DNA from: Archangium sp.
GTDB lineage: Bacteria > Myxococcota > Myxococcia > Myxococcales > Myxococcaceae
Direction of reading: 5' to 3'
Length of the DNA: 64,000 nt
Assembly: GCA_030695565.1 (NCBI GenBank)
Contig: JAUYRZ010000082.1
Coordinates: forward strand, 1-64,000
Positions 1-64,000 of the stretch are shown one piece after another. Position numbers and translations under genes: made by a program. The first letter of the stretch is position 1. Each line of letters opens with the position of its first letter. The notes beneath the pieces are model-generated. The model saw nothing but the letters and a program-made list of their open reading frames with translations. It did no database searches and was not told where the DNA came from.

Positions 1-2
1 AC

Positions 3-32
3 AAGGGCAACAACGGCAAGCACCGCCGCTGA
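3..32 (+). CDS. Possible 3' tail of an upstream CDS (reads ...KGNNGKHRR*), truncated by window start
   Basis: Short open frame ending in TGA at 30-32; no upstream context. Confidence 0.25.
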   Translation, partial: KGNNGKHRR

Positions 33-303
33 TCAGACCAAGCGTTGAGCCACGAAGTCGACGAACACCGGCGAGAGCTCGCCCTTGCTGGCCAGCAAGA
101 GTGCGTGAGCCCACGCTCCGGTGACCGCGCGTTCAGGGCCCCTGCGCGCAACTTCCGCACGGGCGGCAGCCGGTCACGAACGCAGAGTGCACGTTCGTGG
201 TCGATTGGAAGGAGTGACGCCGTCCCGATCCCGGGTCAGGGGCAGGGACCGTTGTTGCTGAACGACTCGGGCGCCGCGGCCTGTTGCGTGAAATAGAGGG
301 CGC

Positions 304-1059
304 ATGCCTCCGCCGCCCAAGAAGCCCCGCGCCGCCGCCTCGAAGCAAGCGCCGCTGAAGACGTCTCCGCGGCAGGCGGCCAAGGCCCTCCGTGAAGACG
401 CGCTCGCCTCGAGCCAGCTGGCCCGGCAGCGGGACCTGCGCGTGGCCGCCACTTTCAAGGCGGCCGTGGAAGAGGTGCTCGTGCGAGTGAAGTTCGGGAA
501 GCCCCTCGAGGCCGACGCTGCGCCCCGGCCCGGGCCTGAGGGGCAGCTCGTCGCGCCCAACGGCGATCCGCTCCTTCGCCTCAAGCTCTGCGACGGAGTC
601 GAGACCGGCAGCAGCCAGTACGCCCTGGTCAACCCGAAGACGAACCAGTTCTACAAAGAAGACAACCTGGGTCATCCGCTCCACCTGACGAACCTCTATG
701 GGCCCTTGAGTCTCCCGCGGGGCTCGCAGCTCAACGAGAAGAAGCCCACCCGCGATGAGCTGCGCCAACTGGAGCGCGCGGCCAACGCGGCCCACAAGAC
801 CTCACTCCCCAAGTCGGCGCTGCTGGTGGTGTTGGCGAAGCTGCTGAGGCAGGGCCCGGCTGCCTTCGCTGGCCAGGCGATCCGGAAGACCGACACGCTC
901 TCGGAGACGGTCTTCAAGAAGGAGCACCCGTTCACGTACACGGCGTTGGTGCGCAAAGACGACCCGTCGCGGGTGGTCATCAAGCGGGTGATGACCGGCG
1001 GCTTTCTGCCCGCGGGCCCCAGCGACGGCGACTATTCGCAGCCCTTCAGCCTGAAGTGA
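304..1059 (+). CDS. Hypothetical protein, Lys/Pro/Ala-rich N-terminus
   Basis: 251-aa ORF with ATG; antisense ORFs are less protein-like. Confidence 0.65.
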   Translation: MPPPPKKPRAAASKQAPLKTSPRQAAKALREDALASSQLARQRDLRVAATFKAAVEEVLVRVKFGKPLEADAAPRPGPEGQLVAPNGDPLLRLKLCDGVETGSSQYALVNPKTNQFYKEDNLGHPLHLTNLYGPLSLPRGSQLNEKKPTRDELRQLERAANAAHKTSLPKSALLVVLAKLLRQGPAAFAGQAIRKTDTLSETVFKKEHPFTYTALVRKDDPSRVVIKRVMTGGFLPAGPSDGDYSQPFSLK

Positions 1060-1102
1060 CACGCGCGCCATCCTTCGTACGAACTCTCCCGGGGACGGGT
1101 GG

Positions 1103-4100
1103 TCACTTCAGCGCCGTCTGCCCGCCCTGCTGAGCGACGAGCTTGCGCGAGAACGCCTGGTCGACCTTGAGCAGCCACGACCTGAACTCCGGGTATTCCT
1201 TCGCGCTGATGCGCGCGCGCGACATCACCAGCTTGCCGGACACCTTGAGCTTCCCGTCCTTCTTGAGGGCCGTGATGCGCAGCGAGCCGAAGGGCGACTC
1301 CTCGAACACTTCCGGGGGCACCTCAGGCACGTTCCAATTCGCGGGCAACGAGTAGGTCATCTCGAGCTCGTTGGTCCACACGCCGGGGAACACGAGATCC
1401 ATCTTGCGCTCCGACAGCGGCGCGAGCGCCTGCGTGAACGCGCGGCTGGCCCCGAACGGGAAGAAGCGCAGCAGGCCCGAACCGGCTTCTGCGTACCGCG
1501 GCATGGCGATCGCGAACTTTACCGAGAGCGGTGACTCGAGATCCTTCGTATCGCTCACCACCACTTCACTGGCCTGCACGCCGGGATAACTCTGGGCCCA
1601 CTGCTGCTCGAAGGTGACCGTGCGCGTGGCGGGGGTCTGGTACGTGCGCCGCATCTCCGGAGCGCCCTGCCCCTTCGCGATCAGCGTGCCCTTCGCACTC
1701 GCGCTGCCGTCGGGCTTGAGGGTGACGTCGAGGGAGAGCGAGGTGACGTTCTCTTCGGGCTGCGCCTCGGGCGTGGTCATGAAACGGCTCGGGGCATCCG
1801 GCTCGACGATGAGCACGTTCGCCACCCGGTCGGAGCTGGCCAGTTCGCGGCTGCCGTGGAACTCCGCGGTGCCGTCGAGGAAGAGGTTGAACTTCGGCAC
1901 GTAGACGATGGCGTGGTTGAAGGCCGCGAGCGACGCGACCTCAGGCGAGAGCGTGCCCAGGTGCCGCATGCGCAGCAGCACCAGCCGCGAGTCGATGCCG
2001 GCGATCTTCAACATCGCGTGGATGAGCGAGGCCTTGTCCTTACAGTCACCGAACTTGCGCGCGAGGATGCGATCGACCCGGTACGGCTTGTACCCGTGGA
2101 TGCCGAACTCCAGCGCCACGTAGCGGGTGTTGGTGACCACGAAGCCATACAGCGCAGCCATCACCTTCTGTTCGTCTTTGCGATCGATGCCCTTGAGCGC
2201 GAGGTCGACGGCGCGTTTCAGTTCTTCATTGGGGACCAACTGCTCGCGCACCAGGCCCCAGTAGTACCGGCCGACCTGCTCCCAGTTCTGGTACGTCGAG
2301 AGGTGCAGCGGAGACGCGACCTCCGACCAGCCCGGCATGTTCGGCTCGGGGATGAAGCGGGGCACGTCGCTCGCTTCGAAGCGATAGACCATGCGATCGC
2401 CCTGCTCGGCGTTCGAGGCCTTCACCCACTTCGGGAGCGTCTCCTTGTTCCAACTGAGCGGCCGCGACTTCGGCATGTCGACCACGTAGCGGTAGTGCTT
2501 CTTGTCGAAGGTGCCTTGCACCGAGTCGACGTCGCCCCAGTAGTCGGAGAGCAGGTTCTCCACCGAGGTGTCTTCGAGGCGCCACTGCAGCTCGAGCACG
2601 TCACCGGGTGCGAGCGCGGGGAAGCTGAGCATGCGCGCGCGGGCGTCGTAGTACATGCCGGTCCACGGCTCGTTGATGTTGCGCTCCTCCTCACCGAAGG
2701 AGTCGACCACGCTGCCATCGGGCTTGGTGACGCGGGCCTTGAGCACGCGGACCTCCTGGCGATCCGGCGACCAGGTGATGGGCATCGAGCGATACGCCTC
2801 GACGCCGCGCTGCGTGAGCACCTTCACCACCAGCTGTTGAAAGCGGCTCGACAGACCTGAGGGCTGCACGCGCACGTGGGTGACCTCGGCGAGCGTGATG
2901 GCGTCTTCGGTGCCGGGCTTGCCGGCTTCGTTCAGCAGCGGCGCGAGCGCGAAGGCCTCGGGCGTCGCGGTGCTGGAGTCTTCTCCACGCAGCGTGCGCA
3001 TCATCTCTTTGAGGGCGGGGTTCTGCGGGCGCAGCGTGAGGGCCTGTTGATACGAAGCGAGCGCGGCGTCTTTCTGATTCGCGTGGAGCAGCGAGCGGCC
3101 TTCGCGTTCGTAGACATCGGGCTCATCGGGCGCGGCGCGGCGAGCGAGCTCCCAGGTGGTGCGGGCTTCTTCGAGTTTGCCGTTGGCGGAGAGCAGCTCG
3201 GCCAGGCGCAGCATGGAGCCCTGGTCGAAGGGATCGAGGTGCAGGACCTTGCGGTATTGATCAGCCGCTTCGTCGATCTTCCCGAGGTCGGCCAACATGC
3301 CCGCAAGACCGCGACGGGTGTTGAGGTCGTCGAAGCGGAGCGCGAGCACGTTGCGGGCGCGCTCCACTGCTTCTTTGGCGCGTTCAGCACGGCGGCTGGC
3401 GCCCACGCCTTCGCGCGCGATGGTGGGGATGACGTGGAGTTGGCGGAAGGCCTCTTCCGTCACGCGCCAGGCTTCGGTTTTCTGGCCGAGACTCTCGAGC
3501 GCGCGGATCTTCAGCACCCATGCGGGGGCGAACTGGGGGCTCGCGAGGAGCAACGTCTCAGCGTGGCGCAACGCGACTTCGGGGTGTTCACGGGTCAGCT
3601 CGTGCTGGCCGAGCGCGAGGCGGGCGTACGGATGTTTGGGATCGAGTGCGAGGGCGGCCTCGAGGAATCGGCGGCGATCGTTGCTGTCGTTGGTCTGCAG
3701 CGCGGCGGCGTTGAGCTGCAGCTCGAGGTCGGTCAGCGCGTTGAGGGCTGCGCGTTCAGCCTCCATGTCGGGGATGTGTTCGCTGTCGGGGAAAGCGCGC
3801 GTGAACGCGAGGATGGTGGCGTAGTCGCTGCGCAGGGCAGCGTCGGAGGGCGCGGCCTTCACGCGCTTCTCCATCACCTCCGTCAGCGTGGGGAGCAGCA
3901 CCGGCTGCGGCGAGCTGCCCTTTTCCAGCGCGGGCACGGCGTCGGGCAGGCTGACTGTGATGTTGCCGCGCTGGCCATCGGCCTTCTCGACGCGCGCGTA
4001 GAAACCGAAAGGGCCGGAGAGCTGGCAGGTCTTGATGAGCAGCCGGTTCATTCCTTTGCGCAGGGTGACCTGCACGTGGTGCTGGTCGATGCGGGGAACG

Positions 4101-4744
4101 TTGTAGCGATCAGAGGTGAGGATCTTCTGGTTGTTCAAGAACACGCGCGTGCCGCCCGAGACGCCGAGGGAGAGCACCACGCGGGTCTCCTGGTCGGAGT
4201 TGAGCCAGGTCAGTGCGTAGGCGACGGCTTCGGTGTTGGGCTTGAGGGCCAGCGACAGGTCGACGAAGCCATCGATGGTCTTCGCGTGCGGTTTGCGCCA
4301 ACCGACGTCACGGGCTTTCGCCGGGTAGCTCGCCTTCAAGTCGGTCGCGGATTCAGGGCCGAAGTCCGTGTCGCAGCCGCCTTTGCCTTCGTTGTCGAAG
4401 GCGCCGACGACGTGGAAGTCCTGGATGAAGCCGAGGTCACCGATGAGCTCGGCGGCCTTCTGCGTTCTGCCGCGGGCGCGCTCGACGTCGGCCATGAAGA
4501 GGCGCGCCATGTCACGCACGTGGGCATCGGTTCCCCGCCGATAGATGAGCGCGGAGTACGGCTCGGCGAGCAGGTTGAGATCGTCGAGGTCGTCGATCAG
4601 CGCGTGCAGCTTGATCAGCGGCGCCGCGGCCCGGGGATCATGGCCGAGCTTGAGCACTTCTTTACTCAGCGCCTCAGCACGGTCAGTGACCGGCGAGTCG
4701 AGACGGGACAGCAACAGCGTGGCGACAACAAGAGCGTTCAGCAC
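1103..4744 (-). CDS. DUF3857 / transglutaminase-like domain protein with TPR repeats, signal peptide
   Basis: TPR-like repeats (LRPQNPALKEM, LDPFDQGSMLRLAELL) followed by the DUF3857-like region and the transglutaminase motif KFGDCKDKASLIHAMLKIAGI. The ORF opens to 4912, but GTG at 4744 gives MLNALVVATLLLSRL (signal peptide); the upstream part translates a palindromic repeat ([12 protein letters not shown]). Confidence 0.85.
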   Translation of the reverse strand: MLNALVVATLLLSRLDSPVTDRAEALSKEVLKLGHDPRAAAPLIKLHALIDDLDDLNLLAEPYSALIYRRGTDAHVRDMARLFMADVERARGRTQKAAELIGDLGFIQDFHVVGAFDNEGKGGCDTDFGPESATDLKASYPAKARDVGWRKPHAKTIDGFVDLSLALKPNTEAVAYALTWLNSDQETRVVLSLGVSGGTRVFLNNQKILTSDRYNVPRIDQHHVQVTLRKGMNRLLIKTCQLSGPFGFYARVEKADGQRGNITVSLPDAVPALEKGSSPQPVLLPTLTEVMEKRVKAAPSDAALRSDYATILAFTRAFPDSEHIPDMEAERAALNALTDLELQLNAAALQTNDSNDRRRFLEAALALDPKHPYARLALGQHELTREHPEVALRHAETLLLASPQFAPAWVLKIRALESLGQKTEAWRVTEEAFRQLHVIPTIAREGVGASRRAERAKEAVERARNVLALRFDDLNTRRGLAGMLADLGKIDEAADQYRKVLHLDPFDQGSMLRLAELLSANGKLEEARTTWELARRAAPDEPDVYEREGRSLLHANQKDAALASYQQALTLRPQNPALKEMMRTLRGEDSSTATPEAFALAPLLNEAGKPGTEDAITLAEVTHVRVQPSGLSSRFQQLVVKVLTQRGVEAYRSMPITWSPDRQEVRVLKARVTKPDGSVVDSFGEEERNINEPWTGMYYDARARMLSFPALAPGDVLELQWRLEDTSVENLLSDYWGDVDSVQGTFDKKHYRYVVDMPKSRPLSWNKETLPKWVKASNAEQGDRMVYRFEASDVPRFIPEPNMPGWSEVASPLHLSTYQNWEQVGRYYWGLVREQLVPNEELKRAVDLALKGIDRKDEQKVMAALYGFVVTNTRYVALEFGIHGYKPYRVDRILARKFGDCKDKASLIHAMLKIAGIDSRLVLLRMRHLGTLSPEVASLAAFNHAIVYVPKFNLFLDGTAEFHGSRELASSDRVANVLIVEPDAPSRFMTTPEAQPEENVTSLSLDVTLKPDGSASAKGTLIAKGQGAPEMRRTYQTPATRTVTFEQQWAQSYPGVQASEVVVSDTKDLESPLSVKFAIAMPRYAEAGSGLLRFFPFGASRAFTQALAPLSERKMDLVFPGVWTNELEMTYSLPANWNVPEVPPEVFEESPFGSLRITALKKDGKLKVSGKLVMSRARISAKEYPEFRSWLLKVDQAFSRKLVAQQGGQTALK

Positions 4745-4787
4745 GCCGCGGACCCTACCCCAATTGTCCCGAGCATCTCCCGCATCC

Positions 4788-4822
4788 CCCTCTCCCCGCG
4801 GGGGAGAGGGTTGGGGAGAGGG
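4788..4822. repeat. Palindromic dispersed repeat (CCCTCTCCCC-GGGGAGAGGG) with an extra half-site
   Basis: ccctctccccgcgggggagagggttggggagaggg. Confidence 0.8.
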
Positions 4823-4838
4823 TTGGCCCTTTGAGCTG

Positions 4839-5033
4839 TCAGCGAGGCGAAACGGGATTCGGAACTTCAGGCCCCTCTGGCCGGACCGGGTTCGGAATCT
4901 CGGGCTGATCAATGCCTGGCGCGGGCACTTCAGGCTTCGGCGTCACCGGGCCGGGAATCTCGGGCTCCTGAGGCAGTTGAGGGTTCGGCGTCTGCGGTGG
5001 CACCACTTCAGGTTGAGTTGTGGGCTCAGGCAT
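4839..5033 (-). CDS. Possible short Pro/Glu-rich repeat peptide (PEVPNPV, PEIPNPVRPEGPEVPNP); may be a noncoding repeat
   Basis: Reading frame MPEPTTQPEVVPPQTPNPQLPQEPEIPGPVTPKPEVPAPGIDQPEIPNPVRPEGPEVPNPVSPR; shares its motif with 7011-7066. Confidence 0.3.
   Translation of the reverse strand: MPEPTTQPEVVPPQTPNPQLPQEPEIPGPVTPKPEVPAPGIDQPEIPNPVRPEGPEVPNPVSPR
4854..4913. repeat. Dispersed PEVPNP-type repeat, copy A
   Basis: ggattcggaacttcaggcccctctggccggaccgggttcggaatctcggg aligns with 7011-7066. Confidence 0.5.
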
Positions 5034-5090
5034 GAGGCAGATGTAGCGAGCAGGCTCCGCGCCGGCTTCTGGAAGGAGGGGCGTCACCCA

Positions 5091-5444
5091 ATGGCCACCA
5101 CAAAAGTGCAGCGAAGCGTGGTGCTGGCCGGCGTGACGTTGATCGGAATCTTCGCCGGCGTGATGGCTGACCCCTCACAGCACGGGTTGCCCCCGCTCGC
5201 GGACGTCGGCATCGCGATCCTTTTCTCTCCCCTTCTGGTGACGTGCATGGGCCCCATGGTGGCGCCGGGCGCCTGGGGCATCGCATTGCTCGTGGTGGGG
5301 TTCTGCTTCTGGCCGCTCTACATCTGGCTCTCATTCACCTGGATCCAAAAGGCCAAGCACTGGGCCTGGGTTGCTGCCGGCCTGCTCACCTCGGTGGGCT
5401 TCTACGGAATCATGACCCGTTTCGCAGGCGTCATGTCCGCTTGA
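5091..5444 (+). CDS. Small integral membrane protein, hypothetical
   Basis: ATG at 5091 preceded by ggaaggagggg RBS; 117 aa with several hydrophobic segments (ADVGIAILFSPLLVTCMGPMVAPGAWGIALLVVGFCFWPLYIWL). Confidence 0.75.
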   Translation: MATTKVQRSVVLAGVTLIGIFAGVMADPSQHGLPPLADVGIAILFSPLLVTCMGPMVAPGAWGIALLVVGFCFWPLYIWLSFTWIQKAKHWAWVAAGLLTSVGFYGIMTRFAGVMSA

Positions 5445-5450
5445 GCCGCG

Positions 5451-5462
5451 TATGCGCGCATA
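5451..5462. promoter_or_regulatory. Perfect 12-bp palindrome TATGCGCGCATA upstream of the toxin-antitoxin-chaperone module
   Basis: Self-complementary sequence read directly. Confidence 0.4.
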
Positions 5463-5547
5463 TCCGACAATGATTCAGCATGTTTAAAGACGACTTCGGG
5501 CTGGGATGTCGGAGCCCACCTGTATGGTCCCACACGCGGCATTGAGG

Positions 5548-5562
5548 ATGAACTGAGTTCAT
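5548..5562. promoter_or_regulatory. Candidate autoregulatory operator, inverted repeat ATGAACT-G-AGTTCAT
   Basis: 7-bp perfect arms with 1-nt spacer, 20 bp upstream of the toxin GTG start. Resembles in form the short palindromes bound by MqsA-type antitoxins. Confidence 0.5.
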
Positions 5563-5581
5563 ATTACGTCTGGGGGCATGG

Positions 5582-5962
5582 GTGGCGCCGAGATATCCGG
5601 TCGACAAGGTCATCGCGGCCGCGACGAACGGCGATCTCGACCTCGTTGGCAGCCGTGCGAGGGACATCGTGCAAACCTATGTCGAAGGGTTCGCCGACTC
5701 GTTCAGCTTCGCGAGTGCTTTGGTCGCCGCGCTTCGACTGGAGCACTTTCAGGAAACAGTGACTCTGGGCCCACCGTACAAAGGGGAGTTCGACGTCTAC
5801 ATCTGTCCCATCTCATCCGAGTTGATGAGCAGGTACGGCCTCGAGCACGTACCCAACTGGTACGTGAAACTGAAGTTGACCGAGAACGACAACGGAGACT
5901 CCGTGCTCGTCGTCTCGATGCACCCGCCTGAGAAGCCGGCCAGGCAACGGAGGAAACGATGA
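5582..5962 (+). CDS. MqsR-like toxin (type II TA, RelE/MqsR fold predicted)
   Basis: 126 aa. By eye it aligns along its length with E. coli MqsR: basic N-terminal helix (YPVDKVIAAATNGDLDLVGSRA), then FDVYICP...NWYVKLKLTENDNGDSVLVVSMH versus DVYRP...VYLKITVIHDVLIVSF. GTG start. Confidence 0.65.
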   Translation: MAPRYPVDKVIAAATNGDLDLVGSRARDIVQTYVEGFADSFSFASALVAALRLEHFQETVTLGPPYKGEFDVYICPISSELMSRYGLEHVPNWYVKLKLTENDNGDSVLVVSMHPPEKPARQRRKR

Positions 5963-6534
5963 CGAAGACCAGGCGATGCCCCATCTGTGAGCAGGGAACG
6001 GTGCGGCCGGTGGCAACTCGAGCGGCGATGCCCTATCGGCATGTCACCGCGCTCGAGCCCGCGTGGGAAGTGCGAATCCCCACATGTGACAACTGCCATG
6101 AACGGCTGATTGACGGGAATACGGCGCGATCACTCGATGCGGCACTCGAGGCTGCGCTCCAGACGCTGCAGACGCAGCTCGTGAATGAAGCCATCGATCA
6201 ACTGGCCACCGTGAAGACGCAGCGCCAATGGGAGAAGCGGCTCGGCCTCTCGCCGGGATATCTCTCGCGCTTGAAGAGCGGAAAGGAGGGCTCGGTGGTC
6301 CTGACCACGCTGCTCTCGCTCCTGGCCCAGGCACCCTCTCGGCAGTGGAAGCAGACCGAAGCGATCTGGTCAGGCCGAGATCAAGCAGCCGCCGAGGTGC
6401 TCTCCTTTCCTGCACGAGGAGCCACCATCGCGAGCACCTTCCACTTCCAACAGGAGGCTTCGAGTCAGTCGGCCTCCGTGAGCCAACTCCGCGACTCGCA
6501 GTGCGTCGTGGCCAGGTTCGAGGAGGCGGCGTGA
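5959..6534 (+). CDS. MqsA-like antitoxin: zinc ribbon (CPIC...CDNC) plus HTH, with a C-terminal extension
   Basis: CxxC-x(n)-CxxC N-terminus, HTH-like TQRQWEKRLGLSPGYLSRLKSGKEG, then a ~65-aa C-terminal extension not present in canonical MqsA. ATGA overlap with the toxin gene. Confidence 0.75.
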   Translation: MTKTRRCPICEQGTVRPVATRAAMPYRHVTALEPAWEVRIPTCDNCHERLIDGNTARSLDAALEAALQTLQTQLVNEAIDQLATVKTQRQWEKRLGLSPGYLSRLKSGKEGSVVLTTLLSLLAQAPSRQWKQTEAIWSGRDQAAAEVLSFPARGATIASTFHFQQEASSQSASVSQLRDSQCVVARFEEAA

Positions 6535-6995
6535 GCGATCAGGGAGCAGCGGTGATTGCGCTCGCTCAGCGGGCGGAGTTGCTCGAGTTCCTTCCCACAG
6601 GGACCCTGGCTCGCAGGACCGCGGGTGTCTCTGGTCCTCCCCCGGGGGCGCGGATCGACTTGAACATCGACACGCGCGTCGGGGTGGTGCGTGATCAGGA
6701 CCGCTTCGTGGTGCTCGCCGCTATCGGGGTGAGAACCCGAACCAATGGCGGTGACGCGAAGCCATTCGCGAGATTCCTGTACCGGGTCAACGTCAGATAT
6801 TCGAACGCGGGAGACGCTTCGGATGAAGCCCTGCTCGCTTTCGCGCAGACGAACGGCATGGTGCACATCTGGCCCTACGCTCGCGCTTTCGTTCAAGGGG
6901 CAGCGACGTCGATGGGATTGGTTCCAGTCACGCTTCCGTTCTTCCGCGTCGCTGCGCCGAACGGCAGACCGATGGAAGCGAGCCCAGTTCGCTGA
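6531..6995 (+). CDS. SecB-like chaperone (TAC-type)
   Basis: 154 aa; ARIDLNIDTRV...FLYRVNVRYSNAG...HIWPYARAFVQGAATSMGLVPVTLPFF matches the SecB pattern VKLDLDT...FLCEVQQGGIF...[29 protein letters not shown]. GTG start overlaps the antitoxin TGA (GTGA). Confidence 0.75.
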   Translation: MSDQGAAVIALAQRAELLEFLPTGTLARRTAGVSGPPPGARIDLNIDTRVGVVRDQDRFVVLAAIGVRTRTNGGDAKPFARFLYRVNVRYSNAGDASDEALLAFAQTNGMVHIWPYARAFVQGAATSMGLVPVTLPFFRVAAPNGRPMEASPVR

Positions 6996-7010
6996 GTCAG
7001 CGCGGGCCAG

Positions 7011-7066
7011 CCGGGTGCGGCACTTCAGGACTGTAGGGCCTGAGCGGGTTGGGCACTTCGGGCCGC
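7011..7066. repeat. Dispersed PEVPNP-type repeat, copy B
   Basis: ccgggtgcggcacttcaggactgtagggcctgagcgggttgggcacttcggg; reverse strand reads RRPEVPNPLRPYSPEVPHPAGPR. Confidence 0.5.
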
Positions 7067-7128
7067 CGGAAAGTGCGCAGCCTAACGGCGCACGTCGCTG
7101 AGCGCACTGGTCTGGTATTGAAGCGCCC

Positions 7129-9888
7129 GTGCACTCCGTGACTGTGTTGGGCCCGTTGCTCCTGGATGAGTCGTGGATCGCCGCGATTTCCGTGGGCGGC
7201 AAGAAGCTGAACTCGAAGGTCCTGGACACCCGGGAAGAGGCCGTTGCCTGGGTGGTCAACAAGCTGCCTTCGGGTGCGCAGGTCACCTGCGATACCGCCT
7301 TGAGCGACCTGGCCACCTCGCGTGGCTGGACGGTGGGGCCCCTGCCTGAGCCCATGCTGAGGGACGTGGCGATCGCGATCCTCGACTTCCTCCACGAACC
7401 CCATTTTCGAAAGATCACCGATCCTGAGATCTTCGTGGAGCTCCTCGGCGCCGTCGCCGCCTTTGCGCGGGCTCAGCCCTGGCGGAGGTTTGACGGCGAG
7501 CCGCACGAGCTCAGGCTCACGGGCTCCACTTCGGGAAGCCGCGTCGCGCTCGTCTCTGAGAACGACCCGGAGTTCAGTCTCTCGCTCTTCGAAACGCTGG
7601 CCGATGCAGATCGTTTCCTCGAGCTCTCCGAGGACGACGACGAGGGCGCCTTCGAGGTCGACTCCTTCAAGTGCACGCTGGAGTTCGAGCCGAACGCCGT
7701 CACCCAGCTCATGGAACGGGTCTTCGGCACCGCCTTCGATCCGGCCTTCCTGCTGTTGAAGAACGAAAAGCCGCAGCCGATCCGCGTCGATGACCTGCGC
7801 ATCCTCACGGCGACGCTGCGGGCCTTCACCGCAGTCGGCAGCGTAGGCGACACGGGCACCGGCGCCTGCGAGCTGATCGGCAAGCGGGTCGAAGCGCGCG
7901 TCGAGGTCGAGCTCCCGGAGGTGCCTCCTCCCTCGCGCCTTCCCGGGCCGCAGAAGAACCCCTTCCACACGCTCGGCGAGCAGGTCACCCCGCGCCTGTT
8001 CGAGGTCGGTCTGTCGACCCCGGGCTGGGCTGAAGCGCGCGAAGGCAGCCCTGATCGAGAGCTGGCGACGATGCTCTCGATCTTCGTTCACCCGGTCGGC
8101 AAGCAGACCGTCGCGGCCCGCCTCCTCGAAACGGAGTTGCCCGAGGACGTGCGCCGTTGGGTTCAGGCGGTGCAAGGCGGGCGGTTGGCGCTGTGCGAGA
8201 TCGAAGCGCTCGGTGATGGAGGCCAGGTCTGTGCGTTCGACCTGCTGCTCAACGAGAGCGTGTTGATTGAGGACCTGAGCCTCTCGAGGGCGCTGCCGCA
8301 CAGCGTGGGCCTGCTTTGGTTGGTCGAGGTCGAAGGCGTCGCCCTCGTGCTGGCGTCAACAGATCGACCGCTCGAGCTTCGAGAAGGGCTCGAGTTGCGA
8401 GACACCCTTCGCACCGCTTCGTGGAGCCACGCGGTGCTGCGCGACCCAGCGCGCGTCACGGAGCTCCTCGCTGCGTACCGCGAGAAGCAGCGCAGTCCGA
8501 GCGCGGCAGGGGCACTCAACACCGATGGCGAGCCGGTCGCCTTCGGCATCGATCGCTATGCATTACGCGCCAACCCAGAAGCGGCCGCCGATCTCATCGC
8601 GGTGCAACCCGATGCTTTCGAAACCGAAGACTTCTTGTTCACCGTCTGCAAGCGCGGCAACGCAACGTTTCCGGGTTGGTGGCGCACGATGCTGTTCGAG
8701 CTCGAGATCAACGACAAGGTGCTTTTGGCGAGGGCGAACTCGCTCGTCCGCCTCGATGCCGCACGGCAGTGGCTCAGCCGCGCGTTGGGAGATCGACTCT
8801 CCTTCGTCGAACGCCGCGTCGACGAACGACCCGTGCCGAGCCTCGGGCAACCCCTCGACTTGCAGCCCGTGCTCACGGGGCCGTGGGCCGCTGTGTTGCC
8901 CACTCTGGATCTGCAGGCGGCCCTGCCGAGCTCTGAAGAACTGCGCACGAATGAGAAGGCACGCCGAGAGACCCATCTCACGCTCGCCCGTCATCAGCGC
9001 GAGAACGAGAGCGGCGTGGTTTCGTTCTCCGTGCGGCGCAGGCTGGGGCTGTCTTTGCGCGGCGAATGGATCGGCCCCGACTCGCTCTGGGTCGCGATGG
9101 GGGCGGGGATCCCCCTCTCGCTTGCACTGCAGAGCCTGACCGCGCCGGTTCTCACCGAGCTCGAGGGCGGTGAACACACGGTGGTCTCCGATGGCGTGCG
9201 GCTCGCGTGGGCGGCGTGGTCCTCGGTGAAGGCGTGCAGCTCGTTGGATGAAGCCATCGCGGCTGCACGCAAGCAGCTCACGCCTTCTCCAGCTGCGCCG
9301 AAGTCGACGGGTGCTGCGCTGAGCCCGGAAATTCCGCGTGAGTCACCGAACCTCACGCAGGTGTTGGAAGCCGTTCCGTGGGCGATCAAACGTGTGCAGC
9401 TCTACTTTTCCCAGGATCAACGCGTGGTGAAGGAGGTCCGCATCGCGCGACTCGAGGAACACATCAGCTGTGAAGCCTTCTGGGCGCCCGACGCGGCGCT
9501 GGAAAAGACGCTGAAGCCGCTCGGCTACGAGCTCGGGGAGACGCCGTTGAACAGCTTCGAAGACCTGACGCTCGAGTCTGAGTTCGCTTGGCGTACGATG
9601 CCACCCGCGTGGCGGTGGGAGCTGGCGGCTGATCACGTGCGCCGCCTTCCGGACTTCGGCCCGGGATTGGACGAACACATCGCGGCTCACGTGGCGATGG
9701 CGGACAGGTTGCTCATCGAACGCGATGTGGCGCTACGCGGTGTGTGGGAGAAATTGCACGCGGGAGCGCCTGGTTCGGCGACCACGTTGCTCACCGTGTT
9801 GTATCAGCGGTGCCCGGACCTGATGGCAGCAGGCAAGCTCACCGAGGCGATGGAGCTTCTCGCTCACCAAAGGTTGAGCCGCTCATGA
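7129..9888 (+). CDS. Large hypothetical protein (919 aa)
   Basis: Long ORF with protein-like composition; no family recognised. Confidence 0.75.
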   Translation: MHSVTVLGPLLLDESWIAAISVGGKKLNSKVLDTREEAVAWVVNKLPSGAQVTCDTALSDLATSRGWTVGPLPEPMLRDVAIAILDFLHEPHFRKITDPEIFVELLGAVAAFARAQPWRRFDGEPHELRLTGSTSGSRVALVSENDPEFSLSLFETLADADRFLELSEDDDEGAFEVDSFKCTLEFEPNAVTQLMERVFGTAFDPAFLLLKNEKPQPIRVDDLRILTATLRAFTAVGSVGDTGTGACELIGKRVEARVEVELPEVPPPSRLPGPQKNPFHTLGEQVTPRLFEVGLSTPGWAEAREGSPDRELATMLSIFVHPVGKQTVAARLLETELPEDVRRWVQAVQGGRLALCEIEALGDGGQVCAFDLLLNESVLIEDLSLSRALPHSVGLLWLVEVEGVALVLASTDRPLELREGLELRDTLRTASWSHAVLRDPARVTELLAAYREKQRSPSAAGALNTDGEPVAFGIDRYALRANPEAAADLIAVQPDAFETEDFLFTVCKRGNATFPGWWRTMLFELEINDKVLLARANSLVRLDAARQWLSRALGDRLSFVERRVDERPVPSLGQPLDLQPVLTGPWAAVLPTLDLQAALPSSEELRTNEKARRETHLTLARHQRENESGVVSFSVRRRLGLSLRGEWIGPDSLWVAMGAGIPLSLALQSLTAPVLTELEGGEHTVVSDGVRLAWAAWSSVKACSSLDEAIAAARKQLTPSPAAPKSTGAALSPEIPRESPNLTQVLEAVPWAIKRVQLYFSQDQRVVKEVRIARLEEHISCEAFWAPDAALEKTLKPLGYELGETPLNSFEDLTLESEFAWRTMPPAWRWELAADHVRRLPDFGPGLDEHIAAHVAMADRLLIERDVALRGVWEKLHAGAPGSATTLLTVLYQRCPDLMAAGKLTEAMELLAHQRLSRS

Positions 9889-10745
9889 GAACTGTCTCGT
9901 TCTTCTCCCAGGGTGCTCGGGTGGCCGGCGTGCTGCGGTTGCCGGAGGGCGTCGCGAAGGCGCCGGTGGTCGTGATGTGCGCGGGCATGACGCTCACCAA
10001 GGAGGTGTGGCTGCCCGCGAACGCGGCGTGGTTGTGCTCGCGCGGCTACGCGACGTTGAGCTTCGACTACCGCGGGTTCGGCGAGTCGGAGGGCGCTCGC
10101 AATCGCCTGGTGCCCTCGATGCAGGTCGAAGACGTGCGGGCGGCGCTCACGTTTTTGGAGACGGTGAGTGAGGTCGATTCGGCGCGCATGGGATTGTTCG
10201 GCGTGTCGCTGGGTGCATCGGTGGCGGTCGCGACTGCCGGGGTCGATTCACGGGTGAAGGCCACCGTCGCGGTGGCAGGGCCGATGGATCTCGGTCGGGT
10301 GTGGCGCGCGTTCCCCGGCTTCGATTCGTTTCAGGCGAAGGTGATCAGCGCCCGGCGGAAGGCCGTCAGCACGGGGGAGCTCAGCTACATCAAGTTGTCC
10401 CGCTTGCTCGCGAGTGATCCAGAGACGTGCTCGATGATCGAACGTGACTCGGCGGCGATCTCGGCGTGGCGGCCCGAGGTGTCGTTCGAGTCGCTGACTG
10501 ACTTGTTCGAGTTCCGGCCCGAGGCCGTGGTGGCCGCGATCAGCCCGCGCGCGGTGATGTTCGTCGCGCCCGAGCATGATGAGTTGATTGCGCGCGGTGA
10601 GTTGAAGAGTGCGTTCGACGCAGCGAAGGAGCCGAAGCGGTTCGTGACGCTCAGTGGTGTGAAGCACCATGAGGTGTATGGCGCGGGCGCTGGGTTCGGG
10701 CCCACCATGGATGCGAGCGGTGAGTTCTTCGGGAAGTACTTGTAA
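9885..10745 (+). CDS. Alpha/beta hydrolase
   Basis: SFDYRGFGESEG, nucleophile elbow LFGVSLGASVAVA, late His in SGVKHHEVY. ATGA overlap with the previous gene. Confidence 0.85.
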   Translation: MRTVSFFSQGARVAGVLRLPEGVAKAPVVVMCAGMTLTKEVWLPANAAWLCSRGYATLSFDYRGFGESEGARNRLVPSMQVEDVRAALTFLETVSEVDSARMGLFGVSLGASVAVATAGVDSRVKATVAVAGPMDLGRVWRAFPGFDSFQAKVISARRKAVSTGELSYIKLSRLLASDPETCSMIERDSAAISAWRPEVSFESLTDLFEFRPEAVVAAISPRAVMFVAPEHDELIARGELKSAFDAAKEPKRFVTLSGVKHHEVYGAGAGFGPTMDASGEFFGKYL

Positions 10746-10759
10746 GGCCCTCAGCCCGA

Positions 10760-10789
10760 CCCTCTCCCGAAGGGCCCGAAGGGAGAGGG
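10760..10789. repeat. Palindromic dispersed repeat, identical to 22029-22058
   Basis: ccctctcccgaagggcccgaagggagaggg. Confidence 0.85.
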
Positions 10790-10799
10790 GGACACCGGT

Positions 10800-12191
10800 T
10801 TAGACTCCGCTGACCCAGGTCGAGTGGAAGCCAATGGGAATGCGCCGCGGCAGACGTGCACGTGCAACGGTGCTCAGCGTCTTCGCATCGACCACCCAGA
10901 ACTCGCTCTGATCCTGCAATGCGTTGGTGATCACCGTCACGATGTACCCATCATCTTCATCCTTCGCGTTCACGCGCGGCGCGAACGACGGCTCTCCCGC
11001 GTACCACCCCGCCGGCACCGGAATCGTGTCGTGTCTCGCTTTGGCGAGGTCGTACTTGAGCACCGCGTCGAACATCAGCGTCGGCTTGCGCGCCAGCCGC
11101 CCGTGGTAGCTGAAGCGCACCTTCTGCCCCTGGATCGCTTCGTTCGTGCGCGGAAATTCGCTCGGGGTGTCGTCGAGCGTCTCCTGCTTCACGGCGCCCG
11201 TCTCCATGTTCATCGTCCACTTCCGCAGCGTGGGCACCAACGCGATGTTGTCGAGCATCGGACCGTCGGTGTTCTCCTTCGGCACCTGCGGAATCGGGTC
11301 GTCGATCGCGCAGCCCACCAGGCAGACATTCGGCCCGTCTTCGTACGCGTTGACCGTGTGGTACGCGTAGCAGGGCTCGATCTGAAACCAGCGCACCTCG
11401 GTGCCCTTGCCGTGACGGGGAATGACTCCGATGCGTGCGGGTGATTCGCGGTCGAAACCAATCTTCCGCTTACCGGCTGCGAGCGCGGCGACGTCCCAAC
11501 CGAGCGGGAGATCGAGCAGCACCGTGAAGCGCGGCGTGATGGCGATGTCGTGCGGAATGCGCGGCCCCACCACGTCGATCGGCTCACACGAGACGAGCTC
11601 GCCCGTCTTCGACACCACGCCGTACCGGTAGAACGGCGGCTTGAAGAGCGAGAACTCGAAGAACATCAGCTCGCCACTCGCGGCGTCGACCTTCGCGTGC
11701 GCCGCCATGCCGCGCGGGAGCTTGTTGCCGAACCGCTCGGGCCCCAGCGGCTCGAGGCCCGGCAGCGACACGGCGCACGGAGTGCCCGACAACCACCACA
11801 ACCCCAGCAACTTGCCGTTGTGCCAGACGAGGTCGGTGTTGGCGGTGTCCTTCAGCGGGCCGGGCGCTCCGGGGCGGGGCTTCTCGAGGATGCCGGTGAA
11901 GAGCGCCTTGCCTGCTTCTTCTTCGGCGCGCAGCCCCTCGGTGCGAAGCCAACGCGCGCGGTAGGTCGCCTTGCCGTCTTTCACCGAGACCGCGTGCACC
12001 ATGCCGTCGCCGTCGAACCAGTGGTAGCGGCCCAGCGGCTCGAAGCGCGGGTTGGGGCTGTTGCGCGCGAAGGTGCCGAAGAGGTCTTGGGGCAGCTCGC
12101 CTTCGACCCTGCAGGGCGCGGCCTCAGACTCATTGAGGACCGGCGTGTGCTCGGCCTGCAGATACGGGTACGCGGAAGCAGCGGTGTCCAT
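10800..12191 (-). CDS. Carotenoid oxygenase (RPE65 / carotenoid cleavage dioxygenase family)
   Basis: FARNSPNPRFEPLGRYHWFDGDGMVHAV, PHDIAITPRFTVLLDLP, FSYHGRLARKPTLMFDAVLKYDL, GFHSTW. ATG at 12191 chosen over the longer ORF. Confidence 0.9.
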   Translation of the reverse strand: MDTAASAYPYLQAEHTPVLNESEAAPCRVEGELPQDLFGTFARNSPNPRFEPLGRYHWFDGDGMVHAVSVKDGKATYRARWLRTEGLRAEEEAGKALFTGILEKPRPGAPGPLKDTANTDLVWHNGKLLGLWWLSGTPCAVSLPGLEPLGPERFGNKLPRGMAAHAKVDAASGELMFFEFSLFKPPFYRYGVVSKTGELVSCEPIDVVGPRIPHDIAITPRFTVLLDLPLGWDVAALAAGKRKIGFDRESPARIGVIPRHGKGTEVRWFQIEPCYAYHTVNAYEDGPNVCLVGCAIDDPIPQVPKENTDGPMLDNIALVPTLRKWTMNMETGAVKQETLDDTPSEFPRTNEAIQGQKVRFSYHGRLARKPTLMFDAVLKYDLAKARHDTIPVPAGWYAGEPSFAPRVNAKDEDDGYIVTVITNALQDQSEFWVVDAKTLSTVARARLPRRIPIGFHSTWVSGV

Positions 12192-12251
12192 GGCGTGACT
12201 GTGCGAGCGCTCAGCGCCAGCGTCAACCGAAGCTTGTGCTAGCTGACTCGC

Positions 12252-13496
12252 ATGAGCGACGCGTACGTCATCGGGGTCGGCACCACTGCCTTCAAACGCT
12301 GGCCGGAGACCACCCATCGGGAGCTTGCGCAGTGGGCGCTGGAGGCCGTGCAGAAGGATGCGGGTCTGGAGCTGGCCCGAGCGGAGGGGGTGTGGTTCGG
12401 CAGCTGTGCGTTGCACGTGTTCGGTCAAGCCATCGCGCGCGGGCAGGTCGTGCTGTCAGGTGCGCTCGCGTCGGGTCAGCTCGAGCCGTCGACGCCGGTG
12501 ATCAACGTCGAAGCAGGCTGTGCGACGGGCAGCTTCGCGTTTCACGGCGCGTATCAGGCGGTGGCGAGTGGGCAGATGAAGTTTGCGCTCGCGGTCGGCG
12601 CAGAGAAGACGTTCCTCCCCCATGCGCTCGAGAAGACCAAGGAGCTCTTCGACGGCGCGATGGATCGCCTCACCCCGGAGGTGCCTGCGAAGTTCTATGC
12701 AGACCAGGCGGCGGCGGTGGGCCTGGAGTTCGCCCCTCGGCCGGATCGCATCGCCTTGCTCGATGTCTGTGCGCTCCAGGCGCAGTGGCACATGAAGACG
12801 TATGGGACGACGGTCGAGCAGCTCGCCGCATCGGCCTCGAAGAACCACACGCATGGCGCGCTCAACCCGTCGGCGCAGCACCAGAAGGCGAAGAGCGTGG
12901 CCGAGGTGCTGGGTGACAAGGCGGTGCTGGCGCCGCTCACGCGATCGATGTGCGCTCCGATTTCGGATGGCGCGGCGGCGGTGCTGGTGTGCTCCGGCGA
13001 AGCGCTTCGTTCACTTCCGGCGGCGGTGCAGGCGAGGGCCGTGAAGGTGGTGGGGGTCGAGCTGGCGTCGGGGCGGTATCGGTCGATTCAGGAGGCCCCG
13101 GTGGCGCAGCGATGCGCGGAGCGGCTGTATCGGCGCACCGGCGTGAGTCCTCGCGAGGTGCAGTTGGCTGAGCTGCATGACGCGACCAGCTTTGCGGAGA
13201 TCAGCACCGTCGAGGCGCTGGGGTTTTGTGCGACTGGGCAGGGCGGTGCGTATGTCGCCAGTGGTGCGTGTTCACGGGGCGGGGAGCGGCCAATCAATCT
13301 GTCGGGTGGGCTCGTGTCGAAGGGGCATCCCGTGGCGGCGAGTGGGCTGGCGATGGTGCATGAGTTGGTCACGCAGCTTCGCGGTGAAGCAGGAGCGCGG
13401 CAGGGTGAGCGCGTGCAGGTGGCGTTGTGGCAGAACGCCGGCGGGTTGACCGGGTTCGATGAGGCCGCTTGTGCCGTCGGAATTTTGAGCAGGTAA
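12252..13496 (+). CDS. Thiolase family protein (acetyl-CoA acetyltransferase-like)
   Basis: NVEAGCATGSFAFHGAYQAVASG, HDATSFAEI, NLSGGLVSKGHPVAASGLAMVHEL. Confidence 0.88.
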   Translation: MSDAYVIGVGTTAFKRWPETTHRELAQWALEAVQKDAGLELARAEGVWFGSCALHVFGQAIARGQVVLSGALASGQLEPSTPVINVEAGCATGSFAFHGAYQAVASGQMKFALAVGAEKTFLPHALEKTKELFDGAMDRLTPEVPAKFYADQAAAVGLEFAPRPDRIALLDVCALQAQWHMKTYGTTVEQLAASASKNHTHGALNPSAQHQKAKSVAEVLGDKAVLAPLTRSMCAPISDGAAAVLVCSGEALRSLPAAVQARAVKVVGVELASGRYRSIQEAPVAQRCAERLYRRTGVSPREVQLAELHDATSFAEISTVEALGFCATGQGGAYVASGACSRGGERPINLSGGLVSKGHPVAASGLAMVHELVTQLRGEAGARQGERVQVALWQNAGGLTGFDEAACAVGILSR

Positions 13497-13589
13497 ACCT
13501 CGCCCTGCGCCAGCGGGGAGAGGTCGGCCGTCAGGCCGGGTGAGGGGCCGACTCTGCAGCCCGAACGCCCCTCACCCCAACCCCCCCAA

Positions 13590-13616
13590 CCCTCTCCCCG
13601 CTTCGCAGGGAGAGGG
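13590..13616. repeat. Palindromic dispersed repeat
   Basis: ccctctccccgcttcgcagggagaggg; flanking sequence from 13500 contains related half-sites. Confidence 0.75.
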
Positions 13617-13619
13617 AGT

Positions 13620-14459
13620 TCAAGAGTTGGCCAGTGCGTCCATCAAGGCCACCACTCGTGGCGTGCGGCGTTGATCAGGGTGTGCGAGCAACCACGCCGT
13701 GCGCTCGAGCCTGGCGGCGAGCGGCGCGAACTCCGTGAGTTCAACCAGCGACGGATGCAGTGCCGCCAGTCGTCTCGGCATCAACCCCAACCCCAAACCC
13801 GCTGCACACAGCTCGACGAGCGCATGAAACGGCGCTCGTACTGCGAGCTCACCCGCATGCGCGCGCTCCCACGCTGAATCGGGCGAGGTGACCTCGGCCA
13901 ACGACCGCAGCACCCACCGCCTCGGCTTCTGCGCCGCGGCCGCCTTCGTCGCGAACACGCCAGAGGGCAACGAGCCCAGCTTCCTGCCCCAACACCCCTG
14001 CGGCGGCCGCTTCATCACGCCGAGCGCCACGTCGACCTCACGCAACCGCACCGACGGCCCGTCATCGCCCAGGTGCAGCGTCACGTGCAGCTTCGGGTGC
14101 CGTCGCGTCAGCTCGGCGAGCGGTCCCTGCAGGAGCGGCAACAAGGCCACCACCGTGGTCAGGCTCACCTCGCCCTCCACTTCGGTCTCTTTCGCGCGCA
14201 GCTGGCTGACGACCTCGTTGAGCCCCGTGCGCGTGCGCCGCCCCACCTGCGCCAACGAACGCCCGAAGTCCGTCAACGTCGCACCGCTCGGAGCCCGCTT
14301 CAGGCAGAGCTGACCTGCGGCCTGCTCCAGCTCGGCCAGCCGCCGGTAGAACGTGGAGACCGAGATGCCCAGCTCGCGTGCCGCGCTGCCCACCTTGCCG
14401 GTGCGATCGAGTGCTTCGAGGTACCGCAGGTCATCCCAGAGAAGGTTCATGAGCTGCAC
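13620..14459 (-). CDS. LysR family transcriptional regulator
   Basis: N-terminal HTH LRYLEALDRTGKVGSAARELGISVSTFYRRLAELEQAAG. Confidence 0.85.
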   Translation of the reverse strand: MQLMNLLWDDLRYLEALDRTGKVGSAARELGISVSTFYRRLAELEQAAGQLCLKRAPSGATLTDFGRSLAQVGRRTRTGLNEVVSQLRAKETEVEGEVSLTTVVALLPLLQGPLAELTRRHPKLHVTLHLGDDGPSVRLREVDVALGVMKRPPQGCWGRKLGSLPSGVFATKAAAAQKPRRWVLRSLAEVTSPDSAWERAHAGELAVRAPFHALVELCAAGLGLGLMPRRLAALHPSLVELTEFAPLAARLERTAWLLAHPDQRRTPRVVALMDALANS

Positions 14460-14670
14460 TCTCTCAAGTACAGGAACTCGCGTCCTGAATTCGGGTGCGT
14501 GAAGGCGGGCAAGAAGACCGCGCTCTCGGGTACCGGCGCGCGCGCTCTCTCCTTCATCGATCGCCCCAGGCTGCGAACTTCGATTGCTCCCGAGCTGCGG
14601 AGGCGGCTCGGGGCTGCGTCACCCCTTCTTGAAGGTGAGGCGGCGCATGCGAACCCGCAAGCCCTTGGGG

Positions 14671-15441
14671 CTAATCGGCGACCTGCACCCAGACCTCGTT
14701 GCGGCGCAGCAGCGGCAAGGTCGACGGGGAGTCGTAACCCGCGAAAGCCGGCTCGCCGAGCACCTCGATGCCGTGGCTGCGGGCCTCAGCCATCAGCCGC
14801 TCCGAAGCGCGGCGCACCCGCTCACTGTCGTACCGCCCGCTGAACTTGAGCGCGGCCACCGTGCGCGGCTGGAGTTCTCTGAGCGTGACCCGGTCGTCTT
14901 CGGGCAAGGGCAGGTCTTGCACCGTTCGCTGAGGCGGCATCACGAAGGAAACAGTGTACCCGCCATCGTCCTGCGCCTCCGAAGTGAGCGAGTCGAAGTG
15001 GAGCGACTCGTGCTGGGTCACCACCGGCGTGGTCATCGAGACGTGCTCCTGCCCGGTGTTCCTGCCGAAGATGAAGCCCGCCAGCCGCTGGAACCCTTCG
15101 GTCAGCGCGAGATCGAACCCGAGGTTCACGCGCGTCTGGGCGACCACCATCGCGGGGTAGCGGCGAACCTCGAACGGGCCGTCGTGCTGGAGCACCTCGT
15201 ATCGGGGGCGCGGCGTGAAGAAGCGCTGCAGCTGCCAACGAACCAGGTTGAGCCCCACCACCACGCCGGCGGCTGCGAGCACGCGCTTCTGAGTGCGGCT
15301 CCACGACGCGGGCTTCGCGAGCAGGTGCGCCACCGCGGCCGCTACTGGAATCACCGGGGCCAGCGGCCAGAACTGCACCAGCTCGCCCGCAGTGCGGCGT
15401 TCACCTTCGGTCACTTCGATCTCGAGGTCCTGGGTTTCCAT
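14671..15441 (-). CDS. SOUL heme-binding family protein with N-terminal membrane segments
   Basis: YEVLQHDGPFEVRRYPAMVVAQT...GFQRLAGFIFGRN...VSMTTPVV...VSFVMP. Confidence 0.85.
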   Translation of the reverse strand: METQDLEIEVTEGERRTAGELVQFWPLAPVIPVAAAVAHLLAKPASWSRTQKRVLAAAGVVVGLNLVRWQLQRFFTPRPRYEVLQHDGPFEVRRYPAMVVAQTRVNLGFDLALTEGFQRLAGFIFGRNTGQEHVSMTTPVVTQHESLHFDSLTSEAQDDGGYTVSFVMPPQRTVQDLPLPEDDRVTLRELQPRTVAALKFSGRYDSERVRRASERLMAEARSHGIEVLGEPAFAGYDSPSTLPLLRRNEVWVQVAD

Positions 15442-15463
15442 GAGGTGACGTCGTGCATTCAGG

Positions 15464-16075
15464 GTGCCAAGAGTGCTCGCCGTGACCGCACCGAATCGAT
15501 TGCTGGAAGCCGAAGAATTCGAGAACGAGACCTTCACCGGCCTCGATCTGCAGCGCGGCGTGCTCGCGGGCAAAGAGTTCTACAAGTGCGTGTTCGAGAA
15601 CTGCCTGCTGCAGGAGACCAACTGGAAGACCGCCAAGCTGGAGGCGTGCGTTTTTCGCGGCTGCGACCTCACCCGGGCGCAATTGCTTCACACCGCCTTG
15701 CGGGGAGTGGCGTTCGAGAACTCCAAGTTGATGGGCATCGACTGGTCGAGCGTCTCGCCACACCCCGAGCTGAAGTTCACCGAGTGCAACCTGCGCTACG
15801 CGTCGTTCGTGCGGGTCAACCTGCGCAAGCTCTCGTTCAAGCAATGCGTGGTGCGCGAGGCGAACTTCATCGACACCGACCTGAGTGATGCGGCCTTCAC
15901 CGGCAGCGATCTCACCGGCAGCAACATTCAAGGCTGCACGCTGACCGCCACCGACTTCAGCGGCGCGACCGGCGTGTTCTTCGAGCCTTCGCGCAACAAG
16001 GTAAAGAAGACCCGGGTGGCCACGGAGACGGCGGTGTTGATCGCCGAACACTTCGGGCTGCTGGTCAGTGGCTGA
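15464..16075 (+). CDS. Pentapeptide repeat protein
   Basis: A(D/N)LxX-type repeats: CVFRGCDLTRAQLLHTALRGVAFENSKLMG...ANFIDTDLSDAAFTGSDLTGSNIQGCTLTATDFSGA. Confidence 0.85.
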   Translation: MPRVLAVTAPNRLLEAEEFENETFTGLDLQRGVLAGKEFYKCVFENCLLQETNWKTAKLEACVFRGCDLTRAQLLHTALRGVAFENSKLMGIDWSSVSPHPELKFTECNLRYASFVRVNLRKLSFKQCVVREANFIDTDLSDAAFTGSDLTGSNIQGCTLTATDFSGATGVFFEPSRNKVKKTRVATETAVLIAEHFGLLVSG

Positions 16076-16236
16076 GCGACACCGCGTGTCCATAACGCCC
16101 TCTCTTCGTGCGACGTGGTTCCTGGCGGCGGTGGCTCTCGGCTCGGCGTGCAGTCGGTTTGTCGGGCGTCGACCAGCGGCGTCGTCTCGATAGGTCAGCT
16201 CGATGTGCACGCTCGCGGCGAGTGCGGCTCCATGGC

Positions 16237-18375
16237 TCAAGACCTGTCACGCGACTCGCTCGGCCCCTGGCAAAGCGCGCTCAGCAACGGCGCCCACGGC
16301 GAGCCGGCCTCACACAACCAGGCCTTGCGGTGCAGCGTGGCCAGCGCCTCTCCATCTTCGAGCAACCAGACCTGATCCGCGCGCGTGAGCACCTGCGGTC
16401 CCTGCGTCAGGCAGCGCTCCACCAACTCAGCTCGACGGGCACGCCGGGGCGCCGTGTTGCCGCGACGCCGCGCGAGCGCCACGTGCAGCCGATTCTTCCG
16501 GGGGTGCAGCACGGCGTCGGTGAACGCGTCGACCGCGGTGTGCGGCACGGCAGGCGCTGCGTTCAGCTCGGCGACCACCACCGGCGCCTCTTGCTCTTCC
16601 GGCGTGTTGAGCACGCCCCACTCACGCCACCGCCGGCCCGTGCGAAAGCGCCCGAGCCAGACCGAGACGGGCCCCGCGAGCAGCAACGGGATCGCCACCG
16701 GCAGGGCCCAGAGCATGAACGAAGGCCGCAGCCAGTACGCAAAAGCGCTCCAGGCCACGGCGAGCAACGCGCCGGGGAGATGCTTGACCAGCGCCTGGCG
16801 CCAACCCGACTCCTGCGTGCGGTTCTGCCCGGCCCAGCGCACCTCGACGTTGAACAAGGTGATCAACACGCTGAGGGTGTGACTGTTCATTCGCACCGGC
16901 GCGAGCAGCACCGAGATCAGCGACTCGATGAGCACGCCCAGGAACACGCGCGGCAACCCGCCCATCGCGCGCGTGCGTGCCCGATCGAGCGCGAGATCGA
17001 TCAACGCGAGCAGCTTGGGGGTGAACAAGAGAAAGACCGTGCTCGCCGCGAGGCGAATCGCCCACTGAGGGTGCCACTGGGGCCACACCGGGAACAAGTT
17101 GTGCGGCTCGGGAAAGTACTCGATGGGAAACAGCGTGAAGCGCGCCAGCTCGACGGTGAGCAGCACCAGGTAGGTGAACCAGAGCGCGGCCGAGAGGTAC
17201 GACATGATGCCGTTGATGAACGCGAGGCGATGCGCGAACGCGAAGCCGCGGCGGAAGAGAAACCAGAGGTGCTGCAGGTTGCCGTGCGCCCAGCGCCGGT
17301 CGCGCGCCAGCTCGTCGTCGAGCGTGGGTGGTGGCTCTTCGTAACTTCCACCCAGCTCGGGATCGAGCCAGACCTCGTAGCCCGCCTTGCGCATGTACGC
17401 GGCCTCGACGAAGTCGTGGCTGAGCACCGAGCCGCTCAAGAAGCCGTGGCCTCGCAGCCGGCGCAGCCCGCAGTGCTTCATGAAGGCGTCGACCCGGATG
17501 ATGCCGTTGTGGCCCCAGAACGAAGCGTCGCCCAGTTGCAGCGCGGCGAGCCCGTCGGTGAACAACGGGCCGTAGAGGCTGCTGGAGAACTGCTGCACGC
17601 GCGCGTGAGGCGAGGCGGCGTTGATCAACCGCGGCCGGGTCTGGAGGATACCGGTGCGCGGTGAGGCCTCCATCAATCTCACGAGCCGCACCAGGGTCTC
17701 GCCGCTCATCACGCTGTCGGCGTCCATCACGATGGCGTAGCGAAAGCTGCGGCCCCAACGCCTCAGGAAGTCGCCGATGTTTCCCGTCTTGCGGTTGAGG
17801 TTCACGCCGCGACGCCGGTAGTGGATCGGGGGCATGCCCAGCTCGACGCGCAGCGCGTGCCACGCCTCGCGTTCACGCAGCCAGTGCTGGGGGTTGCGGC
17901 TGTCCGACAAGATGAAGAGCTCGAATGAATCGGCGCCGCCGCTGCGTTGCAGGTCGCGCCAGGTGCTGCGAATGCCCGCGAAGGTGCGCTCCACGTCTTC
18001 GTGGAAGATGGGCACCAGGAGGGCCGTGCGCGCGAGGGGAAGCGACCGGCTCGTCTCCGCCAGCCACGTGCTGGGGCTGAAGCGGTCTCCACCGAGCCGG
18101 CGGATCACGAAGCCGAACAGGGCCACCCAGAAGCCCGAGGAGATCCACGAGAAGAGCACGAAGAACACCGCGAGAATCGCGCGCTCCAGCCAGAGGTCGC
18201 CCCGGTACGGCAACACGCTCCTGAGCGCCCAGGTGGCCGCGATGGACTGCCCGAAGACGCCGATGAAGACCAGCGCGCGCCTGAGTCGCCCGGCGTTCTG
18301 CCATCGAGGTGGGGCGCTCGTCTGGGCGGGTGCACCGGAGTGGACCAGGGTCTCCACGTGCGCCTCAGCGACCAT
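16237..18375 (-). CDS. opgH: Glucans biosynthesis glucosyltransferase H (OpgH/MdoH)
   Basis: YRRRGVNLNRKTGNIGDFLRRWG, MDADSVMSGETLVRLVRLMEASPRTGILQTRP, FWGHNGIIRVDAFM, SHDFVEAAYMRKAGYEVWL, RDRRWAHGNLQH. Confidence 0.92.
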   Translation of the reverse strand: MVAEAHVETLVHSGAPAQTSAPPRWQNAGRLRRALVFIGVFGQSIAATWALRSVLPYRGDLWLERAILAVFFVLFSWISSGFWVALFGFVIRRLGGDRFSPSTWLAETSRSLPLARTALLVPIFHEDVERTFAGIRSTWRDLQRSGGADSFELFILSDSRNPQHWLREREAWHALRVELGMPPIHYRRRGVNLNRKTGNIGDFLRRWGRSFRYAIVMDADSVMSGETLVRLVRLMEASPRTGILQTRPRLINAASPHARVQQFSSSLYGPLFTDGLAALQLGDASFWGHNGIIRVDAFMKHCGLRRLRGHGFLSGSVLSHDFVEAAYMRKAGYEVWLDPELGGSYEEPPPTLDDELARDRRWAHGNLQHLWFLFRRGFAFAHRLAFINGIMSYLSAALWFTYLVLLTVELARFTLFPIEYFPEPHNLFPVWPQWHPQWAIRLAASTVFLLFTPKLLALIDLALDRARTRAMGGLPRVFLGVLIESLISVLLAPVRMNSHTLSVLITLFNVEVRWAGQNRTQESGWRQALVKHLPGALLAVAWSAFAYWLRPSFMLWALPVAIPLLLAGPVSVWLGRFRTGRRWREWGVLNTPEEQEAPVVVAELNAAPAVPHTAVDAFTDAVLHPRKNRLHVALARRRGNTAPRRARRAELVERCLTQGPQVLTRADQVWLLEDGEALATLHRKAWLCEAGSPWAPLLSALCQGPSESRDRS

Positions 18376-18622
18376 CGCTTGCGTAGGCGATGTGGCCTCG
18401 CAGCACCGGCGGTGCACTCGTTTGGATCGGCGGAATCCAGGAGGTGAGCGACTCGAGCTGCCGCCAGATGGCCGCGCCGCCTTCTCCCTCACCCGCATCG
18501 GCCAGCGCGTTCATCGAGCTCCGCATGCCCTGCAGCGCGCTGGGCCCATCGACCCCGCTCAAGCGCAGGTAGCAGTACGCGCGCTGGAGCAGCTGCAGGT
18601 TGAGCTCGGAGCCGGGCGTCAT
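18365..18622 (-). CDS. Small conserved-looking protein (85 aa) between opgG and opgH
   Basis: ATGA overlap with the opgG stop (18619-18622) and 11-nt overlap with the opgH start; frame MTPGSELNLQLLQRAYCYLRLSG... Confidence 0.6.
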   Translation of the reverse strand: MTPGSELNLQLLQRAYCYLRLSGVDGPSALQGMRSSMNALADAGEGEGGAAIWRQLESLTSWIPPIQTSAPPVLRGHIAYASDGR

Positions 18623-20181
18623 CGGCCCAGCTCGGGAATGGGGTTCTCCTGCTGCAGGGTGTACGTCCACGTCTCGGTGAGCGCCTGGTTCTCGTGCAGC
18701 AACGCGCCCCGCAGCGCCAACGGCTTGTTCTCTGCGGGCCGCGCGAGGATCGCCAGGCGCCACACCTGGCTCGCTTCGACCCACGACACCGAGTGCTCCA
18801 GCACCTGGCCACCTTCCATCGCGCTCACCTCGGCGCGCAGGGGGGCCGACGGAGCCCGCGCCTCGAGCGCGCCGCCTTTGAAGTCGACCAGCACGCGGTA
18901 GCGCCCCTTGGAGTCGCCCGGCCCATCGAACTCGCCACGCCCCACGAAGGTGTGCACGCTGCGGCCGAGCACGCTGCGCGTCTCGGTGTTGGCCGCCTGC
19001 AACACCGGCGCGTCACCCACGTCGATGCGGTACTCGAAGGTCAACGCGCTGCCCGCCGCGACGGCCGCGGGCGGCGACCAGAAGGCCACGATGTTGTCGT
19101 TGGTCTCTTCTTTGGTGGGGAGCTCCACCAGCACCACCCGGCCCGGGCCCCAGCTGCCCACGGGCGTGATCCACATGCTGGGCCGGCGCTCGTAGCTCGC
19201 TTCGGGATCTTCGTAGGAGGAGAAGCGTTGATCTCGCTGCATCAGGCCGAAGCCCTTCACGTCGCGCACGATGAACGACTGCACGTTGAGCGTGCGTGGG
19301 TTCATCAACGGGTTCCACAACCACTCGCCGTTGCCGTCGTGTACCAGCAGCCCATCGGAGTCGTGCACCTCGGGCCGCCAGTGACCGAGCGGCCTCGAGG
19401 AAGGCTCGCCGTAGAAGAACATGCTGGTGAGCGGCGCCACGCCGAGCAGCTCCATGCGTTCGCGCGCGAAGAGCAGCGCCTTCACCTCGATGCGCGTGAC
19501 GTCTCCGGGGAAGACGGTGAACTGGTAGGCGCCGGTGAGCCGCTTGCTGTCGAGCAGGCCGTAGATGCGCATCGACTTCGCGTCGTTGGCGGGCTTCTCC
19601 AGCCAGAACTCGACGAAGGAGGGAAACTCTTCGCCCGACGGCAGTGCGGTGTCGATCGCCGCTCCGCGCCCGGAGAGCCCCCAGTTGTCGCCCTTGCCGA
19701 CCGCGCGGAAGTAGCTGGCGCCGGCGAAGACGAGAAACTGATCATGCACGGCAGGCGTGTTGAGGGGGAACGTGAGCTTGAAACCCGCGAAGCCGAGATC
19801 GGCGGGCACCTTGCGCATCAACTCCGTGTCGTCGCTGGTGAAGGCGTCGCGCTTGAACGGCAGCGGGGCCACGCTCTTCCCGTTGATGATGTTCAGCTTC
19901 ACGGGGTGCGTGAAGAAGAGACCGGGCACCATCATCATCACTTCGAAGCGGGAGCCGGTGCCGTGCCACAGGCTGCGCGCGGGCTCGAAGCGGATGCTGC
20001 GGAACTCGTCATACGAGAGCTTCCGCATGAAGGCGGGGACCTCAGGCGGCGCGGACCAGGGCCGCATCGAAAGGCCCTTCGCTTTCGCGGCCACCTGATC
20101 GAGGCCGAACTCCGCGCTCCACGCGGCCTGCGCGATGATCAGGCAGACGAAGAGCGCGCAGCGGCAATGTCGAGTCCCCAT
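18619..20181 (-). CDS. opgG: Glucan biosynthesis protein G (OpgG/MdoG)
   Basis: Signal peptide; YDEFRSIRFEP, FFTHPVKLNIING, GASYFRAVGKGDNWGLSGRGAAIDTALPSGEEFPSFVEFWLEKP, LTSMFFYGEPS, SYERRPSMWITPVGSWGPG. Confidence 0.92.
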   Translation of the reverse strand: MGTRHCRCALFVCLIIAQAAWSAEFGLDQVAAKAKGLSMRPWSAPPEVPAFMRKLSYDEFRSIRFEPARSLWHGTGSRFEVMMMVPGLFFTHPVKLNIINGKSVAPLPFKRDAFTSDDTELMRKVPADLGFAGFKLTFPLNTPAVHDQFLVFAGASYFRAVGKGDNWGLSGRGAAIDTALPSGEEFPSFVEFWLEKPANDAKSMRIYGLLDSKRLTGAYQFTVFPGDVTRIEVKALLFARERMELLGVAPLTSMFFYGEPSSRPLGHWRPEVHDSDGLLVHDGNGEWLWNPLMNPRTLNVQSFIVRDVKGFGLMQRDQRFSSYEDPEASYERRPSMWITPVGSWGPGRVVLVELPTKEETNDNIVAFWSPPAAVAAGSALTFEYRIDVGDAPVLQAANTETRSVLGRSVHTFVGRGEFDGPGDSKGRYRVLVDFKGGALEARAPSAPLRAEVSAMEGGQVLEHSVSWVEASQVWRLAILARPAENKPLALRGALLHENQALTETWTYTLQQENPIPELGR

Positions 20182-20326
20182 CGTCCCCCCGGTTCGAAGC
20201 TGGATTGCGCTGGGTGACTAATGAACATGCCGCGGCGCGGCACCACGAATCCCTGGGTGTGTGGGCCCCCGCTTTCGGCAGCGGTCAGCTTCTCTCGAAC
20301 AGGCGCGCCAATTCTGCGCCCACTCC

Positions 20327-21121
20327 TCAGGAGGAAGGCGGTGCGCTCTTCGGAACGAGGTGATGGCGAGCGGCAGCTTCGTGATTCGAGATGCCCTGCC
20401 GCGGGACCAATTCTTCCTTGCGCACCTTTCCGCCGCCCGCCGCGATCAGCTGATCGTCACGCTCGCCGGGATAGCTACCGGTAGCGACGATGACGACGTC
20501 CTTCACCTGCGCGAGGCCACCCTTCTTCACGGCACTCAGGATGGCGGTGTTCGCACCGGGGCCCTGCTCGCGCTCGAAGAGACAGTCGAGCAGCACGAGC
20601 TGATCGGCCTGCAGGGTTCCACTCGTCATCGCCGCGGCGATCGCCCGGCCTCCTGACGAATGCGCGGAGACCACGTACGTGGTGGCGCTCGTCTCGATGA
20701 CGCCCGCTCCGGCGAGCGCATCGCGGGTGGTGCCCGCTTGATCCTTCACGTTGTTCCAGTTGGTGTTGCCCAGGCCCACGTTGCCCTTCGCTTCCGGCAA
20801 CACCCAGACGCGCTGCGGATCTCTGAGCAGCTGCTCCTTGATGTTGCCGGTATGCGGGCCGGCCGCGGCGGCGATGGAGGTCGCGTCACCGTGAAAGTGC
20901 GTCTGCACCGTCACGGGCTTCGCGGGATCAAAACCGGGCGGCACCAGGGTGAGCGTCGGCGCACCTTGGTTGGCGCTGCTGATGGTCAGGATGATGCGCG
21001 CGCGCGGGAGAAACTCGGCCCAGGTCGACCTCGCCTGCTCGAGGGTGCGCGCCCATGCCGGAGGCAGCTGCGACAGCGCCTCGCGCGTGATGCTTCCCAC
21101 CTCGAACGTACGCGGCGGCAT
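20327..21121 (-). CDS. Hypothetical protein, possible alpha/beta-hydrolase-like
   Basis: TYVVSAHSSGGRAIAAAM nucleophile-elbow-like motif; start chosen at MPPRTFEV. Confidence 0.6.
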   Translation of the reverse strand: MPPRTFEVGSITREALSQLPPAWARTLEQARSTWAEFLPRARIILTISSANQGAPTLTLVPPGFDPAKPVTVQTHFHGDATSIAAAAGPHTGNIKEQLLRDPQRVWVLPEAKGNVGLGNTNWNNVKDQAGTTRDALAGAGVIETSATTYVVSAHSSGGRAIAAAMTSGTLQADQLVLLDCLFEREQGPGANTAILSAVKKGGLAQVKDVVIVATGSYPGERDDQLIAAGGGKVRKEELVPRQGISNHEAAARHHLVPKSAPPSS

Positions 21122-21231
21122 GGTGGAGGAGTCTGAGCCACCCAGCGCCGCGCGACAACTGCGTGAGCGCACCCGAACGTCGCCTCGCGCTCGCGGTGGC
21201 GATGGCGCGCTGCCGAGCGCATACTGCCCTC

Positions 21232-21501
21232 ATGATGGACGTTCGGACATGGGTTGAGCGGCAACGCGCCTCTCACGCCCGCGAAGACGAGCAGGAGGCC
21301 CGGCGTCTCGCGGCTCTCTCGCCAGACGAACGCGCCGAGTTGCTTGCGGCTCTGTGCGCCGGCGCCTTCCGGGTGCTGAAGGCCTTGCCTCCCGACGAGC
21401 AGCAAAAGGCACTGCTCTGGCGCGACCCGCTCCCCGCAAGCTCGCTCGCGGCTCTCTCGCGCCTCCGCAAGGCCTACCGGGGGCGCCCCGGTGGACGCTG
21501 A
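21232..21501 (+). CDS. Small hypothetical protein
   Basis: ORF MMDVRTWVERQRASHARED..., overlaps the next ORF by 11 nt. Confidence 0.55.
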   Translation: MMDVRTWVERQRASHAREDEQEARRLAALSPDERAELLAALCAGAFRVLKALPPDEQQKALLWRDPLPASSLAALSRLRKAYRGRPGGR

Positions 21502-22015
21502 CATCGCGGAAGCCGCCAAGCGGGTCGGGCAGGCGCTCGAAGGCGCCGGGGTCGACTACGAGGCTCTGTGGCTCAGCTCACGCTGGCTGCGGATCGAGCT
21601 TGCGGCAGTCGCGGTATCCGAGGCGGAGGCGCGGGGCCTGTGTGAGGGCGACCTGTTGCTCGTCGAGCCGTCTGTGCTTCGAACTGACCTCGAGGAGCGG
21701 GGCTCGGCCCTGTTGGTGCTGAGCACCGGAAGTCGGTTCGAGGTCGAGTTGGCACTCGAGAAGAACGAGTGGTTGGCGCATATCAAGCAGGTGCTGCCAT
21801 TCGAATCGGCTCGCGATTTCGTCTCAGTCAATCTCGTGCATCGGTTGCTGGATTCGCGCGAGTTTCCCGACATCCGACCCGGGGCGACGCTCGCGCTCAA
21901 CACCGTACCCACTGATCAATTGATCATTTGGTGGCGTGAGGAACTCCTCGGCACTGGAGCCTTCATCGAGATCGATGAGCAGATTGGTGTGCGTGTGATC
22001 GCGTTGGCCATCTAG
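21491..22015 (+). CDS. Hypothetical protein
   Basis: 174-aa ORF, GTG start, coupled to the preceding ORF. Confidence 0.65.
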   Translation: MDADIAEAAKRVGQALEGAGVDYEALWLSSRWLRIELAAVAVSEAEARGLCEGDLLLVEPSVLRTDLEERGSALLVLSTGSRFEVELALEKNEWLAHIKQVLPFESARDFVSVNLVHRLLDSREFPDIRPGATLALNTVPTDQLIIWWREELLGTGAFIEIDEQIGVRVIALAI

Positions 22016-22028
22016 ACCCTCACCCTGA

Positions 22029-22058
22029 CCCTCTCCCGAAGGGCCCGAAGGGAGAGGG
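22029..22058. repeat. Palindromic dispersed repeat, identical to 10760-10789
   Basis: ccctctcccgaagggcccgaagggagaggg. Confidence 0.85.
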
Positions 22059-22065
22059 AAAGAAG

Positions 22066-22806
22066 TCACCAGGTGAAGGCGGCGCGCTCTTCGGGCGTGA
22101 ACGGATCGACCTCGGCCGGGTAACCCACGCTCCACAACGTCAGTGGCTCGGGCGGCGCAGTCGGGCAGTAGAAGTTCTTCTGCTCCAACAGGCCCGCTCG
22201 GAATTGCTCCATCGTCACCGCGCCCGTCGAGACCGCGGTCATGCCGCCCACCAGCATGCGCACCATGTGCCGCGCGAAGCCCTCGCCGATGAAACGCAGC
22301 GTGAGGCCCACCGGGGTGGGCATGAACTCGATCGAGTTCACCGTGCGCGGTTTGTCTTCGCTCGTCTTGAAATGAAACGCCTTGAAGCTGCGCGTACCGG
22401 GAATCAGCGCGGCCGCTTCACGCAGCAGGGCCTCGTCACCCAGCTGATCCGTGCGCAGCACGTAACGGTACTCCTTCGAGTTCGCGCTCCACGCTGCGTG
22501 AAAGCCGGTCTTCACTTCGCGCGCGAGGTGAATGCCGATGTCCGAGGGCAACACCGCGTTGAGCCGGGGCACCAGGTCTTCCGCTGCGATCTCGCGCTCC
22601 AGCCGGCCGCTGAGCACCTGCATGCGCGCGCTCACGAACTTGTCGGTTCGCCCCGCCACCACCGGGTTGCGCGTCAGGCCCGCGAGGGAAAAGGCCTTGA
22701 GCAGCTCGAGCTGCACCGTGCGGCGGTTCTGCTGCTGCTGGTAACCGTAGAACTCGGCGCCGCGATACCAGCACCAGAGCGCGACGATCTTGAATGGACC
22801 ACTCAC
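22066..22806 (-). CDS. TruA-like tRNA pseudouridine synthase, divergent
   Basis: YRGAEFYGYQQQQNRRTVQ, GRTDKFVSAR (catalytic Asp retained), KEYRYVLRT, RFIGEGFARHMVRMLVGGM. Confidence 0.85.
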   Translation of the reverse strand: MSGPFKIVALWCWYRGAEFYGYQQQQNRRTVQLELLKAFSLAGLTRNPVVAGRTDKFVSARMQVLSGRLEREIAAEDLVPRLNAVLPSDIGIHLAREVKTGFHAAWSANSKEYRYVLRTDQLGDEALLREAAALIPGTRSFKAFHFKTSEDKPRTVNSIEFMPTPVGLTLRFIGEGFARHMVRMLVGGMTAVSTGAVTMEQFRAGLLEQKNFYCPTAPPEPLTLWSVGYPAEVDPFTPEERAAFTW

Positions 22807-22844
22807 GGCGCGCGACCTTACAGCCGGCGTTAGACTCGCGCCGC

Positions 22845-23738
22845 ATGAGTGAGCTCAACTCAATCCTCCTGGCGGCGCGCCAGGCCTGGGCGAACGGTGA
22901 GACGCCCGTGCTCGCCACCGTCGTCGCCACCCGCGGCTCGTCGTACCGGAAGCCCGGCGCCCGCATGCTCGTCACCGCGCAAGGCTGGCAGGCCGGCAGC
23001 ATCAGCGGCGGCTGTCTCGAGGCCGACGTGGTGCGCCGCGCGGCGTGGCTGGTCGAGCAGGGAAACCCCATCGTGCGCACCTACGACACCTCGGCTGATG
23101 GTGAGGTCGCGCTGGGCTGCGGCGGTGAGGTCGACGTGCTGCTCGAGCCGTTTCGCGCTGACGGGCCCACGGCTCGCGCGATGGTGCAGGTGATCGAGAC
23201 GCGCCAACCCGTCGAGCTCACGGTGATGGAGGGGCGCACCGAGACCCTGCGTCCTTCAGTGCGGCTGGTGGTGTGTGGCGCCGGGCACGATGCGTTGCCG
23301 GTGCACAGCATGGCGAGCGCGCTGGGGTGGGATGTGCACGTGGTCGATTGGCGGTCGGCGCAGGCGACTCGCGCTCGGTTTCCCGGGGCGACCACGCAGG
23401 TGCTCGCTCCGGAGGCGCTGAAGGAGCTGCCGCTCGAGGCCGGGTGTGCGGTGGTCGTGATGTCGCACCATCTCGTCTATGACGCGCGCGTGCTCGAGGC
23501 GGTGTTGCGCTCACCGCTGCCGGCGTACATCGGGGTGCTGGGGCCGGCGAAACGCACCCGCGAGCTCCTCGCGATGTTGCCGGCTGGGTTGGACCTCGCG
23601 CGACTTCATGCACCCGTGGGTCTGGCGCTCGGGGGTGAAGGGCCCGCTTCGGTGGCCCTCGCGATCGTGGCGGAGATTCATGCGGTGCTTCATGGGGCGC
23701 GTGGAACTTCGAGGCATGAAGTGAGTCCTTCACCCTGA
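22845..23738 (+). CDS. XdhC/CoxI family protein
   Basis: ETPVLATVVATRGSSYRKPGARMLVT, GSISGGCLEADVV, GCGGEVDVLLEP. Confidence 0.9.
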   Translation: MSELNSILLAARQAWANGETPVLATVVATRGSSYRKPGARMLVTAQGWQAGSISGGCLEADVVRRAAWLVEQGNPIVRTYDTSADGEVALGCGGEVDVLLEPFRADGPTARAMVQVIETRQPVELTVMEGRTETLRPSVRLVVCGAGHDALPVHSMASALGWDVHVVDWRSAQATRARFPGATTQVLAPEALKELPLEAGCAVVVMSHHLVYDARVLEAVLRSPLPAYIGVLGPAKRTRELLAMLPAGLDLARLHAPVGLALGGEGPASVALAIVAEIHAVLHGARGTSRHEVSPSP

Positions 23739-23758
23739 CCCTCCCGAAGGGAGAGGGG
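23731..23758. repeat. Shortened copy of the palindromic dispersed repeat
   Basis: caccctgaccctcccgaagggagagggg. Confidence 0.6.
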
Positions 23759-23785
23759 TCGCACCTGTGGTATCGAGGTGCCCCG

Positions 23786-24833
23786 ATGCGGCGTTCGCTT
23801 CTGTGCTTCTTGCTGATCAGCTGTGCGCCCACGCCCGCGGTGAAGACGCCCGAGCCAGATGAGCTCACCGCGCTGCTCACCAGCATCCCCCCGCTCTGTG
23901 CGGCCGTCGCACCCCTCGAGAAGATCAGCTGCCCTCCGGACACCGCCCGTGCCCACCGGTGCGTGCATCGTCGAACGTTTCGACCTGCGCTCGAACCGGC
24001 TCACCGACCGTCTCGTGTACGCGGGCAGCGACCTGGTGCACGAAGAACGCGTGGTCTCCGCTCACACCAAAGAGAACACCACCTTCACGTACGACGAGGG
24101 CCATCGCCTGGTGGAGAAGACACTCTGCCTCAACGCCGGCGCGGGTGAACCCGAGTGGCATCCCTCCTGGCGGCCACCGATGGCCGTCTACGACGAGCCC
24201 CTCACTGCTCAGACCCGCACCGTCATCTTCTACGAAGGCGACACCCGCTCGCCCCGCTTCGCGCGCATCGACAGCAGCTCCGGCGAAGACGGGTACCGGA
24301 TGAAGCTCTGCTACGCGTACGACGCGGCGGGCCAACGAGCACGCCGGTTTCAGACCTTCCGGACCCAGGTCGAAGCCGCGCTGCAGGTGCAGGTGCGCAG
24401 CTACACGCGAAAAGGTGGCCAGCTCTCCGCGATCGAGACGAAGAACCTCGCGCTCAAAGGCCGCGCGCTGGCAGGCCAGACCAACTCGCGGGTCGACTTC
24501 CTCTACGACGAGGCGCGCCGCCTCACCGGGTACCGCACGGGCGAGTACACCACCCGGCTTCGGTATGACGAACGCGGGCGCTTCGTCGCCTTCGCTGGCA
24601 CCACCTTCGAGTCAGACGACGCCGGCCGGCTGCAGCGCTTTCACGCCGGAGATCCCGCCCTCGATGGCCGCTTCGAGTGGGATGCTTCGGGTCGCATCGA
24701 ACGCGCCTCGTTCGAGAGTGGTGATGGCTATCGGGTGACCTACGCTCCCACCTGCGCCGCGGGCTTTTCACCGCCGCCCGTCACTCCCAGCGTGGAGGGG
24801 TACCTGTTCTACGAGGGGAAGGACGAGCTCTGA
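23786..24833 (+). pseudogene. Lipoprotein with YD/RHS-like repeats, apparently frameshifted between ~23935 and 23965
   Basis: Signal/lipobox MRRSLLCFLLISCAPTPAV is in frame 23786, while the protein-like body (CIVERFDLRSNRLTDRLVYAGSDLVHEER...FLYDEARRLTGYRTG...RYDERGRFVAF) is in frame 23859. Confidence 0.55.
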
Positions 24834-24864
24834 AAGTGCGCTATCTGCGCGGGAGGGACCGCCC

Positions 24865-25482
24865 ATGAAGAAGACCGTCGTGAAGAGTGTGAAGAAGCCC
24901 GCGAAGAAGAAGGCTGCGGCGAAGAAGCGCGCGCCGAAGAAGCCCTCCTCGACGAAGGCGGCTTCGATGGAGCGCGGCGTGCACCCCAAACTCACCTGGC
25001 TCATCGCCCACCTGAAGCCCGGCCGCTACGCCGGTGGCCTGCTGCAGTTCTCGCCCCCCGGCACGCACGCCAACGAGCTGGGGCCGTGGTTGAGGGGGCG
25101 CACCGATGGGCGCACCTCGATCGGCCGCACCGCCTTCGGTGAGCTGCTGGTCTTCCGCGATCTCCGTGAGCACGCCACCTCGTTGGGCATGGAAGACGCC
25201 GAGACCGCCTGCGACGTGGCGGCGATCGACATTCACTTCAAGCGCATGAAGATCCTCGCCACCTCGGCCGAGGAGTTCGTGGCGCTGCTCGACGACGCCG
25301 AGTGGCAGAAGGCGTTCCTGCGCAAGCCGCTCTACCTCGCCGCCAAAGCGCGCGTGGGTGACTGGGAGCAGCACGAGTGTTTCGGCTTCGTGCCCGCGCT
25401 CGCGCTGGGTGGCCGTGAGCAGGCCGCTTCCGTCGAGCGCGTCGACTGGCGCGTGTACCAGGCATTGCTGCTCCAGATGTGA
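24865..25482 (+). CDS. DUF1851/Tdi1-like immunity-type domain with Lys/Ala-rich (histone H1-like) N-terminal tail
   Basis: MKKTVVKSVKKPAKKKAAAKKRAPKKPSSTKAAS tail, then ELGPWLRGRTDGRTSIGRTAFGELLVFRD...; DUF1851 assignment is by pattern only. Confidence 0.6.
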   Translation: MKKTVVKSVKKPAKKKAAAKKRAPKKPSSTKAASMERGVHPKLTWLIAHLKPGRYAGGLLQFSPPGTHANELGPWLRGRTDGRTSIGRTAFGELLVFRDLREHATSLGMEDAETACDVAAIDIHFKRMKILATSAEEFVALLDDAEWQKAFLRKPLYLAAKARVGDWEQHECFGFVPALALGGREQAASVERVDWRVYQALLLQM

Positions 25483-25611
25483 GGGGCGGTTCGCAGCCGG
25501 ACCCACGTCGAAAATTCTTCGACGCAGTGCGGCGTTCACCGCTCCCGCCCAAAACCGGGGTGGAGACGAAGTCCGTGGACATCGAGGCGGAGCGGGGCGA
25601 ACTTCCCCCGC

Positions 25612-27279
25612 ATGAGCGCTCAAAAGCTGATCCTCGACTACGTCTTCGAGCACGAAGCGAAGATCCCCCAGCACGTCTACCTGACGCAGCCGACCGGCGG
25701 CGGCGCCGCCCGCGACTACACCTGGGCGCAGATCATGAACGAAGCGCGCCGCGTGGCTGCGCACCTCAAGAGCATGGGGCTCTCGCCCGGCGATCGCATC
25801 GGCATGCTCTCGAAGAACTGCGCTCACTTCTTCATCGGTGAGCTCGCCATCTGGCTCGGCGGCTTCACCACCGTCGCCATCTTCCCCACCGAAGGCGAGG
25901 CGACCATCCGCTTCGTGATGGAGCACAGCGAAGCGAAGGTGCTGCTGGTGGGCAAGCTCGACAACTACGCCGCGCAGGCGCCGGGCGTGCCCGCGGGCGT
26001 GAAGCTGATCTCGATGCCCATGGGCCCCAAGGGCGTGGGCGAGAGCTGGGACGACATCGTCGCGAAGACCGCGCCGCTCGAGGGCAAGGTGCAGCGCGCC
26101 CCCACAGACCTGGCGATGATCATCTACACCTCGGGCTCCACAGGTCAGCCCAAGGGCGTGATGCACAGCTTCGAGCGCATCACCCGCGCGGCCGAAGGCA
26201 TGCGCGACCGCATCGAGTTCAAGGCAGGCGATCGGGCGTTGTCCTACCTGCCCCTCGCGCACGTGTTCGAGCGCGCGTACATCGAGTGCGTCTCGATGCT
26301 GGTCGGTGGCGGGCAGATCTTCTTCGCCGAGTCGCTCGACACCTTCCTCGCCGACTTGAAGCGCGCGCGCCCCACCCTGTTCATCTCGGTGCCGCGCTTG
26401 TGGCTCAAGTTCCAGCAAGGCGTGTTCTCCAAGATGCCACCGGCGCGCCTGGAGTTCCTCCTCAAGATCCCCATTCTCGGAAAGCGCGTGGGCAAGAAGG
26501 TGCTCACCGGTCTCGGCCTCGACGCCGTTCGCCTGGCGGGCTCGGGCTCGGCGCCCATCCCCGGTGAATTGATCAGCTGGTACCGCCGCCTCGGCCTGCG
26601 GTTGCTCGAGGGGTACGCGATGACGGAAGACTTCGCGTTCTCACACCTCTCGTCCGACGAGCACAACGAGCCGGGCTACGTGGGCGTGCCGTACAAGGGC
26701 GTCGAGGTGAAGCTCAGCGAAGAAGGCGAAGTGTTGATCAAGTCGCCCGGCTGCATGGTCGGCTACTACAAGCGCCCTGATCTCGACGCGGAGAGCTTCA
26801 CCGAAGACGGCTTCTTCCGCACCGGAGACAAGGGCGAGCGCAAGCCCAGCGGCCTGCTGAAGATCACCGGCCGCGTGAAGGAGCTCTTCAAGACGGCCAA
26901 GGGCAAGTACGTCTCGCCCGCGCCCATCGAGAACAAGCTCAACGAGCAGCCGTTGATCGAGCTGTCGTGCGTCTCCGGCGTCGGTCAGCCGGCGGCCTAC
27001 GCGTTGATCATCCTGGCGGAGAGCATCCGCAAGCAGGGCCTCGACGCCGCCACCAAAGAGCGCGTGGAGAAGGAGCTCGCCGCCTGGTTGGCGGACGTGA
27101 ACAAGGGCCTGTCGGGCTACGAGCAGCTGCAGATGTTCGTGATCGTCAACGAGCCGTGGACCATCGAGAACGGCCTGCTCACGCCGACCATGAAGCTCAA
27201 GCGCGCGAAGATCGAAGCGTCGGTCGCCGACAAGCTCGAGGGTTGGTACGCGAACAAGAAGCCCGTGATCTGGGCGTGA
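25612..27279 (+). CDS. AMP-dependent synthetase / long-chain acyl-CoA ligase
   Basis: MIIYTSGSTGQPKGVMHS, YLPLAHVFERA, GYAMTEDFAFSH, GFFRTGDKGE, KELFKTAKGKYVSPAPIENKL. Confidence 0.93.
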   Translation: MSAQKLILDYVFEHEAKIPQHVYLTQPTGGGAARDYTWAQIMNEARRVAAHLKSMGLSPGDRIGMLSKNCAHFFIGELAIWLGGFTTVAIFPTEGEATIRFVMEHSEAKVLLVGKLDNYAAQAPGVPAGVKLISMPMGPKGVGESWDDIVAKTAPLEGKVQRAPTDLAMIIYTSGSTGQPKGVMHSFERITRAAEGMRDRIEFKAGDRALSYLPLAHVFERAYIECVSMLVGGGQIFFAESLDTFLADLKRARPTLFISVPRLWLKFQQGVFSKMPPARLEFLLKIPILGKRVGKKVLTGLGLDAVRLAGSGSAPIPGELISWYRRLGLRLLEGYAMTEDFAFSHLSSDEHNEPGYVGVPYKGVEVKLSEEGEVLIKSPGCMVGYYKRPDLDAESFTEDGFFRTGDKGERKPSGLLKITGRVKELFKTAKGKYVSPAPIENKLNEQPLIELSCVSGVGQPAAYALIILAESIRKQGLDAATKERVEKELAAWLADVNKGLSGYEQLQMFVIVNEPWTIENGLLTPTMKLKRAKIEASVADKLEGWYANKKPVIWA

Positions 27280-27285
27280 GCTGAT

Positions 27286-27582
27286 TCAAGACCCGGCAGG
27301 GAGCGCGCGCTCTTCTTCTCGAAGGCGCCGCTCCAGCCAGAAGGCGCCGAAGGGCACCAACGAAGAGAGGAAGGCCCGGGCGATCTGCCGAGGGCTCCAG
27401 CCCGCTTCGATGGCCGCGCGCGCCAGCGTCAAGACGAACAACACGAAGAGCCCGCCGTGAACCCGGCCCATCACCCGCACGCCTTCGGGCCAACCCGCGC
27501 CGTACTTGAGCGGCATGGCGATGAAGAAGAGCAACAACCACGACACGCCTTCGGTGAGGCTGATGAGGCGAAAAAGCTTCAC
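27286..27582 (-). CDS. DUF3817 family membrane protein
   Basis: LISLTEGVSWLLLFFIAMPLKY...GRVHGGLFVLFVLTL...LSSLVPFGAFWLERRL. Confidence 0.8.
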   Translation of the reverse strand: MKLFRLISLTEGVSWLLLFFIAMPLKYGAGWPEGVRVMGRVHGGLFVLFVLTLARAAIEAGWSPRQIARAFLSSLVPFGAFWLERRLREEERALPAGS

Positions 27583-27918
27583 GGCACTCCCCTGACGAGA
27601 TCACGACCCAACGACCAGAAGGGCCCCGGGCACCGCGAAGGCGTTTGTCGCGCGGTGACCACGCCTGCCGCCCGTTCAGGCTGGTGCCCCGGCAGACCAC
27701 CGCCAGGGCCAGAACGACCCATCGCACCCGGACGGGTACCTGCTCCTTCTTCATTCGTCACGCCGCTTCGTGTATCCGACCGGAAGCAGACGAGGTGTGA
27801 AGACACGCGAAGAACGGCTGCGCACCTGAGCGCACCTCGACGAACCGAATGTGCTGCCTGCAGGCGGGACGAAATCCACGCCCGACATGGTTGCGTATCC
27901 CTTTCAGGAGTGCCCGAA

Positions 27919-28533
27919 GTGACCGAACCGCACGATGAGCTGCTGTTGCTGATGACCGCCTCCGGTACCCGGGAGGAGGCTGCAGCCGCGCTCGAGCACG
28001 CTCGCACCTGTGCACAGTGCCGGGCCGGCGCACCGCAGCTGGGCGTGGCCATCGACGCGCTCGAAGGAGCCACCGTGGGTCGCGTCGCCGAAGAGCCGCA
28101 GAGCGGAGGCGTGGAGCGGCTGCTCGCCCGTGCGCGCAGCGGCCGGCTCTCCTATTTCGCCAGCCGGGTGGCGGCGTTGTTCGACATCTCCACCGAAGAA
28201 GCGTCGACCTTGTTGGCGCGCGCCGAACGCAACGAGGGCTGGGAAGAAGGTCCGGCGCCGGGCGTGAGCATCATGCCGGTCAACGCGGGCCCCAAAGTGC
28301 CTGAGGCGATGACCGCGCTGGTGAAGTTGACGGGGGGCGCACGCTTCCCGATGCACCCTCACTTCGGGCCTGAGCGGGTGATGGTGCTCGAGGGTGGCTA
28401 CCATGATTCCGCCGGCCATGAAGTGTGGCGCGGTGAGGTTCAAGACATGGAAATGGGTACTGAACACGACTTCGTGGCCTTCGATGGAATCGGTTGCGTG
28501 TGTGCGTCGGTCAATGCACTCATACCGGGCTGA
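27919..28533 (+). CDS. ChrR-like zinc-binding anti-sigma factor with cupin domain
   Basis: HARTCAQC N-terminal zinc-binding-like motif; cupin MHPHFGPERVMVLEGGYHDSAG. Confidence 0.8.
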   Translation: MTEPHDELLLLMTASGTREEAAAALEHARTCAQCRAGAPQLGVAIDALEGATVGRVAEEPQSGGVERLLARARSGRLSYFASRVAALFDISTEEASTLLARAERNEGWEEGPAPGVSIMPVNAGPKVPEAMTALVKLTGGARFPMHPHFGPERVMVLEGGYHDSAGHEVWRGEVQDMEMGTEHDFVAFDGIGCVCASVNALIPG

Positions 28534-29116
28534 ACCCATCCCGGTTCGCCCTGAACCGTCTCTGGAGCCTGGCCTGCGCGAACTGGATGATCAGACTCTG
28601 CTCGACCGCATCGTCCGCGGTGATGAGCGTGCGCTCGCGGAGCTCTACGAGCGCTTCGCCCCCCGGGCCTTCGGGGTCGCGCGCCGCGTGCTGCGCAACG
28701 ACGCCGAAGCCGAAGAGCTGGTGCAGGACACCTTCGTCGAAGTGTGGCGCAGCGCCACCCGCTACGACCCGCGTCGCGCTGCGCCCGAGCGGTGGATCCT
28801 CACCATGATTCGAACGCGGGCGATCGATCGCCTGCGGCAGAACGGGGCCCGCAGCCGGCTGCGCGAGAACCTGCTGGTGCAGCCACGCTCTGAAGGCACG
28901 CAGTCACCCGATGCGCAGGTTTCGGCGAGCCGTGAAGCGAAGCGGCTGCGAGCTGCGCTGGCGACCTTGCCCGCCGATCAGCGCACAGTGCTTGAGCAGG
29001 CCTACGACGGAGGCCTGTCTCAAAGCGAAATTGCAGAACTCACCGGTACGCCGCTCGGTACGGTCAAGACCCGCATGCGGATTGCAATGATGAAGCTTGC
29101 CGATCTGTTGAGCTGA
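28514..29116 (+). CDS. ECF RNA polymerase sigma factor
   Basis: Region 2 (ELYERFAPRAFGVARRVLRNDAEAEELVQDTFVEVW) and region 4 (LPADQRTVLEQAYDGGLSQSEIAELTGTPLGTVKTRMR). Confidence 0.93.
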   Translation: MHSYRAEPIPVRPEPSLEPGLRELDDQTLLDRIVRGDERALAELYERFAPRAFGVARRVLRNDAEAEELVQDTFVEVWRSATRYDPRRAAPERWILTMIRTRAIDRLRQNGARSRLRENLLVQPRSEGTQSPDAQVSASREAKRLRAALATLPADQRTVLEQAYDGGLSQSEIAELTGTPLGTVKTRMRIAMMKLADLLS

Positions 29117-29168
29117 TTGCGCTTGGGCTCGTTGACGTGGCCCCCCCTCCCGGGTGTAACGGGCGCGC

Positions 29169-30773
29169 GTGTCGGCTTCCCCCAACCTCGCAGCACAGCT
29201 CCTGCGCGAACACGTCGCACGTGACGCGCCCGCGCGGGAAGCCTCGGTCGCGCGCTTCATGGCCAGCGTGGCGGGCCTCAGCGCGGTGCTCGCGTTGTTG
29301 CTGTTGCCCATCATCGGCGCGGCCCTGGCGATACCCCTGGCGGTGTTGCTGCTGGTGCTCACCGGCTACTACTTCGGGCTCATTCGCCTGATTGGGCGAG
29401 GCTGGTTTCACCCCGCGGTCTCGTGGGTGAACGTGGCCATCGAAGTCTCCGCGCCTTCGGTCATCTTCCTCATCGACCTGGGCCAGGGCGGCGTGGAGTA
29501 CGCGCTCACCGCTCCGCCCATCATCATCTGGGGCACGCTCATCGCGCTGTCGGGCCTGCGTGGAAACCGGTGGCTCACCGTGGGCGCCGGGGCCCTGGCT
29601 GCGCTCGAGTACGCGCTGCTCTACGCGCTGGTGGCGATGCCGAAGCTCGACACGGTGATGCTGGTGACCCTGCGCCCGCCGCTGATGGCCGTGCGCGTGC
29701 TGCTGCTCTTCTCGAGCGCGGTGCTCACCGCCATCTTCGTCGACCACCTCAACCGCCGCGCGGAAGAGGCGCTCTCGGCGGTGCGCGCGCGGGACGTGTT
29801 CGGCAAGTACCTGCTGCACGAGCGGCTGGGCATGGGCGGCATGGCCGAGGTCTTCCGCGCCACCTACAACCCCGAGGGCGGGTTTCAGAAGGTGGTCGCG
29901 TTGAAGCGGGTGTTGCCGCAGTACGCGGAAGACGAAGGCTTCATCGGCATGTTCCGCGAAGAGGCCGCGTTGTGCAGCCAGTTCAGCCACCCCGGCGTGG
30001 TGCAGGTGTTCGACTTCGGCCGCTTCGGTGACAGCTACTTCCTGGCGATGGAGTACCTCGACGGCCCGCCGCTGGGCCGGGTGCTCCGCGCGCACAAGGG
30101 TGTCGGCCTGCCCATCCCCGCGGTGCTGCACCTGGCGATCTCGTTGTGCGAGGCGCTGCAGTACGTGCACGAGCGGCGCGGGCCTGACGGCAAAGACCTC
30201 GCGCTGGTGCACCGCGATCTGAACCCGCCCAACGTGCTGCTCTCGCGGCTGGGTGAAGTGAAGCTCACCGACTTCGGCATCGCGCGCTCGACCAGCCACA
30301 TTCAGCACACCGAGGTGGGCCTGGTGAAGGGCAAGCCCGGCTATCTGGCTCCGGAGCAGGCCATCGGTGAGAGCTTCGATGCGCGCGTCGACCTGTTCGC
30401 GCTCGGCGTGACGTTGTGGGAGTGCCTCGCAGGTGAGCCGCTGTTCTCTTCGCCCGATGCGGCGATGACCCTCACCAACGTGTTCGAGAAGCAGGTGCCT
30501 TCGTTGCGCCGCACGCGCCCGGAAGTGCCGCCTGCGCTCGAGGCGTTCGTGATGCAGTTGTTGGAGCGCGAGGTGAGCCGGCGCACGCCTTCGGCCCGGG
30601 TGGCCCTGCAGTCACTGCGCGCGATGGACAGCGGTGCGGTGGGCAGTGGCGCGCGGGCGTTGGCGGCGGCCATCGAGACCACCATTCGAACGACGGTGCC
30701 CAGCTCGGCGAACTTGAAGCCGGCGGTGCAGGCGACGCCGGCGGAAGCAGTCACGCTGCCGGGGCGCGGGTAA
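29169..30773 (+). CDS. Membrane-anchored serine/threonine protein kinase (N-terminal TM region, C-terminal kinase)
   Basis: Multiple N-terminal TM segments; kinase motifs LGMGGMAEVFRA, VALKRV, HRDLNPPNVLL, DFGIARS. Confidence 0.92.
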   Translation: MSASPNLAAQLLREHVARDAPAREASVARFMASVAGLSAVLALLLLPIIGAALAIPLAVLLLVLTGYYFGLIRLIGRGWFHPAVSWVNVAIEVSAPSVIFLIDLGQGGVEYALTAPPIIIWGTLIALSGLRGNRWLTVGAGALAALEYALLYALVAMPKLDTVMLVTLRPPLMAVRVLLLFSSAVLTAIFVDHLNRRAEEALSAVRARDVFGKYLLHERLGMGGMAEVFRATYNPEGGFQKVVALKRVLPQYAEDEGFIGMFREEAALCSQFSHPGVVQVFDFGRFGDSYFLAMEYLDGPPLGRVLRAHKGVGLPIPAVLHLAISLCEALQYVHERRGPDGKDLALVHRDLNPPNVLLSRLGEVKLTDFGIARSTSHIQHTEVGLVKGKPGYLAPEQAIGESFDARVDLFALGVTLWECLAGEPLFSSPDAAMTLTNVFEKQVPSLRRTRPEVPPALEAFVMQLLEREVSRRTPSARVALQSLRAMDSGAVGSGARALAAAIETTIRTTVPSSANLKPAVQATPAEAVTLPGRG

Positions 30774-30781
30774 CCACACCT

Positions 30782-31873
30782 TCAGATGCGCTGCCACGTC
30801 CAGAACAGGGCGACGCCCAGAATCACGGCTGAACCGAGCGGCATCAGCAGGGCCCGATACACCGGCCGCGCGCGCAGCAACCACGCGACGGGCACGAAGG
30901 CCGCGACGATCGCCAGCTGACCTGCCTCCACCCCGAGGTTGAAGCCGAACACCGAGAGCCACATCGACGGCCCTGCTGCGCCGAGATCGCGGATCGCCGA
31001 GACGAACCCGAAGCCGTGCATCAGGCCCAGCGAGAAGGCGAGCGACCAGCGCGTCTCGGGCACGAAGGGAACCAGGTTGTTGAAGGCGGCCAGCGCCACC
31101 GAGACCGCGATGGCCACCTCGACCCACTTGCCGTTCGGGTTGATCACCCCGAAGGCCGCCAGACCCAGCGTGATGGAGTGCGCCACCGTGAAGGCCGTCA
31201 CCACCTTGGCGACGTCGAGCAGGGTCGGCTTGAAGGCAGGGCGCGGCACCCAGTCGGCTCCCGCCCGGCGCAGCACGGAGGGCAGCAGCAACGCGAAGAG
31301 GAAGCAGAGGTGATCCCAACCGATCGCGATGTGGTGCACGCCTTCGAGGAACGCGAGGCCGGTCTGCTCACCGGCTCCGATGGAGGTGAAGGCGGCGGTC
31401 TGGGTGCGCCGATTGTTGGTGAAGGCCGACCAGTTGCCTCCCGCGGTGCCGCTCACCGAGAGCAGGCCGCGGTGCTGCGCGTCGACGTCGAAGAGCAGCT
31501 CGTACTTCAGCTCGAGCTCGGTGATGGCGGCGGGGCAACGCGCGGTCACCGGCGTCGCGAGGTACGTGCCGTCGGAGTGCGTGATGACGCTCAGTGAGCC
31601 GAGGGTCAGCGGACAGGGTTGGGCGCCTTGCGTGATGGCGAGGGCGTTGGTGAGCGTCTCCCGCAGCGGGGATTCTTTGGCCTTCACCTCGCCCCAGGAG
31701 AGCTTGCCGTCTCCGTTGCCGTCGAGCCCGATGAGCAGGTCGAGGTCTTTGAGCGCGACGTCGAGGCGGCCGGAGAGGGCGGTGTTGCTGGCCGTGAGGG
31801 TCCAGTAGGCGTCGCTGCCTTTGTGCGCGAGGGCCGGGGTTGCGAGGAGGATGACCAGGAGGAGATGTTTCAC
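30782..31873 (-). CDS. HupE/UreJ family membrane protein
   Basis: GVHHIAIGWDHLCFLFALLL, FTVAHSITLGLAAFG, LMHGFGFVSA. Confidence 0.9.
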   Translation of the reverse strand: MKHLLLVILLATPALAHKGSDAYWTLTASNTALSGRLDVALKDLDLLIGLDGNGDGKLSWGEVKAKESPLRETLTNALAITQGAQPCPLTLGSLSVITHSDGTYLATPVTARCPAAITELELKYELLFDVDAQHRGLLSVSGTAGGNWSAFTNNRRTQTAAFTSIGAGEQTGLAFLEGVHHIAIGWDHLCFLFALLLPSVLRRAGADWVPRPAFKPTLLDVAKVVTAFTVAHSITLGLAAFGVINPNGKWVEVAIAVSVALAAFNNLVPFVPETRWSLAFSLGLMHGFGFVSAIRDLGAAGPSMWLSVFGFNLGVEAGQLAIVAAFVPVAWLLRARPVYRALLMPLGSAVILGVALFWTWQRI

Positions 31874-33036
31874 GGCCTCTCACCCCGACCCTCTCCCCCT
31901 CGGGGAGAGGGAGACAGTTGGTTCAGTTTCGGTTGGGTGAAGTTGGTTTGCGCCAGCCACTTCACGACGGGCTGTGCGGCTTGCGGAGATTTTGCGGCGG
32001 CGGCCGCTTCCAGGAGCACTCTCGCGTCAGCAGGTTCCTTCTGAACCGCCCAGTTCTTCACCGCGAGCTCCAGCGCCTTGTTCACGTCGCCTTCGAGCGC
32101 GAGCGCGTAGCGGGACTCTTCACGTTGATGCAGCGTCTCACCGCGTTGCCGGTTGGCGGCCACGCGTTCATCGAGCTCAGCGCGCTTCGTCTCGTAGTCA
32201 GGCGACTTCGCCGCGGAGAGCGCGAGCACCTGCATCAACAACTCACCGTCGTTCACCGCGCGCCCCTCGAACAACTTCGCCGCGCGCGCCGGTTGCCCGC
32301 CATCGAGCAGCACCTGGGCGAGCAGCAGCCGCGAATAGGTGTCGTTGGGATCGACCGTCAACGCCTGGGTGAGCGTCGCTTCAGCGCGCGTGTCATCACC
32401 GCTCCAGTGGGCCAGCTCACCCCGCACCGAGAGCACCCAGCCGCGTTCTTCCGCGGCGGGCGTGAGCGACTCGAGCAGGGTCATCGCTTCTTTCGCGCGG
32501 CCGGTCACGCCCATCACCTGCGCGCGGCACACGGCGACCACCACCGGGTTGCTGATGCCTTCCAATTTCTCGCATGACGCCTGCGCTTCGGGGTACCGCG
32601 CCAGCACCGAGAGCACCGTCGCGCGCGTCAACCACGCCTGCGCGTCGGACGGATCCGCCGCGACCTGCGCTTCGAGATCGACCAACGCCCCTTCGAAGTC
32701 GTGAAAGCTCTGCTTGAGCGTCGCGCGCAGAATGCGGATCTGCGGAGGCGGTGAAGCATCGGCCCACCACGGGGCCAACGTGGCTTGCGCGCGGCCGAGC
32801 AGGCGCGGATCTCCACCTTCCTTGCGCGCTTCATCGATGAGCTGCCGCGCACGCACCGCCGCTTCATCGACGGTCAACGGCGTGGTGGGCCGGGGCGTGC
32901 TCTTCGGCACCTGCTCCAGCACCTGATCATCCGACTTCGGAACGAACGGGCCCGATTGATCAGCACCGGGCGCGAAGATGAACGCCGCGGTGAGCGCCAC
33001 ACCACCCAACAAGACGAAGAGCGTGGCCCGGTTCAC
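31870..33036 (-). CDS. TPR-containing protein; C-terminus translates a palindromic repeat
   Basis: TPR-like helical repeats; C-terminal [18 protein letters not shown] derives from the dispersed palindrome; ATGA overlap with HupE. Confidence 0.75.
   Translation of the reverse strand: MNRATLFVLLGGVALTAAFIFAPGADQSGPFVPKSDDQVLEQVPKSTPRPTTPLTVDEAAVRARQLIDEARKEGGDPRLLGRAQATLAPWWADASPPPQIRILRATLKQSFHDFEGALVDLEAQVAADPSDAQAWLTRATVLSVLARYPEAQASCEKLEGISNPVVVAVCRAQVMGVTGRAKEAMTLLESLTPAAEERGWVLSVRGELAHWSGDDTRAEATLTQALTVDPNDTYSRLLLAQVLLDGGQPARAAKLFEGRAVNDGELLMQVLALSAAKSPDYETKRAELDERVAANRQRGETLHQREESRYALALEGDVNKALELAVKNWAVQKEPADARVLLEAAAAAKSPQAAQPVVKWLAQTNFTQPKLNQLSPSPRGGEGRGERP
31889..31911. repeat. Palindromic dispersed repeat inside the 3' end of the TPR CDS
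   Basis: ccctctccccctcggggagaggg. Confidence 0.8.
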
Positions 33037-33581
33037 AGGGCGTCAAAGGCGCTCAGCACCTTCGCCAACTGCTCCGGGGGCGCATCAGAGCGAGCCACGA
33101 CCGTGAGTACGGACTTCTTGCTGACCCTGGATTGGTACCCGAGCACCTTCGCGGCGACCAACGCGGACAGGGCCTGACCCCGGAGGGCCTGCTCGGGCGA
33201 AGGGTACTCACACACCGTGACGATCATCATCCCGTCAGCCGTGTCGGCCGTGGCGCAGAAGATCGCCAGCAGCTTCTTGCCGAAGCCCTGCTTGGGCGGC
33301 GTGAAGCCAACACCTTCATTCGTCAGCGAAGCGATCAAGGCCTCGAGCGTCGCCGTGCCACCCGTGCGAGCGGCGGCTTCGGCCCTGAGCTGATCCTCGA
33401 GCGAGCCGCCCCCACTGGGAAGCCGGGCCAAATCTTCTTGACGCTGCTCTTCAGCCTTCGCCTTTGGATCCGCACACTTACAGCCAGCCAGGGTCACCAA
33501 AGAAAGAAGGGTGAAAACCAGCAAAAGGGCCTCGTTCGCAGAGGCGGCGTCGTCTCTTCGTCTCAAAGGGAGGTTCATCAT
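33033..33581 (-). CDS. Putative lipoprotein, hypothetical
   Basis: Lipobox-like LVTLAGCKC; start uncertain (an internal TTG/GTG would avoid overlap with the divergent start). Confidence 0.65.
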   Translation of the reverse strand: MMNLPLRRRDDAASANEALLLVFTLLSLVTLAGCKCADPKAKAEEQRQEDLARLPSGGGSLEDQLRAEAAARTGGTATLEALIASLTNEGVGFTPPKQGFGKKLLAIFCATADTADGMMIVTVCEYPSPEQALRGQALSALVAAKVLGYQSRVSKKSVLTVVARSDAPPEQLAKVLSAFDAL

Positions 33582-35142
33582 GCGTTGGTTGGTCCCCGTA
33601 GCCACGATCGCTCTGCTTTCATCCTCGGCGCTCGCTTCAAGTCATCGTGAAGCGCCATTCATTACCAAGAACCCGAAAGTCGACAACACCGACTTCTACC
33701 TCTTCAACAGCTACGCGACCGGGCGCGCGAACTTCGTCACGCTGATCTCGAACTTCCAGCCGCTGCAGGACGCGTACGGCGGTCCGAACTACTTCTCGTT
33801 CGATCCCGAGGCGCTGTACGAGATCCACGTCGACAACACCGGCGACGCGCAAGAAGACCTCACCTTCCAGTTCCGCTTCCAGAACACGCTGATCAACGGC
33901 GGCCAGGGCGTCGCGCTGCCCATCGGCTTTCCCGACGGTGGCATGCAGCAGACCGTCGCCATTCCGCTGATCAACGCGGGCGCGATCGGCCAGGCTGACG
34001 GCGGCTTCACCCGCACCGGCGCCTTCCAGGGCCAGCTCGAGACGTTCACCGTCGGCGTGGTGCGCGGCCCTCGCCGTGGCTCTGCTGCGACGCTCGTCTC
34101 CAAGATGGCCGGTGGCACCAGCTTCGAGAAGCCGATCGACAACATCGGCTCGAAGACCTTCCCCGGCAGCAGCTACGCCAACTACGCGGCGAGCTTCATC
34201 TACGACGTGAACTTCAACATCCCGGGCTGTGCGGTGCCGGGCAAGATCTTCGTCGGCCAGCGCAAAGAAGGTTTCGCCGTCAACCTCGGCACCATCTTTG
34301 ACCTCGTGAACGCGCCTGCCGGCGTCATCACCGACAACACCCTGCGTGGTGCGGTCCCCAACCCCATCGCCAACAAGAACGTCAGCACCATCGCCATCGA
34401 GATCGACAAGAGCTGCCTCGTGAGCGCTGCCGGCGGCACGGTCATCGGCGGTTGGTCGAGCGCGAGCGTTCGTCAGGCCCGCGTGATCAACCCCCAGGGC
34501 AACTACCAAGTTCCGACGCGTGAAGGCGGCGCGTGGGCCCAGGTGAGCCGCCTCGGTTCGCCCCTCGTCAACGAGGTGGTCATCGGCCTCCCCGACAAGG
34601 ACAAGTTCAACAGCAGCGAGCCCAAGGACGACGGCGCCAACTTCGCCAAGTACGTGACCAACCCCACGCTGCCCGCGATTCTCGAGCTCCTCTTCGGGAC
34701 CGCGGCCCCCCGCGCCTTCCCCCGCGCTGACCTCGTGCAGGCGTTCGCCACCGGCGTCACCGGCGTCAACGTCTTCAACGGCACCAACATGATGCCTGCG
34801 CTCGGCGAAATGCTGCGCCTCAACACGGCGCTGCCCGCGACGGCCAACGGCGCTCAGAACAACCTCGGCGCGCTGGGCTGCTTCACGGGCCGCACCGCCA
34901 CCACGGGCCCGATGCTCGTGGTCGCCGGCAACCCGAACTGCGACCCTGCTGGTTTCCCCAACGGCCGCCGCCCTGGCGACGACGTGGTCGACATCGCGCT
35001 GCGCGTCAGCATGGGCGCGCTGCTCTCTGGCAACGCGGCCCCCTCCGGCGCCATCGACTTCCACGACGCCGTGTTGCAGGACGACTCGGACTTCGACGAC
35101 ACGTTCCCCTACCTGAAGACGCCCAACCCGGGCACGCCGTAA
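33580..35142 (+). CDS. DUF4331 domain-containing protein
   Basis: Signal peptide then SSHREAPFITKNPKVDNTDFYLFNSY, typical of the DUF4331 N-terminus. Confidence 0.9.
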   Translation: MRWLVPVATIALLSSSALASSHREAPFITKNPKVDNTDFYLFNSYATGRANFVTLISNFQPLQDAYGGPNYFSFDPEALYEIHVDNTGDAQEDLTFQFRFQNTLINGGQGVALPIGFPDGGMQQTVAIPLINAGAIGQADGGFTRTGAFQGQLETFTVGVVRGPRRGSAATLVSKMAGGTSFEKPIDNIGSKTFPGSSYANYAASFIYDVNFNIPGCAVPGKIFVGQRKEGFAVNLGTIFDLVNAPAGVITDNTLRGAVPNPIANKNVSTIAIEIDKSCLVSAAGGTVIGGWSSASVRQARVINPQGNYQVPTREGGAWAQVSRLGSPLVNEVVIGLPDKDKFNSSEPKDDGANFAKYVTNPTLPAILELLFGTAAPRAFPRADLVQAFATGVTGVNVFNGTNMMPALGEMLRLNTALPATANGAQNNLGALGCFTGRTATTGPMLVVAGNPNCDPAGFPNGRRPGDDVVDIALRVSMGALLSGNAAPSGAIDFHDAVLQDDSDFDDTFPYLKTPNPGTP

Positions 35143-35158
35143 GAGAGGGAGGCATCAC

Positions 35159-35593
35159 ATGATGAAGTTCAGACATGCGATCGCCGTGCTCGCGCTCGGC
35201 GCAATGATGGGAACGGGTTGTTCTTGTGACCCAGTCGTGCCCGACCCTGATGGAGGAATGGGCGGCGGCACGGGTGGTGGGAGGACCGGTGGCGGCACGG
35301 GTGGTGGCGCCATGGGCGGCGGCGGCGGCGGTGCAACCGGTGGTGGCGGTGGAGCCACTGGCGGCGGCGGCGGCGCGATGGGTGGCGGCGGTGGAGCCAC
35401 GGGTGGCGGTGGTGGTGCGACGGGTGGTGGTGGCGGTGCGACTCCGGTGCAGTTCACGGAGTACGTCCGCAACCTCATCGTCACGGGCACCAACGGCACC
35501 TCGCCAGCGGCACCTCCGGCTGATTTCCAGGCGCTGCCCGATGATGCCCCGATCACGTACTCACAGGGCTTCTTCGACGGCGGCACGAATTGA
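35159..35593 (+). CDS. Glycine-rich lipoprotein with heptapeptide repeats
   Basis: Lipobox MMGTGCSC; (GGGGGAT/M)n tract. Confidence 0.75.
   Translation: MMKFRHAIAVLALGAMMGTGCSCDPVVPDPDGGMGGGTGGGRTGGGTGGGAMGGGGGGATGGGGGATGGGGGAMGGGGGATGGGGGATGGGGGATPVQFTEYVRNLIVTGTNGTSPAAPPADFQALPDDAPITYSQGFFDGGTN
35260..35445. repeat. In-frame Gly-rich tandem repeat, ~21-bp unit (GGGGGAT/GGGGGAM)
   Basis: Translated GGGGGGATGGGGGATGGGGGAMGGGGGATGGGGGATGGGGGAT. Confidence 0.8.
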
Positions 35594-36657
35594 ATCGTCT
35601 GTTCCTGATACTGGTGGCGCTGGCTTCGCTCACGTCGTTTGCCCAGCGCAACCCTGATCTGGAAAAGGCACAGCAGCTCCTCGCGCAGAAGAAGTACGCC
35701 GAAGCCCTCAAGAGCATCGAGGCCGCGGCCAAGAAGGGTGGGCTCGAGCGAGAGAGCCTGCTGACCCTGCTTGAAAGTCGGGGCCTCGCACAGGCCTCGT
35801 TGGGCCAGACCGAGAAAGCGGAAGAGAGCTTCCGGTCTGTCCTCCAGCTCGAGCCGCGGCGCGACCTCACCGGGAAGTACACCGGTAAGGTCGTGCCCGT
35901 CATCGCGGCCGCCAAGGAGTGGTTCAAGACCAACGGCGGCATCGAGCTGGGCCCGCTGGATCCCGGCGTCGAAGCGGGGCGCGTGAAGCAGATCTCGCTC
36001 TTCGTGAAGAATGATCCGCTCAAGCTGATCAGCCAGGCGAAGTTCTACGTGCGCAAAGACGGTGGCGCGTGGAAGCCGGTGGAGGCCGCGATGGCCAACG
36101 GCGCTGCCACCACCGACGTCGACGCTGACGTGGTGGAGTGGTGGGCCGAGCTGCTCTCGGAGCGCAAGGATCAGCTGATGTTCCTTGGTTCCGCGGGCAA
36201 GCCCATCAAGCAGACGGCCCCTGCGCCGGTTGCCGTCGCGAAGGTCGAAGAGAAGAAGGCCGACGCTCCGGCAGCAGAGCCGGAGAAGAAGCTGACGCCC
36301 GCGGAGAAGCCGGATGAGCGGCTCGAAGCGGTCACGATGAAGAGCTCTCCTCTTCGCCCGGTGGGGTTCGTGCTGCTGGGCCTCGGCGTCGCTGCCGCGG
36401 GCGTGGGCACGTACTTCGGGGTCACCTCGGCCAGTCAGCGCGACAGCGTGCGAGCTGATTTGGCAGCGGGCAACACCAGCCAGGTCGAGCTGTACAACCG
36501 CGACCAGACGGCCATCAGCAATGGCGCCATCGCCAACGTGCTCTGGGCGGCAGGTGGTGCGCTGGGGGTGACCGGGTTGATCATGGTCATCCTCGGGCAC
36601 GACGTCGCCGTGGTTCCCGGCGCCGGTGGTGGTGTGACCGTGCTCGGCAAATTCTAA
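35590..36657 (+). CDS. TPR-like periplasmic/membrane protein, hypothetical
   Basis: Signal peptide; AQQLLAQKKYAEALKSIEAAAKKG...ASLGQTEKAEESFRSVLQLEP; C-terminal TM segments. TTGA overlap. Confidence 0.75.
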   Translation: MNRLFLILVALASLTSFAQRNPDLEKAQQLLAQKKYAEALKSIEAAAKKGGLERESLLTLLESRGLAQASLGQTEKAEESFRSVLQLEPRRDLTGKYTGKVVPVIAAAKEWFKTNGGIELGPLDPGVEAGRVKQISLFVKNDPLKLISQAKFYVRKDGGAWKPVEAAMANGAATTDVDADVVEWWAELLSERKDQLMFLGSAGKPIKQTAPAPVAVAKVEEKKADAPAAEPEKKLTPAEKPDERLEAVTMKSSPLRPVGFVLLGLGVAAAGVGTYFGVTSASQRDSVRADLAAGNTSQVELYNRDQTAISNGAIANVLWAAGGALGVTGLIMVILGHDVAVVPGAGGGVTVLGKF

Positions 36658-36672
36658 AATTGTTCGCTTCGT

Positions 36673-36718
36673 GCGCGACGCGTGAGGGATCACACTCCTT
36701 CGCGCGTCGCGCTTTTTT
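36673..36718 (+). terminator. Rho-independent terminator
   Basis: 10-bp perfect stem GCGCGACGCG/CGCGTCGCGC, extendable to 17 bp with two GU pairs, followed by TTTTTT; 15 nt after the stop at 36657. Confidence 0.9.
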
Positions 36719-36750
36719 CTTTTCCCCCTCCTCAAGCTTCAGGAGTCGTC

Positions 36751-37233
36751 ATGCGTCTCACGCTTCTCTCCCTCTTTCTCTTCGTGGGTTGCGCCACCAC
36801 GAGCGCCTCCACGGGCGAAGCCGCTGGGAAACCCGCGGCCGGCGAAACCAAGGCGGCAGTCACCCCGGAGGTGCCCAGGAAGCTCTTCGATCGACTCGGA
36901 GGCAAAGGCGCCATCGAGGCGGTCATCGACGACTTCCTCGGCCGGGTGGCTGGTGACGAGAGCATCAACTCGGGCTTCGCGGTGGGGCACGTGCCCCGCC
37001 TGCGTCAACGCCTGGTCGAGCTGGTGTGTGCCGCTTCGGGCGGGCCGTGCACCTACTCGGGCCGCGACATGACCACCGTGCACGCGGGCATGAAGATCAC
37101 CGGCGCGCAGTTCGACTCGCTGGTCGGCCACCTGGTGGCCACGCTCGACAAGTTCAAGGTACCCGCAGGTGAAAAGGGCGAGCTGCTCGGTCTGCTCGGC
37201 CCCATGCGCAGCTCGATCGTGGAGGAACCGTGA
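36751..37233 (+). CDS. Group 1 truncated-hemoglobin-like lipoprotein
   Basis: LFDRLGGKGAIEAVIDDFLGRV...GGPCTYSGRDMTTVHAGMKITGAQFDSLVGHLVATLDKFKV; lipobox FVGC. Confidence 0.8.
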   Translation: MRLTLLSLFLFVGCATTSASTGEAAGKPAAGETKAAVTPEVPRKLFDRLGGKGAIEAVIDDFLGRVAGDESINSGFAVGHVPRLRQRLVELVCAASGGPCTYSGRDMTTVHAGMKITGAQFDSLVGHLVATLDKFKVPAGEKGELLGLLGPMRSSIVEEP

Positions 37234-38633
37234 ACAGCCCCCTGAAGCAGTTGCTGGTTTCGATGATGGTGTTGTCGGGCGCTGCGTTCGCGGCCGATGG
37301 TCAATGGGTCAAGACGCGCGGGGTCGTGCGCTTCATGGTCGAAGGACCACTCGATGACGTCATCGGCGAGACCCGGCAGTCGAGCGGCGTGTTGACCTTT
37401 TCTCCGGAGACCTGGAGCAAGGGCACCGGCGCCATCGCCGTCGACCTCGCTTCGATTCGTACGGGCATCGATCAACGCGACAAGGACATGCGGGTCGAGT
37501 TCCTCGAGACCAGCCGGTTTCCCCGGGCGGTGCTCACCATCGACAGCATCGAGAAGCCCTCGGCGCCTTCGGTGGCTGCAGGCTCGACGGTGACCGGCAC
37601 GGTGGCAGGCTCGTTCGAGCTGCACGGCGTGCGGCGCGCGGTGAAGTTCCCCGTGACGCTCAAGCTCGACGCAGAGGGCAAGGCGCGCATCAGCGGCAAG
37701 TTCGACGTGCCCTTCGCCGACTACAACGTGCAACGCCCGCAGCGCCTGTTCCTCAAGCTCGGTGACGTGGCACAGGTCAACTTCGACATGGGCTTCGAGA
37801 AGCGTGAAGAGAAGCCGGTCGCCAGCGGTGCGCCTGCTCCGGTTGCGGTCGTGGTGGTGGCTCCGACGGTGGCCCAGGTTCAGCCCGCGGCCGCCAAGCC
37901 TGCGAAGCCCAAGCCGCCTCGCAAGCCGAAGCCCGCGCTCGTGTTCACGTACCAGTTCAAGGGCACCGACGCGAAGGCGCTGGGCGAGAAGCTGTTCCAC
38001 GCGCCCACCACGGGTGGTGAGGGCAACAAGATGACGTGCTTCCACTGTCACGCGAAGAGCGACGAACGCTCGGGCCTGCTGCTGAAGGACGGCCACACCC
38101 GTGCGGCGAACAGCATGTACAACGCCGGCCAGCGCCCGAAGTTCTGGGGCGGCTTCGCGGCGACCGCGGGCAAGGCGGCCAACATCTGCCAGAAGCAGTA
38201 CATGCTCGGCGCGGGTCTGAGCTCGGAGCAGGAAGAGCAGCTGCAGGCGTTCATCGATGCGATCAGCCCCGATGGCGCGCCGGCGCTCGACTACACCACC
38301 ACCTACCGCTCGATGGAGACGCTGCTGCGCGACCCCACCGGTGGCGACGCGGTGAAGGGCAAGAAGCTGGCTGACCAGTTCTGCATGACCTGCCACCTCG
38401 ACGGCCGCGTGGGGCCGGTGTGGGCGCCGGGCCTGTACGAGCCTGACTGGGTCGTGCGCCGCGTGCGCCGCCTGGAAGGTCACTCGAACAAGCAGATGCC
38501 GAACTGGACCATCGCGCGCCTGCCTGACAGCGACCTGCGCGACATCGTGACGTACCTGACCAGCCCCGCTTCGGCGGCCCCGGTGTTCGAGCGCAAGAAA
38601 GACGCGGAAGGCGCCAAGGGCGGCTCGCGCTGA
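37230..38633 (+). CDS. YceI domain fused to di-heme c-type cytochrome region
   Basis: YceI-like lipocalin domain (GVLTFSPETWSKGTGAIAVDLASIRTGIDQRDKDM...FELHGVRRAVKFPVTL), Pro/Lys linker, then CFHCH and CMTCH. Confidence 0.85.
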   Translation: MNSPLKQLLVSMMVLSGAAFAADGQWVKTRGVVRFMVEGPLDDVIGETRQSSGVLTFSPETWSKGTGAIAVDLASIRTGIDQRDKDMRVEFLETSRFPRAVLTIDSIEKPSAPSVAAGSTVTGTVAGSFELHGVRRAVKFPVTLKLDAEGKARISGKFDVPFADYNVQRPQRLFLKLGDVAQVNFDMGFEKREEKPVASGAPAPVAVVVVAPTVAQVQPAAAKPAKPKPPRKPKPALVFTYQFKGTDAKALGEKLFHAPTTGGEGNKMTCFHCHAKSDERSGLLLKDGHTRAANSMYNAGQRPKFWGGFAATAGKAANICQKQYMLGAGLSSEQEEQLQAFIDAISPDGAPALDYTTTYRSMETLLRDPTGGDAVKGKKLADQFCMTCHLDGRVGPVWAPGLYEPDWVVRRVRRLEGHSNKQMPNWTIARLPDSDLRDIVTYLTSPASAAPVFERKKDAEGAKGGSR

Positions 38634-38639
38634 GTTGAG

Positions 38640-38673
38640 ACTGCGCTCACGCGCCTGCGGGCGTGAGCGCAGT
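38640..38673. terminator. Perfect hairpin downstream of the YceI-cytochrome gene (no U tract)
   Basis: CTGCGCTCACGC / GCGTGAGCGCAG arms (13 bp including the flanking A-T). Confidence 0.5.
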
Positions 38674-38696
38674 GAATGGTCATGGTCTCGCGCTGA

Positions 38697-39338
38697 ATGG
38701 CGACTACGGTTCCGGCGATGACAGCGTGTGCAGTGATGTTGATGTTGTTGGGGCAGGCCGACGGTGGAATCTCGGCGCCTCCTCTTCCCCCTGAAACGGC
38801 TCCTGAAGCGGCGTTTCCACGCGTGATTCGCACGCAAGGGCAAGTGTGTGTCGAGTCACTCGATGCGTCGGGCGCCGTGAAGAGCGAGTGCCGCGCGGAA
38901 GGGACGCCGCCCGCGGCGCCCGCCGCCCAAGAAGCCGTGCAGGAGCCGGCCGCCCGACTGGTCGGCGGCGCTGCGCTGCATGCCGGTGCGGTCTTCCAGG
39001 GCGGCAGCGCGTTCCTCGAAGGTTCGCTCATCGCTGACCTGGGCGCGCGCTTTCGCAGCGGCGTGGGTGTGGTCGGCTTGCTCAACGGGCACTACTCGCT
39101 TCAGGGTGGGCGGTTGGGGCTGGGAGCCGGGCTCCGCCTGGGCGATCGTTCTCACCTCATCATCGGTGCGACGGGCACGGTGCAGCTCGACGCCTTGCCA
39201 ATCACGAGCGTCACGGCGTTGATCCGGGGCGTGCTCGTGGTCGCAAAACACCTCGCGCTCGAGTTGATGCCGACCGTGCGCTTCTCAGCGTTCGGCATCG
39301 CGGTCTCGTTGAGCGCGGGCATCGGCTTCTCGTTCTGA
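38697..39338 (+). CDS. Hypothetical exported protein
   Basis: 213-aa ORF with hydrophobic N-terminus. Confidence 0.6.
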   Translation: MATTVPAMTACAVMLMLLGQADGGISAPPLPPETAPEAAFPRVIRTQGQVCVESLDASGAVKSECRAEGTPPAAPAAQEAVQEPAARLVGGAALHAGAVFQGGSAFLEGSLIADLGARFRSGVGVVGLLNGHYSLQGGRLGLGAGLRLGDRSHLIIGATGTVQLDALPITSVTALIRGVLVVAKHLALELMPTVRFSAFGIAVSLSAGIGFSF

Positions 39339-39346
39339 TCAGAACG
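39331..39346. repeat. Perfect 16-bp palindrome CGTTCTGATCAGAACG over the stop codon
   Basis: Read directly; located between convergent genes. Confidence 0.5.
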
Positions 39347-39437
39347 GCCGAATGAAACGAGAACCACGGGCGAAGCCTCGTGGGCAGCTCCAGCGGATCC
39401 AGACAGCCCCCGGTCGAAGCAGGACCGGAGGCGTCTT

Positions 39438-40022
39438 TCAGTCGTCGAGGGGGAGCTTCTTGAGGAAATCCGCCAGCTCGTCGGCGTGATCTTCCTCCTG
39501 CGCGAGGATGGTCTCGAAGAGCCGCCGGGTGGTCGGATCGGTGTCGCCGATGAAGCGGATGATGGTCGTGTAGGTCTCCACCGCGATGCGCTCGGCGACC
39601 AGGTCTTCAGTGAGCATGCCTCGCAAGGTGCCACTGACCGCGTAGTCGGCGTGGCTGCGCGTGGACAACGTGTCGGGAGAGAAGTCGGGCACGCCACCGA
39701 GCTGGGTAATGCGCCTGGCGAGGAGATCCGCGTGGGCCAGCTCCTCCTGCGAGTGCACCATCAACTCATCTGCCACGGCGTGACCGGCGATGCCGCCGAC
39801 GCTCGCGCCCATGTAGTAATGGTTGCGATAGCGCAACACGCAGACCAGCTCGCTGGCCAGTGAGTCATTGAGCAGCTTGATGATGGTGCGCCGGTCGACG
39901 TGATTGCTGTGGGTGACCGCGCCCTCGTCGATGTGCGTGCGGGCGCGCTTCTTGATGGCCTCGAGATCGAGAGAGAAGGTGTGATTGGTGGTGTCGAGCG
40001 GAACGACGTTGGTCTGGGTCAT
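39438..40022 (-). CDS. Ferritin-like / bacterioferritin-type protein
   Basis: LASELVCVLRYRNHYYMG...HSQEELAHADLLARRITQLGG...AVETYTTIIRFIGDTDPTTRRLFETILAQEEDHADEL. Confidence 0.9.
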   Translation of the reverse strand: MTQTNVVPLDTTNHTFSLDLEAIKKRARTHIDEGAVTHSNHVDRRTIIKLLNDSLASELVCVLRYRNHYYMGASVGGIAGHAVADELMVHSQEELAHADLLARRITQLGGVPDFSPDTLSTRSHADYAVSGTLRGMLTEDLVAERIAVETYTTIIRFIGDTDPTTRRLFETILAQEEDHADELADFLKKLPLDD

Positions 40023-40046
40023 GGCAATCCTTTCAGGGAAGAGACT

Positions 40047-40262
40047 TCACTTCGCGACGGGAACCGGGGCGAGCGGGGGCCCACCCTCGTTCTCCATGCG
40101 CTTGATGTCGGACTTGTCTTCGATGCTCAGGCGAGGATTGACGCTGGCCAGTGCACGCCTGCGGGCGCGGTTCCAGGCGTTGACGGCAAGTGCGATGGTC
40201 GAGGCGACCGCGGTGACCACGAGCGAGACAGCGGTCCACTTCTTCGGTTTCGAGGTCTTCAT
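40047..40262 (-). CDS. Small hypothetical protein with one TM segment
   Basis: ORF MKTSKPKKWTAVSLVVTAVASTIALAVNAW... Confidence 0.5.
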   Translation of the reverse strand: MKTSKPKKWTAVSLVVTAVASTIALAVNAWNRARRRALASVNPRLSIEDKSDIKRMENEGGPPLAPVPVAK

Positions 40263-40358
40263 GGAACCGATGCGCAGCAGCATCCAGGCCGGGCTGCGAT
40301 CAGTGCGGTTGCGGGGGCTTGGCTCGTGGCACCCGGTCAGTTTGGTGCAATGCCGGGT

Positions 40359-41309
40359 TCAGTTTGATGGAGCGAGAGCGAGTTCACATTCGTCGAGTTG
40401 AGCAGCCCAGGCCGCTCGTCCCTCGCTGTCGAGTCGACTGGCGAGCGCCCGACGCGCGAAACAGAGCCGTTCAACATGGGGATCTGCCGCTCGCATTCCC
40501 CGCGCGACGTCGATGCGCAGCCGCGCCAGCTGCCCATCAGCGCAGCGCTGAGCGCGCAGGTCGATTTCACTCTCCGGGCAAACCGGCGTCATGAAGTCGT
40601 CGTTCACGTTCGCGTCGACGGGCCGATATCGCTCGACCGGGTCGTCGTCTCGCCACAACGAGCGGAGCGAAAACAACCCCTGGGCGTCGGTGGCGCGCTG
40701 AACCACCGCCCGGCCGGTTCGATCCTCCAGTCGGCTCGGGACGTGACACCCCACACAGGCATTGATGGCTCCGAGCCGCTTCGCAGCGGCGGAGCGTTCA
40801 GCTTCTCCTTCGGGCGCGTCGATGAAGCCTTTCTGCACCCAGGCGCTGAGCACCTCACCTGCGCGCGCATCGGCGTGGGCCCCGCATGACCATCGCAACC
40901 CCTTGAGTACGCCCCCGGCCGGCCGAAGCACCACGCACTGAAGGCCTGACGCCGTCCACTCGAACTGCCGCACGTCGAGCACCTTCCAGCTGGCTTCTGG
41001 CAGGGCATCGACGCCGGCAGTGCCCCGGTACTCGATCCGCGAAGCAACCGTGCCAACGGGGAGCTTCACCGTTCGTTCACCGCGCGCGTCGAGAGACGTG
41101 CTGAGCACTTCGCGCTCTGGAAGGTTCAACGCCACGGCGATGTGCACCCGCCCATCGACCGAGGTCGGCGGGCGCACCGGGCTCACCACGCTCAGGCTCG
41201 AGCGCCACTGCAGGGGGTTCGCCGAAGCGGTCACGAACTCCATGCCAGCGGGGAGCTTCGGAGCCGATTGGCAGCCGAACACCAGGACCACCAGCAGCAC
41301 TGCCCTCAT
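40359..41309 (-). CDS. Putative cytochrome-type lipoprotein (CVGCH) in the MNIO operon
   Basis: N-terminal LVFGCQS lipobox; CVGCH heme-binding motif. Confidence 0.7.
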   Translation of the reverse strand: MRAVLLVVLVFGCQSAPKLPAGMEFVTASANPLQWRSSLSVVSPVRPPTSVDGRVHIAVALNLPEREVLSTSLDARGERTVKLPVGTVASRIEYRGTAGVDALPEASWKVLDVRQFEWTASGLQCVVLRPAGGVLKGLRWSCGAHADARAGEVLSAWVQKGFIDAPEGEAERSAAAKRLGAINACVGCHVPSRLEDRTGRAVVQRATDAQGLFSLRSLWRDDDPVERYRPVDANVNDDFMTPVCPESEIDLRAQRCADGQLARLRIDVARGMRAADPHVERLCFARRALASRLDSEGRAAWAAQLDECELALAPSN

Positions 41310-42016
41310 GGCAGCCAGCCCTCGAGCGCCTCACGCGCACCCGTCGACAACAAGCCCAACGACGCCAGGGCACCCGCTTCGCGCACGAGGTCGTCTCGAG
41401 GGATGACAGGCAGGTCGGCGCTCCACGCACGGTCTTGCAGAACCTGGATCACCACCAGGGCGGCCAACGAGGGCTCGACGATGACCACCTCAGCCGTCTG
41501 GCGCGAGCGGCCCAGCAGCCACGTCTCGGGCACGTTCAAGGGGCGACCACTCGTTTTCCCGTCGCGTTCGACCTCCCGGGTGAAGGCGCGCACGGCGTGG
41601 GTGTAGTGGCGCACGATGAGCTCCGAGACATCATCGGTGTTCGGCGCCATCGACACCACGTGCCGACTCCAGGCGAAATCGGCCAGCTCCACGAGCGCTG
41701 CGCCCGCACCACGCTGTTCGAGGAACGAAGGGAACTGGGCCGCGGCTCGAGAAGGCACCCAGTGACGGGGCGGGTACGCGCGCAGGTACGCTTCGCGAAG
41801 CGGGCTGAAGCGGGGCCCGGCGGCCACCTTCACCGCCGCGTAGAAATCATCGAGCACGCCGTGCTGTTGGCGCTCCACCAGCGTGGCGTAGAGCGCGAGC
41901 CGTCGCGACCCTGAGGCAGAAGGGCCCAGCACGCGCTCGACCTGCCGAGCCGAGCGACTCCCGTCGAGCAGCCCCGCCATCTCCTTCAAGAAGTCGTCGA
42001 GCGGAACGGGCTTCAT
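41306..42016 (-). CDS. DUF2063 (HvfC/BufC-like) MNIO partner protein
   Basis: RRLALYATLVERQQHGVLDDFYAAVKVAAGPRFSPLREAYLRAYPPRHW...FPSFLEQ...LVELADFAW. Confidence 0.85.
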   Translation of the reverse strand: MKPVPLDDFLKEMAGLLDGSRSARQVERVLGPSASGSRRLALYATLVERQQHGVLDDFYAAVKVAAGPRFSPLREAYLRAYPPRHWVPSRAAAQFPSFLEQRGAGAALVELADFAWSRHVVSMAPNTDDVSELIVRHYTHAVRAFTREVERDGKTSGRPLNVPETWLLGRSRQTAEVVIVEPSLAALVVIQVLQDRAWSADLPVIPRDDLVREAGALASLGLLSTGAREALEGWLP

Positions 42017-42822
42017 GCGTGTCGATCCATGAGGGCTCTGGCGCGGTCGGCCTCATCGAGCACCGCATCGAGCGAGGGAATGTGCTGGTCCCACTCAATC
42101 AACGTGGGCACGGGGCCGCAACGCTTCAGCGCCGCGACGTAGAGTTCCCAGACGGGCGCGGCGACCGGGGCCGCGTGGGTGTCGAGGAGCAGCTCTCGGT
42201 CACGCGAGTGCCCGGCGAGGTGAAGCTGCCGAACGTGCTCGAGCGGAAACTGTTCGAGGAGCGCTCGTGGATCCTTCCCGTGGTTGATGGCGTTGACGTA
42301 GAGGTTGTTGACGTCGAGCAGCAGGCCCACCCCGGCCTCTTCCGCCACGCGCCGCAGCAGGGTCGCCTCGTCGAAGACCGAGCCGGGCATCTCGGCATAG
42401 GTGGTGATGTTCTCGAGAACGAGTGGGTAACCGACGGCCTGCTGTGCGGCGCGCGCGTGACCGACCACCCGCGCCACCGTTTCGTCGTGCCGCGGCAAGG
42501 GGAGGAGATCGAACCACGTGCGCTCTCCCACGGAGGAAAAGCACAGGTGATCGCTGAAGAACGGCGGGTCGAGGAGACGAACGAAGGGCGCGAGGTTCTC
42601 GAGATAGCCCTCCGGAGGAGCGCTCCCCACGGAGAGGCCGACCCCGTGGGGAATGAGGGGCCACCTCGCGCGGAAACGCTCCAGGAGCACCGCGGGCCTT
42701 CCGGTCAGGCCCGCGAAGTTCTCGGTGATGACCTCGAGCCAGTCGACTCGACGTGCGGTGGCCAGAAGGGGGTCGAACAGCTCACGCCGCAACCCGATGC
42801 CGACCCCGCTCACCGCTGGCAT
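42013..42822 (-). CDS. DUF692 multinuclear non-heme iron-dependent oxidase (MNIO)
   Basis: GVGIGLRRELFDPLL, WLEVITENFAG, PLIPHGVGLSVGS, FFSDHLCFS, LVLENITTYAEMPGS, LLLDVNNLYVNAINHG, HLAGHS, THAAPVAAPVWELY, IEWDQHIPSL. Confidence 0.92.
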   Translation of the reverse strand: MPAVSGVGIGLRRELFDPLLATARRVDWLEVITENFAGLTGRPAVLLERFRARWPLIPHGVGLSVGSAPPEGYLENLAPFVRLLDPPFFSDHLCFSSVGERTWFDLLPLPRHDETVARVVGHARAAQQAVGYPLVLENITTYAEMPGSVFDEATLLRRVAEEAGVGLLLDVNNLYVNAINHGKDPRALLEQFPLEHVRQLHLAGHSRDRELLLDTHAAPVAAPVWELYVAALKRCGPVPTLIEWDQHIPSLDAVLDEADRARALMDRHA

Positions 42823-42826
42823 GACG

Positions 42827-43447
42827 TCACGGCACCTGGGTGTAGACGAAGTCGCGACCAGAGTGTTGTGCGTCGCTCCCCGCGCCCGCGTGGCAGCTGG
42901 TGCACACGGCCTTCTCCGTGCCCGTCTTGTCACCCTTGCCGTTGGCGATCAGCACGCCGTTGTCCTTCTCGAACCAGTACCAGCTCGCTCCGGTCGACGG
43001 GCCCGCCACGAGCTTGAGGCCGATGGCGTAGCCGCTGATCGTGGTGCCACCGTCAGTCGGGAAGATCTCCTTCACGCTCGCAGCGCCCACGGGGTAGTTG
43101 CCGGTCGCGGTCATGGTGAGCTTCGTGTTGTTGCAGATGCGATTGCGCCCGTGCGGCGAGGGGGAGCGCGCGTCGTGCGCGGCGGGCTCACACTTCCAGC
43201 TCAGATAGGCACCGCCCGAGAGCCAGGCGCTCACCACCGCGTCGCTGTTCATCGGCGGGGTCTGGGCATCACCCATGGTGGTGGCCGGGCACCCTGCGGG
43301 ACAACCAGCGTCTGCCGCCGGGCAGCCAGCGGGGCAGCCCGCCATGCCGGAGTCCTGGGTGGCGGTCATCGGGCCGCCACAGCCGACGAGCGCGAGGGAG
43401 CCGACGACGGCGGTATTCTTGAGCAGCGATTTGAGGTTCTTCAGCAT
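42827..43447 (-). CDS. Lipoprotein with Cys repeat (GCPAGCPAADAGCPAGCP) and cytochrome P460-like C-terminal domain (CTSCH); candidate MNIO substrate
   Basis: Lipobox SLALVGCGG; Cys-repeat segment at 43276-43345; C-terminal GASWYWFEKDNG...AVCTSCHAGAGSDAQHSGRDFVYTQV. Confidence 0.75.
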   Translation of the reverse strand: MLKNLKSLLKNTAVVGSLALVGCGGPMTATQDSGMAGCPAGCPAADAGCPAGCPATTMGDAQTPPMNSDAVVSAWLSGGAYLSWKCEPAAHDARSPSPHGRNRICNNTKLTMTATGNYPVGAASVKEIFPTDGGTTISGYAIGLKLVAGPSTGASWYWFEKDNGVLIANGKGDKTGTEKAVCTSCHAGAGSDAQHSGRDFVYTQVP

Positions 43448-43580
43448 GGGAAAGGTCCTTGGGGAGGCGTGACGCGGCCAAAGAGCCGCAAACTTCGATA
43501 CGGCATCGCCCACCTCTGGTTACACGGGCAGTGTGAGAGAAAGCTGAAGGGGCCTTCGAAAAAGCCGGTAAGCGCAGGGG

Positions 43581-44372
43581 ATGAGCCTGGATCGTCACCA
43601 ACAGATCGCTCGCATCTGGGACTGGCTGCCGGCGTTCCGCGCGGCTGCGGAGTACGAGAGTCTCCAGCGAGCCGGTCTGGCGCTGGCGGTCAGCCCCTCT
43701 GCCCTCTCGAGGTCGATCAAACTTCTGGAGGAGACCCTCGGCGTGACGTTGTTCACGCGTCGCCCGACGGGGCTCTCCCTGACACCCCACGGCGAACGTC
43801 TGCTGGAGGCGACCCGCGAGGCGATGCGGCGCGTTCACGATGCGCTCCCCACGGCAGCACCCAACCGCTTGAGGGCGGGGGCGATCGGGCCCGTGCTCCC
43901 GCTGCTCCTGGGTGAGGCGGCGATCGAAGCGTTTTCAGACTGGCCCCTGGCGCTGACGCAGTTCGAGTTGGAAGAAGCAGGCGATCGCCTTCACCGTGGC
44001 GAGGTGGACGTGCTTCTCGCCCACGGCCCCCTCGAGGGTGTCGGGCTGAGTGTCGCGGCCTTGCCTCACCTCGAGGTGCTGCTCGCTGCTCCGCCCGGGG
44101 CTTCGGAAGATCGCGTGGCGTGCCTGACCGCAGATGAACTCGGCTGGCATGACCCTCACGCCACCGTCTCGAATCCCCACCAGTTGATCAGCCTGGTCAC
44201 GACGTTGCGAATTTCGGCGGTGCTCCCGCGCTGGCTGGTGCCCGCCGGGTGGAAGGTGATCAAAGCCCAGGCGCCGCTGCCCGTCTTCATCGTCACCCGG
44301 GTGTATTCTGAAGAGCCGCCCTTCGTGCGGTTGCTCAAACAAGTGCTGACGAGGCGACTCGCCGCCCAGTGA
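43581..44372 (+). CDS. LysR family transcriptional regulator, divergent from the MNIO operon
   Basis: LPAFRAAAEYESLQRAGLALAVSPSALSRSIKLLEETLGVTLFTRR. Confidence 0.93.
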   Translation: MSLDRHQQIARIWDWLPAFRAAAEYESLQRAGLALAVSPSALSRSIKLLEETLGVTLFTRRPTGLSLTPHGERLLEATREAMRRVHDALPTAAPNRLRAGAIGPVLPLLLGEAAIEAFSDWPLALTQFELEEAGDRLHRGEVDVLLAHGPLEGVGLSVAALPHLEVLLAAPPGASEDRVACLTADELGWHDPHATVSNPHQLISLVTTLRISAVLPRWLVPAGWKVIKAQAPLPVFIVTRVYSEEPPFVRLLKQVLTRRLAAQ

Positions 44373-44379
44373 AACCCTG

Positions 44380-45882
44380 TCACTCGAGGAGCTGCGCCAG
44401 CGTGTCCGGCCCGAGGATGGCGGTGGCACAGAGCGCTCCCCCGAAGGCCGCGCCGCCCACGCCGCAGGAGACGATGTCCACCCCGGTGAGGTAGAGCCCG
44501 GGGATCCGCGTCTTCGCTCGCAGGCCCAACGCGAAGCGCTGCGTCGAGCTGTCGAGCCCGTAGATTTCACCTCGCCTGTGACCTGAGAAATGCGCGGTCG
44601 ACAGCGGCGTGGAGAGCTCGGCGTGATCCACCTTTCCACGCAGCTGAGGCAACCGCCGATACACCGCCTCGAGCAGGCGCTCCTTGAAGGCGCTCTTGAG
44701 CGCCTCGTACTCGGGCCCGCGCTTCTGCCACCGGCTGCCTTCCCACTTCGAGAACCAGTGCCAGCTCGCCATGGTGATCACCTCGGCCGTGGCGCGCCCG
44801 GGGTGGCGGCGTTGAAAGTCGGGATCTTTCGCCGAGGGAAACGAGAAATAGAGCATGGGAAACGGCGCCGCTGGATCTGCAGCGAAACGAGCCACGTTCT
44901 CGTCGTGACGCTCGTCTGGGTAGACCCACAGATTGGTACCGGTCAGCCCCAGCTCGGCATCGGTGTGTTTGAACCCCAAATACAGACACAGATAGGCCGA
45001 CGACGGCGGCGAGACGGGGAAGTCTCCGGGAACCAGCTGGCCGAAGGTGTTGGCGGCACCGGCGTCGCTGATGATCGTCGGCGCCCGCAGCGCTTCCCCG
45101 GTGACGAGCCTGACCCCCACCGCGACACCGTCTTCGAGAATCACCTGCTGCACCTCGGCAGCGCTCGCCAGGTGGCCGCCCGCCGCCTCGATGACCGGCG
45201 CCAGCGTGCGCGCGAACTGTGACGCACCACCCACCGGGTAGAAGGCGCCCTCGAGGTAGTGCTCGACCACCGAGGCGTGAATGGAAAAACTCGAGACGCC
45301 AGGCGTCAGGCCGTAGTCGCCGTATTGACCGGTGAGCACGGCGATCAGCTCTTCATTCTTCGTCAGGGTGAGCAGCACGTCGCGCGTGATGCGGTCATCC
45401 CTCGTGGGCGCGATGCCCACGAACGCGAGCTTGCCCCTGCGTGCCGTCCTGCGCACGAGCTTCACGTACTCTTCGATCGCCGCGCGCTCTTCGGGGAAAG
45501 ACAACGCGAGCTTCGCCACGAAGTTCTTCGCGCCGGCGACGAGCTCATATCTGCGCTCTCCCAGTTCGATGGCGTCGTAGGCGTCTGGCAACGGAGCCCA
45601 GCGCAGCGCCCCCTCGGTCAGCCGATCGAACAGCGACCGAAGCGTGCCGTGCTCACCGACCGAGCCGACGTAGTGCACGCCGACGTCCCACTCGTAGCCG
45701 GGCCGGGTGAACACGTGCGTGTAGCCGCCGATTCGGTAGTGCCGCTCCAACACCAACACGCGTTTCTGCCCGTACTTCGCGAGCGCCGCGGCCGCGATGA
45801 GGCCACCCAGACCGCTGCCGATGACGATGGCGTCGAAGACCCCATTCGGGGGGTGCTGCTTGAAGGAGCGACCGACGTGCAT
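44380..45882 (-). CDS. Phytoene desaturase / carotenoid isomerase (RetSat-like) FAD-dependent oxidoreductase
   Basis: FDAIVIGSGLGGLIAAAALAKYGQKRVLVLERHYRIGGYTHVF; C-terminal GLYLTGVDIVSCGVGGAAFGG. Confidence 0.9.
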   Translation of the reverse strand: MHVGRSFKQHPPNGVFDAIVIGSGLGGLIAAAALAKYGQKRVLVLERHYRIGGYTHVFTRPGYEWDVGVHYVGSVGEHGTLRSLFDRLTEGALRWAPLPDAYDAIELGERRYELVAGAKNFVAKLALSFPEERAAIEEYVKLVRRTARRGKLAFVGIAPTRDDRITRDVLLTLTKNEELIAVLTGQYGDYGLTPGVSSFSIHASVVEHYLEGAFYPVGGASQFARTLAPVIEAAGGHLASAAEVQQVILEDGVAVGVRLVTGEALRAPTIISDAGAANTFGQLVPGDFPVSPPSSAYLCLYLGFKHTDAELGLTGTNLWVYPDERHDENVARFAADPAAPFPMLYFSFPSAKDPDFQRRHPGRATAEVITMASWHWFSKWEGSRWQKRGPEYEALKSAFKERLLEAVYRRLPQLRGKVDHAELSTPLSTAHFSGHRRGEIYGLDSSTQRFALGLRAKTRIPGLYLTGVDIVSCGVGGAAFGGALCATAILGPDTLAQLLE

Positions 45883-45979
45883 GACCTCTCCACGCGTAGC
45901 ACGTGATTGGTGCCCCTTACGCCCGGAGAGGGACGATAGGGGTGGTCAGGGACTGCCATGGGTGACACAGAACAAGGCA

Positions 45980-46927
45980 ATGACGACGACTGTGTTCAAG
46001 AGCGAGAGTCAGCCGGACTGGGGCATGGGCCTCGTGGTCGAAGATGGCGCTGATCACTGGGTGCTCTACTTCGAACACGGCGGTCGCAAGAAGTTCATCA
46101 AGAGCAAGACCAAGGGTCTGGTTCCGGTGACCCTCGAGCCCAAGGCGCTCGCGTCGCTCGAGACCAAGTCGCACTCGCGGGCCGCGCGCGCAGGCAAGAA
46201 CCCCAAGCCCAAGAAGGTCGGGCTGCCCAAGAAGGCCGTGGCCCGTTTCGAGAGCCTCTCGCAGCAGATCCTCTTCTTCGAGAAGCTCTTCCCCGGCGGC
46301 TTCGAGGGCGAGAAGTTCACCAAGGAAGAGCGCGGCGTGGCCGGCGTGGTGAGCAAGAGCGGCAACAAGACCGACGCGCTGACCATCGCGCGTGAAGAGC
46401 TGTCGGCCGCGAAGTTCGCCAGCGCCACGCCCGCGGAGCTCTTCGAGAGCGCCACCAAGCTGCTCAAGGGCACCAACATCGTCTTCCCCATCGAAGGCTC
46501 GATTCCCTTCATCGCGATGGATGAGAAGGCCCGCACCACCGCGGTCGCCGGCCTCAAGCAGCTGCTGCACGGCGAAGGCGACTACGCCCTGCGCGTCGAA
46601 CGTTTCACGAGCAGCGTCGCGCTGAAGGACAAGAAGGGCACGGCGAAGATCGTCAGCTGGCCCTTCGCCACCGTGTTCGGCGCGCTGTTCAACCCCACCA
46701 CGTTCAGCTGCGTGAAGCCCACGCCGTACGCCAGCCAGGCGGCCACGCTGGGCCTCGTGGTCGAGAAGAGCCAGCCGGTCACCGCGCGCGGCTACACCCA
46801 GTTCCACGAGATCGTCACGCTCACCCAGACCAAGCTCATCGAAGCGGGCCAGAAGCCGCGTGACCTGCTCGACGTCGCGTCGTTCATCTGGCGCACGCAC
46901 GCCGAGAAGCCGACCGAAGCGGTCTGA
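45980..46927 (+). CDS. Hypothetical protein with DUF3553-like N-terminus
   Basis: SQPDWGMGLVVEDGADHWVLYFEHGGRKKF at the N-terminus; rest unassigned. Confidence 0.75.
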   Translation: MTTTVFKSESQPDWGMGLVVEDGADHWVLYFEHGGRKKFIKSKTKGLVPVTLEPKALASLETKSHSRAARAGKNPKPKKVGLPKKAVARFESLSQQILFFEKLFPGGFEGEKFTKEERGVAGVVSKSGNKTDALTIAREELSAAKFASATPAELFESATKLLKGTNIVFPIEGSIPFIAMDEKARTTAVAGLKQLLHGEGDYALRVERFTSSVALKDKKGTAKIVSWPFATVFGALFNPTTFSCVKPTPYASQAATLGLVVEKSQPVTARGYTQFHEIVTLTQTKLIEAGQKPRDLLDVASFIWRTHAEKPTEAV

Positions 46928-46930
46928 TTC

Positions 46931-48670
46931 TCACGGGTGCTGGTGGGGAAAACGACGTGCTTCCGGGTACGGCATCACGTCGTCTTCCACGCCGCGCCCG
47001 AGCTGTTCCTGTTTCTGCTGCCAGAACTCCGCGGTGGCCAGGTCTCCATGCATGGAGAGGAACAGCGCGCGCGCCTTGTCGGTGTTGAAGAGAAACTTCG
47101 GCAGCTCTTCGGGGAAGATGTCGTGCGCGCCCACGAAGAACCACGGCTCGCCTGACCAATCCTCCTCGTCATCGCGGGCGGTGGGCAGCTTGCGGAAGGT
47201 GCAGTCGGTCACCTTCGCCAGCTCGTCGTAGTCGTAGAACACCACACGCCCCGCGCGCGTCACCCCGAAGTTCTTGAGCAGCAGGTCGCCCGGAAAGATG
47301 TTCGCGCCCGCGAGCTCTCGCACCGCCTGGCCGAACTCGAACAGCCCGTGTTTGAGCTTCGCGTCGTCGGCCCCGTGCAGCCAGACGTCGAGGGGCACCA
47401 TGCGCCGCTCGATGTACACGTGCTTGAGCACCAGCTTGTCTGCGTCCAGCTCCAGCTGTGAGGGCGCCAACTGCTTCAACTCCGCGAGCAACGAGGGATC
47501 GAGGCGGGTGGTGGGCAACGCGACCTGCGAGTACTCCAGCGCGTCTGCGAGGCGGCCGACGCGGTCGTGGTATTTCACCACCAGGTACTGCTCCATCACC
47601 TTCTTGCGATCGACGTCCTTGGGCGGCTCGAAGTGATCGCGGATGACCTTGAACACGTACGGGAACGAGGGGAGCGTGAAGACCACCATCACCATGCCCT
47701 TGACGCCCGGCGCGACGACGAACCGATCGCTGGAGTGCCGCAGGTGCTCGAAGAGGTCGCGGTAGAACTCGGTCTTGCCCTGCTTCTGCAGCCCCAGCGC
47801 GATGTACAACTCGGCTGCGGGCTTGCTGGGAAAGAGCGTCTTCAAAAACGCGATGAAGCCCGAGGGCACTTCCATGTCGACCATGAAGTAGGCGCGGGCG
47901 AGCGAGAAGAGCGTGCCCAGCTGCTCCTGACCGGCCAACGCGCCGTCGAGATACAGCTCGCCTTTCGAGTTCTTGCGAATGGGCACCGCGAACGGAAGCT
48001 CGACGGTGCCGGTGTCGAGGCGGCCCACCAGGTAGGCGGAGCGGTTTCGATAGAACAGCGAGCTGAGCACGTGCACCTGCAGTGATTGCGTCACCTCCCG
48101 CGGCTTGGGCAGCAGCTCGCTGACCACGTGCAGCAGGGCGTGCAGGTCACGCTCGAGGTCTTCCCAGGGGCACAACAACTGGGCGTCGATGAAGAGGGCC
48201 TTGAGCGTCGCGCGCAGCCCGAGCTCAGCGGGGTAGTAGACGTTGTAGGTGGGGCGCAGGCTCTCGATGTGTTCGGTGGAGACCGCGCGCCGCCAGAAGA
48301 TGTGCTGGTTGTTGTAGTAGGTGCGCGCCAGCACTCGGGAGGCGACCGAGTTGAAGAAGGTCTCCGCCAGCTCGGGTTGCTGATGCTCGAGCAACAAGGC
48401 GACGTAGGCGTGTTTGATGGCGGGCCACAACGACTCGTCATGCACGCGCGGAAATTGCCGGAGCGTGGCCACGCCTTCCCGCACGCGCAGATCGTACATG
48501 TCGATGCGTTCACGATTGGCCGAACGCACCGCCGCCCAGTCACCGGCTTCGAAACGTTCTTTCGCGCCCGCGCTGATGGCCCGGAACAAGCGGTAGTGCT
48601 TGTCGAAGCCCGCGAGAATGGCGCGCGCAATGTCTTGAGGCCCGTCGTGCGTCACGCACTCAAGATGCAC
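46931..48670 (-). CDS. aceK: Isocitrate dehydrogenase kinase/phosphatase (AceK)
   Basis: ARAILAGFDKHYRLFRAIS..., FNSVASRVLARTYYNN, GMVMVVFTLPSFPYVFKVIRDHFEPPK, YIERRMVPLDVWL, FPGDLLLKNFGVTRAGRVVFYDYDELAKVTDC. Confidence 0.95.
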   Translation of the reverse strand: MHLECVTHDGPQDIARAILAGFDKHYRLFRAISAGAKERFEAGDWAAVRSANRERIDMYDLRVREGVATLRQFPRVHDESLWPAIKHAYVALLLEHQQPELAETFFNSVASRVLARTYYNNQHIFWRRAVSTEHIESLRPTYNVYYPAELGLRATLKALFIDAQLLCPWEDLERDLHALLHVVSELLPKPREVTQSLQVHVLSSLFYRNRSAYLVGRLDTGTVELPFAVPIRKNSKGELYLDGALAGQEQLGTLFSLARAYFMVDMEVPSGFIAFLKTLFPSKPAAELYIALGLQKQGKTEFYRDLFEHLRHSSDRFVVAPGVKGMVMVVFTLPSFPYVFKVIRDHFEPPKDVDRKKVMEQYLVVKYHDRVGRLADALEYSQVALPTTRLDPSLLAELKQLAPSQLELDADKLVLKHVYIERRMVPLDVWLHGADDAKLKHGLFEFGQAVRELAGANIFPGDLLLKNFGVTRAGRVVFYDYDELAKVTDCTFRKLPTARDDEEDWSGEPWFFVGAHDIFPEELPKFLFNTDKARALFLSMHGDLATAEFWQQKQEQLGRGVEDDVMPYPEARRFPHQHP

Positions 48671-48722
48671 CGCGTCGAGACGAACTGCGAGTGTGAATGG
48701 CTACGCGGCAACACGTAGTGGC

Positions 48723-49220
48723 TCACTCGAGCCGGTCGCGATCGATGCGGGGGAGCTGCGAGAGATCTTCCTCCCACATCGCCGAACGCAGCTTGCCGCG
48801 GGCGGTGCGCTGCGGTGCGTCGCCCAGGTTGCCCATCATCTTCTCGCCTTGCCACGCGCCGAGCAGCGCCACGAAGAAGCCGATGCCGCCGCCCACCAGC
48901 ACCTTGGTGAGATCGAAGGTGAAGAACCAGGTGGGCATGAAGAAGCCCATCAGGAACACGATGAGCACCGAGAGGAACGCGCCCACCGCGGGCTCCATCA
49001 ACCGGCGACCGGGGCTGAGCACGCCCACCGCGAGGCCGCCCAGGTAGAGCGCGCCGAGGTGGAGCAGCATCTGCACCTGGTAGTGGAACATGGGTGAGAC
49101 GTACGCGCCGGCGATCAACGGGCCCAGCCAGGTGCCGATGAGCAGCTCGACCGAGAGGAAGAGGACCAGGCTCAACAGCGTCCAGCCGGTGCTGAAGGGG
49201 CGTTCGGTGGGGTCGTCCAT
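48723..49220 (-). CDS. Hypothetical membrane protein
   Basis: Multiple hydrophobic segments; start MDDPTERPFSTGW. Confidence 0.7.
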   Translation of the reverse strand: MDDPTERPFSTGWTLLSLVLFLSVELLIGTWLGPLIAGAYVSPMFHYQVQMLLHLGALYLGGLAVGVLSPGRRLMEPAVGAFLSVLIVFLMGFFMPTWFFTFDLTKVLVGGGIGFFVALLGAWQGEKMMGNLGDAPQRTARGKLRSAMWEEDLSQLPRIDRDRLE

Positions 49221-49285
49221 GTTCGGTGAAGCGTACCACCCACCGTTCGGTCGAGCGCGTTCAGCCCTTGCCTCAGCGCCAGGGT

Positions 49286-50143
49286 TCAAACCCGAGGGGG
49301 CGATAGAGGCAGCTGGCCGCGAATGATCCGCTCTTCTTCGCCCAGGGCGCGCACCGCGTCGAGAGCGCGTTCGGAGATCCGCTGATCCGCCTCGGGGCCC
49401 TCGAGGGCGCCGTCGAACTCGACCGGGTGCCCGAACACCACCGTCACCGGGCCGCCCGTCTTCAGATAGTTGCCTGCGACCTGGCCCACCAGGCCGTTGC
49501 CCAGGCCGTTGATGAAGACGGGAATGACCACCGCCCGGCCGCGGGTGGCCCGGATGATCCGGCCCACGCCGGGGCGCGCGGGCAGCAGCGTGTACGGGTC
49601 GTTCGACTTGTTCCGGGTGCCCTCGGGGTGAAGCCCGACCAGGGCGCCGCCCGCGCGCAGCAGTCGGACCAGCTCGTCGACGCTCGCCCGGTTCAAGGCG
49701 GTCTTGTCGCGATCGCGAAACAGCGGCGGGTACATCGCGAAGAAGCTCATCGCCCCGTTCACGGCCAGGCCCAACGGGGAGTCGTAGAAGAACTGCGAGC
49801 GCACCGGGAACATCAGGCGCTGCTCGAGCCCGCGCTTGACGATCACCGACGAGACCACGAAGAGATCGAAGAAGCTGCGGTGGTTCGAGACGAGGATGGT
49901 GCTGGTCTCGCGACCGAAGACGGGCAGCCGATCGACCCCGTGAACGCTGAGCAGGTTGCGGGTCGAGAGATCGATCCAGTTGGCGGAGATGCGCCGCTGC
50001 AGCACGCGAATGACCCGGTCGACCGGAGCCGACGCGAAGGTCCGACGCACGAACTTGATCTGCCAGCGCTCGACCGCGGTGAGTTCGTCGAAGTCGAGCA
50101 GATCGCGAGCCGTCTCGGGTGAGTCAGGAGCGCTCAACGCCAC
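49286..50143 (-). CDS. PlsC-type 1-acyl-sn-glycerol-3-phosphate acyltransferase
   Basis: ILVSNHRSFFDLF (HxxxxD), LVGLHPEGTRNKS (EGTR). Confidence 0.88.
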   Translation of the reverse strand: MALSAPDSPETARDLLDFDELTAVERWQIKFVRRTFASAPVDRVIRVLQRRISANWIDLSTRNLLSVHGVDRLPVFGRETSTILVSNHRSFFDLFVVSSVIVKRGLEQRLMFPVRSQFFYDSPLGLAVNGAMSFFAMYPPLFRDRDKTALNRASVDELVRLLRAGGALVGLHPEGTRNKSNDPYTLLPARPGVGRIIRATRGRAVVIPVFINGLGNGLVGQVAGNYLKTGGPVTVVFGHPVEFDGALEGPEADQRISERALDAVRALGEEERIIRGQLPLSPPRV

Positions 50144-50358
50144 GGGGGTCGATTCATCACGATGCGGCCCCTTCTACACGCGAATGCCCGGCAGCGTGCG
50201 AGTGACCTCGTCATGGTGCAGCGCTCTGAAGCGCAGGCGAAAGTTCAAGCGCGACAAGCCGCAGCGGAACCACTGGTGCTGGCTGCGATGGCACAGCGTC
50301 GGCGCGGCCGACGACAGCGACCCGGTGGTCACTGCCATCGGCACGCCAGCCGTGTGCA

Positions 50359-51738
50359 CTACGGGCGCGGAGGAACGCTGCCGCCGCCCGAGCCGGAGTC
50401 GCTCCCGCTGCTGCACACGAACGCGTCGCAGGGCAGGCAACCACCCTGGCCGTCGTCGCGGCACTCGAGCGTGCAGGCCAGCTCGATGACGGTGCAACCC
50501 ACCGCGCCGCAGGTGAAGCGGTCGAGACCTTCGCAGCGGTCGACCGGCTGCACGGGCACGCACGCATCGGGCGGCGCGTTGCAGGGCAGGCAACCACCGT
50601 TGCCGTCGTCGATGCACACCGCGGGGCAAGCCCAGCTCTCCACCTGGCACCGGCCGTCGAGGCTGCAGCTGGCGAGGTCACGGCTGCCGCACTCATCGGG
50701 AACCGGCGCGGGCACGCACGCAATCGGAGGCGCGTCGCACGGCTCACAACCGCCGTGGCCGTCGGGCTTGCAGATGGCCGGGCACGCCCACGCCTGCACC
50801 ACGCAGCGGCCGTCGACCTCGCACGCGGTGAGGTCGCGGCTGCCGCAGTGATCGATCGGCGTCACCGGCACGCAGCGCACGGTCGGGTTGGCGCACGGAG
50901 GGCAGCTGCCGTCGGGCGAGCAGGCCACGTCGCAGACCGGGCCAGACTCGAGCACGCAGCGGCCGTCGAGGCTGCACACGTTCGCGTCACGGGCGCCGCA
51001 CTCGTCGACCGGCGTCACGGGCACGCAGCGGGGCGCCGAAGGGGGCGCGCAGGGCGAGCAGTCGCCACCGGGGGCGCAGAACGCCTCGCACGCGCCGACG
51101 CCCGGCTCGAGCACGCAGCGGCCATCGATGCTGCACACGTTCGGGTCGCGGTGGGCGCACACGTCGGGGGGAGGCAGCGTCACGCAGCGGGTCGAAGGCG
51201 TGGGCGGCGTGGCGCAGCGGCAGTTGCCGGCCGAATCGCACTCCGCGAAGCAGGCGGCGTCGGTGGTGGCGAGGGTCTCCAGCGCGCAGCCCGGCCGCGC
51301 GAGGCACACGTCGGGGGTCAGCTGTTCACACGGCGTCGGCGGGCGGTTCACGCAGATGCCTGCGCGGCGGGGCGCGGGGAGGGAGAACCCGGAGCCTCCG
51401 GTGGCGAGGTCGTCGGCCGGAGCGGCCACCACGCAGCGGGCATCGGCGGCACAAGCGACGAGGGAGAGCTGGCCGCAATCGAACGGAAGAGGCGTCGGGG
51501 TGGGCCGGCAGGTCTCTTCACCGACGCAGGGCCGACAGCCGCCGTGACCGTCGTCGATACAGATGGCCAGGCACACGGTGGGGGCCGGCTCACAGCCCAC
51601 GGTCGCATCGCAGGCGCGGGGGTTGAGGCCTTCGCAGGCGGTGATCAACCCGTCGCGGTTCTCATCCCAGGGAACGTCGCCCGTCGCACCACACGCCGTG
51701 AAAATCGCCATCGTCGCCAACATGAGGGTCTGTCGCAT
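50359..51738 (-). CDS. Cys-rich tandem-repeat lipoprotein
   Basis: Lipobox IFTACG; repeated unit DECGxRDxxxCSLDGRCVxE...C...C..DGxGGCxPCxAPPxxCVPVxPV. Confidence 0.85.
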   Translation of the reverse strand: MRQTLMLATMAIFTACGATGDVPWDENRDGLITACEGLNPRACDATVGCEPAPTVCLAICIDDGHGGCRPCVGEETCRPTPTPLPFDCGQLSLVACAADARCVVAAPADDLATGGSGFSLPAPRRAGICVNRPPTPCEQLTPDVCLARPGCALETLATTDAACFAECDSAGNCRCATPPTPSTRCVTLPPPDVCAHRDPNVCSIDGRCVLEPGVGACEAFCAPGGDCSPCAPPSAPRCVPVTPVDECGARDANVCSLDGRCVLESGPVCDVACSPDGSCPPCANPTVRCVPVTPIDHCGSRDLTACEVDGRCVVQAWACPAICKPDGHGGCEPCDAPPIACVPAPVPDECGSRDLASCSLDGRCQVESWACPAVCIDDGNGGCLPCNAPPDACVPVQPVDRCEGLDRFTCGAVGCTVIELACTLECRDDGQGGCLPCDAFVCSSGSDSGSGGGSVPPRP

Positions 51739-51862
51739 GCGCCCCCCCTGTGCAGGTGGGATGCCGAGGTGAAATCCCAAGGCTCTCGCATACCTGGCGA
51801 GCGACAGCGGCGAGATCCTCAGAGAGCCGTGAGCGGCGATCCGCAGATTTCCGTCGCCCGCC

Positions 51863-52450
51863 TCAGTCGGTGCTCTCGCCCCAGGGGCTGGCGGTGGTGG
51901 TGACCTTCTGGAGCTCCCACGCGGCCAGTGCATCGACGCAGCGATCGAGCTCGCTGGTGAGCGAACGCGCGCGTTTCGAAGCGAGGTAGACCTCCGCGAA
52001 GTCCTTCAGGCGGGCGCCGAGGAAGAGGCGCGCCAGGGTCACTTCGCTCTGTTCGAAGAACTCCACGAAACGCAGGGCGAAGCCGGTGCGGCCCTGGCCA
52101 TCACGGCCGGCACTCTCGGTGCGGATGATCTCGGCCCGCGCGAGCACCGGATCTTCTTCGGGGTCGAGCGCGAAGCTGGCGCGCACCTCGGTGCCCACCG
52201 GCAGGAAGAAGGTCGACTCGAGGAAAGCGCCGCTGACCGACACGTTGCCTGAACGCAGGGTGGCCTCGAAACGCAGGTCATCGCCTTCCCCCACCCAGAG
52301 CCGGAAAGGCACGGTCATCTTCGCGCGGGGAAACTGGCGGTGCTCCGGGCCGTCGTGCGGATCGAGCTGAGGAGTGTGCGCAGGCCTCGCGGTGGCAGCA
52401 GTCGACCGGGTGACGACAGGGGGCGGAACCGGCTTCTTCAGCGTGGCCAT
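51863..52450 (-). CDS. PilZ domain protein
   Basis: HRQFPRAKMTVPFRLWVG...SGNVSVSGAFLES...EVRASFAL...GFALRFVEF. Confidence 0.85.
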   Translation of the reverse strand: MATLKKPVPPPVVTRSTAATARPAHTPQLDPHDGPEHRQFPRAKMTVPFRLWVGEGDDLRFEATLRSGNVSVSGAFLESTFFLPVGTEVRASFALDPEEDPVLARAEIIRTESAGRDGQGRTGFALRFVEFFEQSEVTLARLFLGARLKDFAEVYLASKRARSLTSELDRCVDALAAWELQKVTTTASPWGESTD

Positions 52451-52596
52451 GCCCGGCTCTTCAGCACAGAGCCGAGGCGCCGTCAGTGGTTCATCAAACC
52501 CTCATTCGTCGCCGGGTTCGGCCTCGTTCTCGCGCGGAGGAGGCCTGCAGCGCGAGCCGGGGCATGCGCGCCACCATGGCTCAGTTCGCCGCGCCG

Positions 52597-53274
52597 TCAG
52601 CCGAGGATCTCGGCTTCGGCGAGCAGCCGCCGGGCCAGGTCACCGTCGGTCTTCTCTGACAACTCGGTGAGCAGGCGCTTGAGCGTCACCCGCCGCTCCT
52701 TCTCGACCTCGAGCGCCGCTTCGAGCGCGCTGACCCGCGCGGTCAGCTCGGCGGTGGCGTCTTCGATGCGCAGCTCCACCACGTTCTGGAAGAGATCGAG
52801 CTCGGTGCCTTTCTGAAAGGCGGTCGACTCGCTGCGGCGCAGGTTCCTTTCCATCTCGCGCAGGGCCTTGGCGAGGGCGGAGCGCTCCATCTGCACCGCG
52901 CGGTGCTTCATGGCCTGCTTCACCCGCTCGACCACCAGCATGATGCTCTCGAAGGGTTTGAGCAGGTAGTCGTCGGCGCCCAGGCGCATCGCCTCGAGCA
53001 CCGACTCGGTGTTCACGAAGCCGGTGATCACCACCCGCGCGGTGTTCTCGTACTTTTCGTTGATCAGCTTGAGCAGCTCGAGACCGCTCTTGCCCGGCAG
53101 GTTCTTGTCGGTGACCACCGCGCCGAACGTGTGTTGCTCGAGCAGCACGATGGCGTCTTCGGCGGTGAGCGCGGTCTTGGTGGGGAGCCCGGCGCGTTTG
53201 AAGCCCATGGAGAGCACGTCGAGAATCGTCTTCTCGTCATCGACCAGGAGCACCAGGTCCTGCACATCACTCAT
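52597..53274 (-). CDS. Response regulator with receiver domain and coiled-coil C-terminus
   Basis: VLLVDDEKTILDVL, VVTDKNLPGKSGLELL, LLKPFE; ATG at 53274. Confidence 0.92.
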   Translation of the reverse strand: MSDVQDLVLLVDDEKTILDVLSMGFKRAGLPTKTALTAEDAIVLLEQHTFGAVVTDKNLPGKSGLELLKLINEKYENTARVVITGFVNTESVLEAMRLGADDYLLKPFESIMLVVERVKQAMKHRAVQMERSALAKALREMERNLRRSESTAFQKGTELDLFQNVVELRIEDATAELTARVSALEAALEVEKERRVTLKRLLTELSEKTDGDLARRLLAEAEILG

Positions 53275-53454
53275 GGCCGTCAGTCTCCGCCGGGGCGCGC
53301 ACGGGCGCAACGAGCCAGTGACAGGGTGGCAGACCACTCCGGCCCGGCGCTGACAAACACGCCGATGTGCGGTGGTGAACGCACGTGAGTTCGCGGCTAG
53401 CCGAAAGACGCGTGGGGGAATGCGTTGATCTGGGAGCTGCGGGAGGGCGAGGCG

Positions 53455-53503
53455 GTGTGGAGCTCGCGGTGTGGAGTTCGCGGCGTGGGGCTCGCGGCGT
53501 TCA
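53455..53503. repeat. 14-bp tandem repeat, about 3.5 copies
   Basis: gtgtggagctcgcg|gtgtggagttcgcg|gcgtggggctcgcg|gcgttcag. Confidence 0.7.
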
Positions 53504-54178
53504 GTTTCCGGTGCGTTGGGCGATGTAGATGACGTGCTTGAGCCCACCCTTGCCGGGCCGCTCATGCCGCACCTCGAAGCCCACCTTCTCCAGCCGCTTG
53601 GCGAACGCGGGATCGAACGCCTCGCCCCAGATGGCGAAGATGCCGCCGCTCTTGAGCGCACGCCGCGCGCCGTCGACGGCCTTCGAGCCATAGAGCGGAT
53701 CCTTCTTGTCCGTGCCGGCATCGGGCCCGACGTAGAGATCGATCACGATCGCGTCGAACTTCTCCTCGATCCCGCTGTTCGCGGCGCGGGTGATCGACTT
53801 GTTCACGTCTTCGATGGCCACCGTCACGCGTGGATCTTCCACGGCGCGATCGGTGAGGTGCGCGAGCGGCCCGCGGCACCATTGCTCCACCGCCGGGTTC
53901 AGCTCGGCGACCACCACCTTCGCCCCTTTGGGCAGGCGATCGAGCACGGCGCGCAGCGTGTAGCCCATGCCCAGCCCCCCCACGAGCACCCGGGGTGAAG
54001 CGAAGGTCGCCAGGCGTTTGCAGGCGACCGCACCGAGCGCGACCTCCGAACGATGCGCGGTGCTCGTCATCAACACCCGGCCTGCCACCGTGATGAGGAA
54101 GTCGTGGGCATCGCGCTGCTTGAGGGCCAGGGTGCCCTCTTTCGTCTCGACCGACTCGATGGTGCGCAGCGGCTTCAT
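53501..54178 (-). CDS. Spermidine synthase-like SAM-dependent protein
   Basis: PRVLVGGLGMGYTLRAVLDRLP...VVVAELNPAVEQW...FDAIVIDLYVGPD. Confidence 0.85.
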   Translation of the reverse strand: MKPLRTIESVETKEGTLALKQRDAHDFLITVAGRVLMTSTAHRSEVALGAVACKRLATFASPRVLVGGLGMGYTLRAVLDRLPKGAKVVVAELNPAVEQWCRGPLAHLTDRAVEDPRVTVAIEDVNKSITRAANSGIEEKFDAIVIDLYVGPDAGTDKKDPLYGSKAVDGARRALKSGGIFAIWGEAFDPAFAKRLEKVGFEVRHERPGKGGLKHVIYIAQRTGN

Positions 54179-54210
54179 GCGGCGTGCTTACACCGCCGCG
54201 CACCAGCGGT

Positions 54211-55494
54211 TCAGAGCTTGTTGAGCCAGGGCGAGGTGAAGGCCTCGATGGGCAGCGTGCGGCGGCCCGAGGGAGAGAGCTCCAGCCAGGCGGAGCGGTC
54301 GTGCGGAATGCCGATCACCCGCCCGTCAGGCAGGGCCACCACGCCGAGCACCGAGCGGAACATCGAGGCGCCGGGGTCGAAGGAGAGCAACGCCGGAGCC
54401 CCCGTCTGCGAAAAGCCGATGGCCTGCTCTTGTCCGAACGGCGCCGCGTAGAAGTGCCCATTGGTGGACCACGCCGCGAAGAACCAGGCGTTGGCCGCCT
54501 GCGGGCTCACCCCGGGCAACGGCGCGCCCCAGGTCAGCACGCCGGCTTCGTATCGCAGCGGCATCGCGTTCTGATGCGGGGGCGCCACCGCCTTCTCGAT
54601 GCCGGTCACCACGCCGCCCGCGTTGAAGGCGGGTGCACCCACCACCGAAGGGCGGGGCAGCAACCACACCTCGTCGGCCACGCCGTCACGACCGGGGATG
54701 ACCAGCAGGCCGGGCATGTCGAACGAAGGCCACATCACGATGTCGCCGGTGGGAAAAAGCACCGCACCCTGCGTGCGGCCGCGATCGACGGTCGGAGGAA
54801 TCGGCACGCGCGTGACGGTGCCGGTGGTGGGGTTGAGCCGCGCGATGAAGGTGGCCATGGAGGGCGCCGCGTAGACCTGGCCGTTGAGACCCAGCACGCC
54901 GCCGCGGAACTTGTCGACGCCCGCGAGCCCCGTATCGGACAGGTCGTCGCCGAACGGAGTCGCCGTGCGCGCTACCGGGTCGATGCGCAAGAAACGATGA
55001 GCGTTGCGCGGGAACGCGATGACCTTGCCATCGGGCAGCAGCACGCCGCCTTGCCAACCCTCCTCCACCGCACCGCCCGTGATGGGCCATCGTTCGCTGG
55101 TGTTGGTGGCCGGGTCGATCACCAGCACGCTGCTCTCGTTGAACGGAATGCCCACCACGCGGCCGTCGAGCAGCAACACCCCGCCCGCCCACGCGCGACC
55201 CACCGACATCGGGCTCACCGGCATCCAGCGGCCCGTCACGCTGGCGCTCGTCGGAGGCGCCGAGATGACCGCTTCCACCGCGGCCCAGGTCCAGGGCAGG
55301 CCGCTGTCGACGATCAGCTCACCCGCATCGCGGCGGTGGATCTCGAAGAGCCCCGCATCACCGCCGCCATCGAAGGTCACCACCCCGCTGTCCTCCTCAC
55401 CCGAGTCGGGCAGCGCGGGCGGCACCGGTGGAGAACACGCCATCGTGATGGCGACGAACCCTGAGAGCAGCAGCACTTTTCTCGCGTTGTTCAC
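54211..55494 (-). CDS. Lipoprotein with beta-propeller-like repeats
   Basis: GTG at 55494, lipobox ITMACS; repeated units GGVLLPDGKVIAFP, GAVLFPTGDIVMWP, GVVALPDGRVIGIP. Confidence 0.75.
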   Translation of the reverse strand: MNNARKVLLLSGFVAITMACSPPVPPALPDSGEEDSGVVTFDGGGDAGLFEIHRRDAGELIVDSGLPWTWAAVEAVISAPPTSASVTGRWMPVSPMSVGRAWAGGVLLLDGRVVGIPFNESSVLVIDPATNTSERWPITGGAVEEGWQGGVLLPDGKVIAFPRNAHRFLRIDPVARTATPFGDDLSDTGLAGVDKFRGGVLGLNGQVYAAPSMATFIARLNPTTGTVTRVPIPPTVDRGRTQGAVLFPTGDIVMWPSFDMPGLLVIPGRDGVADEVWLLPRPSVVGAPAFNAGGVVTGIEKAVAPPHQNAMPLRYEAGVLTWGAPLPGVSPQAANAWFFAAWSTNGHFYAAPFGQEQAIGFSQTGAPALLSFDPGASMFRSVLGVVALPDGRVIGIPHDRSAWLELSPSGRRTLPIEAFTSPWLNKL

Positions 55495-55776
55495 CCCGTG
55501 AGGGTTTGCATTCCCCGCGCCGCTACCCAACACCCCGTCGATCGCGGGGCTTCGCAGGGGGCTCGGGTGCAGAAAATGCGAAGTGCGCTCAGCGGAGCGG
55601 GCGGCGCTCGGCCCCCTGGCGAACGCCGACGCGCCGGCTCATCGAGATCAAAGAGCACGGCAGCGAACATGGGGCTTCTACACCGACGGGTTCTCGAATC
55701 TGTGCGGGGCACTTCCCCCGAAAAATGACCACCGCCCACTTCTCGTCTCGCGCTGATCAGCGATAGCGTTTTGGGC

Positions 55777-56589
55777 ATGCGCGCACGCCTCATCGCTTGC
55801 CTTACGGTCCTCGCTTCCTGCAGCCAAGAGGTCGAGACCCCGAAGCCCCTGCTCGAGACCCCCGCCGAGGCTGCACCGGTCGCAGTGTCCCGCACGCCGC
55901 TCTTGCGCCCCGCCAGTGGCATCACCATCGACAACAACGGCAAGCGCTACATCTGGGCGAACAACGTGGGCGTTCAGGAGCTCACCCCCGATGGCTGGAA
56001 CACCATCCTCAGCGCTCAGGCCGTGCAGACGAACACCGTCTTCGACATTCAGGATCTCGCGGTGCTCGATGACAACCGCATCGCGTTGGTCGCGCAGAAC
56101 GAGGGGACCGTGGTGAGCCGTCAGACGGCGCAGGCGCTCAACCGCTTCTGCTACCTGCCCGGAAGTCTGCAGCAGCAAGATCGCACCGCCTGGCAGCTGA
56201 GCCGCGCGCTGGCGTTCGACGCTTCGGAGAATCGGCTCTACGTGCAGCCGCAGACCTTCACCGGCTTCGGCACCGAGGCGACCACTTCGCAGCTGGGCTT
56301 GTTCGACCCGGCGATCTCCGAGCCGCTCGAGTGGCAGTCGTTCTCAGACAAGAACTTCGCTGCGGGCGGCATGGCGGTGGTCTCGCGCCAGGGCACGTAC
56401 CTCGGCGCCGGCTCGAAGTTGTATCGCTACAACGCCGCTGAGAAGCGCTTCGACAAGTGGTGGGAGCTGAGCGGGCTGTCGATCTCCAACATCGAAGGCC
56501 TCGCCGCCGACCGCACCACCAACACCCTCGTGGTGCTCGACGGCGCGAGGCAGGAGCTGGTCGATCTGCGCCTCGACGAGATCCAGTGA
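55777..56589 (+). CDS. Lipoprotein, hypothetical
   Basis: MRARLIACLTVLASCSQ lipobox; repeat-like beta-strand composition. Confidence 0.75.
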   Translation: MRARLIACLTVLASCSQEVETPKPLLETPAEAAPVAVSRTPLLRPASGITIDNNGKRYIWANNVGVQELTPDGWNTILSAQAVQTNTVFDIQDLAVLDDNRIALVAQNEGTVVSRQTAQALNRFCYLPGSLQQQDRTAWQLSRALAFDASENRLYVQPQTFTGFGTEATTSQLGLFDPAISEPLEWQSFSDKNFAAGGMAVVSRQGTYLGAGSKLYRYNAAEKRFDKWWELSGLSISNIEGLAADRTTNTLVVLDGARQELVDLRLDEIQ

Positions 56590-56625
56590 GTTCGGAGCAG
56601 CTCGATTGCCTGGGGTTCGCCTCGG

Positions 56626-56725
56626 GGCGGCCTGACGGAGTCGCTCACGCCGGTCGCTGGGCTCTGGAAGAAGACGCTGGTTGCTGACCGCGAGCGTTCC
56701 CGCGGTCCACTGCACCTTGACGGGC
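56626..56725 (-). pseudogene. Decayed fragment of a paralogue of the adjacent beta-helix lipoprotein gene
   Basis: gtcgctcacgccggtcgctgggctctggaagaagacgctggttgctgaccgcgagcg aligns with gtcgctcacgcccatcgaagggttctggaagaagaggctgttgctcaccgagagcg in 56852-58210, with a 1-nt indel. Two frames give VQWTAGTLAVSN and VFFQSPATGVSD. Confidence 0.7.
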
Positions 56726-56789
56726 TGCGGAAAGCAGAGACCGATCGCGGAAGCGCGATCGAGATCCCGCGGCGGCGTTCCAAACGCGA

Positions 56790-56825
56790 CACCGCGCGCA
56801 GCCGATGATTTGGCTGCGCGCGGTG
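56790..56825. terminator. Strong hairpin between convergent genes (14-bp perfect stem, 8-nt loop; no U tract)
   Basis: CACCGCGCGCAGCC-gatgattt-GGCTGCGCGCGGTG. Confidence 0.6.
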
Positions 56826-56851
56826 CCTGCAACTGCGCTTGGTGCGACTGA

Positions 56852-58210
56852 TCAGTTCTCGGGGTAGGCCGTCCAGCCGGCGGCCCAGTCGACCGTGCCG
56901 ACTGCGCCCACGAAGTTCGCGGTGACGTCGAAGAACCCATCATTCGGAGCCGTCGCGCCGCCCATCAACACGGGCGAATCAGACAGCGGCTTGAACGAAG
57001 GCGCCGTCAGGCTGGTGGCCGCGCCGAGCCTGGGGTCGAGGTCGAAGCGGTTGTTCAGCGAGGGCGCGGCCAGCTCGGTCGGCTCGTTGAACAGGTTGTC
57101 GGTGACGCCGCCATCGGCGCGCTGCGCGCTCACATAGTCGCTCACGCCCATCGAAGGGTTCTGGAAGAAGAGGCTGTTGCTCACCGAGAGCGCCCCCGAA
57201 GTCCACTGCGCCCTGGAAGGATTGCCATCGACCAGCAGGCCCTTGTCGGTGAAGTTCATCACCAGCACGTTGAACAACTTGCCCGCCGTGCCCGCGCGCA
57301 GAATCAGCCCGCGTGAAGGGCCCTCCGAGGCCGCGGTGTCCGGGTTCCGGCCCACCAGGGTGACGTTGTAGAGGGTCGGCGCGCTGCGCGGCATCAGGTC
57401 GGCGTTGCTGGCGTCGTTGTCGGCCTCGATGCCGTGGTTGCCTCGACCGGGGATCTGCGCGGTGATGATGAACTGGCCCTTGCCGCGCCAACCCTTGTCC
57501 CAATCCAGACCGTCGTCATCGCTGCCGGTGATGACGACGTGCTTGAGGTTCACCGTGCCACCGAAGAGCTCCACGCCGTCATCGACGCCGCGGTGCACCT
57601 GCACGAAGTCGATGGTGGTCGCGCTGCCGCACCCGTTCAAGGTGATGCCGTTGAGCTCGTTGTTGGCGGACAGCGGGCGGCCGGCGAACTCCACGCGCAC
57701 GTACTTGAGGGTGCCGCAGTCGTACGTGTCGTCGGTGCCGCCGTACTTGTTGCGCGGCTCGTCGGCGAGGCCTTCGGCGTTGTTCTCGCCGCCCATGGTG
57801 TTGATCACCGCGCGACCGAGGAAAACCAACCCGCCCCAGTCACCCTGGGGGCTGCCGCGCTGGCCGGGCGCCAGGCTGCTGGTGAAGACGATGGGCTCGG
57901 TGGCGGTGCCGCTGGCGATGAGCTTGCCGTCACGCGAGATGATCAACGCCGAAGCGGAGTCGCCCGCGATGACGGTGCCCGGTTCGATTCTGAGCGTGGC
58001 CGCCACGTAGGTCAGCTGCTTGAGCACGTAGAGGTTGTTCTTCGTCCAGGTGGTGTCGGCCGTGATGTCGGCCGTGACGTTCACCACTTCGGTCATTCCA
58101 CCGCCGCCACCACCGGCACCTCCGCCGGTTCCTCCATCAGGAGCGGGGGTCACGGGGCAAGCCAACAACAGACACGACACGACTGCAGACACGATGAGAC
58201 GCATGTTCAT
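56852..58210 (-). CDS. Right-handed beta-helix type surface lipoprotein
   Basis: Lipobox LLLACP, Gly-rich linker, repeated VNLKHVVITGSDDDGLDWDKGWRGKGQFIIT / TLYNVTLVGRN / LFNVLVMNF. ATGA overlap with the TonB receptor stop. Confidence 0.8.
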   Translation of the reverse strand: MNMRLIVSAVVSCLLLACPVTPAPDGGTGGGAGGGGGGMTEVVNVTADITADTTWTKNNLYVLKQLTYVAATLRIEPGTVIAGDSASALIISRDGKLIASGTATEPIVFTSSLAPGQRGSPQGDWGGLVFLGRAVINTMGGENNAEGLADEPRNKYGGTDDTYDCGTLKYVRVEFAGRPLSANNELNGITLNGCGSATTIDFVQVHRGVDDGVELFGGTVNLKHVVITGSDDDGLDWDKGWRGKGQFIITAQIPGRGNHGIEADNDASNADLMPRSAPTLYNVTLVGRNPDTAASEGPSRGLILRAGTAGKLFNVLVMNFTDKGLLVDGNPSRAQWTSGALSVSNSLFFQNPSMGVSDYVSAQRADGGVTDNLFNEPTELAAPSLNNRFDLDPRLGAATSLTAPSFKPLSDSPVLMGGATAPNDGFFDVTANFVGAVGTVDWAAGWTAYPEN

Positions 58211-61110
58211 TTCCTCTCGGGGTTGAAGTTCCACGACAGCGTGCCCATCACCTGCACGCCGGGAGGATTGACGAGCACGTCGATCCCCCCTTGTTGCAGC
58301 CGCACCGCCTGGTTGAGGACGTTGCTGGCCGCGAGCTTGAGCTGGAATCCGGCCCCCAGCTGTTGGGTCACCGTCACATCGAGACGGTGGAAGGCGTGTT
58401 CCACGATGTCCGGCAGGCCCTGAATGCCCACGTCGGAGATGCGCGGTCCGTACACGTTGTAGAAGACGCCGGCTTCGGTGCCCCACTCCGGCCGCGACCA
58501 GGTGAGGAACGCGTTGGCCACGAAGGGTGACTGCCCTTGCAGCGGCCGCTCGTGATTGGTCTGCGGCGAATCAGGTGAGAGCTGAATGCGCGAATAGATG
58601 AGTGAGACGTTGGCGCCCACGCGCAGCGGGCTGAGCACCTTGGCGATGCGGCCCAGCGAGGTGCGCGCTTCGAGCTCCAGGCCCAGCAGCGTGGCGCCCG
58701 GCGTGTTCTCGTAGCCGAGATCTCCGACACCGTTGTTTGCCGCCACGATGATGCGCTCGATGGGCCGCTCGAATTGTTTGCCGAAGGCGGTGGCCGCGAA
58801 GACCTCGTCGGCTCCGGGGAACCATTCCACGCGCGCGTCGGCGTTGTGAATGCGCGTGTTGAGCAGGTTCGGGTTGCCGCTCACGTTGCGGCGGCGAACC
58901 ATGTCGAAGAAGAGGAACGGCGCGAGCTCACGGAAGGTGGGGCGCGCGAGCGTGTACGAGTAGGCGAGGCGCACGTTGAGATCAGCGCGCGGCGCGAGCA
59001 GCACGTTCGCGCTGGGCACCACGTCGGCCACGCTGCGATTGATGGGCGCTCCCAACGGCGCACCACCGGTGGCGAACGGAGAGCCGGCGTTGAGCTGCAG
59101 CGTCGAGCCTTCCACGCGCACACCCGCCACGGCGCGCAGCCACTCCGTCATCTTCCAATCAGCGGAGACGTAGCCGCCGTAGACCGCGAGCGACGCGTGG
59201 TAGCGGTCGTAGGTGAAGGTCGTCTCCTCGAGCGAAATCTGCTGCTCGCCGGTGAGCGGAGGCCCGATGCGCTCGGGCACCAGCAGCTCTTCCGCCGAGG
59301 AGCGCTCCTGCTCGCCGGTCAACCGCGCGAGGTAGCGGAAGCGCCGGCCATCGAAGTCGCGTGCCGAGTACTGGCCGAGGCCGCCCAGCTTGAGGCGCAG
59401 GGTTCGCCACGGAACGGCGAGACTCGCGGTGCCGCCACCCGAATCTTCATGCAGCGTGAGGAAGAAGCGTTCGACGGAGTTCGGCTGAAAACGCACCTGC
59501 TGCGAGCCGTCGTCGTTCACCAGGCTGCGCAGGTCGCGGATGTCGGGCTCGTCACGGTTGACGCGTGAGTAGTTGCCCTGCCACTCCAGCTCGGCGTCAC
59601 CGAGCCCGTTGAGCCGGTGAAAGCCCTTGAGCTGGTTGAAGAAGAGCTGGCGCTGGGTGAACTGCAGGCGGCTGCTGTTCACGTTGGCCATCTGCTGCTG
59701 ATCAAAGCCGGCGCTGGTGGTGGCCGAGGTGTCCGCGTTCCAGAGGTACAGGCCGAGCGCGTTGAGCTCGTTGTCTCGGTTGACCTGCAGGCCCACGTTG
59801 GCCAGCACGCTGGTCGCGCCGCTCACGGTGCCGATGTCGGTGACGCTCGACTCGATGCTGGTGGGCACGCCGTCATCGAGGCGCAGGGTCTCGAGGTTGA
59901 TGCGTTGGTGGCGCTCCTTGCGTGAGATCTGCGCGCCCACGAGGTAGCCGAGGCGAGCCTCTTTCCCCAGGCGGTGCGTATTGCCCAGGGTGGCGCCGAA
60001 GCTGCCCGAGGGCAGACCTGCGACGGTGGCCGGAGTCCACCGCTGCGAGAACGACTCACCGGCGGCCTCCTGCTGCGCGGGGGTGACGCCGGGTGAACCG
60101 ATGCGCGCGGGCACCACCGGCACGTCGCGCGGAATCGCCGCGGGCAGTTGGCGAGACGCATCACCCGCGAGCCCGAAGCTCTCGAGAAAGTTCGTCGTCT
60201 CATTCGGGCGCAGCTGGCCGGTGGTGAGCGTGTCACCCGCCACCTGCGCGCGCAGCTTCACCTCGAGCTTGGTGGGGAAGGAGTTGGTGTCGATGGTGAG
60301 CGAGCCGCCGCCGAAGGTCGCGGGCAGCTCGCTGCTGTAGGTCTTGAGCACGTTCAGGTTCGAGAGCAACGCGACCGGGAAGAGATCGAGCGGCACCGAA
60401 GGCTCATCGGGCTCGGGGCTGGGCATCAGGGTGCCGTTGAGCAGGGTCTGCGCGTACCGGCCGCCGAGCCCGCGCAAGAAGACGTACTTGCCGTCGACCA
60501 CCGTGGCGCTCACCACGCGCTTGACCGCGTCACCTGCGTTGGCATCGGGGGTGCGCGCCATCTCCTGCGCACCCACGGAGTCCTGCGCGACGGCGGACTT
60601 CTTGCGCTCCTGGAGCAGGGCCGACTCGTTGCGCTTGTCGACCTTCGCTTCGACCACCACCTCTTGAATCGCGCGGCTGTCACGTTCGAGCGCGACGTCG
60701 AGGGTCACGGTCTGCCCCGCCTTCACCTCGACGTTGCCGATGCGGCGGCCTTCGTACAGCTCGTAGAAGACGCGCAGGTCGTAGGTGCCGGGGGGCAGCT
60801 TGAGCTTGTAGTTGCCATCGACGTCGGTGAGCGCGCTCTTCTTGCCGCCGGCGACGACCTTGATGGTGGCTTCGATCAACCCTTCGCCGGTGCGCGAGTC
60901 GGTCACCCGGCCGCGAACCCCGACGAACGCTTTCTCGACCTTCTTCTCAACCAGCGGCTCAACCCCCTTCTCACCAGGTGCCTCCCTCTCCCCGAGGGGG
61001 AGAGGGCTGCCAGCATCCAAAGCCGCGCCCGCATCGACCTCACCGGCATCAACGTCCTGCGCCCACGCAGTGAGCGAGAACAGCATCGCGGTCAGGAGAA
61101 TCGTCTTCAC
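58207..61110 (-). CDS. TonB-dependent receptor with carboxypeptidase regulatory-like N-terminal domain
   Basis: [51 protein letters not shown]; plug [48 protein letters not shown]-terminus. Confidence 0.93.
60984..61006. repeat. Palindromic dispersed repeat inside the TonB receptor CDS
   Basis: ccctctccccgagggggagaggg, translated in frame as SPLPLGERE. Confidence 0.8.
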
Positions 61111-61210
61111 GCGGCGCTATGTGCGCCCGGGCCGTGTCTTCCATCGGTCGTCTGCGTCACTTGTCGAACACGGTCGCGTCACGGGCCCGCAACAGTGCAT
61201 AAGCGCCCGC

Positions 61211-61795
61211 ATGTCCGCACTTGATGAAGCCGCGCTCCGCCAGCTGTTCCTCGACGCCCGCACGCACTCCGCCTGGCAGGACCGCCCGGTGAGCGACGAG
61301 ACGCTGCGTCAGCTCTACGACCTCGTGCGCATGGGGCCGACCGCCAACAACTCGACGCCGTTCCGCGTGGTGTTCGTGAAGAGCGCAGAAGCGAAGGGGA
61401 AGCTCAAGCCCGCCCTGAGCCCCGGCAACGTGGACAAGACGATGCACGCGCCGGTCACGGCGATCGTCGCGTTCGACCTCGCCTTCCACGAGCACATGCC
61501 CCGGCTCTTCCCCATGCGAGACCTGAAGCTCGACACCTGGCCCGCCGAAAAGCGCGACCGCATGGCCTTCCTGAACGGAACCTTGCAGGGCGCCTACCTG
61601 ATCATCGCCGCGCGCGCGCTCGGGCTCGATTGCGGACCGATGGCCGGCTTCAACAACGCACAAGTCGACGAGACCTTCTTCGCCGGCAGCAACTGGCGCA
61701 GCAACTTCCTGCTCAACCTGGGTTACGGCGAGGCCTCGAAGCTGCATCCCCGGTTGCCGCGGTTGGACTTCGTCGAGGCCGCACGCATCGAGTGA
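61211..61795 (+). CDS. rutE: Nitroreductase family, malonic semialdehyde reductase RutE-like
   Basis: [45 protein letters not shown]...[16 protein letters not shown]. Confidence 0.88.
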
Positions 61796-61898
61796 AGGGC
61801 AACCGGGCTGCGTCGAGCACGCCCCGCGAAGGCGCTGAGCAGCGAAGGTGCACCGGGGAATGACGGCAGCGCGAGCTCGCTCCCGGTTGAGCGTCGCC

Positions 61899-62372
61899 TC
61901 AACGGCTCCCAGCCGAAGCGCCGCCAGCTTCCAACGAAGCCGTGGTCATCGTCTCATCAGCCAGCACCGCCAACGTGCCCACGCCACCACCACGAACCAA
62001 ATCCATCACCTCGAGCGCTGCGCCGTAAGGCAGCTCTGAGTGCGCATCGAAGAACACGACCTTGTCGGGCCGAGCGTTCACCATTCTCACCAGACGCGCA
62101 GCGAGCTCCGCCCGATCGATGACCTCACCATTCACCTTCGTCACGCCCTCCCGATCCACCGTGAGTACGAGCGCAGGCAACGCACCCGGCGGCGGTGGCG
62201 GCGCCTCCTCCTCGACCTTCGGCGGCACGTTGAGCCACAGCTGCTTGGTGAGCAGCGGCGTCACCACCATGAAGATGATCAACAGCACGAGCACCACGTC
62301 GACCAGCGGCGTGATGTTCATCTGCGGCTTGATCCGCTTGCTGCGACCACCACTCTCGAGATCCATGCCCAT
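61899..62372 (-). CDS. exbD: ExbD/TolR biopolymer transport protein (second copy)
   Basis: KPQMNITPLVDVVLVLLIIFMVVTPLL. Confidence 0.92.
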   Translation of the reverse strand: MGMDLESGGRSKRIKPQMNITPLVDVVLVLLIIFMVVTPLLTKQLWLNVPPKVEEEAPPPPPGALPALVLTVDREGVTKVNGEVIDRAELAARLVRMVNARPDKVVFFDAHSELPYGAALEVMDLVRGGGVGTLAVLADETMTTASLEAGGASAGSR

Positions 62373-62375
62373 GCG

Positions 62376-62810
62376 TCACCCCTGCTTGTTCGCGCGATCG
62401 ATGACCTGCAGTGACGCCCCGGGGAAACCCAGCTCCTGGCAGCGTTTGAACATCGCCCTCACCTTCCCGTATGCGAGGCCGGTGTCGGCCTTGAGCACCA
62501 CGCGCGAGTCGGGCTTCGTCGCGTGCAGCACCTTGAGCCGCTCCACCAACACGTCCTCCGGCAGCTCTTCCTTCTCGAAGAACAACTTGCCGTCTTTGGT
62601 CAGCGTGACGGTGGTGGGCTCGAGCGCGCCGTTGCCTTGATCAGGATTGACGATCGACGGCAACGCCACCGTCGCACCGGCCTCCATCTGCGGCGCGACG
62701 ACCATGAAGATGATGAGCAACACCAGCACCACGTCGACCAGCGGCGTGATGTTGATCTCCGGCTTGAGGCCGCCGCGCTTGCGCGAAGACGTTTCGAGCT
62801 CAGCTCCCAT
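62376..62810 (-). CDS. exbD: ExbD/TolR biopolymer transport protein (first copy)
   Basis: KPEINITPLVDVVLVLLIIFMVVAPQM. Confidence 0.92.
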   Translation of the reverse strand: MGAELETSSRKRGGLKPEINITPLVDVVLVLLIIFMVVAPQMEAGATVALPSIVNPDQGNGALEPTTVTLTKDGKLFFEKEELPEDVLVERLKVLHATKPDSRVVLKADTGLAYGKVRAMFKRCQELGFPGASLQVIDRANKQG

Positions 62811-63471
62811 GGGCCTTCCCGTGGCGAGCCTCGAGGAAGTCGAGGAACTCGCCGCGCGCCTGCTCCAGCGCGAGGAGGATCGAGTCGGCCTGAGACGAGA
62901 GCCAGTTGAACGCGAGCACCGCGGGGATGGCGACCACCAGGCCCAGCGCCGTCTCGTAGAGCGCCTCGGAGATGCCCAACGACACGCTGCCCAGCCCGCC
63001 CGAGCCTTCTTTCGCGATGCCCTGGAAGGCGGTGATGATGCCGAACACGGTGCCGAGCAGCCCGACGAAGGGCGCGATGGAGCCCACCGAAGCGATGACG
63101 TTCATGCCGCGGCGCACGTCGGCGGCCAACGCTTCGGTCTTCCGGTTCAGCTCGCGGCGGGTGGCCTCGACCGGTGAGAGCGACGAGGGCTTCTCTTTCG
63201 AAGCCAGATACGTCTTCGCGCCCGCGGCGAGCAGCTTGGCGAGGTGACCGTCGTTCGACTCCGCGCGCTTCACCAGGCCTTCGGTGTCGTCGGCCTCGAG
63301 CAGCGCGCGCGCTTCGGCAGCGAACACCCGAGAGGCCGCGCGGCTGCGCCAGTACGCGAAGAGGCGCTCGAAGAAGATGGCGAGCGCGGCCAGCGCCATG
63401 AGGAGCAAGGTGCTGGCGACTGCGATGGCCGGCGGGCCCATGTGGTTGATGATTTGCGAGATGGAGTCCAT
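62800..63471 (-). CDS. exbB: MotA/TolQ/ExbB proton channel family protein
   Basis: LNRKTEALAADVRRGMNVIASVGSIAPFVGLLGTVFGIITAFQGIA...ISEALYETALGLVVAIPAVLAFN. Confidence 0.93.
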   Translation of the reverse strand: MDSISQIINHMGPPAIAVASTLLLMALAALAIFFERLFAYWRSRAASRVFAAEARALLEADDTEGLVKRAESNDGHLAKLLAAGAKTYLASKEKPSSLSPVEATRRELNRKTEALAADVRRGMNVIASVGSIAPFVGLLGTVFGIITAFQGIAKEGSGGLGSVSLGISEALYETALGLVVAIPAVLAFNWLSSQADSILLALEQARGEFLDFLEARHGKAHGS

Positions 63472-63477
63472 GGCGAT

Positions 63478-64000
63478 TCAGTCCCTCAGAGAGAAGGTGA
63501 TGTTGACGATCTTGAAGACGGTGAGCGGCGAGCCTTCGAGCGTGGCGGGCTCGTATTTCCAGGTCTTCACCACCGCGAGCGCGGCCGAGACGAAGGGCTC
63601 TTCACCCTTGAGCACCTGCACGCGGCCGACGGAGCCATCGAGCTCGACCACGATCTTGAGCACCACGCGCGCTTCCTGACCGGTGGTGCGCGCGCTCTCG
63701 GGGTATTCGGGTTGGGCGTTGTCTTCGGCAGGTTCGGGAGGCTCGGCGTCTTCCGGAAGGTTCACCGGGCCCGAAGTGCCCGCGCTCGCCACCACGGGCG
63801 CCGCTGATTCATCTGCGTCGTTCGAGGTGCCCACCGCGGTGCCGCTGCCATCACCGGTCCCACCGACCGCGACTTCGATGGCCGCCACCGCGACGTCTGC
63901 TTCGGGCGCGGCCTGCTGCGGCACTTCTCTCGGAGCGACCATCGCGGCGGCCGCTGCGGGCGCGGCTCGCGGAGGCGGGGTGACCTCGGCCACCACCAGC
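63478..64000 (-). CDS. tonB: TonB family protein, N-terminus truncated by the window end
   Basis: C-terminal EYPESARTTGQEARVVLKIVVELDGSVGRVQVLKGEEPFVSAALAVVKTWKYEPATLEG. Confidence 0.88.
   Translation of the reverse strand, partial: LVVAEVTPPPRAAPAAAAAMVAPREVPQQAAPEADVAVAAIEVAVGGTGDGSGTAVGTSNDADESAAPVVASAGTSGPVNLPEDAEPPEPAEDNAQPEYPESARTTGQEARVVLKIVVELDGSVGRVQVLKGEEPFVSAALAVVKTWKYEPATLEGSPLTVFKIVNITFSLRD

Follow-up and report, generated by a model that had tools for sequence, protein, structure and literature searches.

A conserved myxobacterial gene joins a YceI-type barrel to a TsdA-like diheme cytochrome and adjoins the gene of a secreted truncated globin

The window, meaning the whole stretch of DNA that was analysed, comprised 64,000 nucleotides of an Archangium sp. 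genome (assembly GCA_030695565.1, contig JAUYRZ010000082.1, positions 1–64,000). It contained a gene encoding a YceI-type barrel fused to a diheme cytochrome, together with several neighbouring genes. The features of this region were as follows.

30782–33605, reverse strand: divergent set encoding a 190-residue lipoprotein, a TPR protein and a HupE/UreJ-like membrane protein (the HupE name was given by inspection, not from a family match)
33511–35142, forward strand: DUF4331 secreted protein (PF14224, E 1.4e-134), conserved, probably the first gene of the operon in the lineage of the window
35159–35593, forward strand: Gly-rich lipoprotein of the same operon
35590–36657, forward strand: TPR protein of the same operon, conserved in close orthologues
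36682–37233, forward strand: secreted truncated-globin lipoprotein (PF01152, alignment, linkage), start probably the ATG at 36751
37221–37226, forward strand: strong Shine-Dalgarno-like GGAGGA immediately 5' of the GTG start, read from the sequence
37230–38633, forward strand: YceI-diheme cytochrome fusion gene, 467 amino acids (ORF, Pfam, orthologues)
37230–37295, forward strand: predicted Sec signal peptide with cleavage between AFA and AD near residue 22 (from the sequence, a helix at residues 5–15 in the model and the aligned hydrophobic N-termini of orthologues)
37299–37802, forward strand: YceI-type beta-barrel domain, residues 24–191 (Pfam, AlphaFold, Foldseek)
37803–37970, forward strand: Ala/Pro/Lys-rich linker, residues 192–247 (sequence, orthologue alignment, mostly low pLDDT)
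37971–38279, forward strand: heme domain 1, residues 248–350, TsdA/SoxA-like with a CCP/MauG-like signature (profile and fold matches)
38037–38051, forward strand: CFHCH heme 1 attachment motif, residues 270–274
38187–38189, forward strand: codon of Cys320, invariant candidate axial ligand of heme 1
38337–38567, forward strand: heme domain 2, residues 370–446, cytochrome c/CBB3 type (PF13442)
38382–38396, forward strand: CMTCH heme 2 attachment motif, residues 385–389
38496–38498, forward strand: codon of Met423, candidate axial ligand of heme 2

The fusion gene was intact, with 467 codons open from GTG. The first-pass annotation had described one continuous ORF with a secreted YceI-like domain, a Pro/Lys/Ala linker and a C-terminal region carrying CFHCH and CMTCH motifs, and this description held up. 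The reading frame was uninterrupted and orthologues kept the whole fusion; a match to PF04264 (YceI) covered residues 42–187 (E 8.1e-21; 75.4 bits against a gathering cut-off of 23.7) behind the signal peptide; the linker lay between the halves; and both motifs were genuine CXXCH sites, invariant in 14 orthologues. The domain-architecture search it had proposed placed YceI and Cytochrome_CBB3 (PF13442, residues 374–443, E 6.4e-11) on one chain. The reported ATGA overlap with the globin gene was wrong, however: the overlap reads GTGA, and the fusion starts with GTG. The secretion signal, the two conserved CXXCH motifs and Ccm-type assembly genes in the same genome, encoding CcmC/CcmF-type proteins, mark the product as a putative c-type cytochrome.

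Of 179 Myxococcota genomes (completeness 80% or more) searched with a profile, 15 contained the fusion; 14 of these belonged to the window's own family and one to another family of the same order. This pattern points to an old fusion that was retained in part of one family and is missing from most relatives. Among 60 related genomes searched, 13 full-length fusions were present, including that of the window. Full-length orthologues were 37–89% identical and came from uncultured myxobacterial lineages, the named records being metagenome-assembled genomes (MAGs) labelled Archangium, Archangiaceae, Myxococcus and Myxococcales. Invariant residues occurred in both halves of the alignment of 14 orthologues. 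Since orthologues of this divergence carry the entire fusion elsewhere, it is due neither to chance nor to a frame or assembly artefact; 14 further Myxococcota genomes in the sample contain orthologues, which rules the artefact out. A scan of genome contigs, which reached close relatives only, found nothing beyond myxobacterial MAG relatives, and the relatives on plasmids were solely stand-alone YceI proteins of Thermus and Deinococcus. The diheme family to which the cytochrome half belongs was present in 93 of the 179 Myxococcota genomes, mostly without YceI. The literature searches made found no published description of a myxobacterial YceI-diheme fusion.

The gene overlapping the start of the fusion encodes, as had been proposed, a truncated-globin lipoprotein (PF01152, E 6.7e-15; 55.8 bits against a cut-off of 21). 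Its proximal His was invariant in 13 of 13 aligned sequences and an invariant Cys pair was also kept. The position that we took by eye, from knowledge of the family, to be B10 held Leu, Val or Met instead of the Tyr expected for O2/NO chemistry, and a role as an O2/NO dioxygenase is weakened by this absence. At all loci with upstream sequence, the globin gene lay directly upstream of the fusion or one kinase gene away; one orthologue (L039) was left out of this comparison because its contig starts too near the fusion gene. The same linkage was seen at the additional loci L052, L055 and L058. Globin genes (E ≤ 1e-20) were present in 12 of 13 genomes with the fusion and in 0 of 47 without it (60 genomes; Fisher's test, 9e-12, a value that ignores the relatedness of the genomes). 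The remainder of the neighbourhood was less widely kept. The set of HupE, TPR and lipoprotein genes and DUF4331, lipoprotein, TPR, globin and YceI-cytochrome genes was wholly or partly conserved at L032, L033 and L046, and likewise, as far as the contigs extend, at L034–L036 and L038. At the distant orthologues L037 and L040–L043 and at a second copy in genome G010 (L064), the HupE/DUF4331 set was not found and the globin was still upstream. No literature on DUF4331 was found, and we know of no function of the DUF4331, TPR or HupE neighbours that would tie them to the redox chemistry proposed below. The first-pass annotation had thus rightly named the globin neighbour; it overlooked the conservation of this gene in distant orthologues, as well as the published precedents for YceI-cytochrome proteins.

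A second globin with a lipobox, encoded elsewhere in this genome (L126, G000:C86), adjoins a ferritin-like gene. The window also contains a ferritin-like gene resembling it (39438–40022, reverse strand), 0.8 kb from the fusion; other genomes do not keep this gene in the vicinity of the fusion.

In the AlphaFold model of the whole protein, the YceI barrel was predicted with pLDDT values mostly between 80 and 95, whereas neither the linker nor the position of the barrel relative to the hemes was predicted (pTM 0.46). A Foldseek search with the barrel gave 21 significant matches, without exception to proteins or domains of the YceI type. BcnA (5ixh, E 6e-12) came first, and Thermus TT1927b, E. 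coli YceI and the Saccharophagus X158 domain were among the others; 5ixh, 1wub and 1y0g matched with E values of 1e-10 to 1e-12 and TMt of 0.73–0.84. YceI proteins bind isoprenoids, often ubiquinone-8, which is also held by solved YceI/X158 domains (PMC8981238, PMC9113575), and a protective effect of YceI lipocalins against lipid peroxyl radicals has been described (PMC9113575). By analogy with the family, the barrel of the fusion would hold a lipid of the isoprenoid class, (mena)quinone being the likeliest.

The first-pass annotation had correctly recognised c-type heme fused to the secreted barrel, but had missed that the cytochrome half is a TsdA-like diheme module with a Cys as candidate ligand. 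In profile searches with the 225-residue C-terminal part, many small cytochromes matched heme domain 2, and the matches running end to end over both domains were chiefly TsdBA (5lo9, E 1.1e-11) and TsdA (4wq7 group, 1.1e-9). The whole-protein model (pLDDT 68.6) was poor in this half, and a separate model of the cytochrome half built from 43 family sequences reached a pLDDT of 88.5 and a pTM of 0.85. In a fold search of this model against the PDB, ranks 1–6 were all TsdA/TsdBA (probability 0.91–1.00, E 0.004–0.018). The TM scores were only 0.36–0.42, and the inter-domain arrangement therefore differs.

Cys320 was present in 50 of 50 distinct family sequences. It fell independently at the position of Met275 of Pseudomonas CcpA, which we take to be the heme-E ligand of that protein. 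It also aligned with chain Cys96 of TsdA (sequence from PDB 4wq7), equivalent to precursor Cys123, so that the protein shares with TsdA/SoxA a two-domain cytochrome with a Cys at the candidate ligand position of heme 1. TsdA Cys123 (precursor numbering) is a heme ligand in the crystal structure (PMC4423706). Heme 1 is thus probably a TsdA-like His/Cys heme (His274/Cys320). For heme 2, the Met was kept in 47 of 50 family sequences, and ligation by His389/Met423, as in an ordinary electron-transfer heme, is strongly suggested. In the divergent orthologue L039 (462–1829, forward strand), a Cys replaces this Met (GCP for QMP).

At two other loci of this genome (L121, G000:C54; L122/L002, G000:C72), the gene after a YceI gene, in the same orientation, encodes an apparently outer-membrane protein with a single CXXCH (SCAACHVDPSGSG...). 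The association of YceI with heme thus recurs in this genome. A single gene at L109 (3280–5121, reverse strand) combined a long (Gly-Asp)n tract with a module of the same diheme family as the cytochrome half and with a P460-like CIGCH domain. The window also contained an MNIO/bufferin-like cassette (40359–43513, reverse strand):

40359–41309, reverse strand: CXXCH protein
41306–42016, reverse strand: DUF2063 partner of the MNIO maturase
42013–42933, reverse strand: MNIO maturase (PF05114, E 1e-89)
42827–43513, reverse strand: lipoprotein with the N-terminus CPAGCPAADAGCPAGCP, fused to a weakly Cytochrome_P460-like CTSCH domain

The Cys-rich stretch of this lipoprotein may be a modified peptide; it was absent from the related P460-like lipoproteins L129, L131 and L132.

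On one secreted chain, conserved in this form, the gene thus combines a YceI barrel with a two-domain diheme cytochrome across a flexible linker. We tentatively favour the interpretation that it is a soluble periplasmic quinone- or lipid-binding redox protein, partnered with the secreted globin in envelope redox or lipid-peroxidation defence, and the periplasmic lipid-binding electron carrier suggested in the first-pass annotation remains the most economical reading. What was observed is the domain content, the secretion signal, the conservation and the globin linkage; the heme ligands, the quinone in the barrel, the flow of electrons and the globin as partner are inferred. At the membrane surface the barrel would pick up a quinone or lipid capable of redox reactions, and electrons would pass between this bound molecule and the hemes of the same polypeptide. 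The hemes, in turn, may reduce or oxidise the globin lipoprotein of the neighbouring gene, for example by keeping its iron ferrous during reactions of the globin with NO, O2 or peroxides. Physiologically, the protein might then serve in redox or lipid-peroxidation defence of the envelope. The monoheme cytochrome genes adjoining other YceI genes of this genome provide supporting context. Against an electron-carrier model counts that hemes with His/Cys ligation usually have a low potential and act in catalysis or regulation, not as simple carriers. The more specific scheme, in which a quinone-carrying YceI barrel feeds a His/Cys–His/Met diheme relay to the membrane-anchored periplasmic truncated globin and so acts as a dedicated extracytoplasmic globin reductase, seems improbable to us.

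A regulatory function was considered as well. The His/Cys heme and the secreted globin could bind NO, CO, sulfide or peroxide and pass a signal to a membrane Ser/Thr kinase, forming an envelope redox or gas sensor. At L037, L042, L043 and L064, the four more divergent loci that were read in detail, a gene for a Ser/Thr kinase with an RDD-like membrane C-terminus indeed sits between globin and fusion, the globin's lack of Tyr B10 is in line with sensing, and the His/Cys ligands of TsdA are reported to be exchangeable (PMC9562282). We nevertheless consider a sensor unlikely, given that operons of the window type contain no kinase gene and that the ordinary electron-transfer heme 2 would be superfluous in a pure sensor.

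The chances of a diheme peroxidase of the CCP/MauG kind, removing peroxides or lipid peroxides presented by the barrel, appear slim. Heme domain 1 matched CCP_MauG in 36 of 43 family members (best 2.5e-8) and also matched CCP structures, and removal of lipid peroxides would fit the protection that YceI lipocalins give against lipid peroxyl radicals (PMC9113575). The match is local, however, covering about 70 residues, and in the window protein it was below the Pfam cut-off (PF03150, residues 249–318; 20.5 against 25.6 bits). Moreover, CCP structures ranked below TsdA in the fold search with the cytochrome-half model, and the axial position of heme 1 is an invariant Cys.

It is very unlikely that the protein is a TsdA/SoxA-type enzyme acting through its Cys ligand on thiosulfate or another thiol compound. 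TsdA and TsdBA were the top fold and full-length profile matches, the Cys ligand aligned, and 7 of 43 family members matched PF21342 (SoxA-TsdA) and 7 of 43 TIGR04484 (SoxA); the window protein, however, had no match to PF21342 at E ≤ 1. Arg119 is invariant in TsdA and SoxA, and Ser127 is invariant in TsdA and absent from SoxA (PMC4423706). In the family studied here, the Arg119 position (C−4) is a conserved Ala and the Ser127 position (C+4) is Tyr or Phe. These replacements make thiosulfate chemistry unlikely, and the fusion is, judging from the alignment, probably not a thiosulfate enzyme; such a function would also leave the YceI barrel without a purpose. There is equally little to recommend a barrel that merely scavenges antibiotics or lipids and was joined by chance to hemes of separate function: BcnA is reported to bind antibiotics (PMC5350466), and the cytochrome family is widespread without YceI, but the fusion was retained down to about 37% identity and links between YceI and redox proteins recur (PMC9113575, PMC8981238; other loci of this genome).

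YceI proteins are widespread binders of quinone-like lipids whose redox chemistry is unproven; with a natural YceI-diheme fusion, a single purified protein would suffice for a direct test of electron exchange between barrel lipid and heme. The globin is linked to the fusion even where the other operon genes are missing, and one may ask what serves to reduce such a globin outside the cytoplasm. The cytochrome half adds a large Myxococcota family, one without the thiosulfate site, to the TsdA-like diheme proteins with a Cys ligand.

Fusions of YceI and cytochromes as such are already known from Cbp2D (PMC8981238) and LcoA-BcnA (PMC9113575). Cbp2D of Cellvibrio japonicus consists of CBM2, YceI-like X158, FN3 and the c-type domains X183 and X132 (PMC8981238). 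Its architecture resembles that of the fusion, as it is secreted and pairs a YceI-like domain with two c-type heme domains at the C-terminus, X183 and X132, each containing one CXXCH. In contrast to the fusion, it has a carbohydrate-binding module and FN3, is tied to cellulose use, includes an X132 described as novel sequence (PMC8981238) and has no described globin partner; no match to a CBM or FN3 was found in the window protein with Pfam. LcoA-BcnA, in which cytochrome b561 and a YceI lipocalin are fused in many alphaproteobacteria, serves in lipid-peroxyl defence (PMC9113575). It likewise couples a YceI lipocalin to a heme protein, but that partner is a membrane b561, whereas here it is a soluble diheme cytochrome c. 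With TsdA/TsdBA and SoxA the window protein shares two cytochrome domains in the same order, with a candidate Cys at heme 1 and Met at heme 2; unlike TsdA/TsdBA, it lacks the key active-site Arg and Ser and is fused to YceI. The stand-alone diheme lipoproteins of Myxococcota have the same two heme domains and candidate Cys and Met ligands, but lack YceI, and at L096, L111, L112 and L114 they are encoded beside a YVTN-type beta-propeller lipoprotein instead of a globin. The apparently new features are that YceI is joined to a TsdA-like diheme module, which is probably Cys-ligated and lacks the TsdA active-site residues, and that the fusion constantly accompanies a secreted truncated globin.
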